A DNA stretch of 57,188 nt, taken from assembly GCF_016863615.1 (NCBI RefSeq), contig NZ_BOPF01000054.1, positions 1 to 57,188 on the forward strand, read 5' to 3'. Positions 1-57,188 of this stretch are shown here, piece by piece; position 1 is the first letter of the stretch; each line of letters starts with the position of its first letter. The stretch comes from Virgisporangium aliadipatigenens (GTDB taxonomy: Bacteria; Actinomycetota; Actinomycetes; Mycobacteriales; Micromonosporaceae). Both the position numbers and the translations under genes were made by a program. The notes under the pieces were generated by a model. That model worked only from the letters and a program-made list of their open reading frames with translations. It was not told where the DNA came from and did not search any database.

Positions 1-4
1 TCCG

Positions 5-967
5 CTACTCGGAACGGTCGGCGTCGATTCGGGTCACCGGGGCGACCACCAGATCGTGCATGCGCCAGTCGAACGCCCGCACCCACTCCCCCAGCCGCTC
101 GAGGCGTTCGACCAGGCGATCGGTCCCCTCGACCGGCACCACCACCAGTTCGCCGGCGAAGACGTGGCCCTCCTCGCGGATGCGCAGCCACGCGTCGGCG
201 ATCCACTCGTGGTCGCGAACGGCGACGAGAAGCCGGTCCGGCAGGGGATGCGGCGACTTCCCGTCGACCACGCGGGGCCGGTTGTCCATGAGGTTCGCGG
301 CGGCGGCGCGTGTGCTGCGGAAGCCGTCGCGCACGATGTCCACGCCGATCAGGGCGGCGGCCACGGCGTCGGCCCACCAGAGGCCCGCGCCGATGCCCAG
401 GATCCCCAGGATGCCGGCCGCGGCGGTGAGCCAGTCGGCGCGGTTCATCTCGGCGTCGGCGAACAGCACCTTGTCGTGCAGTTCCCGGGCGATGCGTTGC
501 TTGGCGCGGCCGAGCAGCACCGCGGGCAGGATCGTCACCAGCAGTGCGCCGATCATCAGCCAGCCCAGCCAGAACTGGAAGCCGAACAGCTCCATCAGGC
601 CGATCGGTGGGCGTTCGGCTTTGACGAGGCGCACGACCGAGTCGTAGACGACGTATCCGCCCAGCACCAGCAGGGCGAACGACGCGGCGAGAAACGCCAC
701 ACTGACCGAACGGTGATAGCCGTAGGGGAAGTTGTCGTTCGGCGGGCGGGTCCGGTAACGCGCCGCCACCAGGAACGCCACCGGCGGCACGAGGCCGAGC
801 ATGTCCTCGATCCACGCGGCCTTCATCGCCTGGGACTGGCCGAGCGTGACACCGAGCAGCGCCACGGCGCACGCGAAGAAGAGGATCGTCAGCCATTCCA
901 GCCGGACGGCGCGCTTGTGCAGGAGGCGCTTGTCGGGCGGGAGTTCGAACGTGTCGTAGACCTTCAC
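5..967 (-). CDS. Cation diffusion facilitator (CDF) transporter
   Basis: A 320-residue membrane protein that probably exports divalent metal ions (Zn, Fe, Co or Mn) by proton antiport. About six hydrophobic segments lie in the first 210 residues. The FPYGYHR loop before TM3 and the acidic positions in NRADWLTAA and WWADAVAAALIG match CDF metal-site segments. A soluble C-terminal domain of about 100 residues follows. The reading frame stays open upstream over the neighbouring gene, but that part is arginine-rich and is an antisense artefact. The GTG at 967 overlaps the stop of the upstream lipoprotein gene (GTGA), so I take it as the start; the two genes are probably translationally coupled. 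Metal specificity cannot be read from the sequence. Confidence 0.85.
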   Translation of the reverse strand: MKVYDTFELPPDKRLLHKRAVRLEWLTILFFACAVALLGVTLGQSQAMKAAWIEDMLGLVPPVAFLVAARYRTRPPNDNFPYGYHRSVSVAFLAASFALLVLGGYVVYDSVVRLVKAERPPIGLMELFGFQFWLGWLMIGALLVTILPAVLLGRAKQRIARELHDKVLFADAEMNRADWLTAAAGILGILGIGAGLWWADAVAAALIGVDIVRDGFRSTRAAAANLMDNRPRVVDGKSPHPLPDRLLVAVRDHEWIADAWLRIREEGHVFAGELVVVPVEGTDRLVERLERLGEWVRAFDWRMHDLVVAPVTRIDADRSE

Positions 968-1665
968 GATGCCGCCGCCAGCAGTTCCAGCACCTCGGCC
1001 CGGTGCAGCGCCAGCAGGTACCGTTCCACCTCGACCTGCCAGGCGTTCTCGCCGAGCGGCACGGCCATGACGTGTTCGCGCTTGTCGAGCGTGTGCCTCG
1101 TCGGGCGCAGGCCCAGCGGCGCACACTGCCACTCCTCCACGAGCACCGGCTCGGTGCGTGCGGCCCCGGCGTCCAACGCGGGCACCGGGTCCACGACGGC
1201 GCCCTCGTCGCGGAGTTCGGCCAGCTCGGCCGTGCCGGCGAGTACGGCCACCCGCTGCCCGTCGAGGGACTTCGGGGCGGCCACGCCGGCCGCAACGGCC
1301 ACCACCGGGCGGGTCGTGATGTAGGGCCGGGTCAGCGAGGCCTGTTCGATCCAGGGCGCGTCCGCGGTGAGCCCGCCGACGACGAGGTCGAGCACGCGCT
1401 TCTCCAGCGCGGCCATCCGGCTCGACTCCGAACCGGGGTACCACTCGATCCGGGCGCCGAGCCGGGCCGCGAGGCGTTCGACCAGAACTGCCTCGGCGCC
1501 CGCGACGGTGCCGTCCGCGGCGACGGTGACCCACGGCGGCGCGGCGGTCACCCCGACGCGCAGGACACCGCCCCGGACGTCGTCCAGCGTCGTGCCGGCG
1601 TCCCGGGGCCAGGTACAGCCCGCGAGCAGCAAGAGTGCGGCAACCAGCGGAGCCAGTATTCTCAC
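964..1665 (-). CDS. Substrate-binding lipoprotein (SBP family 3-like)
   Basis: A 233-residue exported lipoprotein. The N-terminus MRILAPLVAALLLLAGC is a type II signal peptide with Cys17 as the lipid-anchored residue. The body (GVLRVGVTAAPPWVT, then EAVLVERLAARLGARIEW) resembles family 3 periplasmic binding proteins for amino acids or other small polar ligands, which normally feed an ABC importer. No permease or ATPase gene is next to it, so the ligand is unknown. Its stop overlaps the GTG start of the cation transporter gene. It could be a sensor or chaperone rather than an importer subunit. Confidence 0.75.
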   Translation of the reverse strand: MRILAPLVAALLLLAGCTWPRDAGTTLDDVRGGVLRVGVTAAPPWVTVAADGTVAGAEAVLVERLAARLGARIEWYPGSESSRMAALEKRVLDLVVGGLTADAPWIEQASLTRPYITTRPVVAVAAGVAAPKSLDGQRVAVLAGTAELAELRDEGAVVDPVPALDAGAARTEPVLVEEWQCAPLGLRPTRHTLDKREHVMAVPLGENAWQVEVERYLLALHRAEVLELLAAAS

Positions 1666-1679
1666 CGCACCACTTTCAC

Positions 1680-2162
1680 CTACGCCGGGCTGGGGTGCTC
1701 GGTGACGTTCTGGAGGTAGAGCGCCTCGCCGAGCTTCTCCAGCAGGTGAAGCTGGGTTTCGAGGTAGTCGATGTGGTGTTCCTCATCGGCCAGGATGTCC
1801 TCGAAGATCTTGGCGGAGGTGATGTCGCCGACGCCGCGCATGTGCACGATGCCGTCCCGCAGCCGGGTCACCGCCTCCTGCTCGATCAGCATGTCGCTGT
1901 CGAACTGTTCCTTGATGGTCTCGCCGATGCGCAGCGGGAACAGGCGCTGCAGGTTGGGCAGCCCGTCCAGGAACAGGATGCGGTCGACCAGGACCTCGGC
2001 GTGGCGCATCTCGTCGATGGACTCGTGCCGGGTGTGCGCGGCCAGCTTGGTGTAGCCCCAGTTTTCCTGCATCTTGGCGTGCAGGAAGTACTGGTTGATG
2101 GCGGTCAGTTCCGCGGTGAGTTGTTCGTTGAGGAACTCGATGGTGCGTTCGTCGCCCTGCAT
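1680..2162 (-). CDS. bfr: Bacterioferritin
   Basis: A 160-residue iron-storage protein that forms a 24-subunit heme-containing shell and oxidises Fe2+ for storage. All diiron ferroxidase ligands are at the canonical positions: Glu18, Glu51, His54, Glu94, Glu127 and His130. Tyr25 and the heme-ligating Met52 are also present. The length is normal for the family. It lies 29 bp downstream of the bfd-like ferredoxin gene on the same strand and probably shares its promoter, which carries an iron-box-like palindrome. Confidence 0.97.
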   Translation of the reverse strand: MQGDERTIEFLNEQLTAELTAINQYFLHAKMQENWGYTKLAAHTRHESIDEMRHAEVLVDRILFLDGLPNLQRLFPLRIGETIKEQFDSDMLIEQEAVTRLRDGIVHMRGVGDITSAKIFEDILADEEHHIDYLETQLHLLEKLGEALYLQNVTEHPSPA

Positions 2163-2191
2163 CCGGGCAGCTTACGACGTGTTTGGGCGAT

Positions 2192-2380
2192 TCAGCCGGT
2201 GATCAGGGCGAGCGTGTCGGTCGACTCCTCGGAGATCAGCTCCCCGATCCGTTCGTGACAGGTGCCGCAGCCCGTGCCGGCACCGCAGGCGTCGCCGACG
2301 GACTCCTCGTCGCGGGCGCCGAGCCGGATGGCGGACCGGACCTCGCACTCGCGCACTCGCGCACAGATGCACACGAACAC
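2192..2380 (-). CDS. bfd: Bacterioferritin-associated ferredoxin
   Basis: A 62-residue [2Fe-2S] protein expected to donate electrons to bacterioferritin so that stored Fe3+ is released as Fe2+. Four cysteines (Cys4, Cys6, Cys38, Cys41) stand in the exact Bfd pattern C-x-C...C-x2-C, with CGTCHERI at the second pair. It is immediately upstream of bfr. The start at 2380 lies 40 bp from an iron-box-like sequence, which fits iron-responsive expression. Confidence 0.93.
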   Translation of the reverse strand: MFVCICARVRECEVRSAIRLGARDEESVGDACGAGTGCGTCHERIGELISEESTDTLALITG

Positions 2381-2419
2381 CGGTTACTCCCTGAAACTGG
2401 ACGGCAAGCTGAGCCTTAC

Positions 2420-2438
2420 CTCAGTTAGGGTAACCTCA
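2420..2438. promoter_or_regulatory. Iron box (IdeR/DmdR-like operator)
   Basis: The 19-bp sequence CTCAGTTAGGGTAACCTCA matches 14 of 19 positions of the actinobacterial iron-regulator consensus TTAGGTTAGGCTAACCTAA. It sits 40-58 bp upstream of the bfd start, between bfd and the divergent LuxR-type gene. This is where an IdeR/DmdR repressor or activator would be expected for bfd-bfr. Binding is inferred. Confidence 0.65.
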
Positions 2439-2505
2439 TCAGACGGCAAAATGCCAGGTCAGCAACTGGACTGCACCCGTCACGGACCGCTGATACAACC
2501 TCCCG

Positions 2506-3258
2506 ATGCGAAGCTCTGACCTCACCCGGGTGCTCGACACCGTAGCTGCCATGAACCGCCACCTGGATCAGTCGTTCGAACGACCGATGCTCGCCGCGGC
2601 GCGTCGGATGTTCGACTGCGATACGGTCTCCTACAACGAGCACCGGCTCGACGACATGACCGAACTCGCCTGCTACGCCGAGCCGATATACGTCGAACGA
2701 AGCCCGGCACGCGGCCACTATTTACGCCTGCTCGCCCAGCATCCGCCGATAGCCGCGTGCGCGGCCGGGCGGGCCGCCAGCGGGGAGACGTTCGCCGTGT
2801 CCGACCTGCTGCCCCGGCGGGAGTTCCGGGAGCTGGCCATCTACCGCGACTACTTCCGCCCGCGCGGGGTGGAGGACCAGCTCGTGGCCGTCGTGCGGGT
2901 CCGGCACGGGCGCACCGTGCTGGTGGTGTTCAGCCGTTCGCGGGTCGGGTTCAGCGATCGGGACCGGGCCCTGGCCGGCATGCTGCTGCCGCACGTCCAG
3001 CACGCCGTTCGGCTGCGGCAGCGGCTCGCGGCGCTCCGGCCGACCCGCGCACTCGGCGACGACGCGTGGGCCGGGCTGACCGATCGGGAACGCGACGTCG
3101 TGACGTGCCTCTCCTCCGGCGCGACGGACCAGCGGATCGCCCGCACGTTGCTGATCAGTCCGCGCACCGTCGGCAAGCACCTGGAGAACATCTACCGCAA
3201 GACCGGCCTCACCGGCCGCGTCGCATTGGTCGCCGCCGCTGGCACACAGGTGACGTAA
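2506..3258 (+). CDS. LuxR-family transcriptional regulator
   Basis: A 250-residue regulator. The C-terminal part (about 185-245) is a GerE/LuxR helix-turn-helix with the hallmark LTDRERDVVTCLSSG, then IARTLLISPRTVGKHLENIY. The N-terminal 170 residues look like a GAF-type sensory domain (SYNEHRLDDMTELACYAE, then a VAVVRVRHGRTVLVVFSR strand pair) rather than a phosphoacceptor domain. It is divergent from bfd-bfr across about 125 bp that hold the iron box. Target and signal are unknown. Confidence 0.85.
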   Translation: MRSSDLTRVLDTVAAMNRHLDQSFERPMLAAARRMFDCDTVSYNEHRLDDMTELACYAEPIYVERSPARGHYLRLLAQHPPIAACAAGRAASGETFAVSDLLPRREFRELAIYRDYFRPRGVEDQLVAVVRVRHGRTVLVVFSRSRVGFSDRDRALAGMLLPHVQHAVRLRQRLAALRPTRALGDDAWAGLTDRERDVVTCLSSGATDQRIARTLLISPRTVGKHLENIYRKTGLTGRVALVAAAGTQVT

Positions 3259-3315
3259 CCCGTTAGAAGTCTTATGGGGCAACGGAATCCGCGAGGCGGC
3301 GCTACATTGCCCCAC

Positions 3316-5814
3316 ATGTCCCGGACCGCCACCGTCAAAACGTTCGCGTGGCCGGACGCGATGCGGCTGATCGATCGTCACGAGATCGGCCGGCTCGTCG
3401 TCCGGCTCTCGACCCTGGACGCCGCGGGGCGGGCCCTGCTCGCTCCCGACGTCGTCCGGTACGCCGAGTGCCGTGCGGAGGAACTGCTCGTGGGCGCACG
3501 ACCACACGACGCGGCCGTCCCGGCGGCGGTTCTCGCGGTGGGCTGCCTCGACGATCCCCGCGAGGTGGTCCGCCTGCTCCTGCTCGACGCGTTCCACCTG
3601 GCGTTCCAGGTCGACGACCGGGAGCCGGTGGTGCGCGCGGCCGCCGCCCGGGGCAAGGGATGGCTGTGCACCGTGGGCACGATGCTGGCCGCCGCGGACG
3701 ACACCGGGGCCGCCTGGCGGCTGTCGGCCGCGCTGATCGAGGCGGGTGGCGCGCCGTGGCCGACCGGGGACCGGTTCGTCACCGGCTGGATGCTGCACCA
3801 CCTGATGGACGCGGTGCCGGAGCTGCCGCTGGACCGGCTGCGGGACGATCCGCGGCTCGATCTGTTCCTGCCCCGGATGTTCGAGGTGGCGGGGGTCGGG
3901 GATCTGCTGCGCCTGTCGCTGCGTCAGCCGTCTACGTGCCGGGACACCCCGCTCTCCTTCGTGCACGCACTTACGTTACTGGCTGCCGAAGGTCGGCTCG
4001 AGCGGCGCGAACTCCTCGACCTCTGCGTGGCCCGACTGCGGCGCGGCGGGCGGCGGCTGCGCGCCTACCACGAACTCCTCGACGCCCTCGCACCGCGGCC
4101 GCACGAGGTCGCCGCGCGGGCGGAGGCGTTCGGGCGGCTGCTCGCCGACGGGGTCACCGGGGTGGCCGTCGTGGCGCAGCGGGCGTTGCGCGCCTCCGAC
4201 GGGGCGGGGCTGATCGATCCGGAGTTCCTCCTGCGGATCGGGCCGGACGTGCTGCGGCGGCCGGAGCAGGCGGTGGTCGTGGCACAGCTGGACTGGATCG
4301 CCGAGCGCGCCGCCCGGGAACCCGCGCTGCTCGGGAGGTGGCGGGAGGTGCTCGGGGCGGCGACGCGGCACCGCTGCGGGGCCGTTCGCGAGCGCACCCG
4401 GGCCGTTGCCGAGGGACTCCACGTCGCCCGCCCACCCCGCACGCCGCCGCGGGACGTGTTGCCGTTCCCGCCGGCGCAGGAGCCACCGCCGCCGGTCTCC
4501 TCCGTCGACGAACTGGTCGAGGAGCTGACCGCGCTGGCGACCGGGCCGGTGACGGCGTTCCGGCTGGAACGGGTGCTGGAGGGCCTGCCCCGGCTGCACG
4601 CGCAGGCGCGGGTGGCCCTGATCCGGGCGGTGTGCGCGCTGCGGCAACGGCACTTCCGGCCCGGCGACCGCCCGCCGGTGACCGCCGTCGACGCGCTGGC
4701 GGTGGTGCTCACTGCGCTGGTCGAGGGCCCGCGGACGGTAGCGGTGCCGAGGGACGCCCCCGCGCCGCAGCGCATCGTCCTCGGCCGCGTGCTCGAGATG
4801 GCGCAGCGCCTGCGGCCGATCGTCGCCGCGCCCACCCACGCCGGCGGGCTGCTCGACCCCGGTGCGCTGCTCGACCGGCTCGTCCACGCCGACCGGCACA
4901 ACTGGGGACCGGGGTCGTACGACGTGACCCAGGCTTTGCTGCGGCTGCCGCACGACACCACGAACGCGCTCGCCCGACGGGCCGCCGCCCTGCCGACCTC
5001 GGCGGGAGCGCGCCTGGCTGCCCGGCTTGAAGCAGGAGCGGCGCCACGGCCCACGTTCGACCGGATCGTGGTACCGCGACGGGCCTGGCACCCGAACGCG
5101 TGGGGCGACGGGGTACGCGACCGGCTCCCTCCGGCCCGGATCCTCGTCGGGGTCCGCGCGGACGGCGACCCCGACGACCTGTACACGGTGCCCGTGCCGG
5201 AGGCGGTGTGGCTGCGCGAGCCGCATCCCGACGAGGCGCTGTGGCCGGCGGTCCTGCCCGGGCAGCGGGAGGTGATCGCCGCGCACCTGCTGCCGAGCGT
5301 GGCCGCGACGGCCGACTCGTGGCTACGCGGCCCCGGAACGCTCCTGCCGCTGCTCGCCGGCTGCACGGGACCGGCCGGCCCGGCGCTGCCGCTGGCGCTC
5401 GCCTACGGGCTCGCGGCCCGGGGAGGCCCGGACCGCACGGCCGCGACCGAGGCGTTGCTCCTGCTCGCGGCGGCCGGAACACTCGACGCCGACCGGGTCG
5501 GCGCGGACCTCGGCGAGCTCGTTGCGACCGGACTCGTGCGGGGCAACCGCGCGGTCGAGGCGCTCGACGGGATCGTGGCGGCGGGTGCGCCCGGGGTGGC
5601 GTGGTCGGTGCTGCGGGCCGCGCTGCCGCCGATGTTCGCCGCCGAACGGGCGTCCCGCTCGCTGGGCGCCTTTCTGTGCGTGGCGACCGCGGCCGCCCGC
5701 AACACCACCGTCGCCGGCACGATCGCCGGGCTCGACGACGTGACCCGACGGCCGGGACGCACCCGGCTGGCCGTAGAGGCCCGACGACTGAGGGAGACGC
5801 TCGGTGGCAATTAA
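3316..5814 (+). CDS. Large helical protein, DUF6493-like (tandem copy 1)
   Basis: About 832 residues, Ala/Leu/Arg-rich, with no signal peptide, membrane segment or catalytic motif that I recognise. The text reads like stacked alpha-helical (HEAT-like) repeats. It is a full-length paralogue of the next gene: shared landmarks are RDDPRLDLFLPRMFEVAG against RADPCLDPLLPRMFEVDG, SVDELVEELTAL against SVDELAEEIVAL, and GPALPLALAYGLAARG against GPALTLALAYGLGARW. The start is uncertain: ATG at 3316 (MSRTATVK) or 3274; neither has a good ribosome site. It resembles large actinobacterial proteins annotated as DUF6493, recalled and not searched. Function unknown. Confidence 0.7.
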   Translation: MSRTATVKTFAWPDAMRLIDRHEIGRLVVRLSTLDAAGRALLAPDVVRYAECRAEELLVGARPHDAAVPAAVLAVGCLDDPREVVRLLLLDAFHLAFQVDDREPVVRAAAARGKGWLCTVGTMLAAADDTGAAWRLSAALIEAGGAPWPTGDRFVTGWMLHHLMDAVPELPLDRLRDDPRLDLFLPRMFEVAGVGDLLRLSLRQPSTCRDTPLSFVHALTLLAAEGRLERRELLDLCVARLRRGGRRLRAYHELLDALAPRPHEVAARAEAFGRLLADGVTGVAVVAQRALRASDGAGLIDPEFLLRIGPDVLRRPEQAVVVAQLDWIAERAAREPALLGRWREVLGAATRHRCGAVRERTRAVAEGLHVARPPRTPPRDVLPFPPAQEPPPPVSSVDELVEELTALATGPVTAFRLERVLEGLPRLHAQARVALIRAVCALRQRHFRPGDRPPVTAVDALAVVLTALVEGPRTVAVPRDAPAPQRIVLGRVLEMAQRLRPIVAAPTHAGGLLDPGALLDRLVHADRHNWGPGSYDVTQALLRLPHDTTNALARRAAALPTSAGARLAARLEAGAAPRPTFDRIVVPRRAWHPNAWGDGVRDRLPPARILVGVRADGDPDDLYTVPVPEAVWLREPHPDEALWPAVLPGQREVIAAHLLPSVAATADSWLRGPGTLLPLLAGCTGPAGPALPLALAYGLAARGGPDRTAATEALLLLAAAGTLDADRVGADLGELVATGLVRGNRAVEALDGIVAAGAPGVAWSVLRAALPPMFAAERASRSLGAFLCVATAAARNTTVAGTIAGLDDVTRRPGRTRLAVEARRLRETLGGN

Positions 5815-8512
5815 TCCGGCACTGCTCGAACGGCAGCGCGTCCGCAAGGTGGCCGCCGGCACCACCGGTCCACTGGCCTGGGAAGACATCGCACTGCTGC
5901 TCAAGCACGGGCGAGTGGACGCGCTCGCGACCCGGCTCGGCGGCCTGACCGCCCGGCAACGTGCCGCCGTCGCGCCCGACCTGCGGCGCTACGCCGCCGA
6001 GCTGGACGAGGCGCTGCTCCACCCGGACGGCCGGGACCGCGACGACGTCGACCGGGCGGCCGGCCTGGCCGTCTGCGCGGCCGCCGTGCTGCCGGACGCG
6101 CGGGCGGTGGCGAAGCTGATGACCCGCCGCGGGCTGCGCGAGGCGCTGCCGGCCGTCGACCCCGGGCTGATGACCCGCGCCGCGCGGGACCGGGGTGCGG
6201 CGTGGCTCGGCGACGTGGGGCTGAACCTCGCCAATCGGCTCGACCAGCGCACGGCCCGGTTCGGCTGGCCGCTCGCCGCCGCGCTGATCAAGGCCGGCGG
6301 CGCGGCGTGGCCGACGCACGACGCGTTCGTCACCGGCTGGGTGGAGAACCTGGTCACCCCCTGCGCCCTGCCGCATCACCCGGCCGTTCGCCCGCCGCTT
6401 CACCGGCTGCGCGCCGACCCGTGCCTGGACCCGCTGCTGCCGCGGATGTTCGAGGTCGACGGGCTGTGCGGGCTGCTGGGCGAGGCGATGACGCCGGCGG
6501 CCGGTGCGACGGGCACGCCGATGGCGTTCGGGCAGGCGATCGTGGCACTGGTCGGCGAGGGGCGGATCGCACGGGCCGTGGTCCTCGACGGCGGTGTGGC
6601 CCGGCTGCTGCGCGGCGACCGGCCGGCGGCGGCGCGCGCGGTCGCGGCCCTGCTCACCGCCCTGGACCCGATGCCGGACGAGGTCGCCGAACGCGCGGAG
6701 GATCTCTGCCGGCTCCTGGTCGAGGCGACGGCGCCGGTCGCCGGCCGGGTCCAGCGGTGGCTGCGCGCCGCCGACGCCCACCGGCCGCTCGACCCCGACC
6801 TGTTCCTGCGCAGCAGCCGCCCGGTGCTCGGCCGGCCGGAACGCAATCTGGTGCGGGCGCAGGTGCTGTGGCTGGACCGGTTCACCCGCCGGCACCCGGA
6901 GCGGGTCCCGGAGATCCGCGAAGCGGCCGCCATAGCGCTCGACCATCCGTCGGTGGAGCTGCAGAAGCGGGTTCGCGCGCTGATCGCCAAGCTGTCGCCG
7001 GAGCCGAAGCCGCGCCTGGTCGCGAGCCCGGGCGAGGTGGTGCCGCCGCCGGTCGTCGACGCGCTGCCGGCTCCGCCGTCCGACGCGCCGCCGGCCCCGA
7101 TCGCGTCGGTGGACGAGCTGGCCGAGGAGATCGTCGCCCTCGGCTTCGCGCCGGTCACCCATCTTTCGGTCGAACGACTTCTCGACGCCGTGGTCCGCTT
7201 TCACACCGACTCCCCGCGTGCCCTGGCCGAGCGCCTCGACGCGGTGCGGGAGCACTGGGCGGTGGGCCCCTCGGCGGCGCACGCCCTCACCTGCCTGGGC
7301 GCGCTCTTCGACGCGGCGGTCGACGGCAGGCGCCAGGAGTGGGTGGCCAACCGGTTCCGCAACTGGGAACGGGTGCGCGACCTGGACGCCGAGTCGAGTC
7401 CCGTACCGCAGCGGCTGGTCGTGCTGCGGCTGCTGGAGATGGCGCACCGGCTGCGCCGCGCACCGGTGCCGCTGCTGGTCTCGACGCCCACGTCGGCCAA
7501 CGGGATGCTGGACCCGGCGGCGCTGCGGGAGCGGCTGGCGCGGGCCGCCCGCGAGGGCTGGGACCCGTGGCGCTACGACCTGCGCCAGGCGTTCCTGCGG
7601 CTGCCGCGCGGGGCCACGCTCGGGTCCACTGTGGACAGTGATGCCGGCCGGGAACTGGCCGCCTGGCTGGACGGCGGCGGCCTGCCCGACGCGGAGCCCA
7701 CGCGCGTCGTGATCCCCCGCCGGGAACGCCGGTACCCCGACCGCCCCTGGGCCGACTGGGAGTACGACCGCCTGCCGACCGCGCGGATGCTCGTCGGGCT
7801 CCGCTCACCCGTGGTCGAACGGCCCCGGTCGTCCGGCATCACGCCGCCGCGTACGCCCGGCCCGGCGGACCTGCTCACCGTCACGCCGCCGGAACGGATC
7901 GAGGGGTCGTCGTTCCTCGGCGACGTGCAGCTGTGGCCGGCGGTCGCCCCGGCGCACCGGGAGACGATCGCCGCGCACCTGCTCCCCTGGGTCGCGGCGA
8001 CCGCCGACGAGGACCTGAAGGGTGCGTTGCTCGTGCTGCCGCTGCTCGCCGAGTGCACCGGACCGGTCGGGCCGGCGCTGACGCTGGCTCTCGCCTACGG
8101 GCTCGGCGCCCGGTGGCCGCAGGACCGGGTCGCGGCGACGGACGCGCTGCTCCTGCTGCGGGCGACGGGTGCGCTCGACGCGGAAGCGCTCGGCGCCGAC
8201 CTCGCCGACCTGGTCGTTCGTGGCCTTCTCAAGGCGAACAGGGTCGAGGCGGCGCTCAGCGACCTGACCCAGGGCGGCGCACCCGGAGTGGCGTGGGCGG
8301 TACTGCGCGCGATGCTGCCGACGCTGCTGACCACCGTGCCGACGCCGCGGGCGCTGGCCGGGTTCGTGACGCTGGCCGCCACCGCCGCGGGAACCTCCGG
8401 CGCCCAGCCGGGCGACGTCATCCCGGGCCTGGCCGAGTTGGCCGGCCGGCCGCGGCACAACCGCCTGATCAACGAGGCGCGCCGGTTGTACGCCGTCGTG
8501 GGGCCCCTTTAG
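5804..8512 (+). CDS. Large helical protein, DUF6493-like (tandem copy 2)
   Basis: A 902-residue paralogue of the preceding gene, collinear over its whole length. It has an extra segment of about 40 residues around 660-700 (after LPTARMLVGL) that copy 1 lacks. The GTG start at 5804 overlaps the upstream stop by 11 bp and has a GAGGGAG ribosome site just before it, so the pair is translationally coupled. Both copies carry FVTGW after a WPT motif (AWPTHDAFVTGW), suggesting a conserved functional patch. A GTCCACTGTGGAC palindrome lies in the coding region at 7624. Function unknown; the two may form a hetero-oligomer. Confidence 0.75.
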   Translation: MAINPALLERQRVRKVAAGTTGPLAWEDIALLLKHGRVDALATRLGGLTARQRAAVAPDLRRYAAELDEALLHPDGRDRDDVDRAAGLAVCAAAVLPDARAVAKLMTRRGLREALPAVDPGLMTRAARDRGAAWLGDVGLNLANRLDQRTARFGWPLAAALIKAGGAAWPTHDAFVTGWVENLVTPCALPHHPAVRPPLHRLRADPCLDPLLPRMFEVDGLCGLLGEAMTPAAGATGTPMAFGQAIVALVGEGRIARAVVLDGGVARLLRGDRPAAARAVAALLTALDPMPDEVAERAEDLCRLLVEATAPVAGRVQRWLRAADAHRPLDPDLFLRSSRPVLGRPERNLVRAQVLWLDRFTRRHPERVPEIREAAAIALDHPSVELQKRVRALIAKLSPEPKPRLVASPGEVVPPPVVDALPAPPSDAPPAPIASVDELAEEIVALGFAPVTHLSVERLLDAVVRFHTDSPRALAERLDAVREHWAVGPSAAHALTCLGALFDAAVDGRRQEWVANRFRNWERVRDLDAESSPVPQRLVVLRLLEMAHRLRRAPVPLLVSTPTSANGMLDPAALRERLARAAREGWDPWRYDLRQAFLRLPRGATLGSTVDSDAGRELAAWLDGGGLPDAEPTRVVIPRRERRYPDRPWADWEYDRLPTARMLVGLRSPVVERPRSSGITPPRTPGPADLLTVTPPERIEGSSFLGDVQLWPAVAPAHRETIAAHLLPWVAATADEDLKGALLVLPLLAECTGPVGPALTLALAYGLGARWPQDRVAATDALLLLRATGALDAEALGADLADLVVRGLLKANRVEAALSDLTQGGAPGVAWAVLRAMLPTLLTTVPTPRALAGFVTLAATAAGTSGAQPGDVIPGLAELAGRPRHNRLINEARRLYAVVGPL

Positions 8513-8541
8513 GCTCGGGTGTTCCTGGGTAGGAGGCCGGC

Positions 8542-9297
8542 ATGTCCGTCGATGTCCCGCCCGCGCCGTCCCGGCTGCAGACCTGGCTCACCGGAGGCGG
8601 GATCGCGCTGCTGGTCGTGATCGGACTGGTGCTGGTCGCGGCCCTGTTCGACACGCACACCGAGAGCGGATCGGCCCGCCGCCCGGACCGGATCGTCTCG
8701 GCGCCGCTCGGCGGCGGCCCGTCGGAGGCGACGTTCGAACTGCTCACCGGCGCCACCGCGGTGACCGTGCGCACCGCCGACCTGCCCGGGTTGCTGTACC
8801 GCGTCGAGACACCGGAGGGCGGTTCGCACACGCCGTACGTGACCGGCGAACGGGACAGCGTCCAGGTGCACCTGCTGTCGACCGGCGCCAACGGCCCGTC
8901 CACGGTCAGCGTCGCGCTGTCCCGGGCCGTCACCTGGCACCTGCGCATGGTCGGCGGCGTCACCGACGAGGTGCTCGACCTCGCGACGGGTCGGGTCGGC
9001 GGCGTCGACCTGGTCGGCGGGGCGGCCAGCATCGAGCTGTCGCTGCCGAGGCCGCACGGCACCGTGCCGGTGCGCATGTCCGGTGGCGCGAACCGCTGGG
9101 TGGTGCGGCCGCCGGCCGACGTTCCGGTGCGGGTGTCGGTGGACGGCGGCGCGGGAAGTGTCACGGTCGACGGCGCCGCACGCGGTGGAACTGCCGCCGG
9201 CACGGTCCTCACGCCGGACGGTTGGGACGCCGCGACCGACCGCTACGCCGTCGAGGCGCAGGCGGGGGTGGCCGCCCTGACGATCGAACGGCTGTAG
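8542..9297 (+). CDS. Membrane-anchored protein with extracytoplasmic beta domain
   Basis: 251 residues. A short cytoplasmic N-terminus is followed by one membrane segment (about 17-37, GGGIALLVVIGLVLVAALF) with no cleavage site. The rest is Thr/Val/Gly-rich with alternating strands (ATAVTVRTADLPGLLYRVE, STVSVALSRAVTWHLRM, GAGSVTVDGAA), resembling the repetitive beta folds of DUF4097-type surface proteins. A GGAGG ribosome site precedes ATG 8542. It follows the two giant paralogues by 29 bp on the same strand, so it may be co-transcribed. No enzymatic motif is visible. Confidence 0.7.
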   Translation: MSVDVPPAPSRLQTWLTGGGIALLVVIGLVLVAALFDTHTESGSARRPDRIVSAPLGGGPSEATFELLTGATAVTVRTADLPGLLYRVETPEGGSHTPYVTGERDSVQVHLLSTGANGPSTVSVALSRAVTWHLRMVGGVTDEVLDLATGRVGGVDLVGGAASIELSLPRPHGTVPVRMSGGANRWVVRPPADVPVRVSVDGGAGSVTVDGAARGGTAAGTVLTPDGWDAATDRYAVEAQAGVAALTIERL

Positions 9298-9309
9298 CAC
9301 GCTGTCGGC

Positions 9310-9626
9310 GTGGACCAGGACGTAGACGTCAGGTTTCTGCTCGCCAACGAACGCACCCTCCTGGCGTGGCTGCGCACGGGGCTCGCCCTGCAGGCCGGCG
9401 AGCGGCGCTGCTGCACCTTGTGCCCGACCGGCGCGGTCTGCCGGCGATCGGGGTGGCGCTGCTGGTGCTCGGCGCCGTGACGGCCGGGGTCGGATACGTC
9501 CGGCATCGGGCGACGCGCAGGGCCATCCGTGCGGGTCAGTTGCCCCGCGACGGCTGGGGTCCGGCGGCGGTCACCGTGGGCGTGCTGGTGCTGGCGGTGT
9601 TGCTGATCGCGGCGGCGGTGCTGTGA
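9310..9626 (+). pseudogene. DUF202 membrane protein, frameshifted
   Basis: The GTG at 9310 opens with LLANERTLLAWLRTGLAL, the signature of small DUF202 (YidH-like) inner-membrane proteins. After the codons for QAG (9391-9399) that frame turns into a Cys/Arg-rich nonsense tail. The continuation (ALLHLVPDRRGLPAIGVALL, then two more hydrophobic helices) lies in another frame and ends at 9626. One missing base between about 9397 and 9410 would restore a normal protein of about 105 residues. This is either a real loss of function or a sequencing error. Role of the family: unknown small membrane protein. Confidence 0.75.
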
Positions 9627-9656
9627 TCAGCGGGGCCGGTGCCGGCCAGCTGGCTC

Positions 9657-10934
9657 CTAGCGGGGCTGGTTGCCGGCCCGGGCGATGAGCATGAGCAGCT
9701 CGGCGTTGCTCTGGGTGCGCTTGAGCTGGTCGAGGAGGCGTTCGATGGCTCCCTGGTTGTCGACCGTGCCGAGCGCGCGGCGCAGCTTGTGCACCACGGC
9801 CAGTTCGTCGGGCGCGAGCAGGATCTCCTCCTTGCGCGTGCTGGAGGAGTCGAGGTCGATCGCGGGGAAGACGCGCTTGTCGGCGATCTTGCGATCGAGC
9901 TTCAGCTCGGCGTTGCCGGTGCCCTTGAACTCCTCGAAGATCACGGTGTCCATCTGGGAACCGGTCTCCACCAGCGCGGTCGCGATGATCGTCAGCGAGC
10001 CGCCGTTCTCGATGTTGCGCGCGGAGCCGAGCAGGCGCTTCGGCGGGTAGAGCGCGTTGGTGTCGACACCGCCGCTGAGCGTCCGGCCGCCGCCGGGCTG
10101 GATGAGGTTGTACGCCCGGCCGAGCCGGGTGATGGAGTCGAGGAGAACGACTACGTCGCGGCCCTGCTCGACGAGCCGGCGGGCGCGTTCGATGGCGAGT
10201 TCGGCAGCGGTGGTGTGGTCCTCCGGCCGCCGGTCGAACGTCGAGGCGATCACCTCGCCCTGGACCGAGCGCTGCATGTCGGTCACCTCCTCCGGCCGCT
10301 CGTCGACGAGCACGACCATGAGGTGGGCCTCGGGGTTGTTCTTGCTGATGGCGTTGGCGATCGCCTGCAGCACCATCGTCTTGCCGGCCTTCGGGGGCGA
10401 GACGATCAGCGCGCGCTGCCCCTTGCCGATGGGCATCACGAGGTCGATCACGCGGGGGGTCGGATCGGTCGAACCGTGCTCCAGCCGGAAGCGTTCCTGC
10501 GGATAGAGCGCGGTGAGTTTGTAGAACTCGGGGCGCCGCTTGGCGGTCTCGGGGTCGAGGCCGTTGACGGTGTCGACCCGCACGAGCGGGTTGCCCCTGT
10601 CCTTGGTGGAACCGGTGTCGGGCAGTTCGCGGGCGACGCCCGCGAGCAGGTCGCCGCGGCGCAGGCCGTGCTTCTTGACCAGCGCCATCGGGACGTACAC
10701 GTCCTCGGGCGACGGCGTGTAGCCGTCGACGCGCAGGAATGCGTGGGTCTGGCCGTCCCGGACATCGAGGATGCCGGAGACCTCGGTCAGGACCTCGGGG
10801 CCGGCGGGGGCGCCGCCCGTGGTCTGCTCCGACCGGTCCGACGTGGCGGTGCGGCGGGCGCGGCGGCTGTCCGGCCGATGGTTGGCCGAGCGGCGGCGCG
10901 CGCGGGGTGCCACCCAGACGTCGGTATCAGTCAT
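9657..10934 (-). CDS. rho: Transcription termination factor Rho, short form
   Basis: A 425-residue hexameric RNA helicase that ends transcription of untranslated RNA. The cold-shock-like RNA-binding domain (about 45-115, [20 protein letters not shown]) is followed by the ATPase core with Walker [21 protein letters not shown], the Walker B region [17 protein letters not shown] and the R-loop region [16 protein letters not shown]. The N-terminus is only about 45 residues and Arg-rich; the Rho_N domain and long basic insertion typical of actinobacterial Rho (600 or more residues) are absent. It may therefore be a second Rho paralogue. Converges with the DUF202 gene; divergent from the MCP gene across about 280 bp with no other gene. 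Confidence 0.93.
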
Positions 10935-11216
10935 GGTTACTCCGTATGGGAATGGACGTGCCTCGCAGCCGATTACGAGGGGCCGGCCGCCGGTACACGT
11001 CGGAACTTGTCCACCGCGCGGGGCTGATCCCGAGTCGACGGTGGAGGGCGCAACTCTCCTGGGGGGCAGTGGATCTGCCGGCTACCGCAGGGGGCGTGTT
11101 GCGCTGAGAGTAGCGCGCCCAGGTCCCCCCGGCAACCACAACGCGCCGGATCCGTTTTACCCACTGAAACCGGACGAAAACCTTGAACGGCCCCCGCGTC
11201 GGCCGATCGGACGAAC

Positions 11217-13274
11217 ATGCGTCCCTGGTGGTTGGGTCCGATCCCCGTCGTGGTGGACCGGCTCCGGACCAGCGCCCGGCTCGCGGTCCTGATCGTCGTG
11301 CTGCTGATCCCGGGCATCGGCGCGACGATCTCCTACACGAACGTCATCGGCGGCCAGGTCGATTTCGCCCGCAACGAACTGGCCGGCACGGTGGTCGTGC
11401 GGCAGGCGCTCCTGGCGCTGTCGGACACCGTCGGCGGGCGCGCTCCCGACCTCGCGGCGCTCACGGCGGCCGTCGCCGAGCACCCCGAACTCATGCTCGA
11501 GACGAAGCTGAAGGCTGTCAGGTCGGCCGGCACCGGCACCCCGGCCGAACGGCTGGCGGCGGCCGTCGCGCTCGGCGCCCTGATCACCGAGGCCGGCAAC
11601 ACGTCGCAGCTCATCCTGGATCCCGACCTCGACTCGTTCTACGTCATGGACCTGCACATCGTGCAGCTGCCGAAGGCGCTCATCGCGGCGGCCGGCGCGG
11701 CGGCACCCCGGGCGGCGCCCGGCAGCGGCGAACTGGTCGCCGAGCAGGCGGTGCACGCCGGCGAACTGGCGTCGGCGGCGGGGTCGTTCCGCTCGGACGT
11801 GACGACCGCCGACGCCAGCACCGCGCTCGACGGGCTGGCCGGACGCCTGCAGGCGGTGCTCGCGGCGGCCGACGCGGTGGAGGCGCTGTCGGACACGCTC
11901 ACGGCGGCGCTGTCCGCCCCGAAGGCGGTCGACCCGACGGGTGTGGCGGACGCCGTTCGGGCGGCGGTGCCGCCGGCCACCGACGTGCTGACCGAGCTGC
12001 TGTCGGTGCGCGACGACCGGCTCTCCGGCCAGCGGTTGGTCACGCTGACGCTCACCTGCGCGGGGCTGCTGCTCGCCGGGTGGTTCGCGGCGGCGGTGAT
12101 GTGGCGCACCCGCACCGACGTGCGCACGACGCTCGCCGCGGTCACCGCGATCGCCGAGGGCGACCTGACCACCCGCCCCCTGCCGGGCGGCCGCGACGAA
12201 CTGGGCGACATCGGCCGGGCGCTCGCCGCGGCCCGGGACCGGCTGCACGAGCAGGAGTCGCAGCTCGGTGATGCCCGCAAGGTGCGCGAGGACAACCTGC
12301 ACGCGTCGTTCCTGCATCAGCGGCAGGCCGAACGGAAGCTGCGCGAGCGCGCGCAGAAGCTGATCGACGAGTCGACGACGGCGATCGCGGCCGAGCTGCA
12401 GAACGTCGCCGGCCAGGTGGAACGGGTGCGTTCGGCCGCCTCGGTGATCGACGAGCGGGTCTCGACGGCGAACGAGGCGACCGGCACGGTGGTGGCCCGT
12501 TCGCGCGACACGGCACCGGTGCTGGCCGCGCTGGAGGAGAGCCTGCGGCGGGTCGGCACGATGGCCGAGATGATCACCGGCATCGCCAACCAGACCAAGC
12601 TCCTGGCGCTGAACGCCACCATCGAGGCGGCGCGGGCGGGCAGTGCCGGGCGCGGGTTCGCCGTCGTCGCGAACGAGGTGAAGGACCTGGCCGACACGAC
12701 GGCCGAGTCGACCGAGCAGATCACGGCGACGATCGCCTCCCTGGAGCACGACGCCGGTGTCATGTCGGACACGATCGCGGCGATGGTGAGCGGCATCGGC
12801 GGGATCGACGACGCGACCGAGGTGCTGCGGAACGTGGCCGCCGATCAGCACGAGGTGGTGGAGCAGCTGAACCGCCAGGTGACGACGACGATCTCGCGCA
12901 TCCGGGAGCTGTCGGGCGTCGCCGAGCAGCTGGAACGCCGCCAGGCGGAGCGGATCGGCGCGGCCGGCATGGTGCTGATGCGTTCCCGGGGTGGCGCCAC
13001 GGGCACCCAGCCGGCGCACCTGGTGGACCTGAGCTCGGGCGGGCTGCGGTGCCGCGCCGAGCCGCAGACGCAGGTGACCCGGGGCGAGTCGGTGGACCTC
13101 GACCTGCAGCTCGGCGACCAGGTCATCACGCTTCAGGCGCAGGTCATGCACCTGGAACTGAAGCGCAATCAGGTGGAGATCGGCCTGCGGTTCCTGGATC
13201 CGGACCCGGCGACGGCGCAGCGAATCCAGACGCACATCTCGGCCGTTCTCGACGACGCCCGCGAGGACGAATAA
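11217..13274 (+). CDS. Methyl-accepting chemotaxis protein with C-terminal PilZ domain
   Basis: A 685-residue sensory transducer. TM1 is at about 20-42 and TM2 at about 277-298, enclosing a roughly 230-residue extracytoplasmic sensor domain. HAMP follows (RTDVRTTLAAVTAIAEGDLTTRP), then a long coiled coil. The signalling tip GIANQTKLLALNATIEAARAG at about 455-475 contacts CheA/CheW. From about residue 580 a PilZ-like domain appears: RRQAERIGAAG, then DLSSGGLRCR and QVEIGLRFLD, where RxxxR and (D/N)xSxxG are the cyclic-di-GMP contacts. The receptor could thus integrate c-di-GMP level with chemotaxis. No other che gene is in the window. No ribosome site is obvious at ATG 11217. Confidence 0.88.
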   Translation: MRPWWLGPIPVVVDRLRTSARLAVLIVVLLIPGIGATISYTNVIGGQVDFARNELAGTVVVRQALLALSDTVGGRAPDLAALTAAVAEHPELMLETKLKAVRSAGTGTPAERLAAAVALGALITEAGNTSQLILDPDLDSFYVMDLHIVQLPKALIAAAGAAAPRAAPGSGELVAEQAVHAGELASAAGSFRSDVTTADASTALDGLAGRLQAVLAAADAVEALSDTLTAALSAPKAVDPTGVADAVRAAVPPATDVLTELLSVRDDRLSGQRLVTLTLTCAGLLLAGWFAAAVMWRTRTDVRTTLAAVTAIAEGDLTTRPLPGGRDELGDIGRALAAARDRLHEQESQLGDARKVREDNLHASFLHQRQAERKLRERAQKLIDESTTAIAAELQNVAGQVERVRSAASVIDERVSTANEATGTVVARSRDTAPVLAALEESLRRVGTMAEMITGIANQTKLLALNATIEAARAGSAGRGFAVVANEVKDLADTTAESTEQITATIASLEHDAGVMSDTIAAMVSGIGGIDDATEVLRNVAADQHEVVEQLNRQVTTTISRIRELSGVAEQLERRQAERIGAAGMVLMRSRGGATGTQPAHLVDLSSGGLRCRAEPQTQVTRGESVDLDLQLGDQVITLQAQVMHLELKRNQVEIGLRFLDPDPATAQRIQTHISAVLDDAREDE

Positions 13275-13311
13275 CCACCTACCCTCATAAGGTGACAAAA
13301 AGGACAGCCCC

Positions 13312-15177
13312 GTGAGCGGCGTCTACGGCGCCGTCGGACTGGACGGGCGGCCGCTCGGCGCCAGGGAGCTGGCCGGGCTGCGGGAGATCATCGCGCCGCT
13401 CGGCCCCGATACGGGAGATCCCTGGTCCGGCCGACCGGGGCGGCTCGGCGCCGCGCTGGGCGCCGTCGGCACCGCGCCACTGTCCACTGTGGACGGCGAC
13501 CTGGCGGTCGTCGCGGACGCCGTACTGGAGGACCGCCGCGGGCTCGCCGGTGTGCTCGGGCTGCCGGCGGACGCGCCCGACGCGACGTTCGTGTGCGCGG
13601 CGTACCGACGCTGGGGGCCGGAGTGCGTCGCACACCTGCGCGGCGGGTTCGCGTTCGCCGTCGCCGACGCGCGTCGCGGTGGGGTGTTCATCGCCCGGGA
13701 CCGGCTCGGCATCCGGCCGCTGCACGTGTACCGGACTCCGCGGGAGCTGGTCTTCGCGTCGACGGCGTTCGCGCTCACCGGATGGGACGCCGTCGGGTCC
13801 ACAGTGGACGAGGTGCGCGTCGCCGCGTTCCTGTACGCGACGTTCGAGCCCGAACGCACCTGGGTGGCCGGCGTACGGCCGGTCCCGCCCGCGACGGCGC
13901 TCTGGGTGGACGGCTCGGGTGTGCACACCCGGCGCTACTGGCGGCCGGCACTCGACGCGACGGGGCCGGGGCGCGACCACGCGCAGGCCCTGCGCGAGGC
14001 GTTGGCGGCGGCCGTCGCGGACCGGGCGGAACGGGGCCCCGTCGGGGTGCTCCTGAGCGGCGGGCTGGACAGCGGTTCGGTGGCGGCTCTCGCGGCGGCC
14101 CACGGGATCGTGCGCACCTACACGTCGGTGCCGGCGCCCGACTGGAACGTGCCGGCCGTCGGCAACACCGTGGTCGACGAGAGCGAACTGGTGCGCGACC
14201 TGGCCGCCCGGCATCCCCACCTCCGACCGTCCTTCATGGACAGTCGCGGGATTCCGTTGCTGGACGGGCACGAGGAGTCGTTCGCGGCCGGAGGCACGCC
14301 CGCGCACAACGTGCTCAACGTGACGTGGACGCGGGCGTTCCACGCGCGGGCGGCCGCGGACGGCGTGCGCGTTCTGCTGCACGGCGGGGGCGGCAACTTC
14401 TTCTTCTCCCCGGATGAACCGGGCTGGCTCGCCGCGCTCGTGCGACGGGGCCGCTGGCGTACCGCCGCCCGCGAGGCGGCGCACTGGTCCCGGGTCCGGG
14501 GCATCCCACTGCGCTCCGTCCTGCGCGGCCCGCTGCTGGCCGAACTGGTGCCGGCGGCCGTCCGGAAGCGCCGGCAGGCGGCGTGGACCTCGGCGGCGCT
14601 CCGCGCCGACGGCTGGCTCCGGCCGGAGCGGCGACACCTCATCACCGACGAACGCCTCGGCGCGACGGCCGATTTCGCGTGGTTCGCATCGCCGGTGGTC
14701 CTCGATGCGCTCGCGGCGCAGGCGGAGTTCGCGGCGGCCGAGGAGGCGCGGTGGGGCCTGTGCGTCTCCGATCCCACGCTTGACCTGCGGGTGGTCGAGG
14801 CGGCCTGCGCGCAGCCGGCGTGGCTGCGACGCTCCGCCGGACAGACCCGGGCGGTGTGCCGGGCGGCGACGGCGGGTCTCCTGCCGGACTCGATCCGGCT
14901 CGCGCGCGGCCGCGGGATCCAGGTGGCGGACTGGTCCGACCGGATCGCCGACGCGCGCCCCGAACTCCTGACCGAGGTCGCGGCGGCGCGCGAGAACCCG
15001 CTGGTGAGCGGCCTCGTCGACCTCGACGCGATCGCCGGCACCCTCGCGGAGTGGCCGGGCAGCGAGCCGTCCCCGATCCACCGGGGCGGGCTGCTACGGG
15101 CGCTGCTCGCCTCCCGGTACATCCGCTGGTTCGAGGAACATTCCAGGCCAAAAGCCCGTAATCTTCCGTTCGTCTGA
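13312..15177 (+). CDS. Lasso-peptide-type cyclase (asparagine synthetase B homologue)
   Basis: 621 residues with asparagine synthetase layout: an N-terminal glutaminase-like domain (1-210) and a C-terminal ATP-PPi domain with the PP-loop SGGLDSGSVAAL near residue 249. The catalytic Cys2 of true glutaminases is Ser (MSGVYG), so ammonia release is not expected. That loss is typical of lasso cyclases (McjC family), which adenylate an Asp/Glu side chain of the precursor and close a macrolactam. An AAGGA ribosome site precedes GTG 13312. The precursor gene follows after 20 bp on the same strand. An unrelated RiPP or antibiotic amidotransferase is the alternative. Confidence 0.82.
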   Translation: MSGVYGAVGLDGRPLGARELAGLREIIAPLGPDTGDPWSGRPGRLGAALGAVGTAPLSTVDGDLAVVADAVLEDRRGLAGVLGLPADAPDATFVCAAYRRWGPECVAHLRGGFAFAVADARRGGVFIARDRLGIRPLHVYRTPRELVFASTAFALTGWDAVGSTVDEVRVAAFLYATFEPERTWVAGVRPVPPATALWVDGSGVHTRRYWRPALDATGPGRDHAQALREALAAAVADRAERGPVGVLLSGGLDSGSVAALAAAHGIVRTYTSVPAPDWNVPAVGNTVVDESELVRDLAARHPHLRPSFMDSRGIPLLDGHEESFAAGGTPAHNVLNVTWTRAFHARAAADGVRVLLHGGGGNFFFSPDEPGWLAALVRRGRWRTAAREAAHWSRVRGIPLRSVLRGPLLAELVPAAVRKRRQAAWTSAALRADGWLRPERRHLITDERLGATADFAWFASPVVLDALAAQAEFAAAEEARWGLCVSDPTLDLRVVEAACAQPAWLRRSAGQTRAVCRAATAGLLPDSIRLARGRGIQVADWSDRIADARPELLTEVAAARENPLVSGLVDLDAIAGTLAEWPGSEPSPIHRGGLLRALLASRYIRWFEEHSRPKARNLPFV

Positions 15178-15197
15178 TCATTGAGAAAGGACTTCAC

Positions 15198-15362
15198 ATG
15201 CCTGAGTGTCAGCCGCCCACCGAGACCGGACACCCCGCGGAAGCACCGGCGCGCGCCGGTTGGAGCCCGCCGGAGCTGCGCCGGCTGGTCATCGAGGAGA
15301 CCGCCGCCGGCGCGGGAGTCATGCCGGACGGCCCCATGATGATGATGCCGATGTTCAGCTGA
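15198..15362 (+). CDS. Lasso-peptide precursor candidate (54 aa)
   Basis: A small gene with a clear AGAAAGGA ribosome site 8 bp before ATG. The leader has WSPPELRRLVIEETA. Thr35 would be the conserved lasso Thr at -2, giving the core AGAGVMPDGPMMMMPMFS (residues 37-54). Asp44 is then core position 8 and could close an eight-residue ring with Ala1. The AGxG start recalls paeninodin. The tail holds four consecutive Met, and the last residue is Ser, the residue phosphorylated in paeninodin-type lasso peptides. It sits between the cyclase and a convergent HPr-kinase-like gene. Assignment rests on context and motif, not on a database match. Confidence 0.75.
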   Translation: MPECQPPTETGHPAEAPARAGWSPPELRRLVIEETAAGAGVMPDGPMMMMPMFS

Positions 15363-15371
15363 CGGGTTTCG

Positions 15372-16208
15372 TCAGCCGACGGGGGTCGCCCGTACGTCTC
15401 CGATCAGCGCGGCCACCCGGTCGACGGACCAGGTGGCCGCCGGGCGGGTCAGCACGGCGGTGTCGACCCGCCCGGCGAGGTCGGCCGCCCAGGCGAATAC
15501 CTCCGACGGCCACAGCTTCATCAGCATCGGGAACCGATAGGCGTTGCGCAGCAACAGGTTCACCGCCTCCAGCCGATCCGGCCGGGCGTAGCGCACCTCG
15601 TCCGCCCCCGGGTCGCGCCGCAGCCAGACCACCGAGTCGAGGCGCACCGGCGCGGCCGGCCCGACGGGCAACGAGTACTTCGCATCGCTCTCGCACACCG
15701 GTTCGGCGTCGGACACGTCGACTCCGAGCGCGGCGGCGGTCTCCGGCCACACGTGCAGGGCGCGGCCGAACGGCGTCACCACACCCGCGGCGGAAACCGG
15801 TGACACGTCGTCGGTCACCAGCTCGTGGCCGGCCGCCCGCAGCGCCAACACCGTCGTGGACTTGCCGGCACCGCTGTCGCCCGTCACGGCGATGCCCCGC
15901 CCGTGTGCCCGGACGGTCGAGGCGTGCAGCGCGAACTCCCGTCGCTGCCCCAGCAGCAGGGCCACCACCGTTCCATGGAGAAGGCTCCGGAGCGCGAACG
16001 GGTCACCGCCCGGGTAGGCCTCGACGGTGATCCGCGCGCCCTCCTCGACCAGAAACCGCGCGACCCCCGCGACGTCGAAGCGCGCGACCGACGCGTCGGC
16101 GCACAGCCGCGTGCCGTCCGGCGCCGTCCACTCGAACGTCGGCCGCCGCGGACCGCCGCCCGCGCGGCCCGGCCGCACCTCGGCTCCCATCAGATGATGT
16201 ACGCGCAT
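15372..16208 (-). CDS. HPr-kinase-like lasso-peptide kinase
   Basis: 278 residues. An intact P-loop GDSGAGKST lies near residues 107-116, followed by LVTDDVSPV, which matches the acidic metal-binding segment of HPr kinase/phosphorylase. Relatives in lasso-peptide clusters (for example PadeK for paeninodin) phosphorylate the C-terminal Ser of the precursor, and the precursor here ends in Ser. The gene converges on the precursor with 9 bp between stops and is divergent from the next gene across about 50 bp. It lacks the N-terminal domain of housekeeping HPr kinase. Function is inferred from family plus context. Confidence 0.78.
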   Translation of the reverse strand: MRVHHLMGAEVRPGRAGGGPRRPTFEWTAPDGTRLCADASVARFDVAGVARFLVEEGARITVEAYPGGDPFALRSLLHGTVVALLLGQRREFALHASTVRAHGRGIAVTGDSGAGKSTTVLALRAAGHELVTDDVSPVSAAGVVTPFGRALHVWPETAAALGVDVSDAEPVCESDAKYSLPVGPAAPVRLDSVVWLRRDPGADEVRYARPDRLEAVNLLLRNAYRFPMLMKLWPSEVFAWAADLAGRVDTAVLTRPAATWSVDRVAALIGDVRATPVG

Positions 16209-16260
16209 GACGTGAGGATATTCGCATTAAGATCTAATTTGTCCGTTCCAAGGAGGTGTC

Positions 16261-17070
16261 GTGGATCTGGCCTGGCCGCCCGCCTGGCGACTGGCCCCGG
16301 TGCCCGAACGACTCCCCGACCCGGTGGCCAGCACCGGTGTCGTGACCGCGACGGCCGACCGGGTGCTGTGCCGGATCCCGTCCGTCGGCCGCTTCATGGC
16401 CCGCGCACGGGGGCCGATCGACGTTCGCCCCGAACGCCGCGCCACCGACGCCGACGTGCGCTGCTTCCTCGGCGTGGCCGGCACCGCCCGGTGGCTGCTG
16501 GGCGGCGTGCCGACGCTGCGCGGCGCGGCCGTCGCGCTGAACGGCGCGGGCGTCGTCATCTGCGGGCCCGCCGCCGGCGGCACGTCGGCGCTCACCGCCG
16601 CACTCGCCCTGCGCGGGCACGGCGTTCTCGCGGATCGGGTCGCGCTGGTCACCGGCGACCCGCCGCTGCTGCGCCGCACCGACGACGAGGTGCAGCTCTG
16701 GCCCGACATGGCCGACGCCCTGGACATCCCGTCGACGGTCGGCCGGGTCGTGCGGCCGGCGCTGGCGAAGCGCGCGTACCGGCTCGGACCGGAGCCGTCC
16801 GCGGTGCCGCTGCGCGCCGTGGTGCTCCTGCCGGGCACCGAACCCGGGCCGGTCCGACTGACCACTGTGGACGGTGCGGAGGAGCGTTCCGCCGAACTGC
16901 ACGGACGCGAGTGGCACCGCCGGCTCGTGGCGCCGCTGCTCGGAAAGCCGGCCCGGCACACGTGGGCGGCGTCGGTCGCCGGTGCGGCGCGCGTGCTGCG
17001 GTTCAGCGGCCGACTGCACGACCTCCACCCGACGGCGCTCGCCGCGAAGGTCGAAGAAGCGTTCCCGTGA
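16261..17070 (+). CDS. HPr-kinase-like protein with degenerate nucleotide site
   Basis: 269 residues, similar in layout to the kinase gene next to it. The P-loop position reads GPAAGGTSA, without the Lys that binds phosphate, and the acidic pair LVTDD is replaced by LADRV. The downstream segment DEVQLWPDMADALDI parallels RALHVWPETAAALGV of the active-looking kinase. This suggests a catalytically dead paralogue that could act as scaffold, peptide-binding subunit or regulator. A near-perfect ribosome site, AAGGAGGTG, lies just before GTG 16261. Its stop overlaps the sulfotransferase start (GTGA), so the two are coupled. Confidence 0.65.
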   Translation: MDLAWPPAWRLAPVPERLPDPVASTGVVTATADRVLCRIPSVGRFMARARGPIDVRPERRATDADVRCFLGVAGTARWLLGGVPTLRGAAVALNGAGVVICGPAAGGTSALTAALALRGHGVLADRVALVTGDPPLLRRTDDEVQLWPDMADALDIPSTVGRVVRPALAKRAYRLGPEPSAVPLRAVVLLPGTEPGPVRLTTVDGAEERSAELHGREWHRRLVAPLLGKPARHTWAASVAGAARVLRFSGRLHDLHPTALAAKVEEAFP

Positions 17071-17888
17071 CGGGGATTCTCTGGCTGGCCTCGTATCCGA
17101 AGTCGGGGAACACGTGGCTGCGCGCGGTGCTCACGGCGGCCCGCAGCGGCGCCGACGTCGACCTCGACGCGCTCGCCGGAGCGGCCGTCGCGGCGTCCCG
17201 GGACGTGCTGGAGGACCTGCTGGGCGTGCCGACCACCGACCTGACCAGCGCGGAGATCGACCGGCTGCGCCCGGGCGCGGACGACGTGGCCGCCGCGGCG
17301 GCGCGTTCGGAACCGCTCCTGCGCAAGATCCACGACGCGTTCGGGGCGGAGCCGGTCATCTCCGTCGCCGCCGCGCACGCCGCCGTCTACCTGGTGCGTG
17401 ACCCCCGCGACGTGGCCGTGTCGATGGCGCACCACTCCGGGGTGTCGTTCGAGGAGGCGGTGCGGCGGTTGTGCGTTCCGCACGCGACGGCGCCGTTGCA
17501 CCCGGCCCGGCCGGGCAAGCAGGTGCGCCAGTACTTCGGGACCTGGTCGGAGCATGTGCTCGGCTGGGTCGACCAGCGGCGGTTCCCGGTGTACGTGCTG
17601 CGCTACGAGGACGCGCTGGCCGATCCGGTGCCGGCGTTCGCGCCCGCGGTGCGGCTCGCCGGGTTCGACCTCACCGACGAGGCCCTGGCCGCCGCCGTCC
17701 GCCGGGCCGACTTTGCCGTCCTGGCCGATCTCGAGTCCCGCTCCGGTTTCCGGGAACGTCCACCGCACGCCGAGCGCTTCTTCCGCCGTGGCCGGGCAGG
17801 CGGCTGGCGCGACGAGTTGCCCGCGGCGCTGGCCGAGCGCATCGTCGATCGGCACGGCGAGGTGATGACGCGCTTCGGGTACCTGTGA
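17067..17888 (+). CDS. PAPS-dependent sulfotransferase
   Basis: A 273-residue cytosolic sulfotransferase that would move sulfate from 3'-phosphoadenylyl sulfate to a hydroxyl or amine. The 5'-phosphosulfate loop YPKSGNTW is at residues 10-17. The 3'-phosphate motif YLVRDPRDVAVSM is near residue 108. The C-terminal segment FFRRGRAGGWRDEL matches the terminal PAPS-contact motif of the family. It overlaps the upstream degenerate kinase gene by 4 bp and lies in the lasso locus, so the natural substrate may be the peptide, although a small metabolite cannot be excluded. Confidence 0.85.
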   Translation: MTGILWLASYPKSGNTWLRAVLTAARSGADVDLDALAGAAVAASRDVLEDLLGVPTTDLTSAEIDRLRPGADDVAAAAARSEPLLRKIHDAFGAEPVISVAAAHAAVYLVRDPRDVAVSMAHHSGVSFEEAVRRLCVPHATAPLHPARPGKQVRQYFGTWSEHVLGWVDQRRFPVYVLRYEDALADPVPAFAPAVRLAGFDLTDEALAAAVRRADFAVLADLESRSGFRERPPHAERFFRRGRAGGWRDELPAALAERIVDRHGEVMTRFGYL

Positions 17889-18032
17889 GCGAGTGCATGG
17901 CACGGCGCCTGGACCGCAGCGCAGCGGAGGGACGCCGCCGTGGGGCGGAGCCGTGCACTGAGCGGGAAACACTGTGAGCGAGTGCAGAGCACGGCGCCTG
18001 GACCGCAGGCAGCGGAGGGACGCCGCCGTGGG
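17884..18032 (+). repeat. Two direct copies of a ~60-bp intergenic REP-like element
   Basis: Copy 1 (17884-17945) and copy 2 (17973-18032) are nearly identical, sharing TGTGAGCGAGTGCA, then GCACGGCGCCTGGACCGCAG and GGAGGGACGCCGCCGTGGG. They are separated by 27 bp and fill the space between the convergent sulfotransferase and sigma-factor genes. Copy 1 begins at the sulfotransferase stop codon. Each contains partial inverted symmetry. No ORF is supported here. Confidence 0.75.
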
Positions 18033-18037
18033 AGGCG

Positions 18038-19267
18038 TTAAGCGCCGCGGACCTCGTTCAGGCGGCGGGTCAGGAAGTCCCGCTCGGGGCCGTTGTCGGT
18101 CAGGGCCAACGCCTGCCGGTAGCAGGCGGCCGCCTCGCCGGCCCGGCCCAGCCGCCGCAGCAGGTCCGCCCGCGCGGCCGGCAGATAGCGGTAGCCCGCG
18201 AGCCGCGGGTCGTCCACCAGCGGGTCGAGCGCGGCGAGCCCCACCGCCGGCCCGTCGGCCATCGCCACGGCGACCGCCCGGTTCAGCGCCACCACCGGCG
18301 AGGGCCACACCCGCAGCAGCACGTCGTACAGGCCGACGATCTGCGGCCAGTCGGTGTCCACATAGGACGGCGCCTCGGCGTGCAGGGCAGCGATCGCCGC
18401 CTGCAACGCGAACCGGCCGGCGCCACCGCGCAGCGCCCCCGGCACCAGTGCGCGTCCCTCGGCGATGGCGGCGCGATCCCACCGTTCCCTCGACTGCTCC
18501 GCGAGAAGGAGAAGACGGCCGTCCGGGGCGGTCCGGGCGTCGCGGCGGGCGTCCGTGAGAAGCAGGAGCGCGAGCAGCCCGCGGACCTCGCGCTCGTCGG
18601 GCATCAGCATCCGCAGCATGCGGGTCAGCTCGAACGCCCGCTCCACCAGGTCGGTGCGCACCAGCCGCTCCCCCTCCGGCGCCGTGTGGCCGGTCGTGTA
18701 GAGCAGGTGCACCACCGTGAGAACGGCGTCGAGCCGGTCCGGCAGTTCCTCCGGAGCCGGTACCCGGTAGGCGATCCGGGCGGCGGCGATCTTCTTCTTC
18801 GCACGCGTCACGCGCGCCGCCATCGTCGCCTCCGGCACCAGGAACGCCCGCGCGATCTCGCCGGTGCTCAGTCCGCACACCAGCCGCAGCGTCAGCGCCA
18901 CCTGCGCCTCGCGGGCGATCGCCGGGTGGCAGCACGTAAAGACCAGGCGCAGCCGGTCGTCGGGGATATCGTCCACAGTGGACCCGGGCTCGACCCTCTC
19001 GACGAGGAGCGGCAACTTGGTGCGCAACACCTGCGCCCGCCGGTGGGCGTCGATCGCCCGCCGCCGCGCGGCCGTCGTCAGCCAGGCACCCGGATTCGCC
19101 GGAACGCCCTCGCGCAGCCACACGTCCAGGGCCGCCACGTAGGCGTCCTGCACACACTCCTCGGCGAGATCCAGGTCGCCGGCGACCCGCGCCGTCGCGG
19201 CGAGCACGAAGGCCCACTCGCGACGGTGCGCGTCGGCGACCGCCTCCCGGACGGCCCTACTCGTCAA
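18038..19267 (-). CDS. ECF sigma factor, ECF42/SigJ-like with TPR-like C-terminus
   Basis: 409 residues. Region 2 (about 12-80, REWAFVLAATARVAGDLDLAEECVQDAY) and region 4 (about 105-165, LVFTCCHPAIAREAQVALTLRLVCGLSTGEIARAF) are followed by a 240-residue helical extension, the layout of ECF42 sigma factors. Those lack an anti-sigma factor and work with DGPF/YCII proteins, and such a gene is directly upstream. The likely start is TTG at 19267, inside the end of the YCII gene, because homologous sequence begins there; its ribosome site is weak. A GTCCACAGTGGAC palindrome lies at 18971. Target promoters unknown. Confidence 0.88.
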   Translation of the reverse strand: MTSRAVREAVADAHRREWAFVLAATARVAGDLDLAEECVQDAYVAALDVWLREGVPANPGAWLTTAARRRAIDAHRRAQVLRTKLPLLVERVEPGSTVDDIPDDRLRLVFTCCHPAIAREAQVALTLRLVCGLSTGEIARAFLVPEATMAARVTRAKKKIAAARIAYRVPAPEELPDRLDAVLTVVHLLYTTGHTAPEGERLVRTDLVERAFELTRMLRMLMPDEREVRGLLALLLLTDARRDARTAPDGRLLLLAEQSRERWDRAAIAEGRALVPGALRGGAGRFALQAAIAALHAEAPSYVDTDWPQIVGLYDVLLRVWPSPVVALNRAVAVAMADGPAVGLAALDPLVDDPRLAGYRYLPAARADLLRRLGRAGEAAACYRQALALTDNGPERDFLTRRLNEVRGA

Positions 19268-19601
19268 ACTTCATGACGGGTCGGACCTCCACCCCGCCCC
19301 CACCGGCGGGGCAGAGCTTCGCGATCGCGATGGCCTTGTCGAGATCCTCCGCCTCGATGACGTAATAGCCGCCGAGCGCCTCCTTCGTCTCCACGAACGG
19401 CCCGTCCGTGACGATGTCGCCGCGAATGGTGGTGGCGGTGGCGGTCGGCTGGAGCGCCTCGCCGCCGAGGATCCGGCCGCCCAGTTCGGGGACCTGCTGG
19501 CTGAACCGGGCGTGGTCGTCCATCGCCTTCTGCCAGTCCTCGGGCGTGGCCTGCTCGTAGAACTCCTCCGACTCGTAGATCAGGATCAGGTACTGCGCCA
19601 T
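19257..19601 (-). CDS. YCII/DGPF-domain protein
   Basis: A 114-residue protein with the start MAQYLILIYESEEFYE and the motif VTDGPFVETKEALGGYYVIE, the DGPF signature of YCII-related proteins that accompany ECF41/ECF42 sigma genes. Its 3' end overlaps the sigma-factor start by 11 bp, so the two are co-translated. The biochemical role is not established in the family. The ATG at 19601 has a GGAGGAC ribosome site. Confidence 0.9.
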   Translation of the reverse strand: MAQYLILIYESEEFYEQATPEDWQKAMDDHARFSQQVPELGGRILGGEALQPTATATTIRGDIVTDGPFVETKEALGGYYVIEAEDLDKAIAIAKLCPAGGGGVEVRPVMKFDE

Positions 19602-19745
19602 GGTGTCCTCCTCGGTGGTGCCCGATGGGCATTGTGCTCCGACACCCACCCGTCGAACGGCGGGTCGACGAATTCGACAACCCCACGATTTTTTTCTCCC
19701 GAAATGGTTATTGCTGGAAATTGCTGGAGGACTTACCTTCGGATC
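19602..19745. promoter_or_regulatory. AT-rich divergent promoter region with 10-bp tandem repeat
   Basis: This 144-bp region separates the YCII gene (minus) from the nuclease-helicase operon (plus). It is clearly more AT-rich than its surroundings. It has a run of seven T (19689-19695) and a tandem repeat ATTGCTGGAA/ATTGCTGGAG (19710-19729) that ends in a GGAGG ribosome-like site 16 bp before ATG 19746. It probably holds the operon promoter; no consensus -35/-10 can be assigned with confidence. Confidence 0.4.
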
Positions 19746-20549
19746 ATGGCGGAGCCCGTGGAGGAGCTGGAACGGCGCATCGAGCGCCTGCGTTCGGCCG
19801 TCCGCCACGCCGTCACCACGGGTGACCGCGCCACCGCGCGCACCCTCCGGGCCGAGTTGCGACGGGCCGAGGACGCCTGGGAGGAGGCCCTCGACGACCT
19901 CGCCGACCAGGCACCCGCCGCGCCGCTGCCACCCCGGCAGCGGGCCGTCCCGGGACTCCTGCCCCTGCGTGAGCAGGTGCACACCGCACTGTCGTTACTC
20001 TCCGTTCCGGCTGCGCCGCGGCTCGTCGTCCAGGTGCACCACGCGTTCTTCGGGGAGGACGTGCCGAGTGCCAAGCTGACCAGCCTGCGGCGGGACGAGG
20101 AACGGTCGTTCCGGTCGGCGCCGTTCGCGCGTCCGTACTACCTGTGCGCGGCGCTGACGGCCGACCGGCTCGCCCCGGCCCGCGGCCTGCTCGCCGTCTC
20201 GACCTGGCCGCTCGAGCACCGCATCGTCGGCCCCCTCAGCCCGCGCGTCGACTTCCTCACGGCGGCGGTACGGGTGGCCGAGCACGCCGAGCGGCTGTCC
20301 AAGGTGGACGGTGGCGTGGCCCGGCTGCTGTGGATGTTCGGGGCCAACATCCCGGGCGCCGCCAGTGGCATCGGGACCGCCGCGCCGGCCGCGGTGATCC
20401 GGGCGGCCCGCGCCGAGCTGGATTCGCACACGGGCGTCGACCGTTCGCACCGCACGGCCGCCGCCGCCCGCGCCCGCGCGCATCTCGACGACGTCGGACA
20501 GCTCTTCGGCACCCAGCTCCGCGCCGTCCGTTCGAGAACAGGCACCTGA
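19746..20549 (+). CDS. Coiled-coil protein of unknown function, first gene of nuclease-helicase operon
   Basis: 267 residues, unrecognised. Residues 2-55 form a charged helix (VEELERRIERLRSAV, then ARTLRAELRRAEDAWEEAL) likely to be a coiled coil. The remainder is a globular domain with VVQVHHAFFGEDVPSAKLTSL, LLAVSTWPLEHRIVGPL and a Ser/Thr-His-rich C-terminal helix (HRTAAAARARAHLDDVG). There is no signal peptide or membrane segment, so it is cytosolic. It precedes the nuclease by 38 bp and probably belongs to the same transcript. It could be an adaptor or sensor subunit. Confidence 0.7.
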   Translation: MAEPVEELERRIERLRSAVRHAVTTGDRATARTLRAELRRAEDAWEEALDDLADQAPAAPLPPRQRAVPGLLPLREQVHTALSLLSVPAAPRLVVQVHHAFFGEDVPSAKLTSLRRDEERSFRSAPFARPYYLCAALTADRLAPARGLLAVSTWPLEHRIVGPLSPRVDFLTAAVRVAEHAERLSKVDGGVARLLWMFGANIPGAASGIGTAAPAAVIRAARAELDSHTGVDRSHRTAAAARARAHLDDVGQLFGTQLRAVRSRTGT

Positions 20550-20587
20550 CGCTTCCCCACGTCTTCCCCCCGCGAAGGACTCCCACC

Positions 20588-21718
20588 GTGCAGAACGCTC
20601 CCGTGACCAGCACCGAAGCGCACCTGGACCGGCTCCGTGGCGACGTCGCGCCGGTCAACCACAACGCCCGCACCATCGCCGCCCTGACCGGCAATCCCGG
20701 GTGCCGCCGCCGCGCCGTTCTCGACGCCGCCGGCGTCGACAAGAAGGCGATGTCCGTTCACATCGGACACCCCGTGCCCTTCGGCCAGTCGACCTTCGCC
20801 ATCACCCGGGGGAACGCCTTCGAGGCGCAGGTCAAGGCGAACGGCTGCGCGGAGCTGCTGACCATGCTGCGCGAACGGCTCGGCCTCGACATCGCCGAGG
20901 TCGCATACAACGACCTGGAGGAGGCGGGCGGCAACGGCAGCCGCGAAGTGCGCCACGCCCTCGCCCGGCGGATGATCGACGGCGCCGCCGCCGGGGTCGA
21001 GGGCGCCGGCACGCTCTTCGACCACCCGCTGCTCGGCCTGCCGATCGGCGGCCGCACGGTGTATCTGGAGCCCGACCTGATCGCCTTCCAGGTCGGCGCG
21101 CAGTTCCACATCATCGAGATCAAGTCGTTCCCGGTCATCGACGGGCAGGCCGACGGGGGCAAGGTGGCGGCCGCCGCCGTGCAGTCCGCCGTGTACGTGC
21201 TGGCCCTGCGTCGCCTGTTCGAGGAACTCGGGCACGACCCGCAGCGCGTGTCGCACAATGTGATCCTCGTGTGCCCCGAAAACTTCTCCAACCGGCCGGT
21301 CGCCACGCTCCTGGACGTGCGCCGCCAGTTGACCGTCCTCAAGCGACAGTTGTCCCGGCTGCGCCGCGTCGACGAACTGCTCGCCACGCTCGACCCCGGG
21401 CTGACGTTCGACCTGGGGGTACGGGACGGGACGGCGACCCGGCCGGCCGGCGAGGTCGTCGCGGCGCTCGGCGAGGTGGAGGCGCGCTACTCCCCGGACT
21501 GTCTCGACATGTGCGAGCTCTCCTACTTCTGCCGGGCCGAGGCGCGGGGCACCACGCACGCGCTCGGCCGCACCGTGCGCGAGGAACTGGGCGGCATCGA
21601 GTTCGTCGACACGGCGTTGCGCCTCGCCGAAGGCAGATTGGCTCCCACGGTGGAGCTGGCGGAGACGGCCCACGCCCTGCGCACCGCCCTGCGGATGCGC
21701 ACGGAGTGCCTGTCTTGA
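20588..21718 (+). CDS. PD-(D/E)XK nuclease, Cas4/RecB-like with Fe-S cysteines
   Basis: 376 residues. The core VYLEPDLIAF...FHIIEIKSFPV gives catalytic Asp163, Glu177 and Lys179. Downstream, AVQSAVYVLALRR supplies the RecB-type motif Gln199-x3-Tyr203. One Cys near the N-terminus (Cys39, NPGCRRRA) and three near the C-terminus (Cys305, Cys309, Cys315 in CLDMCELSYFC) match the split four-cysteine Fe-S clamp of Cas4 and AddB nucleases. The expected activity is DNA cleavage or end resection. GTG 20588 has a GAAGGA ribosome site. Its stop overlaps the TTG start of the next gene. No cas genes are nearby, so it is not a CRISPR adaptation protein here. Confidence 0.8.
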   Translation: MQNAPVTSTEAHLDRLRGDVAPVNHNARTIAALTGNPGCRRRAVLDAAGVDKKAMSVHIGHPVPFGQSTFAITRGNAFEAQVKANGCAELLTMLRERLGLDIAEVAYNDLEEAGGNGSREVRHALARRMIDGAAAGVEGAGTLFDHPLLGLPIGGRTVYLEPDLIAFQVGAQFHIIEIKSFPVIDGQADGGKVAAAAVQSAVYVLALRRLFEELGHDPQRVSHNVILVCPENFSNRPVATLLDVRRQLTVLKRQLSRLRRVDELLATLDPGLTFDLGVRDGTATRPAGEVVAALGEVEARYSPDCLDMCELSYFCRAEARGTTHALGRTVREELGGIEFVDTALRLAEGRLAPTVELAETAHALRTALRMRTECLS

Positions 21719-23199
21719 CGGCACTGACCGCCCTCGCCCGGGCCATCGCCGTCCGGGAGGAACGGGCCCAGCCGCTCACCACCGTGCGCCACGTCCACAT
21801 CGGAGCGCGGCCGCTGGTCTTCGTGCCGCTGGCGCTGGCCGGCGAGGCAAACGCCCCGCTGGCCGCCCTGGTCGGCGACGATCGCGCCGCGCCGCACCTG
21901 CTCGTGGTGCCGCAGCCGCGAAACCGCGCGCAGCGCTTCGCGTTCGCCGCCGAGCTGGGGCACCTGGTGCTCGACTACCTGAGGAGCTTCACGCACTTCC
22001 GCGAGGACGTGCCGATCAACCGCGGTCGCGAGGTGCGGCAACGGTTCTCCGACGCGCCGCAGCTCATCGTGCCGAATCCGGCCGGGGTGGCGTTCACCCG
22101 GCTGCTGGGCCGCTCGACGCGGCTGCGCCGCACCGACGGGCCGTACGCGGTGGATCCCGTGGTGCCGCTGCTCGGGAGGTGGCTGACGTTCCTCGCCGAA
22201 CGCGCCGAGCATCCCGGCTCGTCGCTCATGGTGGCGATGACCCGGGCGCTGTCGATGCACTGGGCCACCGGGCAGAGTTCCACCGAGGACGCCAATCTCG
22301 CCGCGCTGCTCGGCTGGATCGCGCCGCCCGAGGGGCGTTCCCCCGTGGAAGCCGCGGCCGACGCGGAGGACGCCGATCTGTGGCCGCCGGCCGGACCGGC
22401 CACCGATCCGACGTTCGACAACGAGATCCTGTCGCCGGCGATCGCCCGGCACGAGCGCGACCCGCGCCACTTCGACGGACTGCGCAAGGTCCTGAACTCC
22501 CAGCTGGAACCGACCTGGCACCTGATGTGGCGCGGCATCGACGTTCTCGGTGGACTGTCGCCGGGCGCCTCCGTGGCCGAACGCTGGGCCGACGACCGCG
22601 ACAGCTTCACCAACTACGTCACCTACCTGGCGGGCGACAACCCGCTGCCGCAGGCCCGCCGGGACAGCGCGACCGCCGCCGCCCGACGACTGTCCACAAT
22701 GGAACGGGCCCAGAACGTCTACGACGTGCAGCGCGCCATGGACGATCCGCTCGTGATGGCCGAATACCGGCTCGGCGGGGAGGCCTTCGCCGGCACGGTC
22801 ACGTACGCCGCGCCGGACCGGATCGACGCCAGCAGCGGCCGGCGCAAGCTGCGCCCGCAGATCCTCGTGCACACCGACGACCCGCTGCGCCTGACGCCGG
22901 GCGCCACGGTCAGCGACCGCTCCCGGCCCAAGCAGAAGGCCGTGATCGTGCGGGTGTCCACACTGGACAGCGGCGGCTACGAGGTACAGCTCGAACTGAG
23001 CGGCGGCATGGGAAACTCGCTCGTCGCGCCGCCCGGCAGCGTGCCCGCCGTCGGCGAACGCCTCACCTACAGCGCGCTCGACGCGGCGTTCCGGCAGCCG
23101 GACCGGTTCCCCGCCAACGAGGAGACGCCGTGGACGCACGGCGGCCCGCCCCAGCAGTACGTGCCCACGAACGACGACGCCGTGGAGGACTGGTCATGA
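21715..23199 (+). CDS. Unknown protein with degenerate ImmA/IrrE-like motif
   Basis: 494 residues. Residues 71-90, RAQRFAFAAELGHLVLDYL, closely follow the ImmA/IrrE zinc-peptidase motif (RFxxAHELGHxxL). The first His of HExxH is Ala79; Glu80 and His83 remain, so classical zinc hydrolysis is doubtful. The rest (TWHLMWRGIDVLGGL, YLAGDNPLPQARRDS, then beta-rich C-terminal sequence) matches nothing I recognise. The TTG start at 21715 overlaps the nuclease stop (TTGA) with GGAG at 21703, so the two proteins are co-translated. It may sense or dock partners for the nuclease and helicase. No transfer signature is visible. Confidence 0.65.
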   Translation: MTALTALARAIAVREERAQPLTTVRHVHIGARPLVFVPLALAGEANAPLAALVGDDRAAPHLLVVPQPRNRAQRFAFAAELGHLVLDYLRSFTHFREDVPINRGREVRQRFSDAPQLIVPNPAGVAFTRLLGRSTRLRRTDGPYAVDPVVPLLGRWLTFLAERAEHPGSSLMVAMTRALSMHWATGQSSTEDANLAALLGWIAPPEGRSPVEAAADAEDADLWPPAGPATDPTFDNEILSPAIARHERDPRHFDGLRKVLNSQLEPTWHLMWRGIDVLGGLSPGASVAERWADDRDSFTNYVTYLAGDNPLPQARRDSATAAARRLSTMERAQNVYDVQRAMDDPLVMAEYRLGGEAFAGTVTYAAPDRIDASSGRRKLRPQILVHTDDPLRLTPGATVSDRSRPKQKAVIVRVSTLDSGGYEVQLELSGGMGNSLVAPPGSVPAVGERLTYSALDAAFRQPDRFPANEETPWTHGGPPQQYVPTNDDAVEDWS

Positions 23200-23208
23200 G
23201 CGCGCGGC

Positions 23209-23296
23209 GGGACGGCGCGGTGTCGCCTGGACTGAGGAGTGCAGGGAGCGTAGCGACCGGAATGACGAGGGAAGGCGACACCGCGGGCGCCGTCCC
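23209..23296. repeat. Long imperfect inverted repeat between operon genes
   Basis: CGCGGTGTCGCCT (23216-23228) is exactly complementary to AGGCGACACCGCG (23273-23285). The stem extends outward with GGGACGG (23209-23215) and CCGTCCC (23290-23296), interrupted by four bases. The 44-bp loop carries the GCAGGGAGCGTAGCGACC type of sequence seen at other intergenic REP-like spots in the window. It occupies the only real gap (118 bp) in this operon and could be an RNA-stability or attenuation hairpin. Confidence 0.75.
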
Positions 23297-23317
23297 GACG
23301 CTTGCGCGGGGGACACT

Positions 23318-24610
23318 GTGACCGTGGACGTCTTTCCCGCGGTGATGCAGGACTTCCTGCACGGCGACCGCCCCGGCGTGGTCGTCGACTCACCGCCCGG
23401 CGCCGGCAAGTCCACTCTCGTCAAGCGGGTCGCCACCCACCTGGCGGGGGCCGGGGAGCCGCTCGCCATCGTCGCCCAGACCAACGAACAGGTCGACGAC
23501 CTCGTCGCCGGCATCGCCGCCGCGGCCCCCGACTCGCAGGTCGGCCGCCTCTCCCGGGACGGCTACCTGGCCAGCGCCCGCGTCGCCGGCCATCGCAACG
23601 TCGTGGTCGACAGCAAGATGGGCAACCTCACCGGTTCGGCCGTCGTCATCAGCACCGCCGCCAAGTGGGCCACGGTCACCGACGGCAGCTGGCCGTGGGC
23701 CATCGTCGACGAGGCGTACCAGATGCGCTCCGACGCCCTGCTGCGCATCGCGGGGCGCTTCGAGCGCACGCTGTTCGTGGGCGATCCGGGGCAGCTGGAC
23801 CCGTTCTCCGTGGTGGAGACCGAACGGTGGGCCGGCCTGTCGTGGGACCCGCAGCAGAGCGCGATGGCGGTCCTCCTCGCGCACAACCCGTCCATAAAGC
23901 CGCATCGCCTGGAGGTCTCCTGGCGGCTTCCGGCCACGGCCGCCCCGGTCGTCTCGGAGGCCTTCTACCCCTACACGCCCTTCACCTCCGGGACGGGGCC
24001 CGAGGACCGCTCGCTCTTCTTCCGCACGCGGGCGTTCGGGAAGTCCACTGTGGACTACTCGCTGGAGACCGCCGCCGCGACCGGCTGGGCCCTGCACGAG
24101 CTGCCCCGCCGCCAGACGCTGCGCACCGACGCCGAGGTGGCCCGCGCGTGCGCGCAGTTGGCCACGCGGCTGCTGGAACGCAGCGCCGTGGCCGTCTCCG
24201 AGAAGGCACCCGACGGGGCACCGGTGACCGCCGACCGGATCGCCATCGGGACCGCGCACCGGGACCAGGCGGCGGCGGTGCGCGCGCACCTGCCGGCCGA
24301 CACGGGCATCACCGTCGACACCGCCAACCGGCTGCAGGGGCGCGAGTACGACGTGACGATCGTGTGGCATCCGCTGTCCGGGCGGCGCGACGCGACCGCG
24401 TTCCACCTGGAGTCGGGGCGGCTGTGCGTGCTGACGTCGCGGCACCGGCACGCGTGCGTGGTGGTGGCCCGGGCCGGCATCCCGGACCTGCTCGACGCGC
24501 ACCCTTCGACCGGCCGCATGTATCTCAACGAGGCGGTGAAGTTCCCGGACGGCTGGGAGGCCAACCAGGCGGTGCTGGCCCACCTCTCCGAGCATCGCGT
24601 CCCCGCCTGA
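23318..24610 (+). CDS. Superfamily 1 helicase / P-loop ATPase
   Basis: 430 residues. Motif I is SPPGAGKST (25-33), motif II is AIVDEAYQ (about 129-136), motif III is FVGDPGQLDPF (about 153-163), and motifs V-VI include TANRLQGREYDVTIVW (about 333-348) and LTSRHRHACVVVAR (about 371-384). This is a compact SF1 (Upf1/RecD-like) helicase core without an N-terminal DNA-binding extension. It should translocate on or unwind nucleic acid and could work with the nuclease two genes upstream. A GTCCACTGTGGAC palindrome lies at 24043. The start is GTG 23318; ribosome site weak. Confidence 0.82.
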   Translation: MTVDVFPAVMQDFLHGDRPGVVVDSPPGAGKSTLVKRVATHLAGAGEPLAIVAQTNEQVDDLVAGIAAAAPDSQVGRLSRDGYLASARVAGHRNVVVDSKMGNLTGSAVVISTAAKWATVTDGSWPWAIVDEAYQMRSDALLRIAGRFERTLFVGDPGQLDPFSVVETERWAGLSWDPQQSAMAVLLAHNPSIKPHRLEVSWRLPATAAPVVSEAFYPYTPFTSGTGPEDRSLFFRTRAFGKSTVDYSLETAAATGWALHELPRRQTLRTDAEVARACAQLATRLLERSAVAVSEKAPDGAPVTADRIAIGTAHRDQAAAVRAHLPADTGITVDTANRLQGREYDVTIVWHPLSGRRDATAFHLESGRLCVLTSRHRHACVVVARAGIPDLLDAHPSTGRMYLNEAVKFPDGWEANQAVLAHLSEHRVPA

Positions 24611-24654
24611 CCGGGCCGGGCAAGTGATGGGGCGAAACGCAGGTCATGAGCGGC

Positions 24655-25197
24655 TCATAACCGCGATAGGTCCCCACTACCTGCGGCCGGCGTGACCGGG
24701 CGGCGCATGGCGGTGCGGGGCCAGCGGTCCAGGCCGATCTCCGCCTCGTGGCGGCGCAGCGCCCGCAGTCCCGGCGTCAGCTCCGCGTCGGGCACCGGCA
24801 CGAAGCCGAGGCGCGCGTAGTAGGGGGCGTTCCACGGGATCTCGATGAACGTGGTCAACGTCAGGGCCGGCAGCCCGCCCGCGGCGGCGACCCCGGCGGC
24901 GTGCTCGATGAGGCCGCGGCCGAGGCGACGCCGCGCGGCGTCGGGGTGCACGGACACCTGCTCGATGTGCAGCGCCCCGTCGATCTCGTCGGCGAGCAGG
25001 TAGGCGACCGGCCGGTCGGCGTCGTCCACCGACACCCACGCCCGCCCGTCGCGCTGGTAGCCGGCCAGCTGTGCCACGGGGAACGGCTCGTCGTCCGCGA
25101 TCTCCGGCATCCCGACGGCCCGGAAGCACTCGCCGGCGGCCCGCTCGATGTCCCGCAGTAGTTCGAGTTCGTCGGCTCGTGCGCCCCTGATGTTCAC
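24655..25197 (-). CDS. GNAT-family N-acetyltransferase
   Basis: A 180-residue acetyl-CoA-dependent transferase. The core has LHIEQVSVHPDAARRRLGRGLIEHA, where the (Q/R)xxGxG/A-type pyrophosphate loop reads RRRLGRG, and IPWNAPYYARLGFVPV, the usual GNAT C-terminal beta-bulge. The start is GTG at 25197. The acceptor substrate is unknown. It converges on the helicase gene with 44 bp between. Confidence 0.85.
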   Translation of the reverse strand: MNIRGARADELELLRDIERAAGECFRAVGMPEIADDEPFPVAQLAGYQRDGRAWVSVDDADRPVAYLLADEIDGALHIEQVSVHPDAARRRLGRGLIEHAAGVAAAGGLPALTLTTFIEIPWNAPYYARLGFVPVPDAELTPGLRALRRHEAEIGLDRWPRTAMRRPVTPAAGSGDLSRL

Positions 25198-25348
25198 CTA
25201 CGCCTCAGGTCCAAAAGATGTCCCGCATCTCGCACCACCTTCCCGGAAGCTCTCCTTCCGATCTTCGGCAACACTTACCGCAACCTTGAGACAACCCAGA
25301 GCTAACGCCTGAACGCCCGACACGGTCTGTCCGCGGGTACCGAACCCG

Positions 25349-26122
25349 TCAGACGGCGCGCGGGGCGCCGAACCGCTCGGCGAAGGCGTTGTACACGGGA
25401 GTCCCGCTGACATGATCCAACACGGCGAAAACCACGTGATCGAACCCACCCAGGACGGTGGCGAACGCCTCAGCAACCACAGCCGGATCGTTACGGAACA
25501 CGCCGCATCCCCACGCCCCGAGCACGAGCCGCCGCTCCCCGTGCGCGGCGGCGACGTCGAGCACCCGGCGCGCGCGGCGCTCCAACACCGCCGGCACCGT
25601 CGCCGCGTTCGCGGGCTGGCTGCGCAGCACGGCGCCGTTGTTGGGCGCGGCGGCCGTCAGGAACGACACCTCGTACGCGGGGTCGATCAGCCGCCCCTTG
25701 TCGTCGCGGAACACCGGCACGCGCGGCGAGTAGATGACCCGGTCGCTGTAGCGCAGATCCTTCTCGGCGCGATGGTGCTCGTAGAACTCGAACACCGAAC
25801 TCAGGCACGGGTACAGCCCCGACGCCCGCGCGATGCTCTCCTCCTGCGCCTGCGCCCCGCCGAGGAACCCGCCACCGGGGTTGCGCGCGGAGGCGAAGTT
25901 GAGCGCGGCCACCGGCCCGTCCCCGGCCAGCCGGCGCGCGGCGACAAGCGTGCTCTCCCGCGTCACCTCGACCACCGGAACGTCCACAGTGGACCGCGCC
26001 GGCAGCGGGTCGTCGGGGAGGTAGAGGCGGGTGCCGGCGACGGCCGCGTCGGTAGCGGGATACCGGCCGGACTCCAGCAGCTCCAGCGTTTCCTTGGCGA
26101 TCGCCCGCAATCTCCCGCTCAT
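25349..26122 (-). CDS. Macrodomain protein, bacterial PARG type (TIGR02452-like)
   Basis: 257 residues. NFASARNPGGGFLGGAQAQEES carries the GGG-x(6-8)-QEE signature of bacterial poly(ADP-ribose) glycohydrolases, including the two catalytic-type Glu. The N-terminal helix (RAIAKETLELLESGRY) and the C-terminal macrodomain core (RLVLGAWGCGVFRNDP) fit the TIGR02452 group. The likely role is removing ADP-ribose polymers or other ADP-ribose adducts. The frame is open further upstream, but ATG 26122 (MSGRLRAI) follows a GAGG ribosome site and matches the family start. A GTCCACAGTGGAC palindrome lies at 25982. 150 bp of non-coding sequence lies downstream. Confidence 0.87.
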   Translation of the reverse strand: MSGRLRAIAKETLELLESGRYPATDAAVAGTRLYLPDDPLPARSTVDVPVVEVTRESTLVAARRLAGDGPVAALNFASARNPGGGFLGGAQAQEESIARASGLYPCLSSVFEFYEHHRAEKDLRYSDRVIYSPRVPVFRDDKGRLIDPAYEVSFLTAAAPNNGAVLRSQPANAATVPAVLERRARRVLDVAAAHGERRLVLGAWGCGVFRNDPAVVAEAFATVLGGFDHVVFAVLDHVSGTPVYNAFAERFGAPRAV

Positions 26123-26255
26123 GTCGCCGCCTCGCTTCGCTCCCCGGCGCCCTGAGACGCGAGCACACAGTGCCCCATGATTCGCTCCCGCAAGCGTCCG
26201 CTCATGCGTGATGCTTAGCAGGATCACCGCGCGGACGGCCACCGCAATAGACCCA

Positions 26256-26292
26256 CCGGAGGCCGGTCCCTGAGGCGAGGACCGGCCTCCGG
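26256..26292 (-). terminator. Strong 14-bp hairpin after the secreted nuclease gene
   Basis: CCGGAGGCCGGTCC (26256-26269), a 9-base loop, then the exact complement GGACCGGCCTCCGG (26279-26292). It lies 27 bp past the stop of the minus-strand HNH gene. There is no T-run, as is common for actinobacterial terminators. Confidence 0.75.
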
Positions 26293-26318
26293 CAGCGGGG
26301 AACTACGGGAGAAAAGGT

Positions 26319-26972
26319 CTAGTAGAGCGTCACCGTGATCGTGACGTTCGTGCAGGAGGCCGCGTAGCCGGTCAGCGCCGCCTTCTCCGCGGAGTCGACG
26401 GTGAGCGCCCACCGCTTCTTCACGGCCACCCACTCCTGGACGTACCGGCAGGTGGCGCCGCTGTTCGTGGGCATCCACTCGGCCGGGTCCCGGTCGCTCT
26501 TGGACTGGTTGACGCTGTCCTTGACGGCGACGAGGGCGCGGCTCTCGGTGAGGTCGTTCGCGTACGCCTGGCGCTTGGCGGTGGTCCAGCTGCGCGCGCC
26601 GGAGTCCCACGCCTCGGCCAACGCCACCATGTGGTCGATGTCCAGGTCGGAGGGGAGCGTGTAGTACGTGTTGTTGTAGTAGGAGTACCAGCGGCCGCCG
26701 GTGAGGGAGCAGCCGGAGCCGACCGTGGGCCTGGTGGTGGCCTCGGCGATGAGGACCTCGTAGCGGGTGTTGCAGCCGTCGCCGTCGGCGTCGATCCAGT
26801 GCGGGAAGAGGTCCCGGTTGTAGCCGGTGCGCACCTCGGTGGCGACGGTGAGCGAGGAGACCGCCGTGCGCAGCGGCGCGGAGTAGGTGGCGGCCTGCGC
26901 CGGGGCCGCCCAGGCGAACGTCGCCAGCAGCCCGCCGACCAGGGCCGCGATGGATAGCCGGGTCGGTGCCAT
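26319..26972 (-). CDS. Secreted HNH-family nuclease (DUF1524/GmrSD C-terminal type)
   Basis: 217 residues with a Sec signal peptide (MAPTRLSIAALVGGLLATF, cleavage near AQA-ATYS). The mature part has DADGDGCNTRYEVLIAE, the metal-binding core LDIDHMVALAEAWDSGA, and a later segment with NQSKSDRDPAEWMP, matching the secreted DUF1524/HNH proteins common in actinomycetes. It is expected to cut extracellular DNA for nutrient recovery or competition. Four cysteines (for example GCSLTGG, ATCRYV, ASCTNV) could form disulfides. It is alone on its strand between a terminator hairpin and the divergent SARP gene. Confidence 0.88.
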   Translation of the reverse strand: MAPTRLSIAALVGGLLATFAWAAPAQAATYSAPLRTAVSSLTVATEVRTGYNRDLFPHWIDADGDGCNTRYEVLIAEATTRPTVGSGCSLTGGRWYSYYNNTYYTLPSDLDIDHMVALAEAWDSGARSWTTAKRQAYANDLTESRALVAVKDSVNQSKSDRDPAEWMPTNSGATCRYVQEWVAVKKRWALTVDSAEKAALTGYAASCTNVTITVTLY

Positions 26973-27072
26973 GGAAGGTGCCTCCCTCGGTTCTGCGGAT
27001 ATGCAGTGAGACTCCGATAGGTGATAATCGATCTGTCATCGAGTTGTCATCACCGTCGCTCAGCATGAGATC

Positions 27073-29862
27073 TTGATCGAGTTCTATGTCTTGGGTCAGT
27101 TGCAGGTGTGGGCCGACGGCTCCCGCCTGCGACTACGCGGTACACGGCAGGAGCGGCTGTTGGCCGGCCTGCTGCTGGACTCTGGGCGCACCGTGCCGAT
27201 CGAGCGGCTCGCGGCCGCCGTCTGGGAGGACGAGCCACCGCCGACGGCCGAGCGCCAGGTGCGCAACCTCGCCGCGGACCTGCGGCGGCGCCTCGTAGCG
27301 GCGGGTGCGCCCGCGCAGACCATGGCCACCGAGCGGGCCGGGTACCGCATCGCCGTCGACGGGGACCGGCTCGACGCGGAGCGGTTCCACAAGCTCGTGG
27401 CCACCGCCCGGGCGGGCCGGGACAGCGATCCCGCGGGGGCGGTGGCGGCGTTCCGGGCGGCGCTGGCGTTGTGGCGCGGCGAGCTGCTCGACGGCCTCGG
27501 CGGCCGTCTCGTCGAGTCCGTCGCACCGGCGTGGACCGAGCGCCGCCTGGCCGCCTGGGAGGAGTGCCTTTCGCTGGAACTGGCGCTGGGCCGCCACGCC
27601 GACGTCGTCGCCGAGCTGAGCGAACTGGCGGTGCGGTACCCGTTCCGGGAACGGCTCACGGAGCTGGCGATGCTGGCGCTGTACCGCTGCGGCCGCCAGT
27701 CCGAGGCGCTCACCGCCTACCGGGAGCTGCGCTGCCGGCTGGCCGACGAGTTGGGCGTGGACCCCACCGGCGACGTGACCCGGCTGCACGAGGCGATCCT
27801 GCGCCGGGACGTGGCACCCCGCGAGGCCGAGCAGGCCGCCCAGGCACCGCGCCCCGCGCAGCTTCCCGCGCGGCCGCCGACGTTCGTGGGGCGCGACGCC
27901 GAGCTGGCCGTGCTCGACGCGCTCGCCGCGCGCACGGCCGCGGAAGGAGCGGAGGGCGCCGGCGCGGTCGGCGCGATCACCGGGACGGCCGGCGTGGGCA
28001 AGACGGCGCTGGCCGTGCACTGGTCGCACCGCGCCGCCGAACGCTTCCCCGACGGCCAGCTCTACGTGGACCTGCACGGGTTCGAGCCCTCGGGCACACA
28101 CGTGTCGGCCGGTGAGGCGGTGCGTGGTTTCCTGGACGCGCTCGGGGTTTCCGGGCCGCGCGTGCCGGACGGGGAGGCCGCGCAGGCCGCCCTGTACCGG
28201 ACCCTCCTCAGTGGACGGAGGATGCTGGTCGTCCTCGACAACGCGCGGGACGCCGCGCACGTGCGGCCGCTGTTACCCGGCAGCGGCACGTGCATGGTGC
28301 TGGTCACCAGTCGCGACGAGCTGACCGGGCTGGTCGCCGTCGCCGACGCACGGCCGCTGCCGATGAAGCTCTTCTCCTCCTCGGAGGCCACCGACCTGCT
28401 GACCCGGCGGATCGGCAAGGAGCGGGTCACCGCCGAGCCGGACGCGGTCGACGCGATCGTCCGCCGCTGCGCCGGACTCCCGCTGGCGCTGGCCATCACC
28501 GCGGCGCGGGCCGCGACGCGCCCCGGCTTCGACCTCTCTTCCTTGGCGGGGGAACTGCGTGACGCCAACGGTTTCCCGGCGGGTCCGCTCTCCGGCACCG
28601 ACCCGGCGACCGACATCGCCTCGGTGTTCGACTGGTCCTACCGCACGCTGCGGCCCGAGGCGGCCCGGCTGTTCCGCCTCATCGGGGTGCACCCGGGCAC
28701 CGACGTGACCGCGGCGGCGGCGGCCAGCCTCGCGGGCGTCGGCGTCGAGGAGTCCGAACGCCTCCTGCGCGACCTCGCCCGCGGGCATCTCGTCGCCGAG
28801 CCGGTGCCGGGCCGGTTCGCGGCGCACGACCTGCTGCGCGCGTACGCCGCCCATCTGGCGCACGCCCACGAGCCGCCGGCCGAACGCACGAATGCCGTGC
28901 GGCGCGTGCTCGACCACTACCTGCGCACCGCCCACGCCGCCACGCTCCTGCTCAACCCGCGCCGCGACGCCGTCCCGCTGGTCGAACCCCTCCCGGGAGT
29001 CATTCCCCAGGTGCTGTGCACGACCGATGCGGCGCTCAGGTGGTTCACCGAGGAACACGACACGCTGCTCGCGGCCGTGACCGCCGCGGCGGACCTGGGA
29101 CTGGACGCGCACGCCTGGCAACTGGCCTGGGCCTACGCGCCGATCCTGGACCGGCGCGGCTACTGGCGGGACTGGATCGCGGTGCAGGAGGTGGCCCTCG
29201 ACGCGGCGCGGCGCCTCGGCGACCTGCGCGGACAGGCGGACGGGCACCGGCACCTCGCGGGCGCGCTCGGCCGGCTGGGCCGCTACGACGAGGCGAGCGC
29301 GCACTACACGCGGGCGTTGGAGCTGTACCAGGAGCTGGCCGACGGCACCGGCGAGGCCAACATGCTCATCAATCTCAGCTGGGTCTTCGAACAGCAGGGG
29401 CGGCACCGCGACGCGCTCGCCGCGACGCTGCGCTCCCTGGACATCTTCCGCGCGGCGGGCAACCGCACCGGCGAGGCCGTCGCGCTGAACGCCACCGGCT
29501 GGCACCTGGCGCATCTGGAGGAGTTCGCCGACGCGGCCGACTACTGCGGGCGGGCGCTGGCCCTGCACGAGGCGCTGGAGAACCCGGTGGGCGCCGGCAA
29601 CACGTTCGACAGCCTGGGTTTCATCCGGCACCGCCTCGGCGACCTCGACGGCGCGGCCGAGGCGTACGCCCGTTCCCTCGAAATCTTCCGCCGGGTCGGC
29701 GACCGCTACAGCGAGGCCTGCGCGATGGCCCACATCGGCGACGTCCTGTACGCGGCCGGCACACCCGTCGCCGCCCGGAACGCCTGGCGCGACGCGCTCG
29801 CCGTCTTCGAACGCTTCTCCCCGCGCGACGCCGAACGGATCAGGGTGAAGCTGCTGCAGTAG
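27073..29862 (+). CDS. AfsR/SARP-type regulator (BTAD + NB-ARC + TPR)
   Basis: 929 residues. Residues 1-90 are an OmpR-like winged helix (MIEFYVLGQLQVWADG, then RQVRNLAADLRRRL). A bacterial transcriptional activator domain extends to about 250 (LWRGELLDGLGG, ELAVRYPFRERLTELAMLALYRCGRQSEAL). The NB-ARC ATPase (280-560) has P-loop TGTAGVGKTAL near 302-312 and VVLDNARDA. TPR repeats fill the C-terminus (YDEASAHYTRALELYQELAD and similar). Such proteins activate secondary-metabolite or morphogenesis genes. The start is TTG 27073; no in-frame ATG or GTG lies near it. The target cluster is not evident. Confidence 0.92.
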   Translation: MIEFYVLGQLQVWADGSRLRLRGTRQERLLAGLLLDSGRTVPIERLAAAVWEDEPPPTAERQVRNLAADLRRRLVAAGAPAQTMATERAGYRIAVDGDRLDAERFHKLVATARAGRDSDPAGAVAAFRAALALWRGELLDGLGGRLVESVAPAWTERRLAAWEECLSLELALGRHADVVAELSELAVRYPFRERLTELAMLALYRCGRQSEALTAYRELRCRLADELGVDPTGDVTRLHEAILRRDVAPREAEQAAQAPRPAQLPARPPTFVGRDAELAVLDALAARTAAEGAEGAGAVGAITGTAGVGKTALAVHWSHRAAERFPDGQLYVDLHGFEPSGTHVSAGEAVRGFLDALGVSGPRVPDGEAAQAALYRTLLSGRRMLVVLDNARDAAHVRPLLPGSGTCMVLVTSRDELTGLVAVADARPLPMKLFSSSEATDLLTRRIGKERVTAEPDAVDAIVRRCAGLPLALAITAARAATRPGFDLSSLAGELRDANGFPAGPLSGTDPATDIASVFDWSYRTLRPEAARLFRLIGVHPGTDVTAAAAASLAGVGVEESERLLRDLARGHLVAEPVPGRFAAHDLLRAYAAHLAHAHEPPAERTNAVRRVLDHYLRTAHAATLLLNPRRDAVPLVEPLPGVIPQVLCTTDAALRWFTEEHDTLLAAVTAAADLGLDAHAWQLAWAYAPILDRRGYWRDWIAVQEVALDAARRLGDLRGQADGHRHLAGALGRLGRYDEASAHYTRALELYQELADGTGEANMLINLSWVFEQQGRHRDALAATLRSLDIFRAAGNRTGEAVALNATGWHLAHLEEFADAADYCGRALALHEALENPVGAGNTFDSLGFIRHRLGDLDGAAEAYARSLEIFRRVGDRYSEACAMAHIGDVLYAAGTPVAARNAWRDALAVFERFSPRDAERIRVKLLQ

Positions 29863-29868
29863 ACGCGT

Positions 29869-29902
29869 GGAGAGGTGCGACCCCCCAGGACCGCACCTCT
29901 CC
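29869..29902. terminator. Bidirectional hairpin between SARP and chitinase genes
   Basis: GGAGAGGTGCG (29869-29879) pairs exactly with CGCACCTCTCC (29892-29902) around a 12-base C-rich loop. It sits between the convergent SARP and chitinase stops and can serve both. Confidence 0.8.
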
Positions 29903-29923
29903 CCTCCCCTGTAGCAAAGCTCG

Positions 29924-31054
29924 TCAGCAGGACAGGTTTCCGCCGGGGCTCACGCCCAGGATGCCCGCGAACTTGTTGTAGGCGTTGATCCGGCTCTGCA
30001 CCTGGTCCGGGTGGGCGCCGGCGCACTCGATGCTGTTGATGGCGCGGATCGTCACGCCGAACCCGTGCCCGCCGGACATCGCGGCGTGCGAGGTCATGCC
30101 GGCGGCGCCGGTGCCGGTCATCCAGTACCAGATGCCGGTCATCCAGGAGACCGACGAGTCCGTGGCGACCAGGTTCGGGTTGCCCAGCAGGTCGATGCCG
30201 AGCGCGTCGCCGGCCGCCTTGTAGTTGAAGTTCCAGCTGAGCTGGATCGGGCCGCGGCCGTGGTAGGCCGTCTGGCCGGCCGGGCAGCCGTAGGGCTGGC
30301 TGCGGTCGCAGTAGTTGCCCCAGACCGCCTGGTTGATCTCGTCGACGTGCACGAGGCCGCCGGTCTCGTGGTTGACGTTCGCGAGGAACGCCGCCGCTTC
30401 CTGCTTCTTGCGGGTGTCGTCACCGGTGTTCGCGAACGCGGGGTACTTCTTCAGCGCGGTGACGAGGCCGGCGTACGTGTAGAAGTCCTGCCGGCGACCC
30501 GGGAACATCGCGTTGAACTGCGCCTCGCTGACCACGAAGCCGGAGGTGTTGCCGCCGCCGGTGTTGCCGCCGCCGGGGTTGGTACCCCCGCCGCCCGTGC
30601 AGGAGAACGGCGACCAGAACCAGGTGCTGATCACCGGGTCGTAGCCGGGGTTCTCATGCGTCGCCTTGTAGTACTGGCCGTTCGTGTACTTCACGATCGA
30701 GCCCTCGGCGTAGAACTGTCCGGCGGCCCAGTTCGGGTAGTTGCACTGGGTGCCCGGGTTGGTGCCGGGGTTGGTGCCCCCGCCGCTGCTGCCGCTGCAC
30801 TGGCCGTTGTCCTTCCAGACCTGCGAACCGCCGGTGCTCGGCGCCTCGAACTGGGTCCACCACTTGGCGATCCAGTTGCGGCCGTTGTAGGAGACCTTGG
30901 CGCCGCCGGTGTACACCGCGTCGTTCTTGTACGCGGCGGCGCATGCCTCGGCGGCGTTCGACGCCGTCATCGGCAGGATCGCGGCCGCGGCGGCGGCGAC
31001 GAGCACGGCAGTGAAGCCGAGAATGCTCAGAGAGCGCTTTCTGGACATGTTCAC
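29924..31054 (-). CDS. Secreted GH19 chitinase with two chitin-binding modules
   Basis: 376 residues. The signal peptide (MNMSRKRSLSILGFTAVLVA, cleavage near SNA-AEA) is followed by two CBM5/12 modules (about 36-86 and 104-152; landmarks VYTGGAKVSYNGRNWIAKWW and WAAGQFYAEGSIVKYTNGQYYKA), each before a Gly/Thr/Pro-rich linker. The GH19 catalytic domain (about 172-376) has the acid Glu in VNHETGG and the conserved YHGRGPIQLSWNFNY. It hydrolyses chitin with inversion and is typical of actinomycete antifungal or nutrient enzymes. It ends in NLSC. A LacI-like half-palindrome (AGAGCGCTTTCT) lies across the first codons. Confidence 0.95.
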   Translation of the reverse strand: MNMSRKRSLSILGFTAVLVAAAAAAILPMTASNAAEACAAAYKNDAVYTGGAKVSYNGRNWIAKWWTQFEAPSTGGSQVWKDNGQCSGSSGGGTNPGTNPGTQCNYPNWAAGQFYAEGSIVKYTNGQYYKATHENPGYDPVISTWFWSPFSCTGGGGTNPGGGNTGGGNTSGFVVSEAQFNAMFPGRRQDFYTYAGLVTALKKYPAFANTGDDTRKKQEAAAFLANVNHETGGLVHVDEINQAVWGNYCDRSQPYGCPAGQTAYHGRGPIQLSWNFNYKAAGDALGIDLLGNPNLVATDSSVSWMTGIWYWMTGTGAAGMTSHAAMSGGHGFGVTIRAINSIECAGAHPDQVQSRINAYNKFAGILGVSPGGNLSC

Positions 31055-31116
31055 CTTTGGGGGACAGGCATCGACTGGGATGCCATACCTAATCCCGGGA
31101 ACGGTGACCGGGTCAA

Positions 31117-31152
31117 CGTTCCTTAAAGGCTTTTGGAGTCCGTTAAGGAACG
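31117..31152. promoter_or_regulatory. Inverted repeat between DJ-1 and chitinase genes
   Basis: CGTTCCTTAA (31117-31126) is exactly complementary to TTAAGGAACG (31143-31152) around 16 bases. It lies just after the stop of the minus-strand DJ-1-type gene and 63 bp upstream of the chitinase start. It may be a terminator for the former, an operator for the latter, or both. No U-tract follows. Confidence 0.5.
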
Positions 31153-31156
31153 ACCC

Positions 31157-31855
31157 TCACGACGTCCACACAATGCCACGGCTTTCGTACTCAAGGACGT
31201 TCTCGCAGGCGATCGCGACGTCCGCGCCGAGTTCTCGACGTACCAGGTGCAGCGCCAGTTCGAGTCCCGACGTGACACCCGCGGCGGTCACCAGATCGCG
31301 GTCGTCCACCACGCGCGCGTCCTTGACGACGCCGCCCCGGCGGGCCAGTTCCGCCTTGGCACCCGTGTGCGTGGTGCAGGGGCGGCCGCTCGTCAGGCCG
31401 GCGGCGGCCAGGACGATCGCGCCGGTGCACAGCGACGAGACGGTCAGGCCCCGCCGCGGGGCGGCGGCGGCGAGCAGGCGCGGCAGCGTTCCCTCGTTGA
31501 TCTCGGCCCAGATGCCGGGTTCGTTCGGCCGGCCGAAGCCGCCGCCGGGCACCACCAGCAGATCCGCCTCGCGCGGCGCCCAGCCGTTCGCCACCTCGAC
31601 CCTGGTGCCCCAGCTCGCCGTCACCACGCGCGGGCCGGTGGCCGTCACGTAGGAGACCCGCGCGGCGCCGCCGCTGAGCCGGCCGGCGAGCGAGAACACC
31701 TCGTACGGGGCGGTGTAGTCCTGCTCCTCCGCGCCGTCGAACATGACGACCTGCACGCGCAGCGGCCGGCCGGCGCTCCGGTTCGACGCGGCGGCGACGG
31801 CCGGGCCGGTCAGCGGTGCCGCGGCGGCCGCGCCCAGCAGGGTCCTGCGCTCCAT
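31157..31855 (-). CDS. DJ-1/PfpI-family protein with export signal
   Basis: 232 residues. MERRTLLGAAAAAPLTGPAVAAA looks like an export signal with twin-Arg character. The mature part is a class I glutamine-amidotransferase-like fold: LRVQVVMFDGAEEQDYTAPYEVFSL, DLLVVPGGGFG, and the nucleophile elbow SSLCTGAIVLAAAGL with the reactive Cys. Family members include isonitrile hydratases, chaperone-glyoxalases and AraC-type sensor domains; there is no DNA-binding domain here. The ATG at 31855 has GGGAGGA before it, better than the upstream in-frame ATG at 31885. It is downstream of the LysR gene with a 26-bp gap, likely one transcript. Confidence 0.8.
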   Translation of the reverse strand: MERRTLLGAAAAAPLTGPAVAAASNRSAGRPLRVQVVMFDGAEEQDYTAPYEVFSLAGRLSGGAARVSYVTATGPRVVTASWGTRVEVANGWAPREADLLVVPGGGFGRPNEPGIWAEINEGTLPRLLAAAAPRRGLTVSSLCTGAIVLAAAGLTSGRPCTTHTGAKAELARRGGVVKDARVVDDRDLVTAAGVTSGLELALHLVRRELGADVAIACENVLEYESRGIVWTS

Positions 31856-31881
31856 TTTTCCTCCCGAGGAATTGACGCCTG

Positions 31882-32745
31882 TCATTCAGTCGTTTCCCGG
31901 GCGGAGAAAGTTCCCGCGTCGATGAATGCGCGCACGCGGGCGGTGGCGCGGGTCGTGCGCCACACCGGACCCCACTCCAGTGGGGGCGCGTCGCGCAGCG
32001 GGACATAGATGACGTCGGGACGGGCGTGGAATTCGGCCGCGTGGGCGCCGACGACGAACGCGCCCCGGCCGGCACCGACCAGCGTGAGCACCTCCTGGAA
32101 GGTCTCCGCCCGTGGGCCGTTTGCGGTCGGGCCCACCGAGCACGGCGCATCGACCATCGGTTGACCGGTCAGCTCGGCCACGGACACGGCACCCCGCCGC
32201 GCCCACGGGTGCCGCACCGACACGGCCAGCATCCGCCGTTCGGACAGGAGCACGGGGCCGGCGGTGAGGCCCGGGCCCTCGATCGGGAAACAGCCCAGCA
32301 GCAGGTCGATCCCGTCGTCCGACTCGTCGGCGAGACGTTCCGCGGCGCCGCCGATGTGTACCTCGCGCAGCCGCACCGCGCAGTCCCGGTACCGGCGCCG
32401 GAACGCCTCCCCCGCCCGCATCGCCAACTGTCCCGCCGCCGCGCCGACGAACCCGACGCGCAGCTCTCCGGTGAGGCCACGCCCGTCGGCGACCGCCCTC
32501 GCCAGGCCGGCCCTGATCTGCTGATACGCCGGGCGCAGGTCCTCCTCCAGCCGCCGGCCGGTCGACGTCAGCGCCACCCGGCGACTGGTGCGCACGAACA
32601 GCGGCACGCCGACGCGGCGTTCGAGGGCGCGCACGAGCTGGCTGACCCGCGCCGTCGTCAGGCCCAGGTGCGCCGCCGTGCGGCCGAAGTGCAGCTCCCG
32701 CGCCAGCACCAGGAACGCCTCCAGCTCCTGCCGTTCCATCTCCAC
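31882..32745 (-). CDS. LysR-family transcriptional regulator
   Basis: 287 residues. The N-terminal winged helix-turn-helix (ELEAFLVLARELHFGRTAAHLGLTTARVSQLVRALERRVGVPLFVRTSRRVALTSTG) is classical LysR. The effector domain (90-287) begins at GELRVGFVGAAAGQL. It shares a transcript with the DJ-1 gene and is divergent from a SnoaL-like gene across 83 bp that contain a 7-bp inverted repeat suited to a LysR dimer. The effector is unknown. Confidence 0.9.
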   Translation of the reverse strand: MEMERQELEAFLVLARELHFGRTAAHLGLTTARVSQLVRALERRVGVPLFVRTSRRVALTSTGRRLEEDLRPAYQQIRAGLARAVADGRGLTGELRVGFVGAAAGQLAMRAGEAFRRRYRDCAVRLREVHIGGAAERLADESDDGIDLLLGCFPIEGPGLTAGPVLLSERRMLAVSVRHPWARRGAVSVAELTGQPMVDAPCSVGPTANGPRAETFQEVLTLVGAGRGAFVVGAHAAEFHARPDVIYVPLRDAPPLEWGPVWRTTRATARVRAFIDAGTFSARETTE

Positions 32746-32751
32746 CCCCGT

Positions 32752-32778
32752 CGATCGTCAAGCCCGGCTTCACGATCG
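32752..32778. promoter_or_regulatory. Probable LysR operator
   Basis: CGATCGT (32752-32758) and ACGATCG (32772-32778) form an exact inverted repeat with 13-bp spacing in the intergenic region between the LysR and SnoaL-like genes. The spacing and interrupted dyad fit a LysR-type site controlling both directions. Inferred from position and symmetry only. Confidence 0.5.
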
Positions 32779-32828
32779 TTGCAGGGACGGCCGTTGATCC
32801 GCGCCGCCGGCGGCACGACCGTGGAGGC

Positions 32829-33317
32829 ATGTACGTCACATCCGAACGCGCACTCGCCACGGCCTCCGCCGAAGAGCTGCGCGACCGCGTCGAAGTGGTC
32901 GACGCCCTGTACCGCTTCGGGCTCGGGCAGGACCTGCGCGACCGCGACCTGTTCGCGTCGGCGTTCGCGGTCGACGCCACGCTCGACTTCCGGCCGGCGG
33001 CCGCCCGCTGGGGAGCCGAGGTGCCGCTGATGACCGGCCGGGACGCGATCGTCGACACGATCCTCGGCAGGTTCGCCGGGCGGGTCGACACCACGCACGT
33101 GGTCACCAACCCGCGCGTGCGCCTCGACGGCGACGCCGCCCGGCTCACCGCCCTCGTGGAGGCCCAGCACCTGTTGAGCGCCGACCACGCCGTACACGCC
33201 CTGCTGAAGAACCTCTACGACGTCGCACTTGTTCGGGACGGTTCGCGCTGGGTGGTGCGCTCCATGCGGATCGAGAACGTCTGGTACACCGGCACCCCGG
33301 CCGCGATCTTCGCCTGA
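32829..33317 (+). CDS. SnoaL-like (NTF2-fold) protein
   Basis: 162 residues. The pattern DRVEVVDALYRFGLGQDLRDRDLFASAFAVDATLDF, then VTNPRVRLDGDAARLTALVEAQHLL and WVVRSMRIENVWYTGTP, is that of SnoaL-type cone-barrel proteins, a fold used for cyclases, isomerases and dehydratases. It probably acts on the ligand sensed by the divergent LysR regulator. No specific reaction can be assigned. Confidence 0.8.
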   Translation: MYVTSERALATASAEELRDRVEVVDALYRFGLGQDLRDRDLFASAFAVDATLDFRPAAARWGAEVPLMTGRDAIVDTILGRFAGRVDTTHVVTNPRVRLDGDAARLTALVEAQHLLSADHAVHALLKNLYDVALVRDGSRWVVRSMRIENVWYTGTPAAIFA

Positions 33318-33373
33318 GGACTGAATTCCCGGGACGGATGTGCGGGCCCGCCCGATGCGGCAGGGTCGTTCCC

Positions 33374-34174
33374 ATGATCGAACTGCGCGGCGTGGGCAAG
33401 CGCTACCCGGGCCGCCCGGCCGTCCTGCGCGGCGTCGACCTGACCCTGCGGCCTCGCGACATCGTCGCCGTCACCGGGGGGAACGGCTCCGGCAAGTCCA
33501 CCCTCCTGCGCATCGTCGCCGGGGTGTCGCGACCCAGCACCGGCACGGTCACCGGCCGGCCCGCACCCGTCGGCTGGGTGCCCGAACGCTTCCCGGCGCA
33601 GCAGCGCGTCTCCGCCCGCGACTACCTCACGCACCACGGCCGGATCCGGGGCCTCGACACGCATCGGGCCCGCCGCCGCGCCGGCGAACTCCTCGACCGG
33701 CTCGCACTCGTGGGCGGCGACGCGACCCGGCTGCGCGACCTGTCCAAGGGCAACGCGCAGAAGGTGGCGCTGGCGCAGGCTCTGGTCGTTCCACCGGAGC
33801 TCTTGGTACTGGACGAACCCTGGAGCGGCCTCGACGCCTCGGCGCACGCGACGCTGCGGGAGCTCATCGCCGACGTGGCCGGCGCGGGCGGCACGGTCGT
33901 CCTCACCGACCACCGGGAGGCGGTGCTCGAGGCGACCGCGACCGTGGTGCACCACATCGACGGCGGCCGGCTCGTCGCCCGAACGTCCACAGTGGACACC
34001 GCCGTCGTCGACCTGGCCGGCTCCGGGCCGCCGCCGTGGCGCGGCATGCCGGGGGTGTTCGAGGCGCACCGCGACGGCGGCGTGGTGCGGATCCGGGTCG
34101 ACGGCGCCCGCTGCGACGAACTCCTCGCCGTGGCGCTGCACGAGGGCTGGTCGGTGCGCGGGGTGCGGCGGTGA
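33374..34174 (+). CDS. ABC transporter ATPase
   Basis: 266 residues. Walker A is GGNGSGKST, the signature is LRDLSKGNAQKVALAQAL (SKGN variant of LSGGQ), Walker B is LLVLDEPWSGLD, and the switch His is in VVLTDHRE. It is an export-type ATPase with Asp-Glu catalytic dyad intact. The start is ATG 33374 (MIELRGVGKRY); the upstream extension is not family-like. Its stop overlaps the permease GTG start. A GTCCACAGTGGAC palindrome lies at 33985. Confidence 0.92.
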   Translation: MIELRGVGKRYPGRPAVLRGVDLTLRPRDIVAVTGGNGSGKSTLLRIVAGVSRPSTGTVTGRPAPVGWVPERFPAQQRVSARDYLTHHGRIRGLDTHRARRRAGELLDRLALVGGDATRLRDLSKGNAQKVALAQALVVPPELLVLDEPWSGLDASAHATLRELIADVAGAGGTVVLTDHREAVLEATATVVHHIDGGRLVARTSTVDTAVVDLAGSGPPPWRGMPGVFEAHRDGGVVRIRVDGARCDELLAVALHEGWSVRGVRR

Positions 34175-34815
34175 CCGCACTCGTGCGCTACACGCTGTCC
34201 ATGACGGTGCACGGTCAGGCGTACCTGCCGCCGCTGATCCTGTGGGCGTCGGCGGTGGTGGTCCTGACGATGAACGACCTCGGCCCCCTGACGGGCTCGT
34301 ACGCGGCGTGCGCGATGACGCTGTTCGTCTGCCTGACCTGGCTCACCGCCGTGCAGGTGAACACCGAGTCGCAGACCCAGCGGGCGATGACCGCCGTCGC
34401 CGCCGGCGGCCTCCCGCGGGTCTTCGTCGCCCACGTGCTCGCGGCGCTCGTCTTCTCCGCGGCCCTCACCGCCGTGGGACTGGTGTTCCCGATCGTCGCC
34501 GGAACCCACACCGTCACGGCCGCGGACGTCGCGATCGGCGCCACCGCCCAGGGGATCTGCGCGGTGACCGGGATCGCGGCGGGGCTGCTCTGTTCGCGGC
34601 CGGTCGTGCCGCGCACGGGCTACGCGGTCGTGCTCGCGCTGCTGCTCGACGGGTTCCTGCTGATCGCCAACGCGGTGCCGCCGGTGGGCCCGGTCGTGCG
34701 CGGGCTGAACGCCGGGATCCCGCCCGGGCGTCTGGCCGGACACGCGGCGGTGGCGGTGGCGCTGCTGGTGCTCGCGGTCGCGACGGCTTCGGCGGTAGCG
34801 TCCCGCCGCGACTGA
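34171..34815 (+). CDS. ABC transporter membrane subunit
   Basis: 214 residues with about six hydrophobic segments (for example YLPPLILWASAVVVLTM, SYAACAMTLFVCLTWLTAV, VFVAHVLAALVFSAALTAVG, AVVLALLLDGFLLIANAVPP). It overlaps the ATPase gene (GTGA) and must be its partner in a small efflux or self-resistance exporter. The convergent two-component genes downstream are likely regulators. Substrate unknown. Confidence 0.85.
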   Translation: MTALVRYTLSMTVHGQAYLPPLILWASAVVVLTMNDLGPLTGSYAACAMTLFVCLTWLTAVQVNTESQTQRAMTAVAAGGLPRVFVAHVLAALVFSAALTAVGLVFPIVAGTHTVTAADVAIGATAQGICAVTGIAAGLLCSRPVVPRTGYAVVLALLLDGFLLIANAVPPVGPVVRGLNAGIPPGRLAGHAAVAVALLVLAVATASAVASRRD

Positions 34816-34850
34816 GCCGCCCTCGCCCGCTACCCGCCGGCGGCGGGTGA

Positions 34851-35510
34851 TCAGACCAGGCCGGCCTCGTGGGCGAGGATCACCAGGCGGATCCGGTCCC
34901 GGGCGTCGAGCTTCGTCAGGAGCCGGCTCACGTGGGACTTCACCGTCGCGACCGTCAGGTGCAGCGCCTCGGCGATCTCCGCGTTCGACAGGCCGGTGGC
35001 GATCAGCATGAGGATCTCGCGTTCGCGGTCGGTGAGGCGTTCCAGTGGTGCCGCAGCCGGCCGCGGAGCGGCGCTCCCGCGCACGAACGTGTCCACCAGC
35101 CGGCGGGTCACCGACGGGGCGAGCAGCGCCTCCCCGGCCGCCACGACGCGGATCGCCGCCAGCAGGTCCGCCGGCGGAGCCGTCTTCAGCAGGAAGCCGC
35201 TCGCCCCGGCGCGCAGCGCCGCGTACACGTAGGCGTCCAGGTCGAACATCGTCAGGATCAGCACCCGCACCCCGGCCGTCGCCGGGTCGGCGCAGATCCG
35301 CCGGGTCGCCTCGATGCCGTCGAGGTCCGGCATCCGCACGTCCATCAGGACGACGTCCGGGCGTTCCGCCCGAGCCGTGGCCACCGCCGCGTGCCCGGTC
35401 CCCGCCTCCCCCACGACCGTCATCCCCGGTTCATGGTCGATGAGGAACGTGAAACTGCCCCGCAGCAGCGCCTGATCGTCCGCCACGAGCACACGCACGT
35501 CGTCGGTCAC
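34851..35510 (-). CDS. NarL/LuxR-type response regulator
   Basis: 219 residues. The receiver domain (1-120) starts VRVLVADDQALLRGSFTFLID, with the phosphoacceptor Asp in DVVLMDVRMPDLDG and Lys in FLLKTAPP. The C-terminal GerE HTH is LTDREREILMLIATGLSNAEIAEALHLTVATVKSHVSRLL. It overlaps the histidine-kinase gene by 4 bp (kinase upstream), so the pair is co-translated. Probably controls the adjacent ABC exporter. Confidence 0.95.
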   Translation of the reverse strand: MTDDVRVLVADDQALLRGSFTFLIDHEPGMTVVGEAGTGHAAVATARAERPDVVLMDVRMPDLDGIEATRRICADPATAGVRVLILTMFDLDAYVYAALRAGASGFLLKTAPPADLLAAIRVVAAGEALLAPSVTRRLVDTFVRGSAAPRPAAAPLERLTDREREILMLIATGLSNAEIAEALHLTVATVKSHVSRLLTKLDARDRIRLVILAHEAGLV

Positions 35511-36577
35511 GCCGGCAGCCTTACCGTGACGCGGAATCCGCCGTCGGGCATCGGCCCGGCCTCGCAGGTTCCGCCGTGGGCGGCGGCCCGTTCGCGGATG
35601 CCGAGGAGCCCGTGACCGTCCTGTGTGGACTGTGCCGCGGCGGTGCCGTCGTCGCGCACCTCGACGAGGATCTCCCCCGCCGTGGCCGCCACGGTGACCG
35701 CGCAGTGGGCGGGGGCGGCGTGCTTGGCGGCGTTCGTCAGGGACTCCTGCACGATGCGGTACACGGTCGGCCGCAACGGTTCCGGCACCTCGTCCGCCCG
35801 TACGGTGACGCGCAGCCCGGCGGCTTCGGCGTTGCGCACGAGCCCCGCGATCTCGGGCGGGTCGTCGCGCAGCACCCCGAGCATGTGCTTCATCTCCGCC
35901 AGCGCCTCCCGGCCGGTCGCCTCGATGACCCGCAGCGCCTCGCCCGCCTCGCCCGGGATCCCGTCGCCGAGCACGTGGTTGACGACGCCGGCCTTCACGG
36001 TGATCACCCCGATGCTGTGGGCGACGACGTCGTGGAGTTCCCGCGCGATGCGCAGGCGCTCGCGGACGACGGCCTGCTCAGCCAGTTCCCGCGAGAACTG
36101 GAGTGCGGTCGCACGCTGCTCGCGCACGGCACCGCCGAGCGCCCACGAACCCGTCGTCAACGCCAGCCCGACCACGACGAACCCGGGCCCGCTCCACCAC
36201 CACCGCACCGACAGCTCGACCGGCGCGGTCCCGACGGCGGTGGCCACGACGAGCACGACGGCGACCGCCGCCGGCCGCCACACCCGCCACCGGCTGGTCA
36301 GCGCGACCGCGTACAGCGCGAACGCCACCGCCACGAACGGATCCCGCACCGCCCCGTACGACACGGCCACGGCCGACGCGACCACCACGACGGCCAGGAC
36401 CGGCACCGGCCACACCCGCCGAACGGCCACCGGCAGCCCGGTCGCCGCCACGAGCCCGACCGCCACGGGGTCGTCGTGCCGCAGCAGCACCAGCAGGCCC
36501 ACGTAGCCGGCGGCGCACACGGCGTCGACCGCCACCGACCTCCGATCCACGCCGGTGATCCTAGGCTCGTCGGACAT
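35507..36577 (-). CDS. Sensor histidine kinase (HisKA_3 type)
   Basis: About 356 residues. Several membrane segments in the first 150 residues (VDAVCAAGYVGLLVLLR, VLAVVVVASAVAVSYGA, FVAVAFALYAVALTS, GFVVVGLALTTGSWAL) precede the DesK/NarX-type H-box RLRIARELHDVVAHSIGVI. The HATPase part has YRIVQESLTNAAKHA, VEVRDDG and GHGLLGIRERA. The sensor is almost entirely membrane-embedded, as in kinases that detect membrane stress or antibiotics. The start is uncertain: ATG 36577 shares two bases with the opposite-strand GNAT start, and an internal GTG near 36554 is an alternative. Confidence 0.88.
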   Translation of the reverse strand: MSDEPRITGVDRRSVAVDAVCAAGYVGLLVLLRHDDPVAVGLVAATGLPVAVRRVWPVPVLAVVVVASAVAVSYGAVRDPFVAVAFALYAVALTSRWRVWRPAAVAVVLVVATAVGTAPVELSVRWWWSGPGFVVVGLALTTGSWALGGAVREQRATALQFSRELAEQAVVRERLRIARELHDVVAHSIGVITVKAGVVNHVLGDGIPGEAGEALRVIEATGREALAEMKHMLGVLRDDPPEIAGLVRNAEAAGLRVTVRADEVPEPLRPTVYRIVQESLTNAAKHAAPAHCAVTVAATAGEILVEVRDDGTAAAQSTQDGHGLLGIRERAAAHGGTCEAGPMPDGGFRVTVRLPA

Positions 36578-37049
36578 GGGAGAACTCATCGTCACCGTCG
36601 CCACCGAATCCGATCGCGCCGCTTTCCTGTCCTCTGTGGACGGACTGTTCCACGAGGACCTCCAGATCCACGATCCCTACGGGGATCCGGAGTGGGCCGC
36701 GCGCGGCGGCGACGCCTACTTCACCGCGCTGCTCGACGACCTCGACGCCGTCCCGCTCATCGCCCGCGACGGGGATGCGGTCCTCGGTCACCTGGTCGGG
36801 CGTGTGATGGAACCGGATGTGCTCCGCCCGGGCACGAAGGTGGCCTCGTTGGAGAGCATCCGCGTGGCGCCACCGGCGCGGGGCAGCGGTGTCGGCGGCC
36901 GGTTGGTCGCCGCGTTCTTCGCGTGGGCGCGCGAGCGCGGGGCGGTGCGCGCCGGCGTCACGGCGTACGCGGCGAACGAAGGCGCGCAACGGTTCTACGC
37001 CCGGCACGGCTTCGCACCGTCGAGCGTCAGCCTGCGCGCCCCGCTGTAG
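36576..37049 (+). CDS. GNAT-family N-acetyltransferase
   Basis: 157 residues from MGELIVTVATESDRAAFLSSVD. The acetyl-CoA loop lies in LESIRVAPPARGSGVGGRLVAAFFAWARERG and the terminal motif in AANEGAQRFYARHGFAP. The start at 36576 lies back-to-back with the histidine-kinase start; a GTG at 36555 is also possible. No ribosome site is visible, suggesting a leaderless transcript. Substrate unknown. Confidence 0.85.
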   Translation: MGELIVTVATESDRAAFLSSVDGLFHEDLQIHDPYGDPEWAARGGDAYFTALLDDLDAVPLIARDGDAVLGHLVGRVMEPDVLRPGTKVASLESIRVAPPARGSGVGGRLVAAFFAWARERGAVRAGVTAYAANEGAQRFYARHGFAPSSVSLRAPL

Positions 37050-37051
37050 CG

Positions 37052-37702
37052 TCAGCGGGACAGCGGTATCCCTGCGGCGGTGGCGGCAACCATCCGCGTG
37101 AGCGTCGGCCGAAACGGCGGGAACGCCCGCGCGATCGTCGGTTCGCGGGCGTACAGCTCCCGCAGCGCCTCGGGCGGCCGGGTCAGCGGGAAGAGCTTCG
37201 CCACGAACGCGCTGGCGGCCATCACGAGCGCCGCGCCGTCCTCGGCGGAAAGCTCCGGGCACGTGCTCGAGATGCCCCGGCCGACCTGCCAGTACATGCC
37301 GATGGCCCACTCCTTGAACACCTTCAGCGCCGCGACGGAGACGTTGTGCTCCAGCATGGTCTCGGCGTGCGTGGTGAGGTCGCAGTACAGCGGCCGGTCC
37401 ACGAACGCGTCCGCGAGCACGCCGGACATCGCCGGGATGCCGCGCGCGTGGGGCAGCCCCGCGGTGACGGCCTCCGCCCAGTCGGTGCCGGTGCGCATCG
37501 TCAGGTGCAGGTAGATCTCCTCGCGCGTGCCGAAGTAGCGCAGCACGTTGGACTTGGCGAGGCCGACCTCGGTCGCGATGTCGCCGAGGCTGACCCGGGC
37601 CACCCCGGAACGCTCCGCGAGTCGGCGGGCGGCGGTGACGATCGCCTCGCGCCGCTGGTCCTTCTGATCCGGGCGCCGGGCGCGCCGGAACGGCGTTTCC
37701 AT
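37052..37702 (-). CDS. TetR-family repressor
   Basis: 216 residues. The HTH is at about 20-65 (REAIVTAARRLAERSGVARVSLGDIATEVGLAKSNVLRYFGTREEIYLHL). The ligand-binding helices follow. It is divergent from a SnoaL-like gene; the 78-bp spacer holds a 43-bp near-palindrome that is a strong candidate for its operator. It probably represses itself and the neighbour. Converges with the GNAT gene with a 2-bp gap. Confidence 0.92.
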   Translation of the reverse strand: METPFRRARRPDQKDQRREAIVTAARRLAERSGVARVSLGDIATEVGLAKSNVLRYFGTREEIYLHLTMRTGTDWAEAVTAGLPHARGIPAMSGVLADAFVDRPLYCDLTTHAETMLEHNVSVAALKVFKEWAIGMYWQVGRGISSTCPELSAEDGAALVMAASAFVAKLFPLTRPPEALRELYAREPTIARAFPPFRPTLTRMVAATAAGIPLSR

Positions 37703-37726
37703 AGCGGGTTCACCATATCCAACGCC

Positions 37727-37769
37727 TAACAGAACAGCGATCTCTTGTTAAGGAGACGCTGTTCTGTTA
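37727..37769. promoter_or_regulatory. 43-bp near-palindromic TetR operator
   Basis: TAACAGAACAGCG (37727-37739) and CGCTGTTCTGTTA (37757-37769) are exact reverse complements. The 17-bp centre (TCTC...GGAGA around TTGTTAA) continues the symmetry imperfectly. The element lies between the TetR and SnoaL-like starts, so a bound repressor would block both. The right arm ends 11 bp before ATG 37781. Confidence 0.8.
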
Positions 37770-37780
37770 ACTTCGCCGCC

Positions 37781-38242
37781 ATGCCGAACATCGACACGGA
37801 TCTCAGCAGCACCGTCGACGCCTTCGTGGCGGCGTTCAACGAGCCCGCCCCGGACCTCGACAAGGTGCTGGCGTTCTTCGCTCCCGACGCCGTCTACCTG
37901 CCCGGCCGCAAACCCGAACGGCGCGGCGTGGCGGCCATCCGCGAGGAATTCGCGCCGCTGTTCGCCGGGCGCTACGGCGCCATGTACTTCGACGTGTACG
38001 ACAAGATCGTCGACGAGCCGCAGCGGCGGGTCGTGATCCGCTGGGCCTGCCGGCTCGACCTGACCGGCGAGCACGGCCGGCGCGCGTCGCTGCCGATGCG
38101 GATGTTCGCCCGGCTGCGCTACGGCGGGCGCCTCCAGTGGCACGGCGTGGACGTCTTCCACTTCGACGCCACCGGGCGAATCACCAGCAAGTTCACGTAC
38201 GCGATGTTCCGGCTCCCGCTCTTCGAGCGCTTCTCCGCATAG
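37781..38242 (+). CDS. SnoaL-like (NTF2-fold) protein
   Basis: 153 residues. LSSTVDAFVAAFNEPAPDLDKVLAFFAPDAVYLP, then VAAIREEFAPLF and FHFDATGRITSKFTYA, is the typical SnoaL layout. The ATG at 37781 is preferred because the upstream extension overlaps the operator. It is under the same control region as the divergent TetR gene and may handle the repressor's ligand. Reaction unknown. Confidence 0.82.
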   Translation: MPNIDTDLSSTVDAFVAAFNEPAPDLDKVLAFFAPDAVYLPGRKPERRGVAAIREEFAPLFAGRYGAMYFDVYDKIVDEPQRRVVIRWACRLDLTGEHGRRASLPMRMFARLRYGGRLQWHGVDVFHFDATGRITSKFTYAMFRLPLFERFSA

Positions 38243-38332
38243 GTGCCCACCAGGGCTTTCGGCCCGCAACCCCCGGAGATCCGCCGGACCGGCGAACCGG
38301 TCATCGAGCGCTCCTGGGCACGAATGGACAGC

Positions 38333-38356
38333 TTGTGAACTAGCAAGTGATCACAG
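38333..38356. promoter_or_regulatory. Dyad upstream of lanthipeptide genes
   Basis: TGTGA (38334-38338) and TCACA (38351-38355) face each other with 12 bp between, and the right half is also part of the perfect palindrome GTGATCAC (38347-38354). The site lies 22-45 bp before the first gene of the RiPP operon, within a 135-bp gap, and may be a regulator site. The symmetry is short, so this is a weak call. Confidence 0.3.
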
Positions 38357-38377
38357 GTCGAGACGAGTCTCGGTGAC

Positions 38378-39268
38378 GTGAAGGGGTTCGAGGTCGAGGC
38401 GGCGCGGGCCGCGGCGGGAGTGGCCGGACCGCTCGGGCTGCCGCTGGCGCCGCCGGTGGCCGGCGTGGAGGGCGGGCGTCCCGTCCTGGTGCGCGTTCCC
38501 GGGCCGCGCCTCGACGCCCTACTGGGCACGCGGCCCGCGCTGGCGGCCGCCGCCGGCGGAGTCCTCGCGAGCCTGCACGCCCGGCCCTGCCCGTTCGACC
38601 GGCCGGTGCGGCTGGGCCCCGCCGCGACCGAGCCGATCGGCTTCGCCGTGTACCTCGGCCTCTCCGCCGGCCAGCGGCGGGTCCTCGGGGCCCTGCACCG
38701 CGACGCCGCCCTGGACCGCGCGGCGCGTGCGGCGTCGCGTGCCGCGCTGGCGGGGACCGCGTGGTGCCACGGCGACGCGCGGACCGACAACTTCTGCGTC
38801 GCCGCGCGCCCCGATCCGCGCCCCGACGAGGGCTCCGCCGCGCGGCCCGAAGATCCGCGCGACGGCGTGCCGCAACTCGTCGACTGGGAGGCCAGCGGCA
38901 CCGGCCGGCCCGAGGTGGACCTGGCCGCGCTCGCCGCGTCGATGATCGCCGGACGGCTGGCCGCCGGCACCGCCGACGACTCCGACGGGCCGGCCCTGCG
39001 CGCCACCGTCAACAGGATCCTCCGCGCCGCCCGCCGCGACCTCACGGCCGTCCTCGACGGGTACGCCGCCGCCGGCGGGGTCGCGCCACGCACCGCGCTG
39101 CTCGGCGCGCTGACCGGTCTGGCGCTGCTCACGCACGCGGTGACCCGCCCGGCGGTGGGGCCGTACGACCGCGCCACGGTCCTGTTCACCGAGATCGGCG
39201 GCGCGCTGCTCCGCCACCCGGGCCGCCTCGCAACCCTCCTCGCGGCACCGGCAGGCCCGCCGTGCTGA
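38378..39268 (+). CDS. APH-like kinase of class V lanthipeptide type (LxmK-like)
   Basis: 296 residues with aminoglycoside-phosphotransferase fold marks: the catalytic loop WCHGDARTDNFCV near 128-140 and the metal-binding segment LVDWEASGTGRPEVDLA, where Asp-Trp-Glu replaces the usual Asp-Phe-Gly/Glu. In class V lanthipeptide and thioamitide clusters such kinases phosphorylate precursor Ser/Thr before elimination. Next to a HopA1-like gene and a cysteine-decarboxylase flavoprotein, this role is more likely than drug resistance. The GTG at 38378 starts the operon. It overlaps the next gene by 7 bp. Confidence 0.75.
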   Translation: MKGFEVEAARAAAGVAGPLGLPLAPPVAGVEGGRPVLVRVPGPRLDALLGTRPALAAAAGGVLASLHARPCPFDRPVRLGPAATEPIGFAVYLGLSAGQRRVLGALHRDAALDRAARAASRAALAGTAWCHGDARTDNFCVAARPDPRPDEGSAARPEDPRDGVPQLVDWEASGTGRPEVDLAALAASMIAGRLAAGTADDSDGPALRATVNRILRAARRDLTAVLDGYAAAGGVAPRTALLGALTGLALLTHAVTRPAVGPYDRATVLFTEIGGALLRHPGRLATLLAAPAGPPC

Positions 39269-40167
39269 GCCACTCGAACAAGCCCGCCGTGCCGAGCCGC
39301 CCGCACGAGCCCGCCGTGCCGGGCCGCACGGACGTGTCGAGCGTGCTGGCGGTCACCCAGATCGCTGGGACGTTCGCCGAGGTCTGCGGGTCGACCCCGC
39401 CCGGCGACCGGAACGCACTGATCCGTCGGGTGTACCGCCGGGTGCACTGCCGGCTCGACGGCGACGACGACTGGTCCGACCGCGACCGGGTGGCCGAGCA
39501 GCTGAAACGCGCCACCGCCGCCCTGGCCGGGCACCGCGTGGCGCACCGGGGGTTCGGGTCGGGCGGCGCCGCACCGGATGGGCGGGCCGTGCTGGTCGAC
39601 GCCGCCGGCATCAGGATCCTTGCCCCGCGCGGCGTTCGGGTGGAGGAGGGGTCCGTCGTGCGGGTCCCGGCCGTGGGGCTGGCCCAGGAGGGTCGCTGGC
39701 TGATCTGGTCGGGCACCCTCGCCCCCGCCGAGCCCGGACTCGCCCGCATCTATGTGAACGTCAAAGCCGAGCACACGTTCGACGGATGGCTCGCCCTGGT
39801 CCGCACCGTCGCCGACGCCGGCCTCGTCGCGCACGTCAAGTGCACCACCTCGACCCGCTCGAACGCCCGCGCGGACTGCGTCATCGCCTACGCGCGACCG
39901 GCCGACCTGCCCCGCCTGCTGAGCCTGGTGCGTGCGGCGCTCCCCGACGAGCTACGCGACCCACGGGTCGCCGGCTTCGCGTGGAACGTCGAGCGGGGCA
40001 TCGGCGCCTACGTTCCGGACGCCGCGCACTCCGCCGCGACGAGCAGCGGATACGGCTGGGCGACCCGGCTCGTGGACGCCCATCGCACCGGGGGGATCGC
40101 CGCGGAGTTCGAGGCGTTGGGCCGGGCACTGTCCCACACGGCCCGCGCGATGGGGGGAGCCCCGTGA
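39262..40167 (+). CDS. HopA1-family protein (LxmY-like lyase candidate)
   Basis: About 301 residues. The C-terminal half (RIYVNVKAEHTFDGWLALVRTVAD, AHVKCTTSTRSNARADCVIAYA, SSGYGWATRLVDAHRTGGIAAEF) matches the T3SS effector HopA1-like proteins of class V lanthipeptide and thioamitide clusters, where they act as phosphothreonine/phosphoserine lyase partners of the APH-like kinase. The first 25-30 residues (KPAVPSRPHEPAVPGR) are low-complexity; a later GTG start is possible. Coupled to the kinase upstream and to the flavoprotein downstream (GTGA). Confidence 0.75.
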   Translation: MLSHSNKPAVPSRPHEPAVPGRTDVSSVLAVTQIAGTFAEVCGSTPPGDRNALIRRVYRRVHCRLDGDDDWSDRDRVAEQLKRATAALAGHRVAHRGFGSGGAAPDGRAVLVDAAGIRILAPRGVRVEEGSVVRVPAVGLAQEGRWLIWSGTLAPAEPGLARIYVNVKAEHTFDGWLALVRTVADAGLVAHVKCTTSTRSNARADCVIAYARPADLPRLLSLVRAALPDELRDPRVAGFAWNVERGIGAYVPDAAHSAATSSGYGWATRLVDAHRTGGIAAEFEALGRALSHTARAMGGAP

Positions 40168-40742
40168 GCCGAACACCGTTGGGCCTGGAACACCTGCTGT
40201 TCATCGGCACCGGCGCGCCCTCGATCATGGAACTGCCGATGGTGCTCTCCCACCTGCGCGCCACGTACGAGGTCGAACTGGCGGTGTGTCTCACCGATTC
40301 GGCCAGCCGGCTGGTGGCCCCGGCGGCGGTGGCAGCCGTGACGGCCCGGCCGGTCGTGCCCAGCCAGTGGGCGGTGGCGCCGGAGGCCGGGCCGCTGCAC
40401 GTCACCTGGGCGAAGTGGGCCGACCTCGTGGTCGTCTGGCCGGCGACGCTGAGCTTCCTCGCCCGGTGCGCCGCCGGCATCACGAACGACGTCGCCAGCG
40501 CGATCGCGATCTCGACGGAGGCACCGGTGCTCGTCGCGCCGTCGATCTCCGGCACGGCGGTGCGCCGCGGACCGTACCGGCGGGTCGCGGCGACGCTCGC
40601 CGAGGACGGGTTCCACTTCGCCGGTCCGGTGCGCGGGCTCGCGGTCTCCGACCTTTCCGAGTCCGACGGGGGCTGCGTACCGCCGCTGGCGCTGATCGAA
40701 CACATCCAACGGATGGCGGCGGGAGAGGCCGGAACGCGATGA
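40164..40742 (+). CDS. Cysteine-decarboxylase flavoprotein (LanD/EpiD/LxmD-like)
   Basis: 192 residues. The HFCD-type flavoprotein fold shows HLLFIGTGAPSIMELPMVLSHLR, a WADLVVVWPATLSFLARCAAGITNDVAS segment for FMN and substrate, and VLVAPSISGTAVRR. Relatives oxidatively decarboxylate the C-terminal Cys of RiPP precursors to an aminoenethiol for AviCys/AviMeCys rings. The precursor in this operon ends in Cys, as needed. The start is GTG 40164; the stop overlaps the next gene (ATGA). The usual active-site His and Met motifs are altered, so activity needs testing. Confidence 0.8.
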   Translation: MSRTPLGLEHLLFIGTGAPSIMELPMVLSHLRATYEVELAVCLTDSASRLVAPAAVAAVTARPVVPSQWAVAPEAGPLHVTWAKWADLVVVWPATLSFLARCAAGITNDVASAIAISTEAPVLVAPSISGTAVRRGPYRRVAATLAEDGFHFAGPVRGLAVSDLSESDGGCVPPLALIEHIQRMAAGEAGTR

Positions 40743-41812
40743 CCCCGCCGACCACGATGACCGCGGTGCTGGCCGACACCGGCGCCACGCCGGCGCCGGC
40801 CGGGTGGCGGTACTGCGTGAGCACCCGGGTCGGCGACCGGACAGTCCGGTTCGGGCTCGCGAACGTGCCCCGGATCCGGTTCGCCGCCGACGCCGACTAC
40901 AACCGCGACCACGTGCTGGTGCGGGTGGAGACGTTCGGGCTGACGGAACGGGACGTAGCGGTGCTGCCCGACGACGGCAGGCGCCTCGCCGGAGCCGCCC
41001 GGGGCATCGGCTCGCGCTTCGTCGGCGAGGTCGTGGCCGTCGGCGCGGCGGTGCGCACGCTGCGGACCGGTGACCGGGTGGTGCCGTGCGCCGAGTGGCC
41101 CCCGCCGCCGGACACCGGCTCCGAGGGCCTCCCCACGCTCACCGCCTCCCGCCGGTACCTGCGCCTGCCCGCGCGGGCGCTCTTCGCGGTGCCGCCCGAG
41201 ATGCCGGACCGGATCGCCGCCGCCGTCGCGGTGACCGGGCAGGCCGCCTTCGCGGTCGTTCGGCGGCTGGCGCTGTCGTCCGGGGAGAGCGCGCTGGTCT
41301 GCGACGCTCACACGGCACACGGCTCCGCCCTGGTCAGCGCGCTCGTCGCGGATCGGGTGCGGGTGCTGGCGCTCATGCCGTTCCCCCGGGAGATCGAGGG
41401 TGTGGACGAGGTGGTCGACTCGCTCGACCGCGAAGCGCGCCGGTACGCCCTGGCGGCCAAGGGGCTGGACGCCGTGATCGACCCCGGTGGGACGGCCCGG
41501 CTGGCCGCGGCGATCCCGCTCCTGGGACTCGGCGGCCGGTACGTCGTCTGCGGCGACGCGGGCCGGGCCTCCGACGCCGACTGGAACGCCGTGCATCACA
41601 GCCTCGTCCGCAAGCACGTCAGCGTGGTGGGTCACCACCTCGGCACGCGGGTCGACCTGGCCGCCGCGGTCAACGCCTGGCAGCGCGGCGACTGGACCCC
41701 GCCCGCCGAACCCGCGTTCGGCACCGCCGACCTCGCCGGCTTCGCCGGCCACGCCTGTTCGGTCGAACGGCCCGGGCTCGGCCTGTTCGACCTGACGGAC
41801 GCGGAGGACTGA
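40739..41812 (+). CDS. MDR-family (zinc-alcohol-dehydrogenase-like) reductase
   Basis: 357 residues. GroES-like N-terminal part (VRVETFGLTERDVAVLPDD, then VGEVVAVGAAVRTLRTGDRVVP) and a nucleotide-binding part with VTGQAAFAVVRRLALSSGESALVCDAH and LGLGGRYVVCGDAG. No clear catalytic or structural zinc cysteines are seen, as in quinone-oxidoreductase-type members. In lantibiotic clusters zinc-ADH-type reductases (LtnJ class) turn dehydroalanine into D-Ala, a plausible job here. It sits between the decarboxylase and DUF6624 genes in the same operon. Confidence 0.75.
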   Translation: MTPPTTMTAVLADTGATPAPAGWRYCVSTRVGDRTVRFGLANVPRIRFAADADYNRDHVLVRVETFGLTERDVAVLPDDGRRLAGAARGIGSRFVGEVVAVGAAVRTLRTGDRVVPCAEWPPPPDTGSEGLPTLTASRRYLRLPARALFAVPPEMPDRIAAAVAVTGQAAFAVVRRLALSSGESALVCDAHTAHGSALVSALVADRVRVLALMPFPREIEGVDEVVDSLDREARRYALAAKGLDAVIDPGGTARLAAAIPLLGLGGRYVVCGDAGRASDADWNAVHHSLVRKHVSVVGHHLGTRVDLAAAVNAWQRGDWTPPAEPAFGTADLAGFAGHACSVERPGLGLFDLTDAED

Positions 41813-42331
41813 GTGGAGAGCATCGCCGCGGAACTGCGCCGCCGGGTCGAACGCGACCAGCGCGCCCGCGCCGACGGGGACTCCGCGGCGATCCGGGCCA
41901 ACGACCGCGAGAACACCGCCTGGCTGCGGCAGGTCATCCGGGCACACGGCTGGCCCGGGCTGCGCCTCGTCGGGGACCAGGGCGGCAAGGACGCCTGGCT
42001 GCTGACCCTGCACGCCGACGCCGACCTCGCGTTCCAACGCCAGGCGCTGGATCTGCTGATCGAGGCCGTCGACGGCGGTGACGCACCCGCCTGGCAGGTC
42101 GCCTACCTGGTCGACCGCGTCCTCATGCACCGCGGCCGGCCGCAGCGCTACGGCACGCAGTTCCACCGGGTCGGCACGCGGTGGCGGCCCCTGCCGGTCG
42201 AGGACCCGGACCACATCGACGAACGGCGCAGCGGGCTCGGGCTCCCGCCGTTCGCCGAGGCAGGCGTGCCCGAGCTGCCCCCGAGACTGCGACCCGCCGG
42301 AGCGCCGGTCGCGGGCAATGAACATCCGTAG
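41813..42331 (+). CDS. DUF6624-like protein
   Basis: 172 residues. ANDRENTAWLRQVIRAHGWPGLRLVGDQGGKDAWLLTLHAD, AYLVDRVLMHRGRPQRYGTQF and the C-terminal DERRSGLGLPPFAE match the DUF6624 pattern as I remember it (HAD and QxYGTQ boxes). The biochemical role of the family is unknown. The GTG start touches the preceding stop, and the precursor gene follows by 22 bp, so it belongs to the RiPP operon and may help precursor handling. Confidence 0.65.
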   Translation: MESIAAELRRRVERDQRARADGDSAAIRANDRENTAWLRQVIRAHGWPGLRLVGDQGGKDAWLLTLHADADLAFQRQALDLLIEAVDGGDAPAWQVAYLVDRVLMHRGRPQRYGTQFHRVGTRWRPLPVEDPDHIDERRSGLGLPPFAEAGVPELPPRLRPAGAPVAGNEHP

Positions 42332-42353
42332 AACGAACGAAGGAGGAGGAGAA

Positions 42354-42527
42354 ATGTCGACTGTGCTGGAACTTGAGAGCACCGCCTCGGAAATCTCCGA
42401 CGACCTGCTCGCCGACCTCGTCGGCGACACCGACCGGGCGGACGAGATCGGGGAGCTGATGATCGATCAGTCCATCGCACCCACGGCCGGCGCCATCGTG
42501 GCGCTCAGCCGCCTGGCGAACTGCTGA
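42354..42527 (+). CDS. Class V lanthipeptide-type precursor candidate (57 aa)
   Basis: A strong ribosome site (AGGAGGAGGA, 42341-42350) precedes ATG 42354. The acidic leader (ASEISDDLLADLVGDTDRAD) is followed by a hydrophobic Ser/Thr/Ala core, SIAPTAGAIVALSRLANC (residues 40-57). The C-terminal Cys57 with Ser52 four residues apart (S-x4-C) is the spacing of AviCys rings in thioamitides. Ser40 and Thr44 are further dehydration sites. Only one Cys exists, so no ordinary lanthionine is possible. The cleavage site is a guess. It is the only small gene in the operon. Confidence 0.8.
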   Translation: MSTVLELESTASEISDDLLADLVGDTDRADEIGELMIDQSIAPTAGAIVALSRLANC

Positions 42528-42538
42528 GACGGTAACCG

Positions 42539-43141
42539 ATGCCTGACGGTTCCCACGCCGGACGCGTCCTCCCACGCGATCTGACCGTGCACCCTGTCGG
42601 GCCCGGCGACGCCGAGTTGGTCCGCCTGTTCGTGAACGCGGAGCGCTTGGCGGAGATCGTCCGGACCGGTGTGCTCGGGCACGCCGGTCCGGACGGTGCG
42701 CTGGACCTGAGCCTCGACCAGTTCGTTGACGCGGCGACCGGCGGTGCGCTCACCACGTACGTGACGTACGGCCCCGACGGCTCGCCGGCCACCTTCGCCT
42801 TCGGGGGGCGGGCCGATCCGCACACGTTGACCGGCGGTTGCATCAACGCTCCCGGCGTGCGGGGTGGCGTCGGCTTCGCCACGGCGTCCCTCGCGGCAAT
42901 GGTCGAGCGGGAGTTCGCCGACCCGACACTCGAGCGGGTGGCCGTGTCGGTCTACCGGTGGAACACCCCCTCGGTGCGCATGCTGGAACGGCTCGGCTTC
43001 GTGGCGGCCCCCGCCGGGACGGTGCCGGTGGACCCGAACGCCGTCGACGCCGAGCAGAGCGTGGTGTACGTGCTGCACCGCGCCGGCTGGCCGGGGCTGG
43101 CGGCGTTTACCGCGCGACTGCACGGCCCGTCCGCGAACTGA
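42539..43141 (+). CDS. GNAT-like acetyltransferase
   Basis: 200 residues. VRGGVGFATASLAAMVEREFADPTLERVAVSVYRWNTPSVRMLERLGFVAAP is GNAT-like, with the classic terminal RxWNxxSxRMLERLGF motif. It starts 11 bp after the precursor stop and is last in the plus-strand RiPP operon. N-terminal acylation of the mature peptide is a reasonable guess; a self-resistance acetyltransferase is the alternative. It converges on a minus-strand unknown gene with a 5-bp gap. Confidence 0.72.
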   Translation: MPDGSHAGRVLPRDLTVHPVGPGDAELVRLFVNAERLAEIVRTGVLGHAGPDGALDLSLDQFVDAATGGALTTYVTYGPDGSPATFAFGGRADPHTLTGGCINAPGVRGGVGFATASLAAMVEREFADPTLERVAVSVYRWNTPSVRMLERLGFVAAPAGTVPVDPNAVDAEQSVVYVLHRAGWPGLAAFTARLHGPSAN

Positions 43142-43146
43142 CGCGG

Positions 43147-43539
43147 CTACCGCTGCGCCTGATCCTCGGATGCGTGTGCGACGTCGATCCGCTCGGAGCC
43201 GTTCGCGCCGATCACCTCGATGCCGGCGGTGCCGATGACGTCGTCGACGCGCAGCTGCACCGCGTAGGGAACGTTCGCGATCGGCTGCATCGGGTGCGGC
43301 CCGCCCGGTCGCGTGCCGGTGACCTCGATGCCCCAGTACTCCGGCCGTTCGACATAGGCGAGCGGCCGGAGGGTGACCTCGGTGACCAGGTCGGGTTTGG
43401 TCCCGGTCACCGCGAGCGTCGGCTGCGGCGGGTAGATCATCGGCGTGATGACCTCGGCGGTCTCGAAGTCCACGAGAAACGTCTCGAAGTCCGCGGGAAA
43501 CGTCTCGGGGTCCACGGGAAGCGAGGAGTCGGCATTCAT
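43147..43539 (-). CDS. Unknown protein with heptad repeats at N-terminus
   Basis: 130 residues, unrecognised. The N-terminus has three 7-residue repeats (LPVDPET, FPADFET, FLVDFET) encoded by a 21-bp tandem repeat. The rest is Pro/Val-rich with predicted strands (TLAVTGTKPDLVTEVTLRPLAYV, AVQLRVDDVIGTAGIEVIGANGS). The ATG at 43539 has GTGGAGGTC before it. It lies downstream of the hydrazine-type operon on the same strand after a 100-bp gap and converges with the RiPP operon, so it may belong to either pathway. No membrane or export signal. Confidence 0.55.
   Translation of the reverse strand: MNADSSLPVDPETFPADFETFLVDFETAEVITPMIYPPQPTLAVTGTKPDLVTEVTLRPLAYVERPEYWGIEVTGTRPGGPHPMQPIANVPYAVQLRVDDVIGTAGIEVIGANGSERIDVAHASEDQAQR
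43460..43522. repeat. Three tandem 21-bp repeats
   Basis: Units 43460-43480, 43481-43501 and 43502-43522 share GTCTCG(A/G)(A/G)GTCC(A/G)CG(A/G)GAA(A/G)C. The period is a multiple of three, so they code for seven-residue repeats in the minus-strand gene and are suited to copy-number change without frameshift. Confidence 0.85.
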
Positions 43540-43639
43540 CGATGACCTCCACTGCAGTCGCGGGTGCGCCCATGCTGTCCGCCGCGACGCGGGAGGGTCA
43601 ACGCCGTTCGCCGTTATTCTCGTGAGGCGCACGAAGCGC

Positions 43640-44672
43640 TCAGGCGGTCAGGCGGGCGCGGGCCCGCGGCCACTCCGCCGCGAGCATCCCGTAGAGCACC
43701 ATGTCGCGGCGCGCCCCGCCGGACTGGCGCCGGTGGTGGTGGCGGATGACGCCCTCACGGGTGGCGCCCAGCCGCTCGACCGCCCGCTGGGAGCGCTCGT
43801 TCTCGGTGTCGACGTGCCACTCGACGCGCTCCGCCCCCCAGCTCGTCGAACGCCCGCCCCAGCAACAGCAGCTTCGCCTCGGTGTTGACGCCGGTGCGCC
43901 ACCAGGGGCGGCCGACGATCGTGTGCCCGATGGCGAGCGTTCCGCGGCCCTCGCTCAGGTCGTAGTACGAGGTGGTGCCGACGATCGCGCCGGTGCCCGC
44001 GGCGCGCAGCACCCAGGGCACCCGCCCGCCGGCCTCCTGCTCCCGCAGCGCGCCGGCGATGATCGCGGCCATCCCGGCCTCGTCCGCCGGCCGGTTCAGG
44101 TGCAGGTGCCGCCACACCTCGTCGTCGGCGGTGGCGGCCAGCAGGCCGGCCGCGTGCGCGGGGTCGAGCGGTTCGAGGAGGACGTGCGTGCCGCGCATCG
44201 GGGTCGCCGTGAGCCAGGGGGATTCCGCCGCCCACGCCGCGAGGCGCTCCTCGAGCGGGCCGGTGCCGCGCAGCACCCGGTCGACGTAGGCGGCACGCTC
44301 GCGCGCCAGGACCGCCAGTTCCCAGACGCAGGGCCCGACGCCGGCCGGGGCCGGGCGTATCCGTTCCGGCGCCGAGGGCGGGCCGACGAGGATGCTCTGC
44401 CGGGTCTGGTAGTCGGCCGCCCAGGACCGCACGATCAGGTAGTCGCCGTCCTCGCCGGCGTGCAGGATCACGACGGCGAGGCCGGTGCTGTCGGCGTGGC
44501 CGGCCAGCTGCTCGGCCGCGAGCGCCAGCGCAGCCTCCGCGTGCTCCGGGTCGACCCGGCGGCCACGCGCCTCGATCACGTACGCCTTGACCCGGTGGGC
44601 GCCCAGGTCGCGGGTGCCGAGACCGCGCGTCGCGCGATCGTGGTAGCCGTCGACCAACCCTTGCAGCGGCAT
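43640..44672 (-). pseudogene. Two-domain GNAT acyltransferase, frameshifted in a C6 run
   Basis: From ATG 44672 the frame encodes an N-terminal domain of about 165 residues and the first two thirds of a RimJ-type GNAT domain (TPMRGTHVLLEPLDPAHAAGLL, then HTIVGRPWWRTGVNTEAKLL). It loses homology at the run of six C at 43834-43839. Removing one base restores ELGAERVEWHVDTENERSQ and RAVERLGATREGVIR through the stop at 43640. So the gene is either inactivated or contains a homopolymer error. It is last in the tight hydrazine-type operon (4 bp after the F420-type gene). A GNAT enzyme acylates hydrazinoacetate in the triacsin pathway, a role that would fit. Confidence 0.75.
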
Positions 44673-44676
44673 GCGT

Positions 44677-45540
44677 TCAGCCCCTCGGTCCGCGCGTCAC
44701 GCGCTCGGTCATGCGTTCCAGCGGCCAGGGGCCGGATCCCGTCCAGCCGTTCGACCACGGGTCCAGCGTCTCCATCCACCAGGTCGCGCCGGCGTCCGCG
44801 TACTCGTCCATCACCGCGCCGGCCCGGCCGTTCGGGGTCACTCCCCAGTGCATGAGGTCGAACGGCTCATCGCCCGGCCGGTGCCGCGCCACGAAGTCCG
44901 CCACGGCGCGGATGTCCTTCGGGCTCATCATCTCGGTGTAGTGCAGCCCCTCGCCCATCGGCGCGACCCCGTCCCAGCGGGCCGCCCGGCGGAACGGGCG
45001 CGGCCTCGGCCAGATCCCGCCGACCCACACGGGGATCCGGGGCCGCTGCACCGGCCGCGGCTCGAAGGTGACCGGCCCCAGCCGGAAGTGCCTGCCCTCG
45101 TACGCGAACTCCGCACCGCTCCACAGCCCGGCGATGATGTGCAGCGCCTCGTCGAGCTTCTCCGCTCGCACCGTCGGGTCGCCGTCCTCGCCGAACCGTT
45201 CGAAGTCGGCCTCCGGCGGATAGCCGAGCCCGGCGCCGAGGATGAGCCGCCCGCCGGCGAGCATGTCGAGCGCGACCGTCTCCCGGGCCACCTTCCACGG
45301 CCGGCGCCGCGCCAGCGGGGTGACCATCGGGCCGATCCGCATCCGTTCGGTGCGCGCCGCGACCGCCGCCAGGGTGATCCACGCGTCGCCGATCGGGAGC
45401 ACGATGCCGAAGTCCGTCTGCAGGTGATCCGCGACGAAGAAACCGTCCCAGCCGGCCCGTTCGGCCTCGACGGCGAGCGCGGCGACCGTTCCCGGGTCGG
45501 CGAAGCCGTCGAAGATGGGGACGTTCACGGCGTAGCGCAC
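44677..45540 (-). CDS. Luciferase-like, F420-dependent-type oxidoreductase
   Basis: 287 residues in the LLM TIM-barrel family: VPIFDGFADPGTVAALAVEAERAGWDGFFVADH, MVTPLARRRPWKVARETVALDMLAGGRLILGAGLGYP, RIPVWVGGIWPRPRPFRRAARWDGVAP. The binding pattern suggests F420 or FMN. The start is GTG 45540, overlapping the MetRS-like gene end by 16 bp. In the hydrazine-type operon it may oxidise the N-N product. As F420-type reductases also reduce dehydroalanine in class V lanthipeptides, it could alternatively serve the facing RiPP operon. Confidence 0.82.
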   Translation of the reverse strand: MRYAVNVPIFDGFADPGTVAALAVEAERAGWDGFFVADHLQTDFGIVLPIGDAWITLAAVAARTERMRIGPMVTPLARRRPWKVARETVALDMLAGGRLILGAGLGYPPEADFERFGEDGDPTVRAEKLDEALHIIAGLWSGAEFAYEGRHFRLGPVTFEPRPVQRPRIPVWVGGIWPRPRPFRRAARWDGVAPMGEGLHYTEMMSPKDIRAVADFVARHRPGDEPFDLMHWGVTPNGRAGAVMDEYADAGATWWMETLDPWSNGWTGSGPWPLERMTERVTRGPRG

Positions 45541-47012
45541 GGCTGCTCCTGCGAGATCGTCGGAACGTCGGACGCGGCGCGGCGCGGCTCCCCGGACAGC
45601 CCGAGCGAACGCCAGAGCCGACCGGCGAACTCCGGCGTCACCGGCGCGGCCAGCAGGGCCAGCCCGCGCAGCCACCAGGCCGCCCCGCCGGCGGGCGCAC
45701 CGTCGTCGACCCAGGCCTGCACCGCGGCGAGGAAGCGCGGCAGGTCGTCGTTCGCCGGTTCGACCGCCTGCTGTTGCACGGACAGCAGCTCGTCGAGCCG
45801 TGCGGTCAGCGCGGACGGCGCGGTCCCGGTCCCCGCCTCCCAGGCGTGCCCGACGGCCTCGCGCCACCGGCCGCGCAGCACCTTGTCGCGGTAGTCGGCG
45901 AAGCCGGTGCGGGAGAAGTCGGTGACCGAGCGGGCGGGGCTGCGGTCGGCGAGGTAGGCGCGGACGGCGTCGCCACCGCTCTCCTCGACCTCGTCACCGG
46001 CCCAGATCACGTGGTTGCGGCTGGTCGAGAACTTGCTGCCGTCGAGCGTCATGAAGTGGTTGAGCAGCATGTGGTCCGTCGGCCGGCGGCCGGGCAGCGC
46101 CATCGCCAGGCCCAGGCCGCCCAGGAGGAACGGCAACGAGTTGTCGAACCCGAAACTCGTGACGGTGTGCACCGGCGCATCGTCGGCCAGCCCCAGCTCC
46201 GCCGCGCCGATCCGCGCGGAGAGCGTGAGGAACGCCAGCCCACCCACGACATACGTGAACGCCACCTGCGGCACCGGGCTGCCCTCGACCGGCACCGGCA
46301 CGCCCCAGGTGCCCGGGTGGGTCAGCCGCAGTTCCGGCCCCTGCACGCGCAGGTACTCCCGCACGACGCCGCCGTACAGCTGCGGCACACCGATCTCCGC
46401 GATCCGCCGCAGGACCGCCTCCGGATCGGGCAGCCGCGCGTACAGACAGGGAACGTCCCGCACCCGCGGCACGCAGTCGTCGAACCCGCACCGCGGGGCG
46501 GTGACCTGTTCGGGCCGGAAGTGGTGCCCGCACTCCTCGCAGAAGTAGCCGGCGATCGCGGCGTCGCAGCGCGGGCACCGCCCCCGCACGAACCCGCCCG
46601 TCACGAACGCGCCGGTGCCCGCGCAGTACGGGAACCGTTCGGTGCGCACCGTCACCAGTCCCTGCGCCCGCAGCTCCCGCACGATGTTCAGGCAGGCGTC
46701 GTGGTTGCGCCGGCGCCACGGCTCGTCGAGGAAGTTCAGGAACCGGTCGGGCACGATGCCGACGGCGTGCAGGTCGGCCTCGATGAGCGGGTGCCAGTGC
46801 CGGACGACCTGCTCCGGCGACATGCCGGTCTCCCGCGCGCGCAACAACAGATACGAGTCGTAGGGGTCGGTCGACCCGACCAGTGCGACGGTTTCGCCGG
46901 CCCGCCGGTAGTGCCGGGCGAGCACATCCGCCTTCAGCATCGGGCCGCCGATGTGCCCCAGGTGCAGCCGGCCGTTGGGCGTCGGAGCGATCGGCAGCAG
47001 AACGTGGTTCAC
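45525..47012 (-). CDS. Methionyl-tRNA-synthetase-like ligase (hydrazine-forming type)
   Basis: 495 residues. A class I synthetase core has PNGRLHLGHIGG (HIGH box), zinc knuckles CPRCDAAIAGYFCEECGHHF, and DGSKFSTSRNHVI, where the KMSKS box has lost its second Lys (KFSTS). Similar MetRS-like domains, fused to a cupin (Spb40; Tri28 in triacsin), join N6-hydroxylysine and glycine into a hydrazine. Here the cupin is the separate, overlapping upstream gene and a lysine hydroxylase is two genes up, so that role is strongly suggested. The start is GTG 47012 (GTGA overlap). A resistant MetRS copy is the alternative. Confidence 0.82.
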   Translation of the reverse strand: MNHVLLPIAPTPNGRLHLGHIGGPMLKADVLARHYRRAGETVALVGSTDPYDSYLLLRARETGMSPEQVVRHWHPLIEADLHAVGIVPDRFLNFLDEPWRRRNHDACLNIVRELRAQGLVTVRTERFPYCAGTGAFVTGGFVRGRCPRCDAAIAGYFCEECGHHFRPEQVTAPRCGFDDCVPRVRDVPCLYARLPDPEAVLRRIAEIGVPQLYGGVVREYLRVQGPELRLTHPGTWGVPVPVEGSPVPQVAFTYVVGGLAFLTLSARIGAAELGLADDAPVHTVTSFGFDNSLPFLLGGLGLAMALPGRRPTDHMLLNHFMTLDGSKFSTSRNHVIWAGDEVEESGGDAVRAYLADRSPARSVTDFSRTGFADYRDKVLRGRWREAVGHAWEAGTGTAPSALTARLDELLSVQQQAVEPANDDLPRFLAAVQAWVDDGAPAGGAAWWLRGLALLAAPVTPEFAGRLWRSLGLSGEPRRAASDVPTISQEQPCATP

Positions 47013-47335
47013 CGCGCGTCCAGCCAGTAGACGGAGTGCACGACCATGGTCTCCGTCCCGTCGTTGACCAGCTGATGGGTGCGCGGCGGCACGAAGCGCA
47101 CCGCGTCGCCCTCGGTGAGCCGGATGCCCGCCGCGCCGTCGTAGCGCAGTTCGCCGCTGCCCCGGGCGACCACCCAGACCTCGGTGACCGCGTGCGAGTC
47201 GATCGGCGTGGTGCAGCCCGGCGCCACGCTCAGCCGCGCCACGGTGAACGGCGCACCCGGCAGGTCGATCACGTCCCAGCCGATGCCGGGCGGCGCGTCG
47301 GGATCGCCGGTCGCGGTGAGCCGGGGGTCTGTCAT
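47009..47335 (-). CDS. Stand-alone cupin, partner of the MetRS-like ligase
   Basis: 108 residues forming a single cupin barrel: FTVARLSVAPGCTTPIDSHAVTEVWVVARGSGEL (motif 1 with His and Glu ligands) and GDAVRFVPPRTHQLVNDGTETMVV (motif 2 with His). In known hydrazine synthetases the equivalent zinc cupin is fused to the MetRS-like domain and catalyses the N-O to N-N rearrangement. Here they are separate genes overlapping by 4 bp, so a two-subunit enzyme is likely. ATG 47335 follows GAGGG in the end of the hydroxylase gene. Confidence 0.82.
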   Translation of the reverse strand: MTDPRLTATGDPDAPPGIGWDVIDLPGAPFTVARLSVAPGCTTPIDSHAVTEVWVVARGSGELRYDGAAGIRLTEGDAVRFVPPRTHQLVNDGTETMVVHSVYWLDAR

Positions 47336-47337
47336 CT

Positions 47338-48576
47338 TCACGCCCTCGCTTCTTCCCAGGTGACGGCGGACGGCCGGTCGTCGATGTCGTACAACTGCTT
47401 GCCGAGCAGGCTGTTCGCGATGACCGCGGAGCGCCACGCGAGGAGGCTCAGGTTGGGGTCGGCGATGCCGTGGCTGTGGCGGGCGCCGTTCTGCACGAAG
47501 ATCGCGGACTCCTCGGGGCCGTCCCAGTCCAGGGAGAAGTCGCGCCGCACGACCGGACCGTCGGCCTCGTACCGGATGCGCCCGCGCAGCGGTTCCAGGA
47601 ACGCCGGCAGGTCGTGCCGGTAGCCGGTGGCGAGCACCACCACGTCGGCCGTCTCGTGCGTCGCCGCGCCGGTCCGGGTGTGCCGCAGGGTCAGCGACCA
47701 GCCCCGGCCGGCCGGCCGCAGGTCGACCAGTTCGCGCTGCGCCCGCACGGCCGACTCCGCCCGCAGCTCGTACAGCCGCCGGTAGATGCCGCGCAGCAGG
47801 TCGGCCGAGACGCCGTCGCTGGCCAGCACCTGCTCGGCCAGCAGTGCGCGTCGGGCCGCCGGGTCGAGTCCGTGGAACGCCATCGCGTAGTGCGGGGTGA
47901 AAAGTTCGTTGGTGAACGGCGAGTCGTCCAGCGGCAGCAGGTTCGACCGGCGGGTGATCAGTGTGGCGTCGCGGTGGCCCCGGTTCAGCAGGTCGAGGAA
48001 GACCTCCGCGCCGCTCTGGCCGCCGCCGATCACGACGACCCGCCGGCCCGGCTGCGGCAGCCGGTACACGTAGTCGCTCGTGTGGAACACCGTCTCGCCG
48101 ACGTGCGCACGCGCGCACTCCGGCACGAACCGCACCGGGCCGCAGCCCAGCACCAGGGAACGGGCGCGGTGCTCCCCGTCCGAGGTGCCGACGACGAAAC
48201 CGGTGCCGTCGTGGTCGACGCGTTCCACCCGCCGTCGGTACTCGATCGACGGCAGCCGCCCGGCGACCCAGCGCAGATACCGGTCGAACTCGGCCCGGCT
48301 CGGCCGTTCGAAGCCGGCGGCCAGTGAACGGTAGAAGAGCCGGTGCTCCACCAGGTACGCGAGGAACGAGTGCGGGCTGGTCGGCAGGACCGGCGTCACC
48401 AGATCCTTCAGGTGCGACACCTGCAACAGCGCGTCCGGCAGCAGCATGCCGGGATGCCAGCTCACGGCCGGCCGCTGCTCGAACAGGCGCAGCCGCACGC
48501 CGCTCTCCGCGACGAGCAGCGCGGCGAGGCTGAGGTTCGCCGGTCCCGCGCCGATTCCGATGACGTCGAGGGTCAT
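47338..48576 (-). CDS. Lysine/ornithine N-monooxygenase (SidA/IucD-like)
   Basis: 412 residues, a flavin N-hydroxylase. The FAD motif is VIGIGAGPANLSLA (5-18), the NADPH motif VVVIGGGQSGAEVFLDLL (about 195), and the family motif VVLATGYRHDLP is near 335. Catalytic-region landmarks LLPDALLQVSHLKDLVTPVLPTS fit SidA-type enzymes. With the cupin/MetRS pair next to it, L-lysine to N6-hydroxylysine is the expected reaction (Spb38/Tri26 role); siderophore synthesis is less likely because no siderophore genes are near. ATG 48576 overlaps the upstream stop (ATGA). Confidence 0.88.
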   Translation of the reverse strand: MTLDVIGIGAGPANLSLAALLVAESGVRLRLFEQRPAVSWHPGMLLPDALLQVSHLKDLVTPVLPTSPHSFLAYLVEHRLFYRSLAAGFERPSRAEFDRYLRWVAGRLPSIEYRRRVERVDHDGTGFVVGTSDGEHRARSLVLGCGPVRFVPECARAHVGETVFHTSDYVYRLPQPGRRVVVIGGGQSGAEVFLDLLNRGHRDATLITRRSNLLPLDDSPFTNELFTPHYAMAFHGLDPAARRALLAEQVLASDGVSADLLRGIYRRLYELRAESAVRAQRELVDLRPAGRGWSLTLRHTRTGAATHETADVVVLATGYRHDLPAFLEPLRGRIRYEADGPVVRRDFSLDWDGPEESAIFVQNGARHSHGIADPNLSLLAWRSAVIANSLLGKQLYDIDDRPSAVTWEEARA

Positions 48577-49796
48577 GCGAAGGACCCGCCCAGGGTCGCC
48601 CGGTCGAGCGCGAACGGCGCCAGCCGCGTTCCGCGCACGCCGGTGCAGACCCACTCGGCGACGAGGTCGGCGACGATCGCCCCGAACGGCATGCCGTGCC
48701 CGTTGAACCCGCCCACCGCCCAGACCGACTCGTCGACCCGTTCGGCGACCGGCAGCCCGTCCGCCGTGAACGCCATCGCGCCCGCCCACGAGTGCGCCGA
48801 CCGCACCGGGCCCAGCGCGGGGAAGAGGCTCGGCAGCACCCGCAGCAGCGCCTCGTGCACCTCCGGCTGCGGCACCTGGCCCGTGGGGTCGGCCGGCGGC
48901 GCGGTCACCGTCCGGCACCCGCCGAGGATCACCGAACCGTCCGGATCCTGTTGCCAGTACACGCCGCTGTCGCTGATCGGCGCCGCCATGCCGGCCGGGA
49001 AGAGCGCCGGCATCGCGGGCGTGGCGATCACCTGCCCCTGCACCGGCCGGATCACGTCGGCCAGCCGCGGCACCAGTTCGCCGCTCCAGGCATTGACGGC
49101 GATCACCGCCTGGGCGGCGTGCACGACCCCGTGGTTCGTGTCGACGCGGACACCGGAGGGCGTCGCCCGCACCGCATTGACCGTGACCCCGGTGTGCACC
49201 GCGGCACCGAGCCGTCCGGCGGCACCGATGATCCCGTCGGTGACGGCCACGGAGTTGGCCAGCGCGCCGGAAACCGTGGTGCCACCGGCGATCCGGTCGT
49301 CGAGCGGCGTTCCGATGACGTGGGCCAGGTCGTCCCGGTCCAGCCAGGACATCGGGAAGCCGTCCGCGACGGAGAGTTCCACCTCGCGCTTCGCCAGGCG
49401 GACCTGCTCGCCGTCCAGCGCCAGTTCGATCAGATCGGTCGAACGGAGGTCGGCGGCGACACCCTCGTCGACGACGACCCGGGTCAACATGCGGGTGCCG
49501 TCGACGGCCAGGCGCCGGACGGCGCGCGCCACGGCCGGTCCGTGCTGGCGCACCACCTCCGAGTAGGCCCGCGCCGTGGTCGGAACGACGAAGCCGGCGT
49601 TGCGGCCGGTCGCTCCCGCGGCCACGCCGTCGCGCTCGAGCAGCAGCACCGAACGCCCGCGACGGGCCAGCCAGTAGGCGCAGCAGGAGCCGAGCAGCCC
49701 GCCGCCGATCACCACGACATCGGCCGAGGACGGCGGCGCCCCGGAGGCGAACGGTCGGCGTGCCGAGGCTCCCTGCCAGTAGGAGTAGGCAGCCAT
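48573..49796 (-). CDS. FAD-dependent amino acid oxidase (glycine/D-amino acid oxidase type)
   Basis: 407 residues. The dinucleotide fold VVVIGGGLLGSCCAYWLARRGRSVLLLE is followed by GATGRNAGFVVP, VIAVNAWSGELVPRL and the C-terminal WAVGGFNGHGMPFG motif of the DAO family. In hydrazinoacetate pathways such an enzyme cleaves N6-(carboxymethylamino)lysine, releasing hydrazinoacetic acid. It is the first gene of a minus-strand operon in which every following gene overlaps or nearly abuts. ATG 49796 has GAGAGG before it; the promoter should lie in the roughly 200-bp gap upstream. Confidence 0.85.
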   Translation of the reverse strand: MAAYSYWQGASARRPFASGAPPSSADVVVIGGGLLGSCCAYWLARRGRSVLLLERDGVAAGATGRNAGFVVPTTARAYSEVVRQHGPAVARAVRRLAVDGTRMLTRVVVDEGVAADLRSTDLIELALDGEQVRLAKREVELSVADGFPMSWLDRDDLAHVIGTPLDDRIAGGTTVSGALANSVAVTDGIIGAAGRLGAAVHTGVTVNAVRATPSGVRVDTNHGVVHAAQAVIAVNAWSGELVPRLADVIRPVQGQVIATPAMPALFPAGMAAPISDSGVYWQQDPDGSVILGGCRTVTAPPADPTGQVPQPEVHEALLRVLPSLFPALGPVRSAHSWAGAMAFTADGLPVAERVDESVWAVGGFNGHGMPFGAIVADLVAEWVCTGVRGTRLAPFALDRATLGGSFA

Positions 49797-50020
49797 TCGC
49801 ACCTCTCGGCCTCGTCGCAAAAATGTGCCGCCGACGCTAGGAGGAACGATCGGGGCGGGGCAATGTCCTCGTTCGCGGCGTCCTCAAGGAGGCACCGGAG
49901 TCCCCGGGAGGTATCCGAGATGATCGATTCGCAAGGTTCTCCGGCCAACAGGCAGTAGATCCACTAGTTCGTACCCGTCGGGGTACCTGATCTCCACATT
50001 TGAACGCGACCATTGCCCGC

Positions 50021-51037
50021 GTGAAATCGACATACCTGACCGCGACGGCGATCGTCGTCGCGGCGTTCCTTGCCCCGGGTGCGGCCACCGCCGCGCCGGC
50101 GGCGTCCACAGTGGACTATGTGGCGCTCGGGGACTCCTACGCCTCCGGCCTCGGGGCGGGCGGCGAGACCGGCACCTGCAAGGTCAGCCAGGGCGCCTAC
50201 GCGACGCTCTGGGCGGCCGGCGCTCCCGAGGCGGTCACGCTGACGCAGAAGTCCTGTGCCGGTGCGACAACCGTCGACGTGGCCGGCCAGCTCGCCGCCC
50301 TGAACGACAAGACCGATCTGGTCACGCTGACCATCGGCGGCAACGACCTCGCGCTGCTCTCGGCGGTGCGGCTGTGCGCCGACCCGGCACAGGCGCAGGC
50401 GTGCGCGGCCAAACTGGCCGAGATCGAACGCCTGCTCACCACCGAACTACCCGGCCGCCTCGACGGGCTGTTCAAGGCCGTGAAGACCGCCGCACCGAAG
50501 GCGAAGCTGGCGGTCCTGGGCTACGCGCTGCCGTTCGAGGGCGCCGAGAGCTGCTCGCGGCTGCCGCTGCCCAAGACGGTGCGCGACTTCGGCGACAAAG
50601 CCGTCACCGGCCTGAACGCCGCCCTCCGCGCCCAGGCCACCGCTGCCGGCGCGACGTACGTCGACGTGACGAAGCCGTTCGCCGGACACGGTCTCTGCTC
50701 CACCGCGCCGTGGCTCATCGGCGTCGAGGGGCTCAACGCCGGCACCACCCTGCACCCGTCGGCACAGGGCCAGACGCAGGGCTACCTCGCGGCGCTGACC
50801 GCGGCGGTCGGCACGCCGCAGGAGTTCCTCGCCGGGCTCGAACCGCCGGCCGCCTCGCCGTCGCCGTCCGCTTCGCCGTCGCCGTCCCCGACGAAGGCGC
50901 CCGGGGCCGGCGGTGGACTCCCCGTCACCGGCGTGAACGTCTGGTGGCTCGTCGGCATCGGCACCGCGCTGCTGCTGGTCGGGGCGGTCCTGTTCCGTGT
51001 GCTCCGGCCCCGCCGGATCCACACCCTGACCCCCTGA
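50021..51037 (+). CDS. Surface-anchored SGNH-family esterase/lipase
   Basis: 338 residues from GTG 50021 (KSTYLTATAIVVAAFLAPGA signal peptide); a TTG at 50000 would add seven residues. Block I is YVALGDSYASGLGAGG (nucleophile Ser), block III is TLTIGGNDLALL, and the Asp/His block lies in GTTLHPSAQGQ. After a Ser-Pro repeat linker (PSPSASPSPSPTKAP) come LPVTG, a membrane helix and an Arg-rich tail, which is a sortase sorting signal. The enzyme is therefore expected on the cell wall. Six Cys are typical of the SGNH group of Streptomyces esterases. A GTACCC/GGGTAC hairpin lies 35 bp upstream. Confidence 0.88.
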   Translation: MKSTYLTATAIVVAAFLAPGAATAAPAASTVDYVALGDSYASGLGAGGETGTCKVSQGAYATLWAAGAPEAVTLTQKSCAGATTVDVAGQLAALNDKTDLVTLTIGGNDLALLSAVRLCADPAQAQACAAKLAEIERLLTTELPGRLDGLFKAVKTAAPKAKLAVLGYALPFEGAESCSRLPLPKTVRDFGDKAVTGLNAALRAQATAAGATYVDVTKPFAGHGLCSTAPWLIGVEGLNAGTTLHPSAQGQTQGYLAALTAAVGTPQEFLAGLEPPAASPSPSASPSPSPTKAPGAGGGLPVTGVNVWWLVGIGTALLLVGAVLFRVLRPRRIHTLTP

Positions 51038-51052
51038 ACTCCCGCTGTGCCG

Positions 51053-51086
51053 GAAGGCCCTCCCACCCAGCGGTGCGAGGGCCTTC
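51053..51086 (+). terminator. Hairpin terminator after SGNH esterase gene
   Basis: GAAGGCCCTC (51053-51062) pairs exactly with GAGGGCCTTC (51077-51086) around a 14-base loop, starting 16 bp past the stop codon. Confidence 0.8.
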
Positions 51087-51176
51087 GCCGTCCTGATTCG
51101 CCCTTTCAGGCAATATCACCTCAAGCCAGACTTCCTCTTGCATCGCAATCGGACGGCGCCTATTTTCGGCCGGTTA

Positions 51177-51190
51177 GGAAAGCGCTTTCC
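51177..51190. promoter_or_regulatory. LacI-family-type operator upstream of pectate lyase
   Basis: GGAAAGCGCTTTCC is a perfect 14-bp palindrome with the central CG step typical of LacI-family repressor sites that control plant-polymer hydrolases in actinomycetes. It lies 55 bp upstream of the pectate lyase start. The regulator is not in the window. Confidence 0.6.
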
Positions 51191-51244
51191 CGTTCCAGGC
51201 GGGCCGCGTGACCTCACCCCCCCCCTCCGAAAGGTGAAGCACGA

Positions 51245-52468
51245 ATGAGACGAGCAGTCGCTCTCCGGCTGGCAGCCGGAGGAGCCGCCGCGTTCGCGGG
51301 CGCGGGCGTCGTGTTGGCGCTGCAGGTGCCGAACGCCTTCGCGGCAGACAACCTGAGCATCGGTGCCGGCGCCGACGGCTCCAGCAAGGCCGGCGGGACC
51401 AGTTACGGCAACGTGATCGACGGCAACACCGGCACCTACTGGGCGCCGAGCGGCTCGACCGGTTCCGTCTCGGTCAAATGGAGCAGCGCGACGACGGTCT
51501 CCTCGGCCGTCATCAAGGAGTCTCCGGGCGGCGGCTCGATCGGCGCCTGGCGGGTCCTCAACCACGACTCGGGTGCCGTGCTCGCCAGCGGCAGCGGCAG
51601 CCCCGGCAACGTCAGCTTCTCCTCGACCTCGCTGAAGAAGGTCACCTTCGAGATCACCAGCGCCTCGAGTGCGCCACGCATCGCCGAGTTCGAGACGTAC
51701 GCCGGCGGCAGCTCGAACCCGACCTCGGGTCCCACGGCCGGCCCGACGACCAGCCCCACCAAGAGTCCGACCCCGGGCCCGAGCAACGGCAGCGGCACCC
51801 CGACCGGCCAGTGGCCGACGTCGGCCGGTTCGGTGTCGGTCAGCGGCGTCATCTCGGTCTCCGGCACGTTCGACGGCGGCATGAAGACGTACTGCTGCGC
51901 CGGCGACGGCAGCGGCAGCGAGAGCCAGGACCCGATCTTCAAGCTGGCGAACGGAGCCACGCTCAAGAACGTCATCCTCGGTTCGCCCGCCGGTGACGGC
52001 GTGCACTGCGAGGGCACCTGCACCCTGCAGAACGTCTGGTGGAACGACGTGGGCGAGGACGCCGCCACGTTCAAGGACACCAGCGGCGGGACGTCCTACG
52101 TCATCGGCGGCGGCGCCAGATCCGCCGGCGACAAGATCTTCCAGCACAACGGCAAGGGCACGGTGAAGATCACCGGGTTCTACGCCAAGACCGGCGGCAA
52201 GCTCTATCGCGCCTGCGGCAACTGTTCCAGCTCGTACCAGCGGCACGTGATCGTCGACAACGTGCTCCTGGACGGCGTCGGGATGGTCGCCGGCATCAAC
52301 AGCAACTGGGGCGACACCGCCACGCTCACCCGGATCACGACGAGCACGGGCAAGACCGTCTGCGGCAAGTACCAGGGCGTTCCGAAGGGCAGCGAGCCGA
52401 CCTACCTCGGCGAGGGCTGGAACGACGCCAACTGCAAGGTGACCAGGAGCGACGTCACCTACAGGTGA
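51245..52468 (+). CDS. Secreted pectate lyase (PL3) with N-terminal carbohydrate-binding domain
   Basis: 407 residues. The signal peptide (RRAVALRLAAGGAAAFAGAG, cleavage near AFA-ADN) is followed by an F5/8C-like sugar-binding domain (about 36-160, NVIDGNTGTYWAPSG...AEFETYAGG), then a Thr/Pro/Ser linker to about 192. The PL3 beta-helix (about 195-407) has GGMKTYCCAGDGSGSESQD, DGVHCEGTCTLQNVWWNDVGEDAATFK and GGKLYRACGNCSSSYQRHVIVDNV. It cleaves polygalacturonate by beta-elimination with Ca2+ outside the cell. GAAAGGTGA precedes the ATG. Confidence 0.93.
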   Translation: MRRAVALRLAAGGAAAFAGAGVVLALQVPNAFAADNLSIGAGADGSSKAGGTSYGNVIDGNTGTYWAPSGSTGSVSVKWSSATTVSSAVIKESPGGGSIGAWRVLNHDSGAVLASGSGSPGNVSFSSTSLKKVTFEITSASSAPRIAEFETYAGGSSNPTSGPTAGPTTSPTKSPTPGPSNGSGTPTGQWPTSAGSVSVSGVISVSGTFDGGMKTYCCAGDGSGSESQDPIFKLANGATLKNVILGSPAGDGVHCEGTCTLQNVWWNDVGEDAATFKDTSGGTSYVIGGGARSAGDKIFQHNGKGTVKITGFYAKTGGKLYRACGNCSSSYQRHVIVDNVLLDGVGMVAGINSNWGDTATLTRITTSTGKTVCGKYQGVPKGSEPTYLGEGWNDANCKVTRSDVTYR

Positions 52469-52481
52469 GGCACTCGCACCA

Positions 52482-52511
52482 GGGGCGCCCACCGCATCCG
52501 GTGGGCGCCCC
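52482..52511 (+). terminator. Hairpin terminator after pectate lyase gene
   Basis: GGGGCGCCCACC (52482-52493), a 6-base loop, then the exact complement GGTGGGCGCCCC (52500-52511), starting 14 bp after the stop codon. Confidence 0.85.
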
Positions 52512-52587
52512 TCGGCGCTCCACGGGCGGGGCATCGGCCCGGTCGACAACGACCGTTGCCGCCGGCACAAGGCTCTAGCATGGGGGC

Positions 52588-52998
52588 GTGGCTCGCGACG
52601 ACGAGGCAGACGACCTGGCCCACCGCATGCAAATCGTGGCGGCCCGGGAAAAGCTCGTCGACGAACGGGACGGCCTCGCCGATCAGCGCGACGCCGACGC
52701 CGACCAGCGGGACATCAACTTCGAGACCCGGTTGAGCGCACACGACAAAGCAGCCGCCGAGGGGCACGCCGCCGCGCAGGACCGCGACCGCCGCCTCGAC
52801 CTGCGATCGCAGCGACTGGCGGACCGGGAGGCCCGAGCCGACCGGCGGGACGCCGACGCCGACCGGCGCACAGCCGTCGCCGACGAACGCGAGCGCCTCG
52901 CCGATCTGCGCGAACGCGAGGCCGACGAACGCGACCGGGTCGCCGACGAACGCGAGATCCGAGCGGAGCTGAGCCGCTGGGACGAGCAGCCCCGGTAA
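52588..52998 (+). CDS. Highly charged coiled-coil protein
   Basis: 136 residues made almost wholly of Ala/Asp/Arg/Glu heptad-like repeats: LADQRDADADQRD, LADREARADRRDADADRR, VADERERLADLREREADERDRVADERE. No Cys, signal peptide or enzymatic motif. It should form a long continuous helix or coiled coil. Similar low-complexity Arg/Asp proteins occur in actinobacteria, sometimes with two-component or GAF proteins; here a two-component system lies about 400 bp downstream. The GTG start has a weak ribosome site. Confidence 0.65.
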   Translation: MARDDEADDLAHRMQIVAAREKLVDERDGLADQRDADADQRDINFETRLSAHDKAAAEGHAAAQDRDRRLDLRSQRLADREARADRRDADADRRTAVADERERLADLREREADERDRVADEREIRAELSRWDEQPR

Positions 52999-53411
52999 CC
53001 GGCTCCGTCCGCGGGGGACACGGCGCTACGCAGAACGGCACCGCGGTACCACCCGGTCGCGGGGCAATGATCTTGGGCCCGCGGACCTGGCAGCGCAGTG
53101 GCCGATCGAAGCGAAGCGGGATCGGCCCGGAGCGGTCCGCCGCGGGAGCAGCGGTAGCAGTCCGGCGGACCGTGGCAATGAGGCGAAGCTGAGACGACCG
53201 TTAAAGCGCTCGGGCGTCGGCCGACTACGGGCCGTGGCCTTGACCCGGCGGTGTTGTCGGGTGCGATGCTGGTCTTCCGCTCCTCCCCTGCTCATGAGCT
53301 CCATTTCTTTGGTATGCGTAAGAGCGCGGTCCCCTGCGACGCTCTAATCCTGACCTCAGGTTGATCAAGGAAAATGGGCGCCAAAGCATCTACTGGAAGG
53401 GGGCGGCCGGC
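52999..53411. repeat. 413-bp non-coding region with nested REP-like inverted repeats
   Basis: No supported gene. GGCCGATC and GGATCGGCC (53100-53127) form one hairpin. GGTCCGCCG (53134-53142) and CGGCGGACC (53163-53171) form another; GCGGACC at about 53081 can also pair with the first GGTCCGC. The loops carry AGCGAAGCG and GAGCAGCGGTAGCAG strings like those at 17.9 and 23.2 kb. The right end leads into the promoter of the two-component operon, with a GGAAGGGGG ribosome site before 53412. Confidence 0.65.
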
Positions 53412-54104
53412 GTGCGGATCATGATCGCGGATGACGATGCGGCCATCCGTGAGTCGCTGGAGCGGGTGCTCCAGGTCGAGGGTTACGACACCAGCACCGT
53501 CGCCAACGGTCTCGCCGTGCTCGACGGGGTCGACGGGGCCGCCGGTGACACGCTGGATCTGCTGATCCTCGACGTGATGATGCCCCGCCTCGGCGGGTTG
53601 GAGGCCTGCCGGCGGTTGCGGGCCGCGGGTCGGGATCTGCCGGTGCTGATGCTGACCGCCCGTGACCAGGTCTCCGACCGGGTGGCGGGACTGGACGCGG
53701 GCGCCGACGACTACCTGCCCAAGCCGTTCGCCACCGAGGAGTTGCTGGCCCGGGTGCGGGCCCTGCTGCGCCGGCGCACGCCGACCGACGAGGAGTCGCA
53801 GGTCCTGTCGTACGCCGACGTCCGGCTCGATCCCGACAGGTTCGAGGCGTGGCGGGGCGGGCGGGCGCTGCGCCTGACCCGGACCGAGTTCTCCCTCCTG
53901 GAGGTCCTCGTGCGCAACGCGACCCGGGTCCTGACCCGCGACGCGCTGTTCGAGGCGATCTGGGGCTTCGACATGAGCGCCACCGCCAACAATCTCCAGG
54001 TATACGTGAGCTACCTGCGCCGCAAGATGGAGGCCGAGGGTGAACCGCGATTGATCTACACGCTGCGCGGCCTGGGATACACGTTGCGGGAGACTCCTCC
54101 GTGA
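53412..54104 (+). CDS. OmpR/MprA-type response regulator
   Basis: 230 residues. The receiver has [13 protein letters not shown], phosphoacceptor Asp in [13 protein letters not shown], Thr in MLTARDQ and Lys in [12 protein letters not shown]. The winged-helix effector domain (about 135-228) has [33 protein letters not shown] and [31 protein letters not shown] 53412 follows a good ribosome site, so the longer TTG form from 53361 is not preferred. Overlaps the kinase gene (GTGA). The layout resembles MprAB, which controls envelope stress; an MMPL transporter lies nearby. Confidence 0.93.
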
Positions 54105-55549
54105 GCAGGCACGCCCGCCGGGAACCGAGCCGGCTGACCCGATGGTGGCGCCGGCAGTCCCTGCGGACCAGGCTGACGGTGATCGCGGCGACGGCCATCG
54201 CGGTCAGCGTGTTCCTGGCCTTCCAGGTGGCCAGCGAGCTGATGGACCGGAAGCTGCAGGACACCGCCGAGGAACAGCTACGCGCCGACTCCCGTGTCCT
54301 GGCGACGGACGTGGAGCGCGCCGGTCCGGCGCAGGTCCAGCTACGGCCGTACCCGGGATCCGGTCGGCTGGTGCGGGTCATCCTGCCCGACGGCTCGACC
54401 CGGACGCCGGCCGGCCAACCCGCCCTGCCCCCCGTCAGCAAGAGCGCCGCGCGCGTGGCACGGGGCGGGCCGGCCGACGTCATGGAGTCGATCGGCGGCA
54501 CCGAGGGCTACCTCATCTACACGCTGCGGGCCGGCGGCGGCGCGGTCCAGGTGGCGAGCCTCGCCGACGACAGCCCGATCAACGAGTTCGGGTTCGGCAT
54601 GCTGCTGATCGGGCTGCTCTGCGTGGCCGGCGGCGCCCTTGTCGGGCGGACCGTGGCGCGGACCGCGCTCGCACCGGTCGACCGGCTGACCGCCGCCGCG
54701 GTACGTGTCGCGCACACCCGGGACCTCGACGCCGACATCCCGGACGAGGGCGGTGGGGAGATCCGGCGGCTGATCCAGTCGATCAACAACATGCTCGCCG
54801 CGCTCCGGGACTCCCGGCAGGCCCAGCGGCTGCTCGCCGAGGACGCCGCCCACGAGCTCAAGACCCCGCTCACCAGCCTGCGCGTCAACGTCGAGCTGTT
54901 GATCCGGCTCGATCGGCGCGGCACGCTGGACAGCGCGCTGCCGGCGGAGAGCCGGACCCGGCTGCTCAACGATCTCGGCGCCCAGGTGGTCGAGTTGAGC
55001 ACCCTTGCCGCGGAGCTGACCGACCTGGCGCGCGGTGACGTCACCGACGAGAGCACCGCGCTGCTCGACCTCGCCGACGTGGTGGTGGCCGCCGCGACCC
55101 GGGCGCGTTCGCGCATGCCCGACATCGAGCTCGCGCTCGACGTGAACTCCGTGTGGGTGAGCGGGCGTCCCGCTGCGCTCCAGCGGGCGGTGCTCAACCT
55201 CATCGACAACGCCGGCAAGTGGTCCCCCGAGGACCAGCCGATCCAGGTCCGGCTCTGTGCCCAGGGCGCGTCGGCGGTGCTCGAGGTCGACGACGCCGGG
55301 CCGGGCATCGACGCCGCTGATGCACCGCGGGTGTTCGACCGGTTCTACCGAGCCGACAGCGCCCGAGGGTTGCCGGGATCCGGTCTGGGGCTGTCGATCG
55401 TGCAGCGGGTCGTCGACGCCCACGGTGGCCGGGCCGCCGTGTCCCGTTCCGCACGCGGTGGCGCGCTGCTTCGGGTCGAACTTCCGGCCGCGAGCCCGCC
55501 CGCCCCGATCGCGCAGCTCACCGCCGGGGAGCACTCCCCGATGCGCTGA
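54101..55549 (+). CDS. Sensor histidine kinase (MprB-like)
   Basis: 482 residues. TM1 is at about 25-45 ([18 protein letters not shown]) and TM2 at about 165-185 ([17 protein letters not shown]), enclosing an extracytoplasmic sensor. HAMP follows, then the H-box [23 protein letters not shown] near 245. The ATPase has NLIDNAGKW (N box), VDDAGPGID (G1) and [19 protein letters not shown] (G2). It forms a co-translated pair with the response regulator upstream. The C-terminal tail is Pro/Ala-rich and variable. Confidence 0.93.
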
Positions 55550-56046
55550 CCCGGCCGCCCCGCCGCCCTGCCGCCCCGGCGCTCCGGCGCTCCGGCGTTG
55601 GGCAAGGGCCGGTGGGCCTCGGGTATGGCACCGCGCGGCTCACCGTCGAGGCGGGCACCGCGATGCGCAGCCGTCGGCCATGGCCCCCACGGGGCTCACC
55701 GTCAACGCCGGACACACCGCCATGCGCCGATCCGGCCACACGGCGCACGGCCAAAGGGCCGCAACCCTGGGACATGGCCCCGCGCGGCTCATCGTCTACT
55801 CAGGACACCGCGGTGCACCGACCCCCGGCGCCGGCCACACGGCACAGCGCCAAAGGACCGCAACCCTCGGACCTGGTCCCGCGCGGCTCACCGCCGACGC
55901 GGGACACCGCGATGCACCGACCCGGGCCCCGGACGCACGGCACAGGACAAGCGACCCATCACCGGGCGGCAGGGCACCGCGATGCGCCGACCCGGTCCCG
56001 GCGCGTGCGCAGGACCGAAGGACGGCGACCGTCGGACCCAAGAAAA
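55550..56046. repeat. Non-coding region with degenerate direct repeats (99-bp period)
   Basis: No supported gene in about 500 bp; frames open on both strands are low-complexity. CCGGCCACACGGC recurs at 55732 and 55831, 99 bp apart, with following sequence conserved (AAAGG(G/A)CCGCAACCCT, then CCCGCGCGGCTCA). CACCGCGATGC-type strings occur near 55655, 55711, 55803, 55902 and 55974, so up to five decayed units are present. It could be a decayed repeat array. Confidence 0.65.
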
Positions 56047-56075
56047 TCCGGGACGGGCCTGGGGCCCATCCCGGA
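56047..56075 (-). terminator. Rho-independent terminator of the MMPL gene
   Basis: On the minus strand TCCGGGATGGGCC pairs with GGCCCGTCCCGGA (one G-U pair, 3-base loop) and is followed by TTTTCT. It lies 20 bp after the MMPL stop. This is the clearest intrinsic terminator in the window. Confidence 0.9.
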
Positions 56076-56095
56076 TCTCGTCCGTACTGCCGCGC

Positions 56096-57188
56096 TTACC
56101 GTTGCAGCACGTACTCCTCCTCGTCGAGGAGCGCATGTTTTCCGCTCGGCGGCTCCGAAGGACCGGACAGCTGGCTCGGCCACCACATCCGCCGGCCGAT
56201 CAGCAGGGTCAGGGCGGGCACCAGGACCGACCGCACGAGCAGGGCATCGAGCAGTACGCCGAAGGCGACCAGGAACCCGACCTCGACCAGCATCACCAGC
56301 GGAAGTGAGGCGAGGACCGCGAAGGTGGCCGCCAGAACCACGCCTGCCGAGGTGATGACGCCACCGGTGGCCGACAGGGCCTTGAGCATGCCGTCTCTGG
56401 TGCCGAGGCGCACGGCCTCCTCCCTGGCCCGGTGGGTCAGGAAGATGTTGTAGTCCACGCCGAGCGCCACCAGGAACAGGAATGCCAGCAGCGGCACCGT
56501 ATAGTCGATCCCCTTGAACCCGAGGACCGTGTCGAAGATGAACACGCTGCCACCGAAGGCCGCGGCGAACGAGACGACCACGGTGGCCATCAGGACCAGC
56601 GGGGCCACGATCGCGCGTAGCAGCAGCCCGAGGATGATCAGGACGACGGCGAGCACCAGCGGGATCACCAGCTTCTCGTCGCGCCTGGTGGTCAGCTCGG
56701 TGTCGAGGTTCTCCGCACTCGGCCCGCCGACCATCGCCTCCGCCCCACGCACCGCGTGCACGGCGGCGCGCACCCGCTTGATCGTCTCGTACTCGGCGGG
56801 GGTTTCCGGCTCATCCTTCGGGAACACGGAGATGTCGACCCAGCCACCCCTTGTCTCACCCGGGAAGGCCTGAGCCACACCTGGAGTGCGCTTGGCGACG
56901 TCGAGCACCCGGTCCTGGTAGGCCGGCCGCGTGTAGATCGTCATGGGCATGCCGCCGAGCTCCGGGAAGTTCTGACGGAGAGTGGTGAAGCCGGCGACCG
57001 ACTCCGGCGTGGACAGGAACTGGTCCTGCTCCCGCAGGGCGCTGGTGTTGCCCGTCAGGCCGACGGTGAGCACGCCGAGGACTCCGAGCGAGGCGATCGT
57101 GGCCACCCACCGGCGGCGGCTGATGGCGGCGCCGAGACGTCCCCACAGGCCCACCTTCTCCTGCATGGACGTGCTGAACCGCGGGATC
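56096..57188 (-). CDS. MMPL-family transporter, 3' part (cut by window edge)
   Basis: The last 364 or so residues of an RND-type MMPL membrane transporter; the frame runs off the window end. A membrane helix (VATIASLGVLGVLTVGL), an extracytoplasmic loop (PESVAGFTTLRQNFPELGG) and five helices (LVIPLVLAVVLIILGLLL, PLVLMATVVVSFAAAFGG, VPLLAFLFLVALGVDYNIFL, ITSAGVVLAATFAVLASL, VEVGFLVAFGVLLDALLVRS) match the second MMPL half, including the conserved GVDYNIFL Asp-Tyr pair used for proton relay. Such pumps export lipids or metabolites. It may be controlled by the neighbouring MprAB-like system. Confidence 0.92.
   Translation of the reverse strand, partial: IPRFSTSMQEKVGLWGRLGAAISRRRWVATIASLGVLGVLTVGLTGNTSALREQDQFLSTPESVAGFTTLRQNFPELGGMPMTIYTRPAYQDRVLDVAKRTPGVAQAFPGETRGGWVDISVFPKDEPETPAEYETIKRVRAAVHAVRGAEAMVGGPSAENLDTELTTRRDEKLVIPLVLAVVLIILGLLLRAIVAPLVLMATVVVSFAAAFGGSVFIFDTVLGFKGIDYTVPLLAFLFLVALGVDYNIFLTHRAREEAVRLGTRDGMLKALSATGGVITSAGVVLAATFAVLASLPLVMLVEVGFLVAFGVLLDALLVRSVLVPALTLLIGRRMWWPSQLSGPSEPPSGKHALLDEEEYVLQR

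Follow-up and report, generated by a model that had tools for sequence, protein, structure and literature searches.

The four genes at positions 19,746 to 24,610 of the window (as we call the whole analysed stretch, 57,188 nucleotides of the Virgisporangium aliadipatigenens contig NZ_BOPF01000054.1), designated here A, B, C and D, probably encode a split, three-chain Dna2-like helicase-nuclease that processes DNA ends, and DNA-end resection is the likeliest role of the operon.

19746-20549, + strand: gene A, 267 aa; often first of the operon; accessory gene
20588-21718, + strand: gene B, 376 aa; GTG start at 20588, alternative GTG at 20603
21715-23199, + strand: gene C, 494 aa; TTG start; no Pfam entry, new family
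23318-24610, + strand: gene D, 430 aa; UPF1/Dna2-like SF1 helicase with a RecA1-RecA2 core

We infer a B-C-D complex with the following polarity, threading and resection role. B should act as an iron-staple nuclease and D as a 5'-to-3' SF1B motor, while the C-terminal stalk and beta-barrel of C would dock on D, completing a UPF1-like helicase. Assembled in the module order of Dna2, the three proteins would let a single-stranded 5' end thread through and be cleaved before it reaches the motor, and A may load or regulate them. In most genomes this DNA-end processing would be performed by the operon alone; elsewhere a dedicated SbcCD (Mre11-Rad50) would join in, opening blocked or hairpin ends.

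The preliminary description of this DNA placed the four genes in one direction, and so they are: all lie on the + strand and are conserved, the B stop and the C start sharing 4 nt (TTGA, 21715-21718). The TTG start of C yields the N-terminus of the family (consensus MSxLTALARA); the numbering of C residues below follows the 497-aa form, starting from GTG 21706. B is present in 41 of 101 relatives of the window, B and C occur together in all 40 loci fetched around B matches, and the four genes are found together in 51 of 80 further loci, so that the operon is real and not a product of chance. In 47 of these 51 the genes are contiguous and co-directional, and overlaps of 4 nt recur among the loci between A and B (31/51), B and C (24/77) and C and D (21/55). 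The accessory gene A accompanies 17 of the 40 loci of the first set and 52 of the 80 further ones. Family C is represented by at least 566 candidate stretches in the genome collection (stretches, not necessarily as many genes). In one genus, g75 (inferred to be Streptomyces), C is present in 114 of 121 genomes, mostly in a single copy, with neighbour genes common to the six loci whose genes were listed. Universal, syntenic presence, regarded in the preliminary description as arguing against a new defence or DNA-processing system, was thus found in part: the operon is near-universal in g75 and patchy elsewhere. Extra copies are located on two Streptomyces plasmids and near chromosome ends in some g75 genomes (G438, G478). 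The phage collection gave no match to B (E 1e-5) or D (E 1e-6), and a promoter and terminator scan was uninformative.

The lists behind these counts leave out the D of L034, which is interrupted by an in-frame stop, as well as two B proteins longer than 430 aa and one A shorter than 240 aa. Alignments A1 to A4 are subsets of the lists (A1 32/38, A2 31/40, A3 28/32, A4 16/16), while A5 comprises redundancy-filtered C proteins (45/46), A6 the A proteins (32/32) and A7 the B proteins (41/42); the window was added to each. The two locus sets overlap: an identical C occurs in both members of the pairs L035/L071, L062/L109 and L032/L115. The fetched stretches vary from about 3.7 to 21.5 kb, and therefore a neighbour that is not seen cannot always be taken as missing.

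B is predicted to be an iron-staple PD-(D/E)XK nuclease of the Cas4/AddB/Dna2 type (RecB family), in agreement with the earlier reading of a PD-(D/E)XK nuclease with four cysteines. The staple pattern of one N-terminal and three C-terminal cysteines is known in Dna2, Cas4 and AddB, as described in PMC7430649. The corresponding positions are as follows.

20702-20704, + strand: Cys39 of B, first staple cysteine (NPGC), invariant in 33/33 and 42/42 B proteins
21068-21124, + strand: catalytic stretch of B from EPD (161-163) to E177-x-K179; D/E163, D/E177 and K179 intact in 29/33 and 41/42
21182-21196, + strand: QxxxY motif of B (Q199, Y203)
21500-21532, + strand: Cys305, Cys309 and Cys315 of B, C-terminal staple cysteines, invariant

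All four cysteines are invariant in both sets of aligned proteins, window included. As to the catalytic residues, whose absence from the homologues was named beforehand as an argument against the system, they are intact in most sampled B proteins and lost in some lineages (L063, L066-L070 and L160/L175/L176), which nevertheless retain all four cysteines. PF12705 matches 6 of 33 B members (best E 0.00098) and was not detected in the B protein of the window. Comparison of B with a RecB-type pair of its own genome by hhalign placed the motifs in register with low scores (E 0.043, probability 1.2%; E 0.33 in the other alignment). In that genome a PF12705 pair lies in long open frames about 2.7 kb apart; we read it as AdnAB-like, and hence a resection machine is not missing there.

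D is an SF1 helicase, as first described, with a core of the UPF1/Dna2 type and the following motifs.

23390-23416, + strand: motif I of D, SPPGAGKST, residues 25-33
23708-23722, + strand: motif II of D, DEAYQ
23780-23806, + strand: motif III of D, GDPGQLDPF
24320-24454, + strand: stretch of D with motifs V (TANRLQGREYD) and VI (SRHR), largely invariant in 29 members

The Pfam families AAA_11, AAA_12 and AAA_30 match 29 of 29 D members at E <= 1, and against the PDB the D profile finds DNA2 on top (E 1.6e-12), followed by SMUBP-2 and UPF1. Only 24 residues precede motif I (Walker A), which leaves D without the stalk and beta-barrel of Dna2. It is C, we propose, that supplies them, along with novel N-terminal domains; this proposal is based on an AF2 model (pLDDT 91.0), in which long helices are followed by six strands.

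22666-23073, + strand: residues 321-456 of C, candidate stalk plus 1B barrel

The first two Foldseek ranks for C belong to Sen1, a weak match (E 0.0079, rmsd 9.3, TM 0.14 by query), not localised within C, that would fit C being the 1B barrel of the helicase. Comparing profiles of C and of the corresponding region ahead of motif I in one TM0106-type helicase gave nothing, and a search of the viral structure library gave nothing useful. TIGR00376 (IGHMBP2), considered as a sequence source of the stalk and barrel, was rejected, as none of the 149 genomes searched within the phylum contained it (E 1e-60).

The preliminary description ascribed an IrrE-like motif to C, which could not be upheld: HExxH is not conserved, the C protein of the window has AAELGH without the first His, and the Glu and the second His vary. 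None of 32 C members matches Pfam M78 (ImmA/IrrE, PF06114) at E <= 10, and profile comparison with an M78 protein of the same genome found nothing. An ImmA/IrrE-type metallopeptidase operon, suggested only by the likeness of the window motif to HExxH, is thereby refuted at the sequence level, and we give this reading practically no credence.

UPF1/Sen1-like helicases act on RNA too. Considering that UPF1, SMUBP-2 and Sen1 are among the relatives of the helicase and that the operon is near-core in one genus, it could be a housekeeping actinobacterial operon devoted not to DNA ends but, for example, to RNA or R-loop processing. We regard this as very improbable, as the partners, an iron-staple nuclease and a dedicated SbcCD, act on DNA ends, and among solved structures D comes closest to DNA2.

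The AF2 model of A (pLDDT 89.2, pTM 0.71) has an N-terminal helical hairpin (residues 5-55), a fold at about 74-151 and C-terminal helices. The order of helices and strands gives us grounds to read residues 74-151 as winged-helix-like. Foldseek found no match to A in the PDB at E <= 0.001, and just its hairpin resembles chains of ClpC/MecA complexes.

C and D keep company. Of the chosen genomes, 10 carry B and 11 do not; D was found in 9 of the former and in none of the latter, and in a sample of 296 genomes all 13 with D possess C as well, two of the 13 diverged. Five actinobacterial plasmid loci with a distant D but lacking B were examined, and in four of them D is preceded by a C homologue (hhalign 92.9%, E 3.7e-7, in three of these four); in the stretch of L218 no C homologue accompanies the distant D. 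A plain tblastn search for C in plasmids at E 0.01 returned just three BCD records, and thus the distant C homologues are visible to profiles only. No B lies within about 8 kb of the distant pairs, three of four of which sit with MoxR-type and VWA genes. Such pairs, together with the catalytically dead B lineages that retain the whole set of cysteines, would suit a system whose functional core is the C-D helicase, B being a swappable partner and often a structural Fe-S clamp, not a nuclease. This seems unlikely to us, given the catalytic residues intact in the great part of the two alignments described above and in all 11 g75 core copies examined.

As for the Dna2-like reading preferred here, a further argument comes from SbcCD. 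In 16 loci a linked SbcD, divergent upstream or co-directional downstream, belongs to a separate clade in the trees (of the 'quick' kind, with long-branch warnings), and 11 of 11 tested genomes with a linked SbcD have another one elsewhere. The SbcCD of L098 was dropped from the linked copies, its SbcD grouping with the housekeeping ones. The genome of the window has one SbcD only, unlinked to the operon, so SbcCD is not needed there.

The same surroundings bear on another possibility, namely that B-C-D, with or without SbcCD, is a mobile anti-plasmid or anti-phage defence that senses and degrades invading DNA. The patchiness among relatives of the window, the copies on plasmids and near chromosome ends, and the distant similarity of the linked SbcC to the mad3 and LmuB models are in line with it, and so are the Wadjet genes JetABC, which immediately follow 3 of the 13 accessory copies (3 of the 16 SbcCD-linked loci); for one of the three, PADLOC models bear out JetA and JetC. 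However, the loci with Wadjet, all three closely related on the tree, may represent one event. A 27%-identity JetC match in L130, on the opposite strand and several kb off, was left out of this count. The GNAT, PARG, HNH and sulfotransferase genes flanking the window operon were not seen in 147 other loci (>= 40% identity, E <= 1e-10), as a mobile system might have it; on the other hand, the genes scanned or read around it do not make up a known defence island. The preliminary statement that restriction genes are absent holds for the operon itself and fails downstream of it, where a GmrSD_C protein and a microbial PARG are encoded. Matches to both the left and the right flank in G001 and G002 (fragmented assemblies, 7-10% contaminated) lie on contigs other than those of the operon and hence provide no clean empty site. 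In Micromonospora loci a sigma factor (11/147 loci) and a YCII gene (5/147) lie near BC, probably by coincidence of an abundant family. Since C is near-universal and mostly single in one genus, with shared neighbours, and PADLOC has no family for A, B or C, we consider defence rather unlikely as the role. The evidence leans to DNA-end processing, considering the Dna2-like architecture, the dedicated SbcCD and the clear Wadjet neighbours in just three loci.

The location of the operon beside its own Mre11-Rad50 in some relatives suggests a second, unrecognised route for broken or foreign DNA ends in some soil bacteria. More tentatively, Actinomycetota may possess an additional design of DNA-end-processing machine, a three-chain Dna2 (BCD) with its barrel as the separate family C, paired in part of the lineage with its own Mre11-Rad50, near-core in Streptomyces beside AdnAB and plasmid-borne as well; C-D may be a mobile helicase module that has acquired MoxR-VWA partners on plasmids of Rhodococcus and Mycobacterium. 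If true, a split Dna2, near-core in a large genus and in places linked to a dedicated SbcCD, would offer a genetically tractable system in which to study bacterial Dna2-like function, the working of a UPF1-type barrel as a subunit of its own and end handling in linear replicons. The reading also gives C, which lacks a Pfam entry, a proposed function.

The claim that the operon fits no catalogued system is supported, the combination of separate nuclease, helicase and uncharacterised third protein being unmatched in Pfam, PADLOC, NCBIfam and PHROGs. In these four collections A had no match at E <= 0.01 and B and C none at E <= 10, and against PADLOC 2.0 D gave helicase matches only (best MkoA, 1e-9). 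We found no description of this split system in an open-access library that misses most subscription papers. AdnAB, AddAB and RecBCD are likewise helicase-nucleases acting on DNA ends, but their motors are UvrD-type, unlike D. The TM0106 family RecB-like putative nuclease (L219) shares the UPF1-like helicase domain (D profile, E 2.8e-18) and differs in being a single chain of 1135 aa with an RNase_H_2 domain. HerA and NurA belong to families other than the present helicase and nuclease. The archaeal HerA-NurA-Mre11-Rad50 operon resembles ours in encoding a helicase and a nuclease for 5'-3' end resection with Mre11-Rad50 (PMC4351679), whose linkage here is limited to some loci and absent at the window operon. 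Cas4-like nucleases beside or fused to UvrD or COG1205 (SF2) helicases, as far as the available part of PMC5704561 describes them, have neither a UPF1-like motor nor a C-type partner.

Closest in design is Dna2 (5eaw, 5eax, 5ean), with an iron-staple PD-(D/E)XK nuclease, a UPF1-like SF1B helicase and the same module order, its barrel standing on a two-helix stalk between nuclease and helicase (PMC4716839). Dna2, however, is a single polypeptide with an OB fold at its N-terminus (PMC4716839), whereas the present system consists of three chains, shows no identified OB fold and includes additional novel domains in C. Dna2 had been held to be eukaryotic and archaeal, its single-chain bacterial relative Bad being rare and, in the account available (PMC7430649), of unknown role. 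Bad of Geobacillus is a DNA2-like helicase-nuclease of 1245 aa (376+494+430 here) with a central domain of unknown structure; compared by description, it is, like our system, bacterial and has a four-Cys nuclease and an SF1B helicase, and a second class is mentioned in Mycobacteria and Rhodococcus (PMC7430649). It is also a single chain, sporadic, and adjoins a methyltransferase gene in Geobacilli (PMC7430649). By contrast, nuclease and helicase are encoded by separate genes in the window, and loci with both give a separate match to each, in many cases shifted in position or on different strands; the present operon is split, widespread in Actinomycetota and accompanied by A and sometimes by SbcCD.

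In the window the four genes of the operon are co-directional:

19746-20549, plus strand: gene A, accessory, 267 aa
20588-21718, plus strand: gene B, PD-(D/E)XK nuclease, 376 aa
21715-23199, plus strand: gene C, new family, 494 aa counted from TTG
23318-24610, plus strand: gene D, SF1 helicase, 430 aa

The gaps are 38 nt (A-B), -4 nt (B-C) and 118 nt (C-D), and an exact 4-nt overlap of neighbouring genes is frequent across the loci (A-B 31/51, B-C 24/77, C-D 21/55). Among the four, the curated libraries (Pfam, PADLOC, NCBIfam, PHROGs) give a name to D alone; at thresholds of E ≤ 0.01 for A and E ≤ 10 for B and C, these three have no match. A DUF6596 sigma factor gene and a gene that we take to be YCII-like lie upstream on the opposite strand; downstream are a presumably GNAT-like gene and, just 3' of the operon:

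25349-26972: microbial-type PARG and GmrSD_C protein

Among the 147 other loci, the sigma factor lies near the system in 11 and YCII in 5, while the GNAT, PARG/GmrSD_C, HNH and sulfotransferase genes flanking it in the window were seen beside it in none. An intergenic repeat of about 92 bp (26104-26206) belongs to a dispersed repeat family: the rest of the genome holds 43 more matches at 82-94% identity, and genome G001 has a single weaker one. The segment 13489-17888, with genes that we take to be asparagine-synthase-like and sulfotransferase-like, is a possible peptide-type gene cluster.

Judging by its conserved residues, B is a predicted iron-staple nuclease. Its motifs E161-P162-D163, E177-x-K179 and Q199-x3-Y203 fit those of the RecB family, and Cys39, 305, 309 and 315 are invariant in two alignments (33/33 and 42/42 rows). 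PF12705 is detected in 6 of the 33 members, with a lowest E of 0.00098, and gives no match in the protein of the window. The catalytic trio is intact in 29/33 and 41/42 rows, the exceptions being loci L063, L066, L067, L069 and L112; another 29 rows show its loss also in L160, L175, L176 (where L-I-R replaces E-I-K), L068 and L070, all of which keep the four cysteines. As the losses fall in at least three places of the tree (L063; L066/L067/L069; L160/L175/L176), catalysis was lost more than once with the clamp kept.

As for D, the top-ranking solved chain in a profile search is DNA2 (E 1.6e-12), followed by SMUBP-2 and UPF1. Dna2 carries, between nuclease and helicase, a beta barrel mounted on two long stalk helices (PMC4716839), an assembly also seen in Upf1-family helicases (PMC4716839; PMC5452015). 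Motif I of D starts at residue 25, and D is by sequence a Dna2/UPF1-type motor without room for the barrel.

The missing stalk-barrel piece is likely to be C. The preliminary description had taken C for an ImmA/IrrE-like protein, a reading that we abandon, as HExxH is not conserved across the family. Pfam searches of 32 members gave scattered weak matches, none of them common to more than two and none in the protein of the window. An AlphaFold2 model from 46 sequences (pLDDT 91.0, pTM 0.87) is alpha/beta at its N-terminus; a helical middle region follows, then long helices that reach residue 356 and, in 360-456, six strands. Foldseek against the PDB placed Sen1, a Upf1-like helicase with stalk and barrel, at ranks 1 (E 0.0079, probability 0.99) and 2 (E 0.021, probability 0.95), with rmsd above 9, low TM-scores and an output that does not give the aligned part of C; we take the likeness of the model as suggestive only. 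The sequence profile of C did not match the one TM0106-type helicase compared.

The partnership of C with D is stronger evidence for the role of C than the Sen1 match. Beyond three BCD plasmids, distant D homologues (E ≤ 1e-6) occur on 55 plasmid records, including Rhodococcus 27, Mycobacterium 7 and Mycolicibacterium 4, these mostly near 33% identity. Profiles found neither B nor A in any of five actinobacterial stretches opened (L214-L218), and the gene preceding D is a C homologue in four of them, L218 being the exception; C and D can therefore remain paired without B. Alignment by hhalign of C with L214/L215/L217 gave 92.9% and E 3.7e-7 over C residues 114-461, and single-sequence hmmsearch gave E 1e-7, 1.7e-5 and 0.0012, with 0.17 for L217. 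The gene rows are:

L214 4065-9167, L215 3722-9164, L217 4024-9164: MoxR/AAA ATPase, VWA-like (DUF2201), small protein, C homologue, D homologue; no B
L216 4352-9188 (Euzebya plasmid): DNA cytosine methyltransferase, small protein, C homologue, D homologue

The hosts of the MoxR-VWA-C-D module are Rhodococcus, Mycobacterium and Xylanimonas.

The system is real and widely conserved. When a collection covering 84,980 species was scanned with the C profile, the 595 pattern matches listed included at least 566 stretches encoding a relative (stretches, not necessarily as many genes). Of these, the 80 best loci contain B in 79 (a contig end truncates the single exception), D in 57 and A in 52; all four genes occur together in 51, and in 47 they are contiguous and point the same way. 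Among the relatives of the window the system is patchy: B is present in 41/101 (37/92 good genomes), and 40 loci fetched around B matches hold both B and C in 40, D in 33 and A in 17. D was found somewhere in the genome in 9 of 10 genomes chosen from the 41 with B, against 0 of 11 chosen from the 60 without it, the displaced D of six genomes lying 8 to 63 kb from C; the sole B-positive genome without D found, G026, is an 80% complete assembly whose contig stops in C. An even sample of 296 phylum genomes contains 13 with D (E 1e-60) and 11 with C (E 1e-10); in the two that make up the difference, diverged B and C adjoin D. One genus, inferred to be Streptomyces, carries C in 114/121 genomes (112/118 good ones), mostly in single copy. 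The six of its core loci whose genes were examined (L151, L153, L155, L184-L186) share neighbours, lack A and have upstream a gene that we take to be histidine-phosphatase-like; downstream of D each has a gene of 108-134 aa, whose product in L151 has no Pfam match:

L151 11544-11912: small protein gene after D, with equivalents in L153, L155, L184, L185 and L186

In the B+C tree the two copies of G001 fall in different clades and the window groups with two Dactylosporangium copies at ≤ 65% identity, so that horizontal movement of the system is likely. The GC content of the operon equals that of the remaining window, and no recent import is therefore visible.

SbcD and SbcC (Mre11-Rad50) both lie in the stretch in 17 of 146 labelled loci, the window being counted, ten pairs divergent upstream and seven co-directional downstream. 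On the B+C tree this linkage requires five changes, with L098 taken as linked and L180 (part of sbcD only) as unlinked. A quick tree unites 16 of the 17 linked SbcD in a single clade that excludes the 15 housekeeping SbcD; L098, whose SbcD groups with the latter, was set aside. A second SbcD was found elsewhere in 11/11 tested genomes with an operon-linked one, including G411, where the linked SbcD is only partial, and G438, which gives three matches because its copy sits at both ends; the tested genomes without linkage, that of the window included, have a single SbcD (4/4). Two linked SbcC scanned carry AAA_23/SMC and SbcC_Walker_B domains, and the complete ones examined have a hook-like CxxC (CPVC, CPIC, CSVC); the L182 reading contains stops.

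Thirteen accessory copies were fetched, 11 in the genus inferred to be Streptomyces and two on plasmids. SbcD adjoins 10 of them and is missing at L160, L175 and L176, which have no linked SbcCD and fall together in a single clade, their B site being dead. The Wadjet genes JetABC follow three of the 13 (L165, L166, L181), mutually close relatives; a weak JetC-like match at L130 was left out of this count. On the Streptomyces plasmid NZ_CP108489.1 the operon is flanked by sbcCD on one side and a Wadjet cluster on the other, and likewise on NZ_CP027023.1, where the sbcCD annotation is broken up. That the mobile copies of BCD serve defence is a serious rival explanation.

If BCD is a split Dna2-like machine, B, C and D would form one complex in which C supplies the barrel of D, and, on the model of Dna2, the 5' end would be threaded and cut before it reaches the motor. 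The machine may repair, mature or destroy such ends. SbcCD could open blocked ends for this complex, and A, considering the fold of its predicted model, may load or regulate it.

BCD is probably a variant form of the Dna2/Bad helicase-nuclease. The gene order B, C, D follows the module order of Dna2 (nuclease, stalk-barrel, helicase), and the three proteins total 1300 aa against the 1245 aa of Bad, the known bacterial DNA2-like enzyme, compared here by its published description: a single chain whose central domain has no known structure (PMC7430649). We found no description of the split system in the open-access literature. Dna2 and Bad have the single chain as a defining feature, whereas BCD consists of separate chains; the barrel, another defining feature, would lie in C. 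Since one paper names AdnAB as the principal helicase-nuclease in Streptomyces (PMC5869714), and the genome of the window has a PF12705 pair that we read as AdnAB-like, a split Dna2-like system would be a second, specialised machine.
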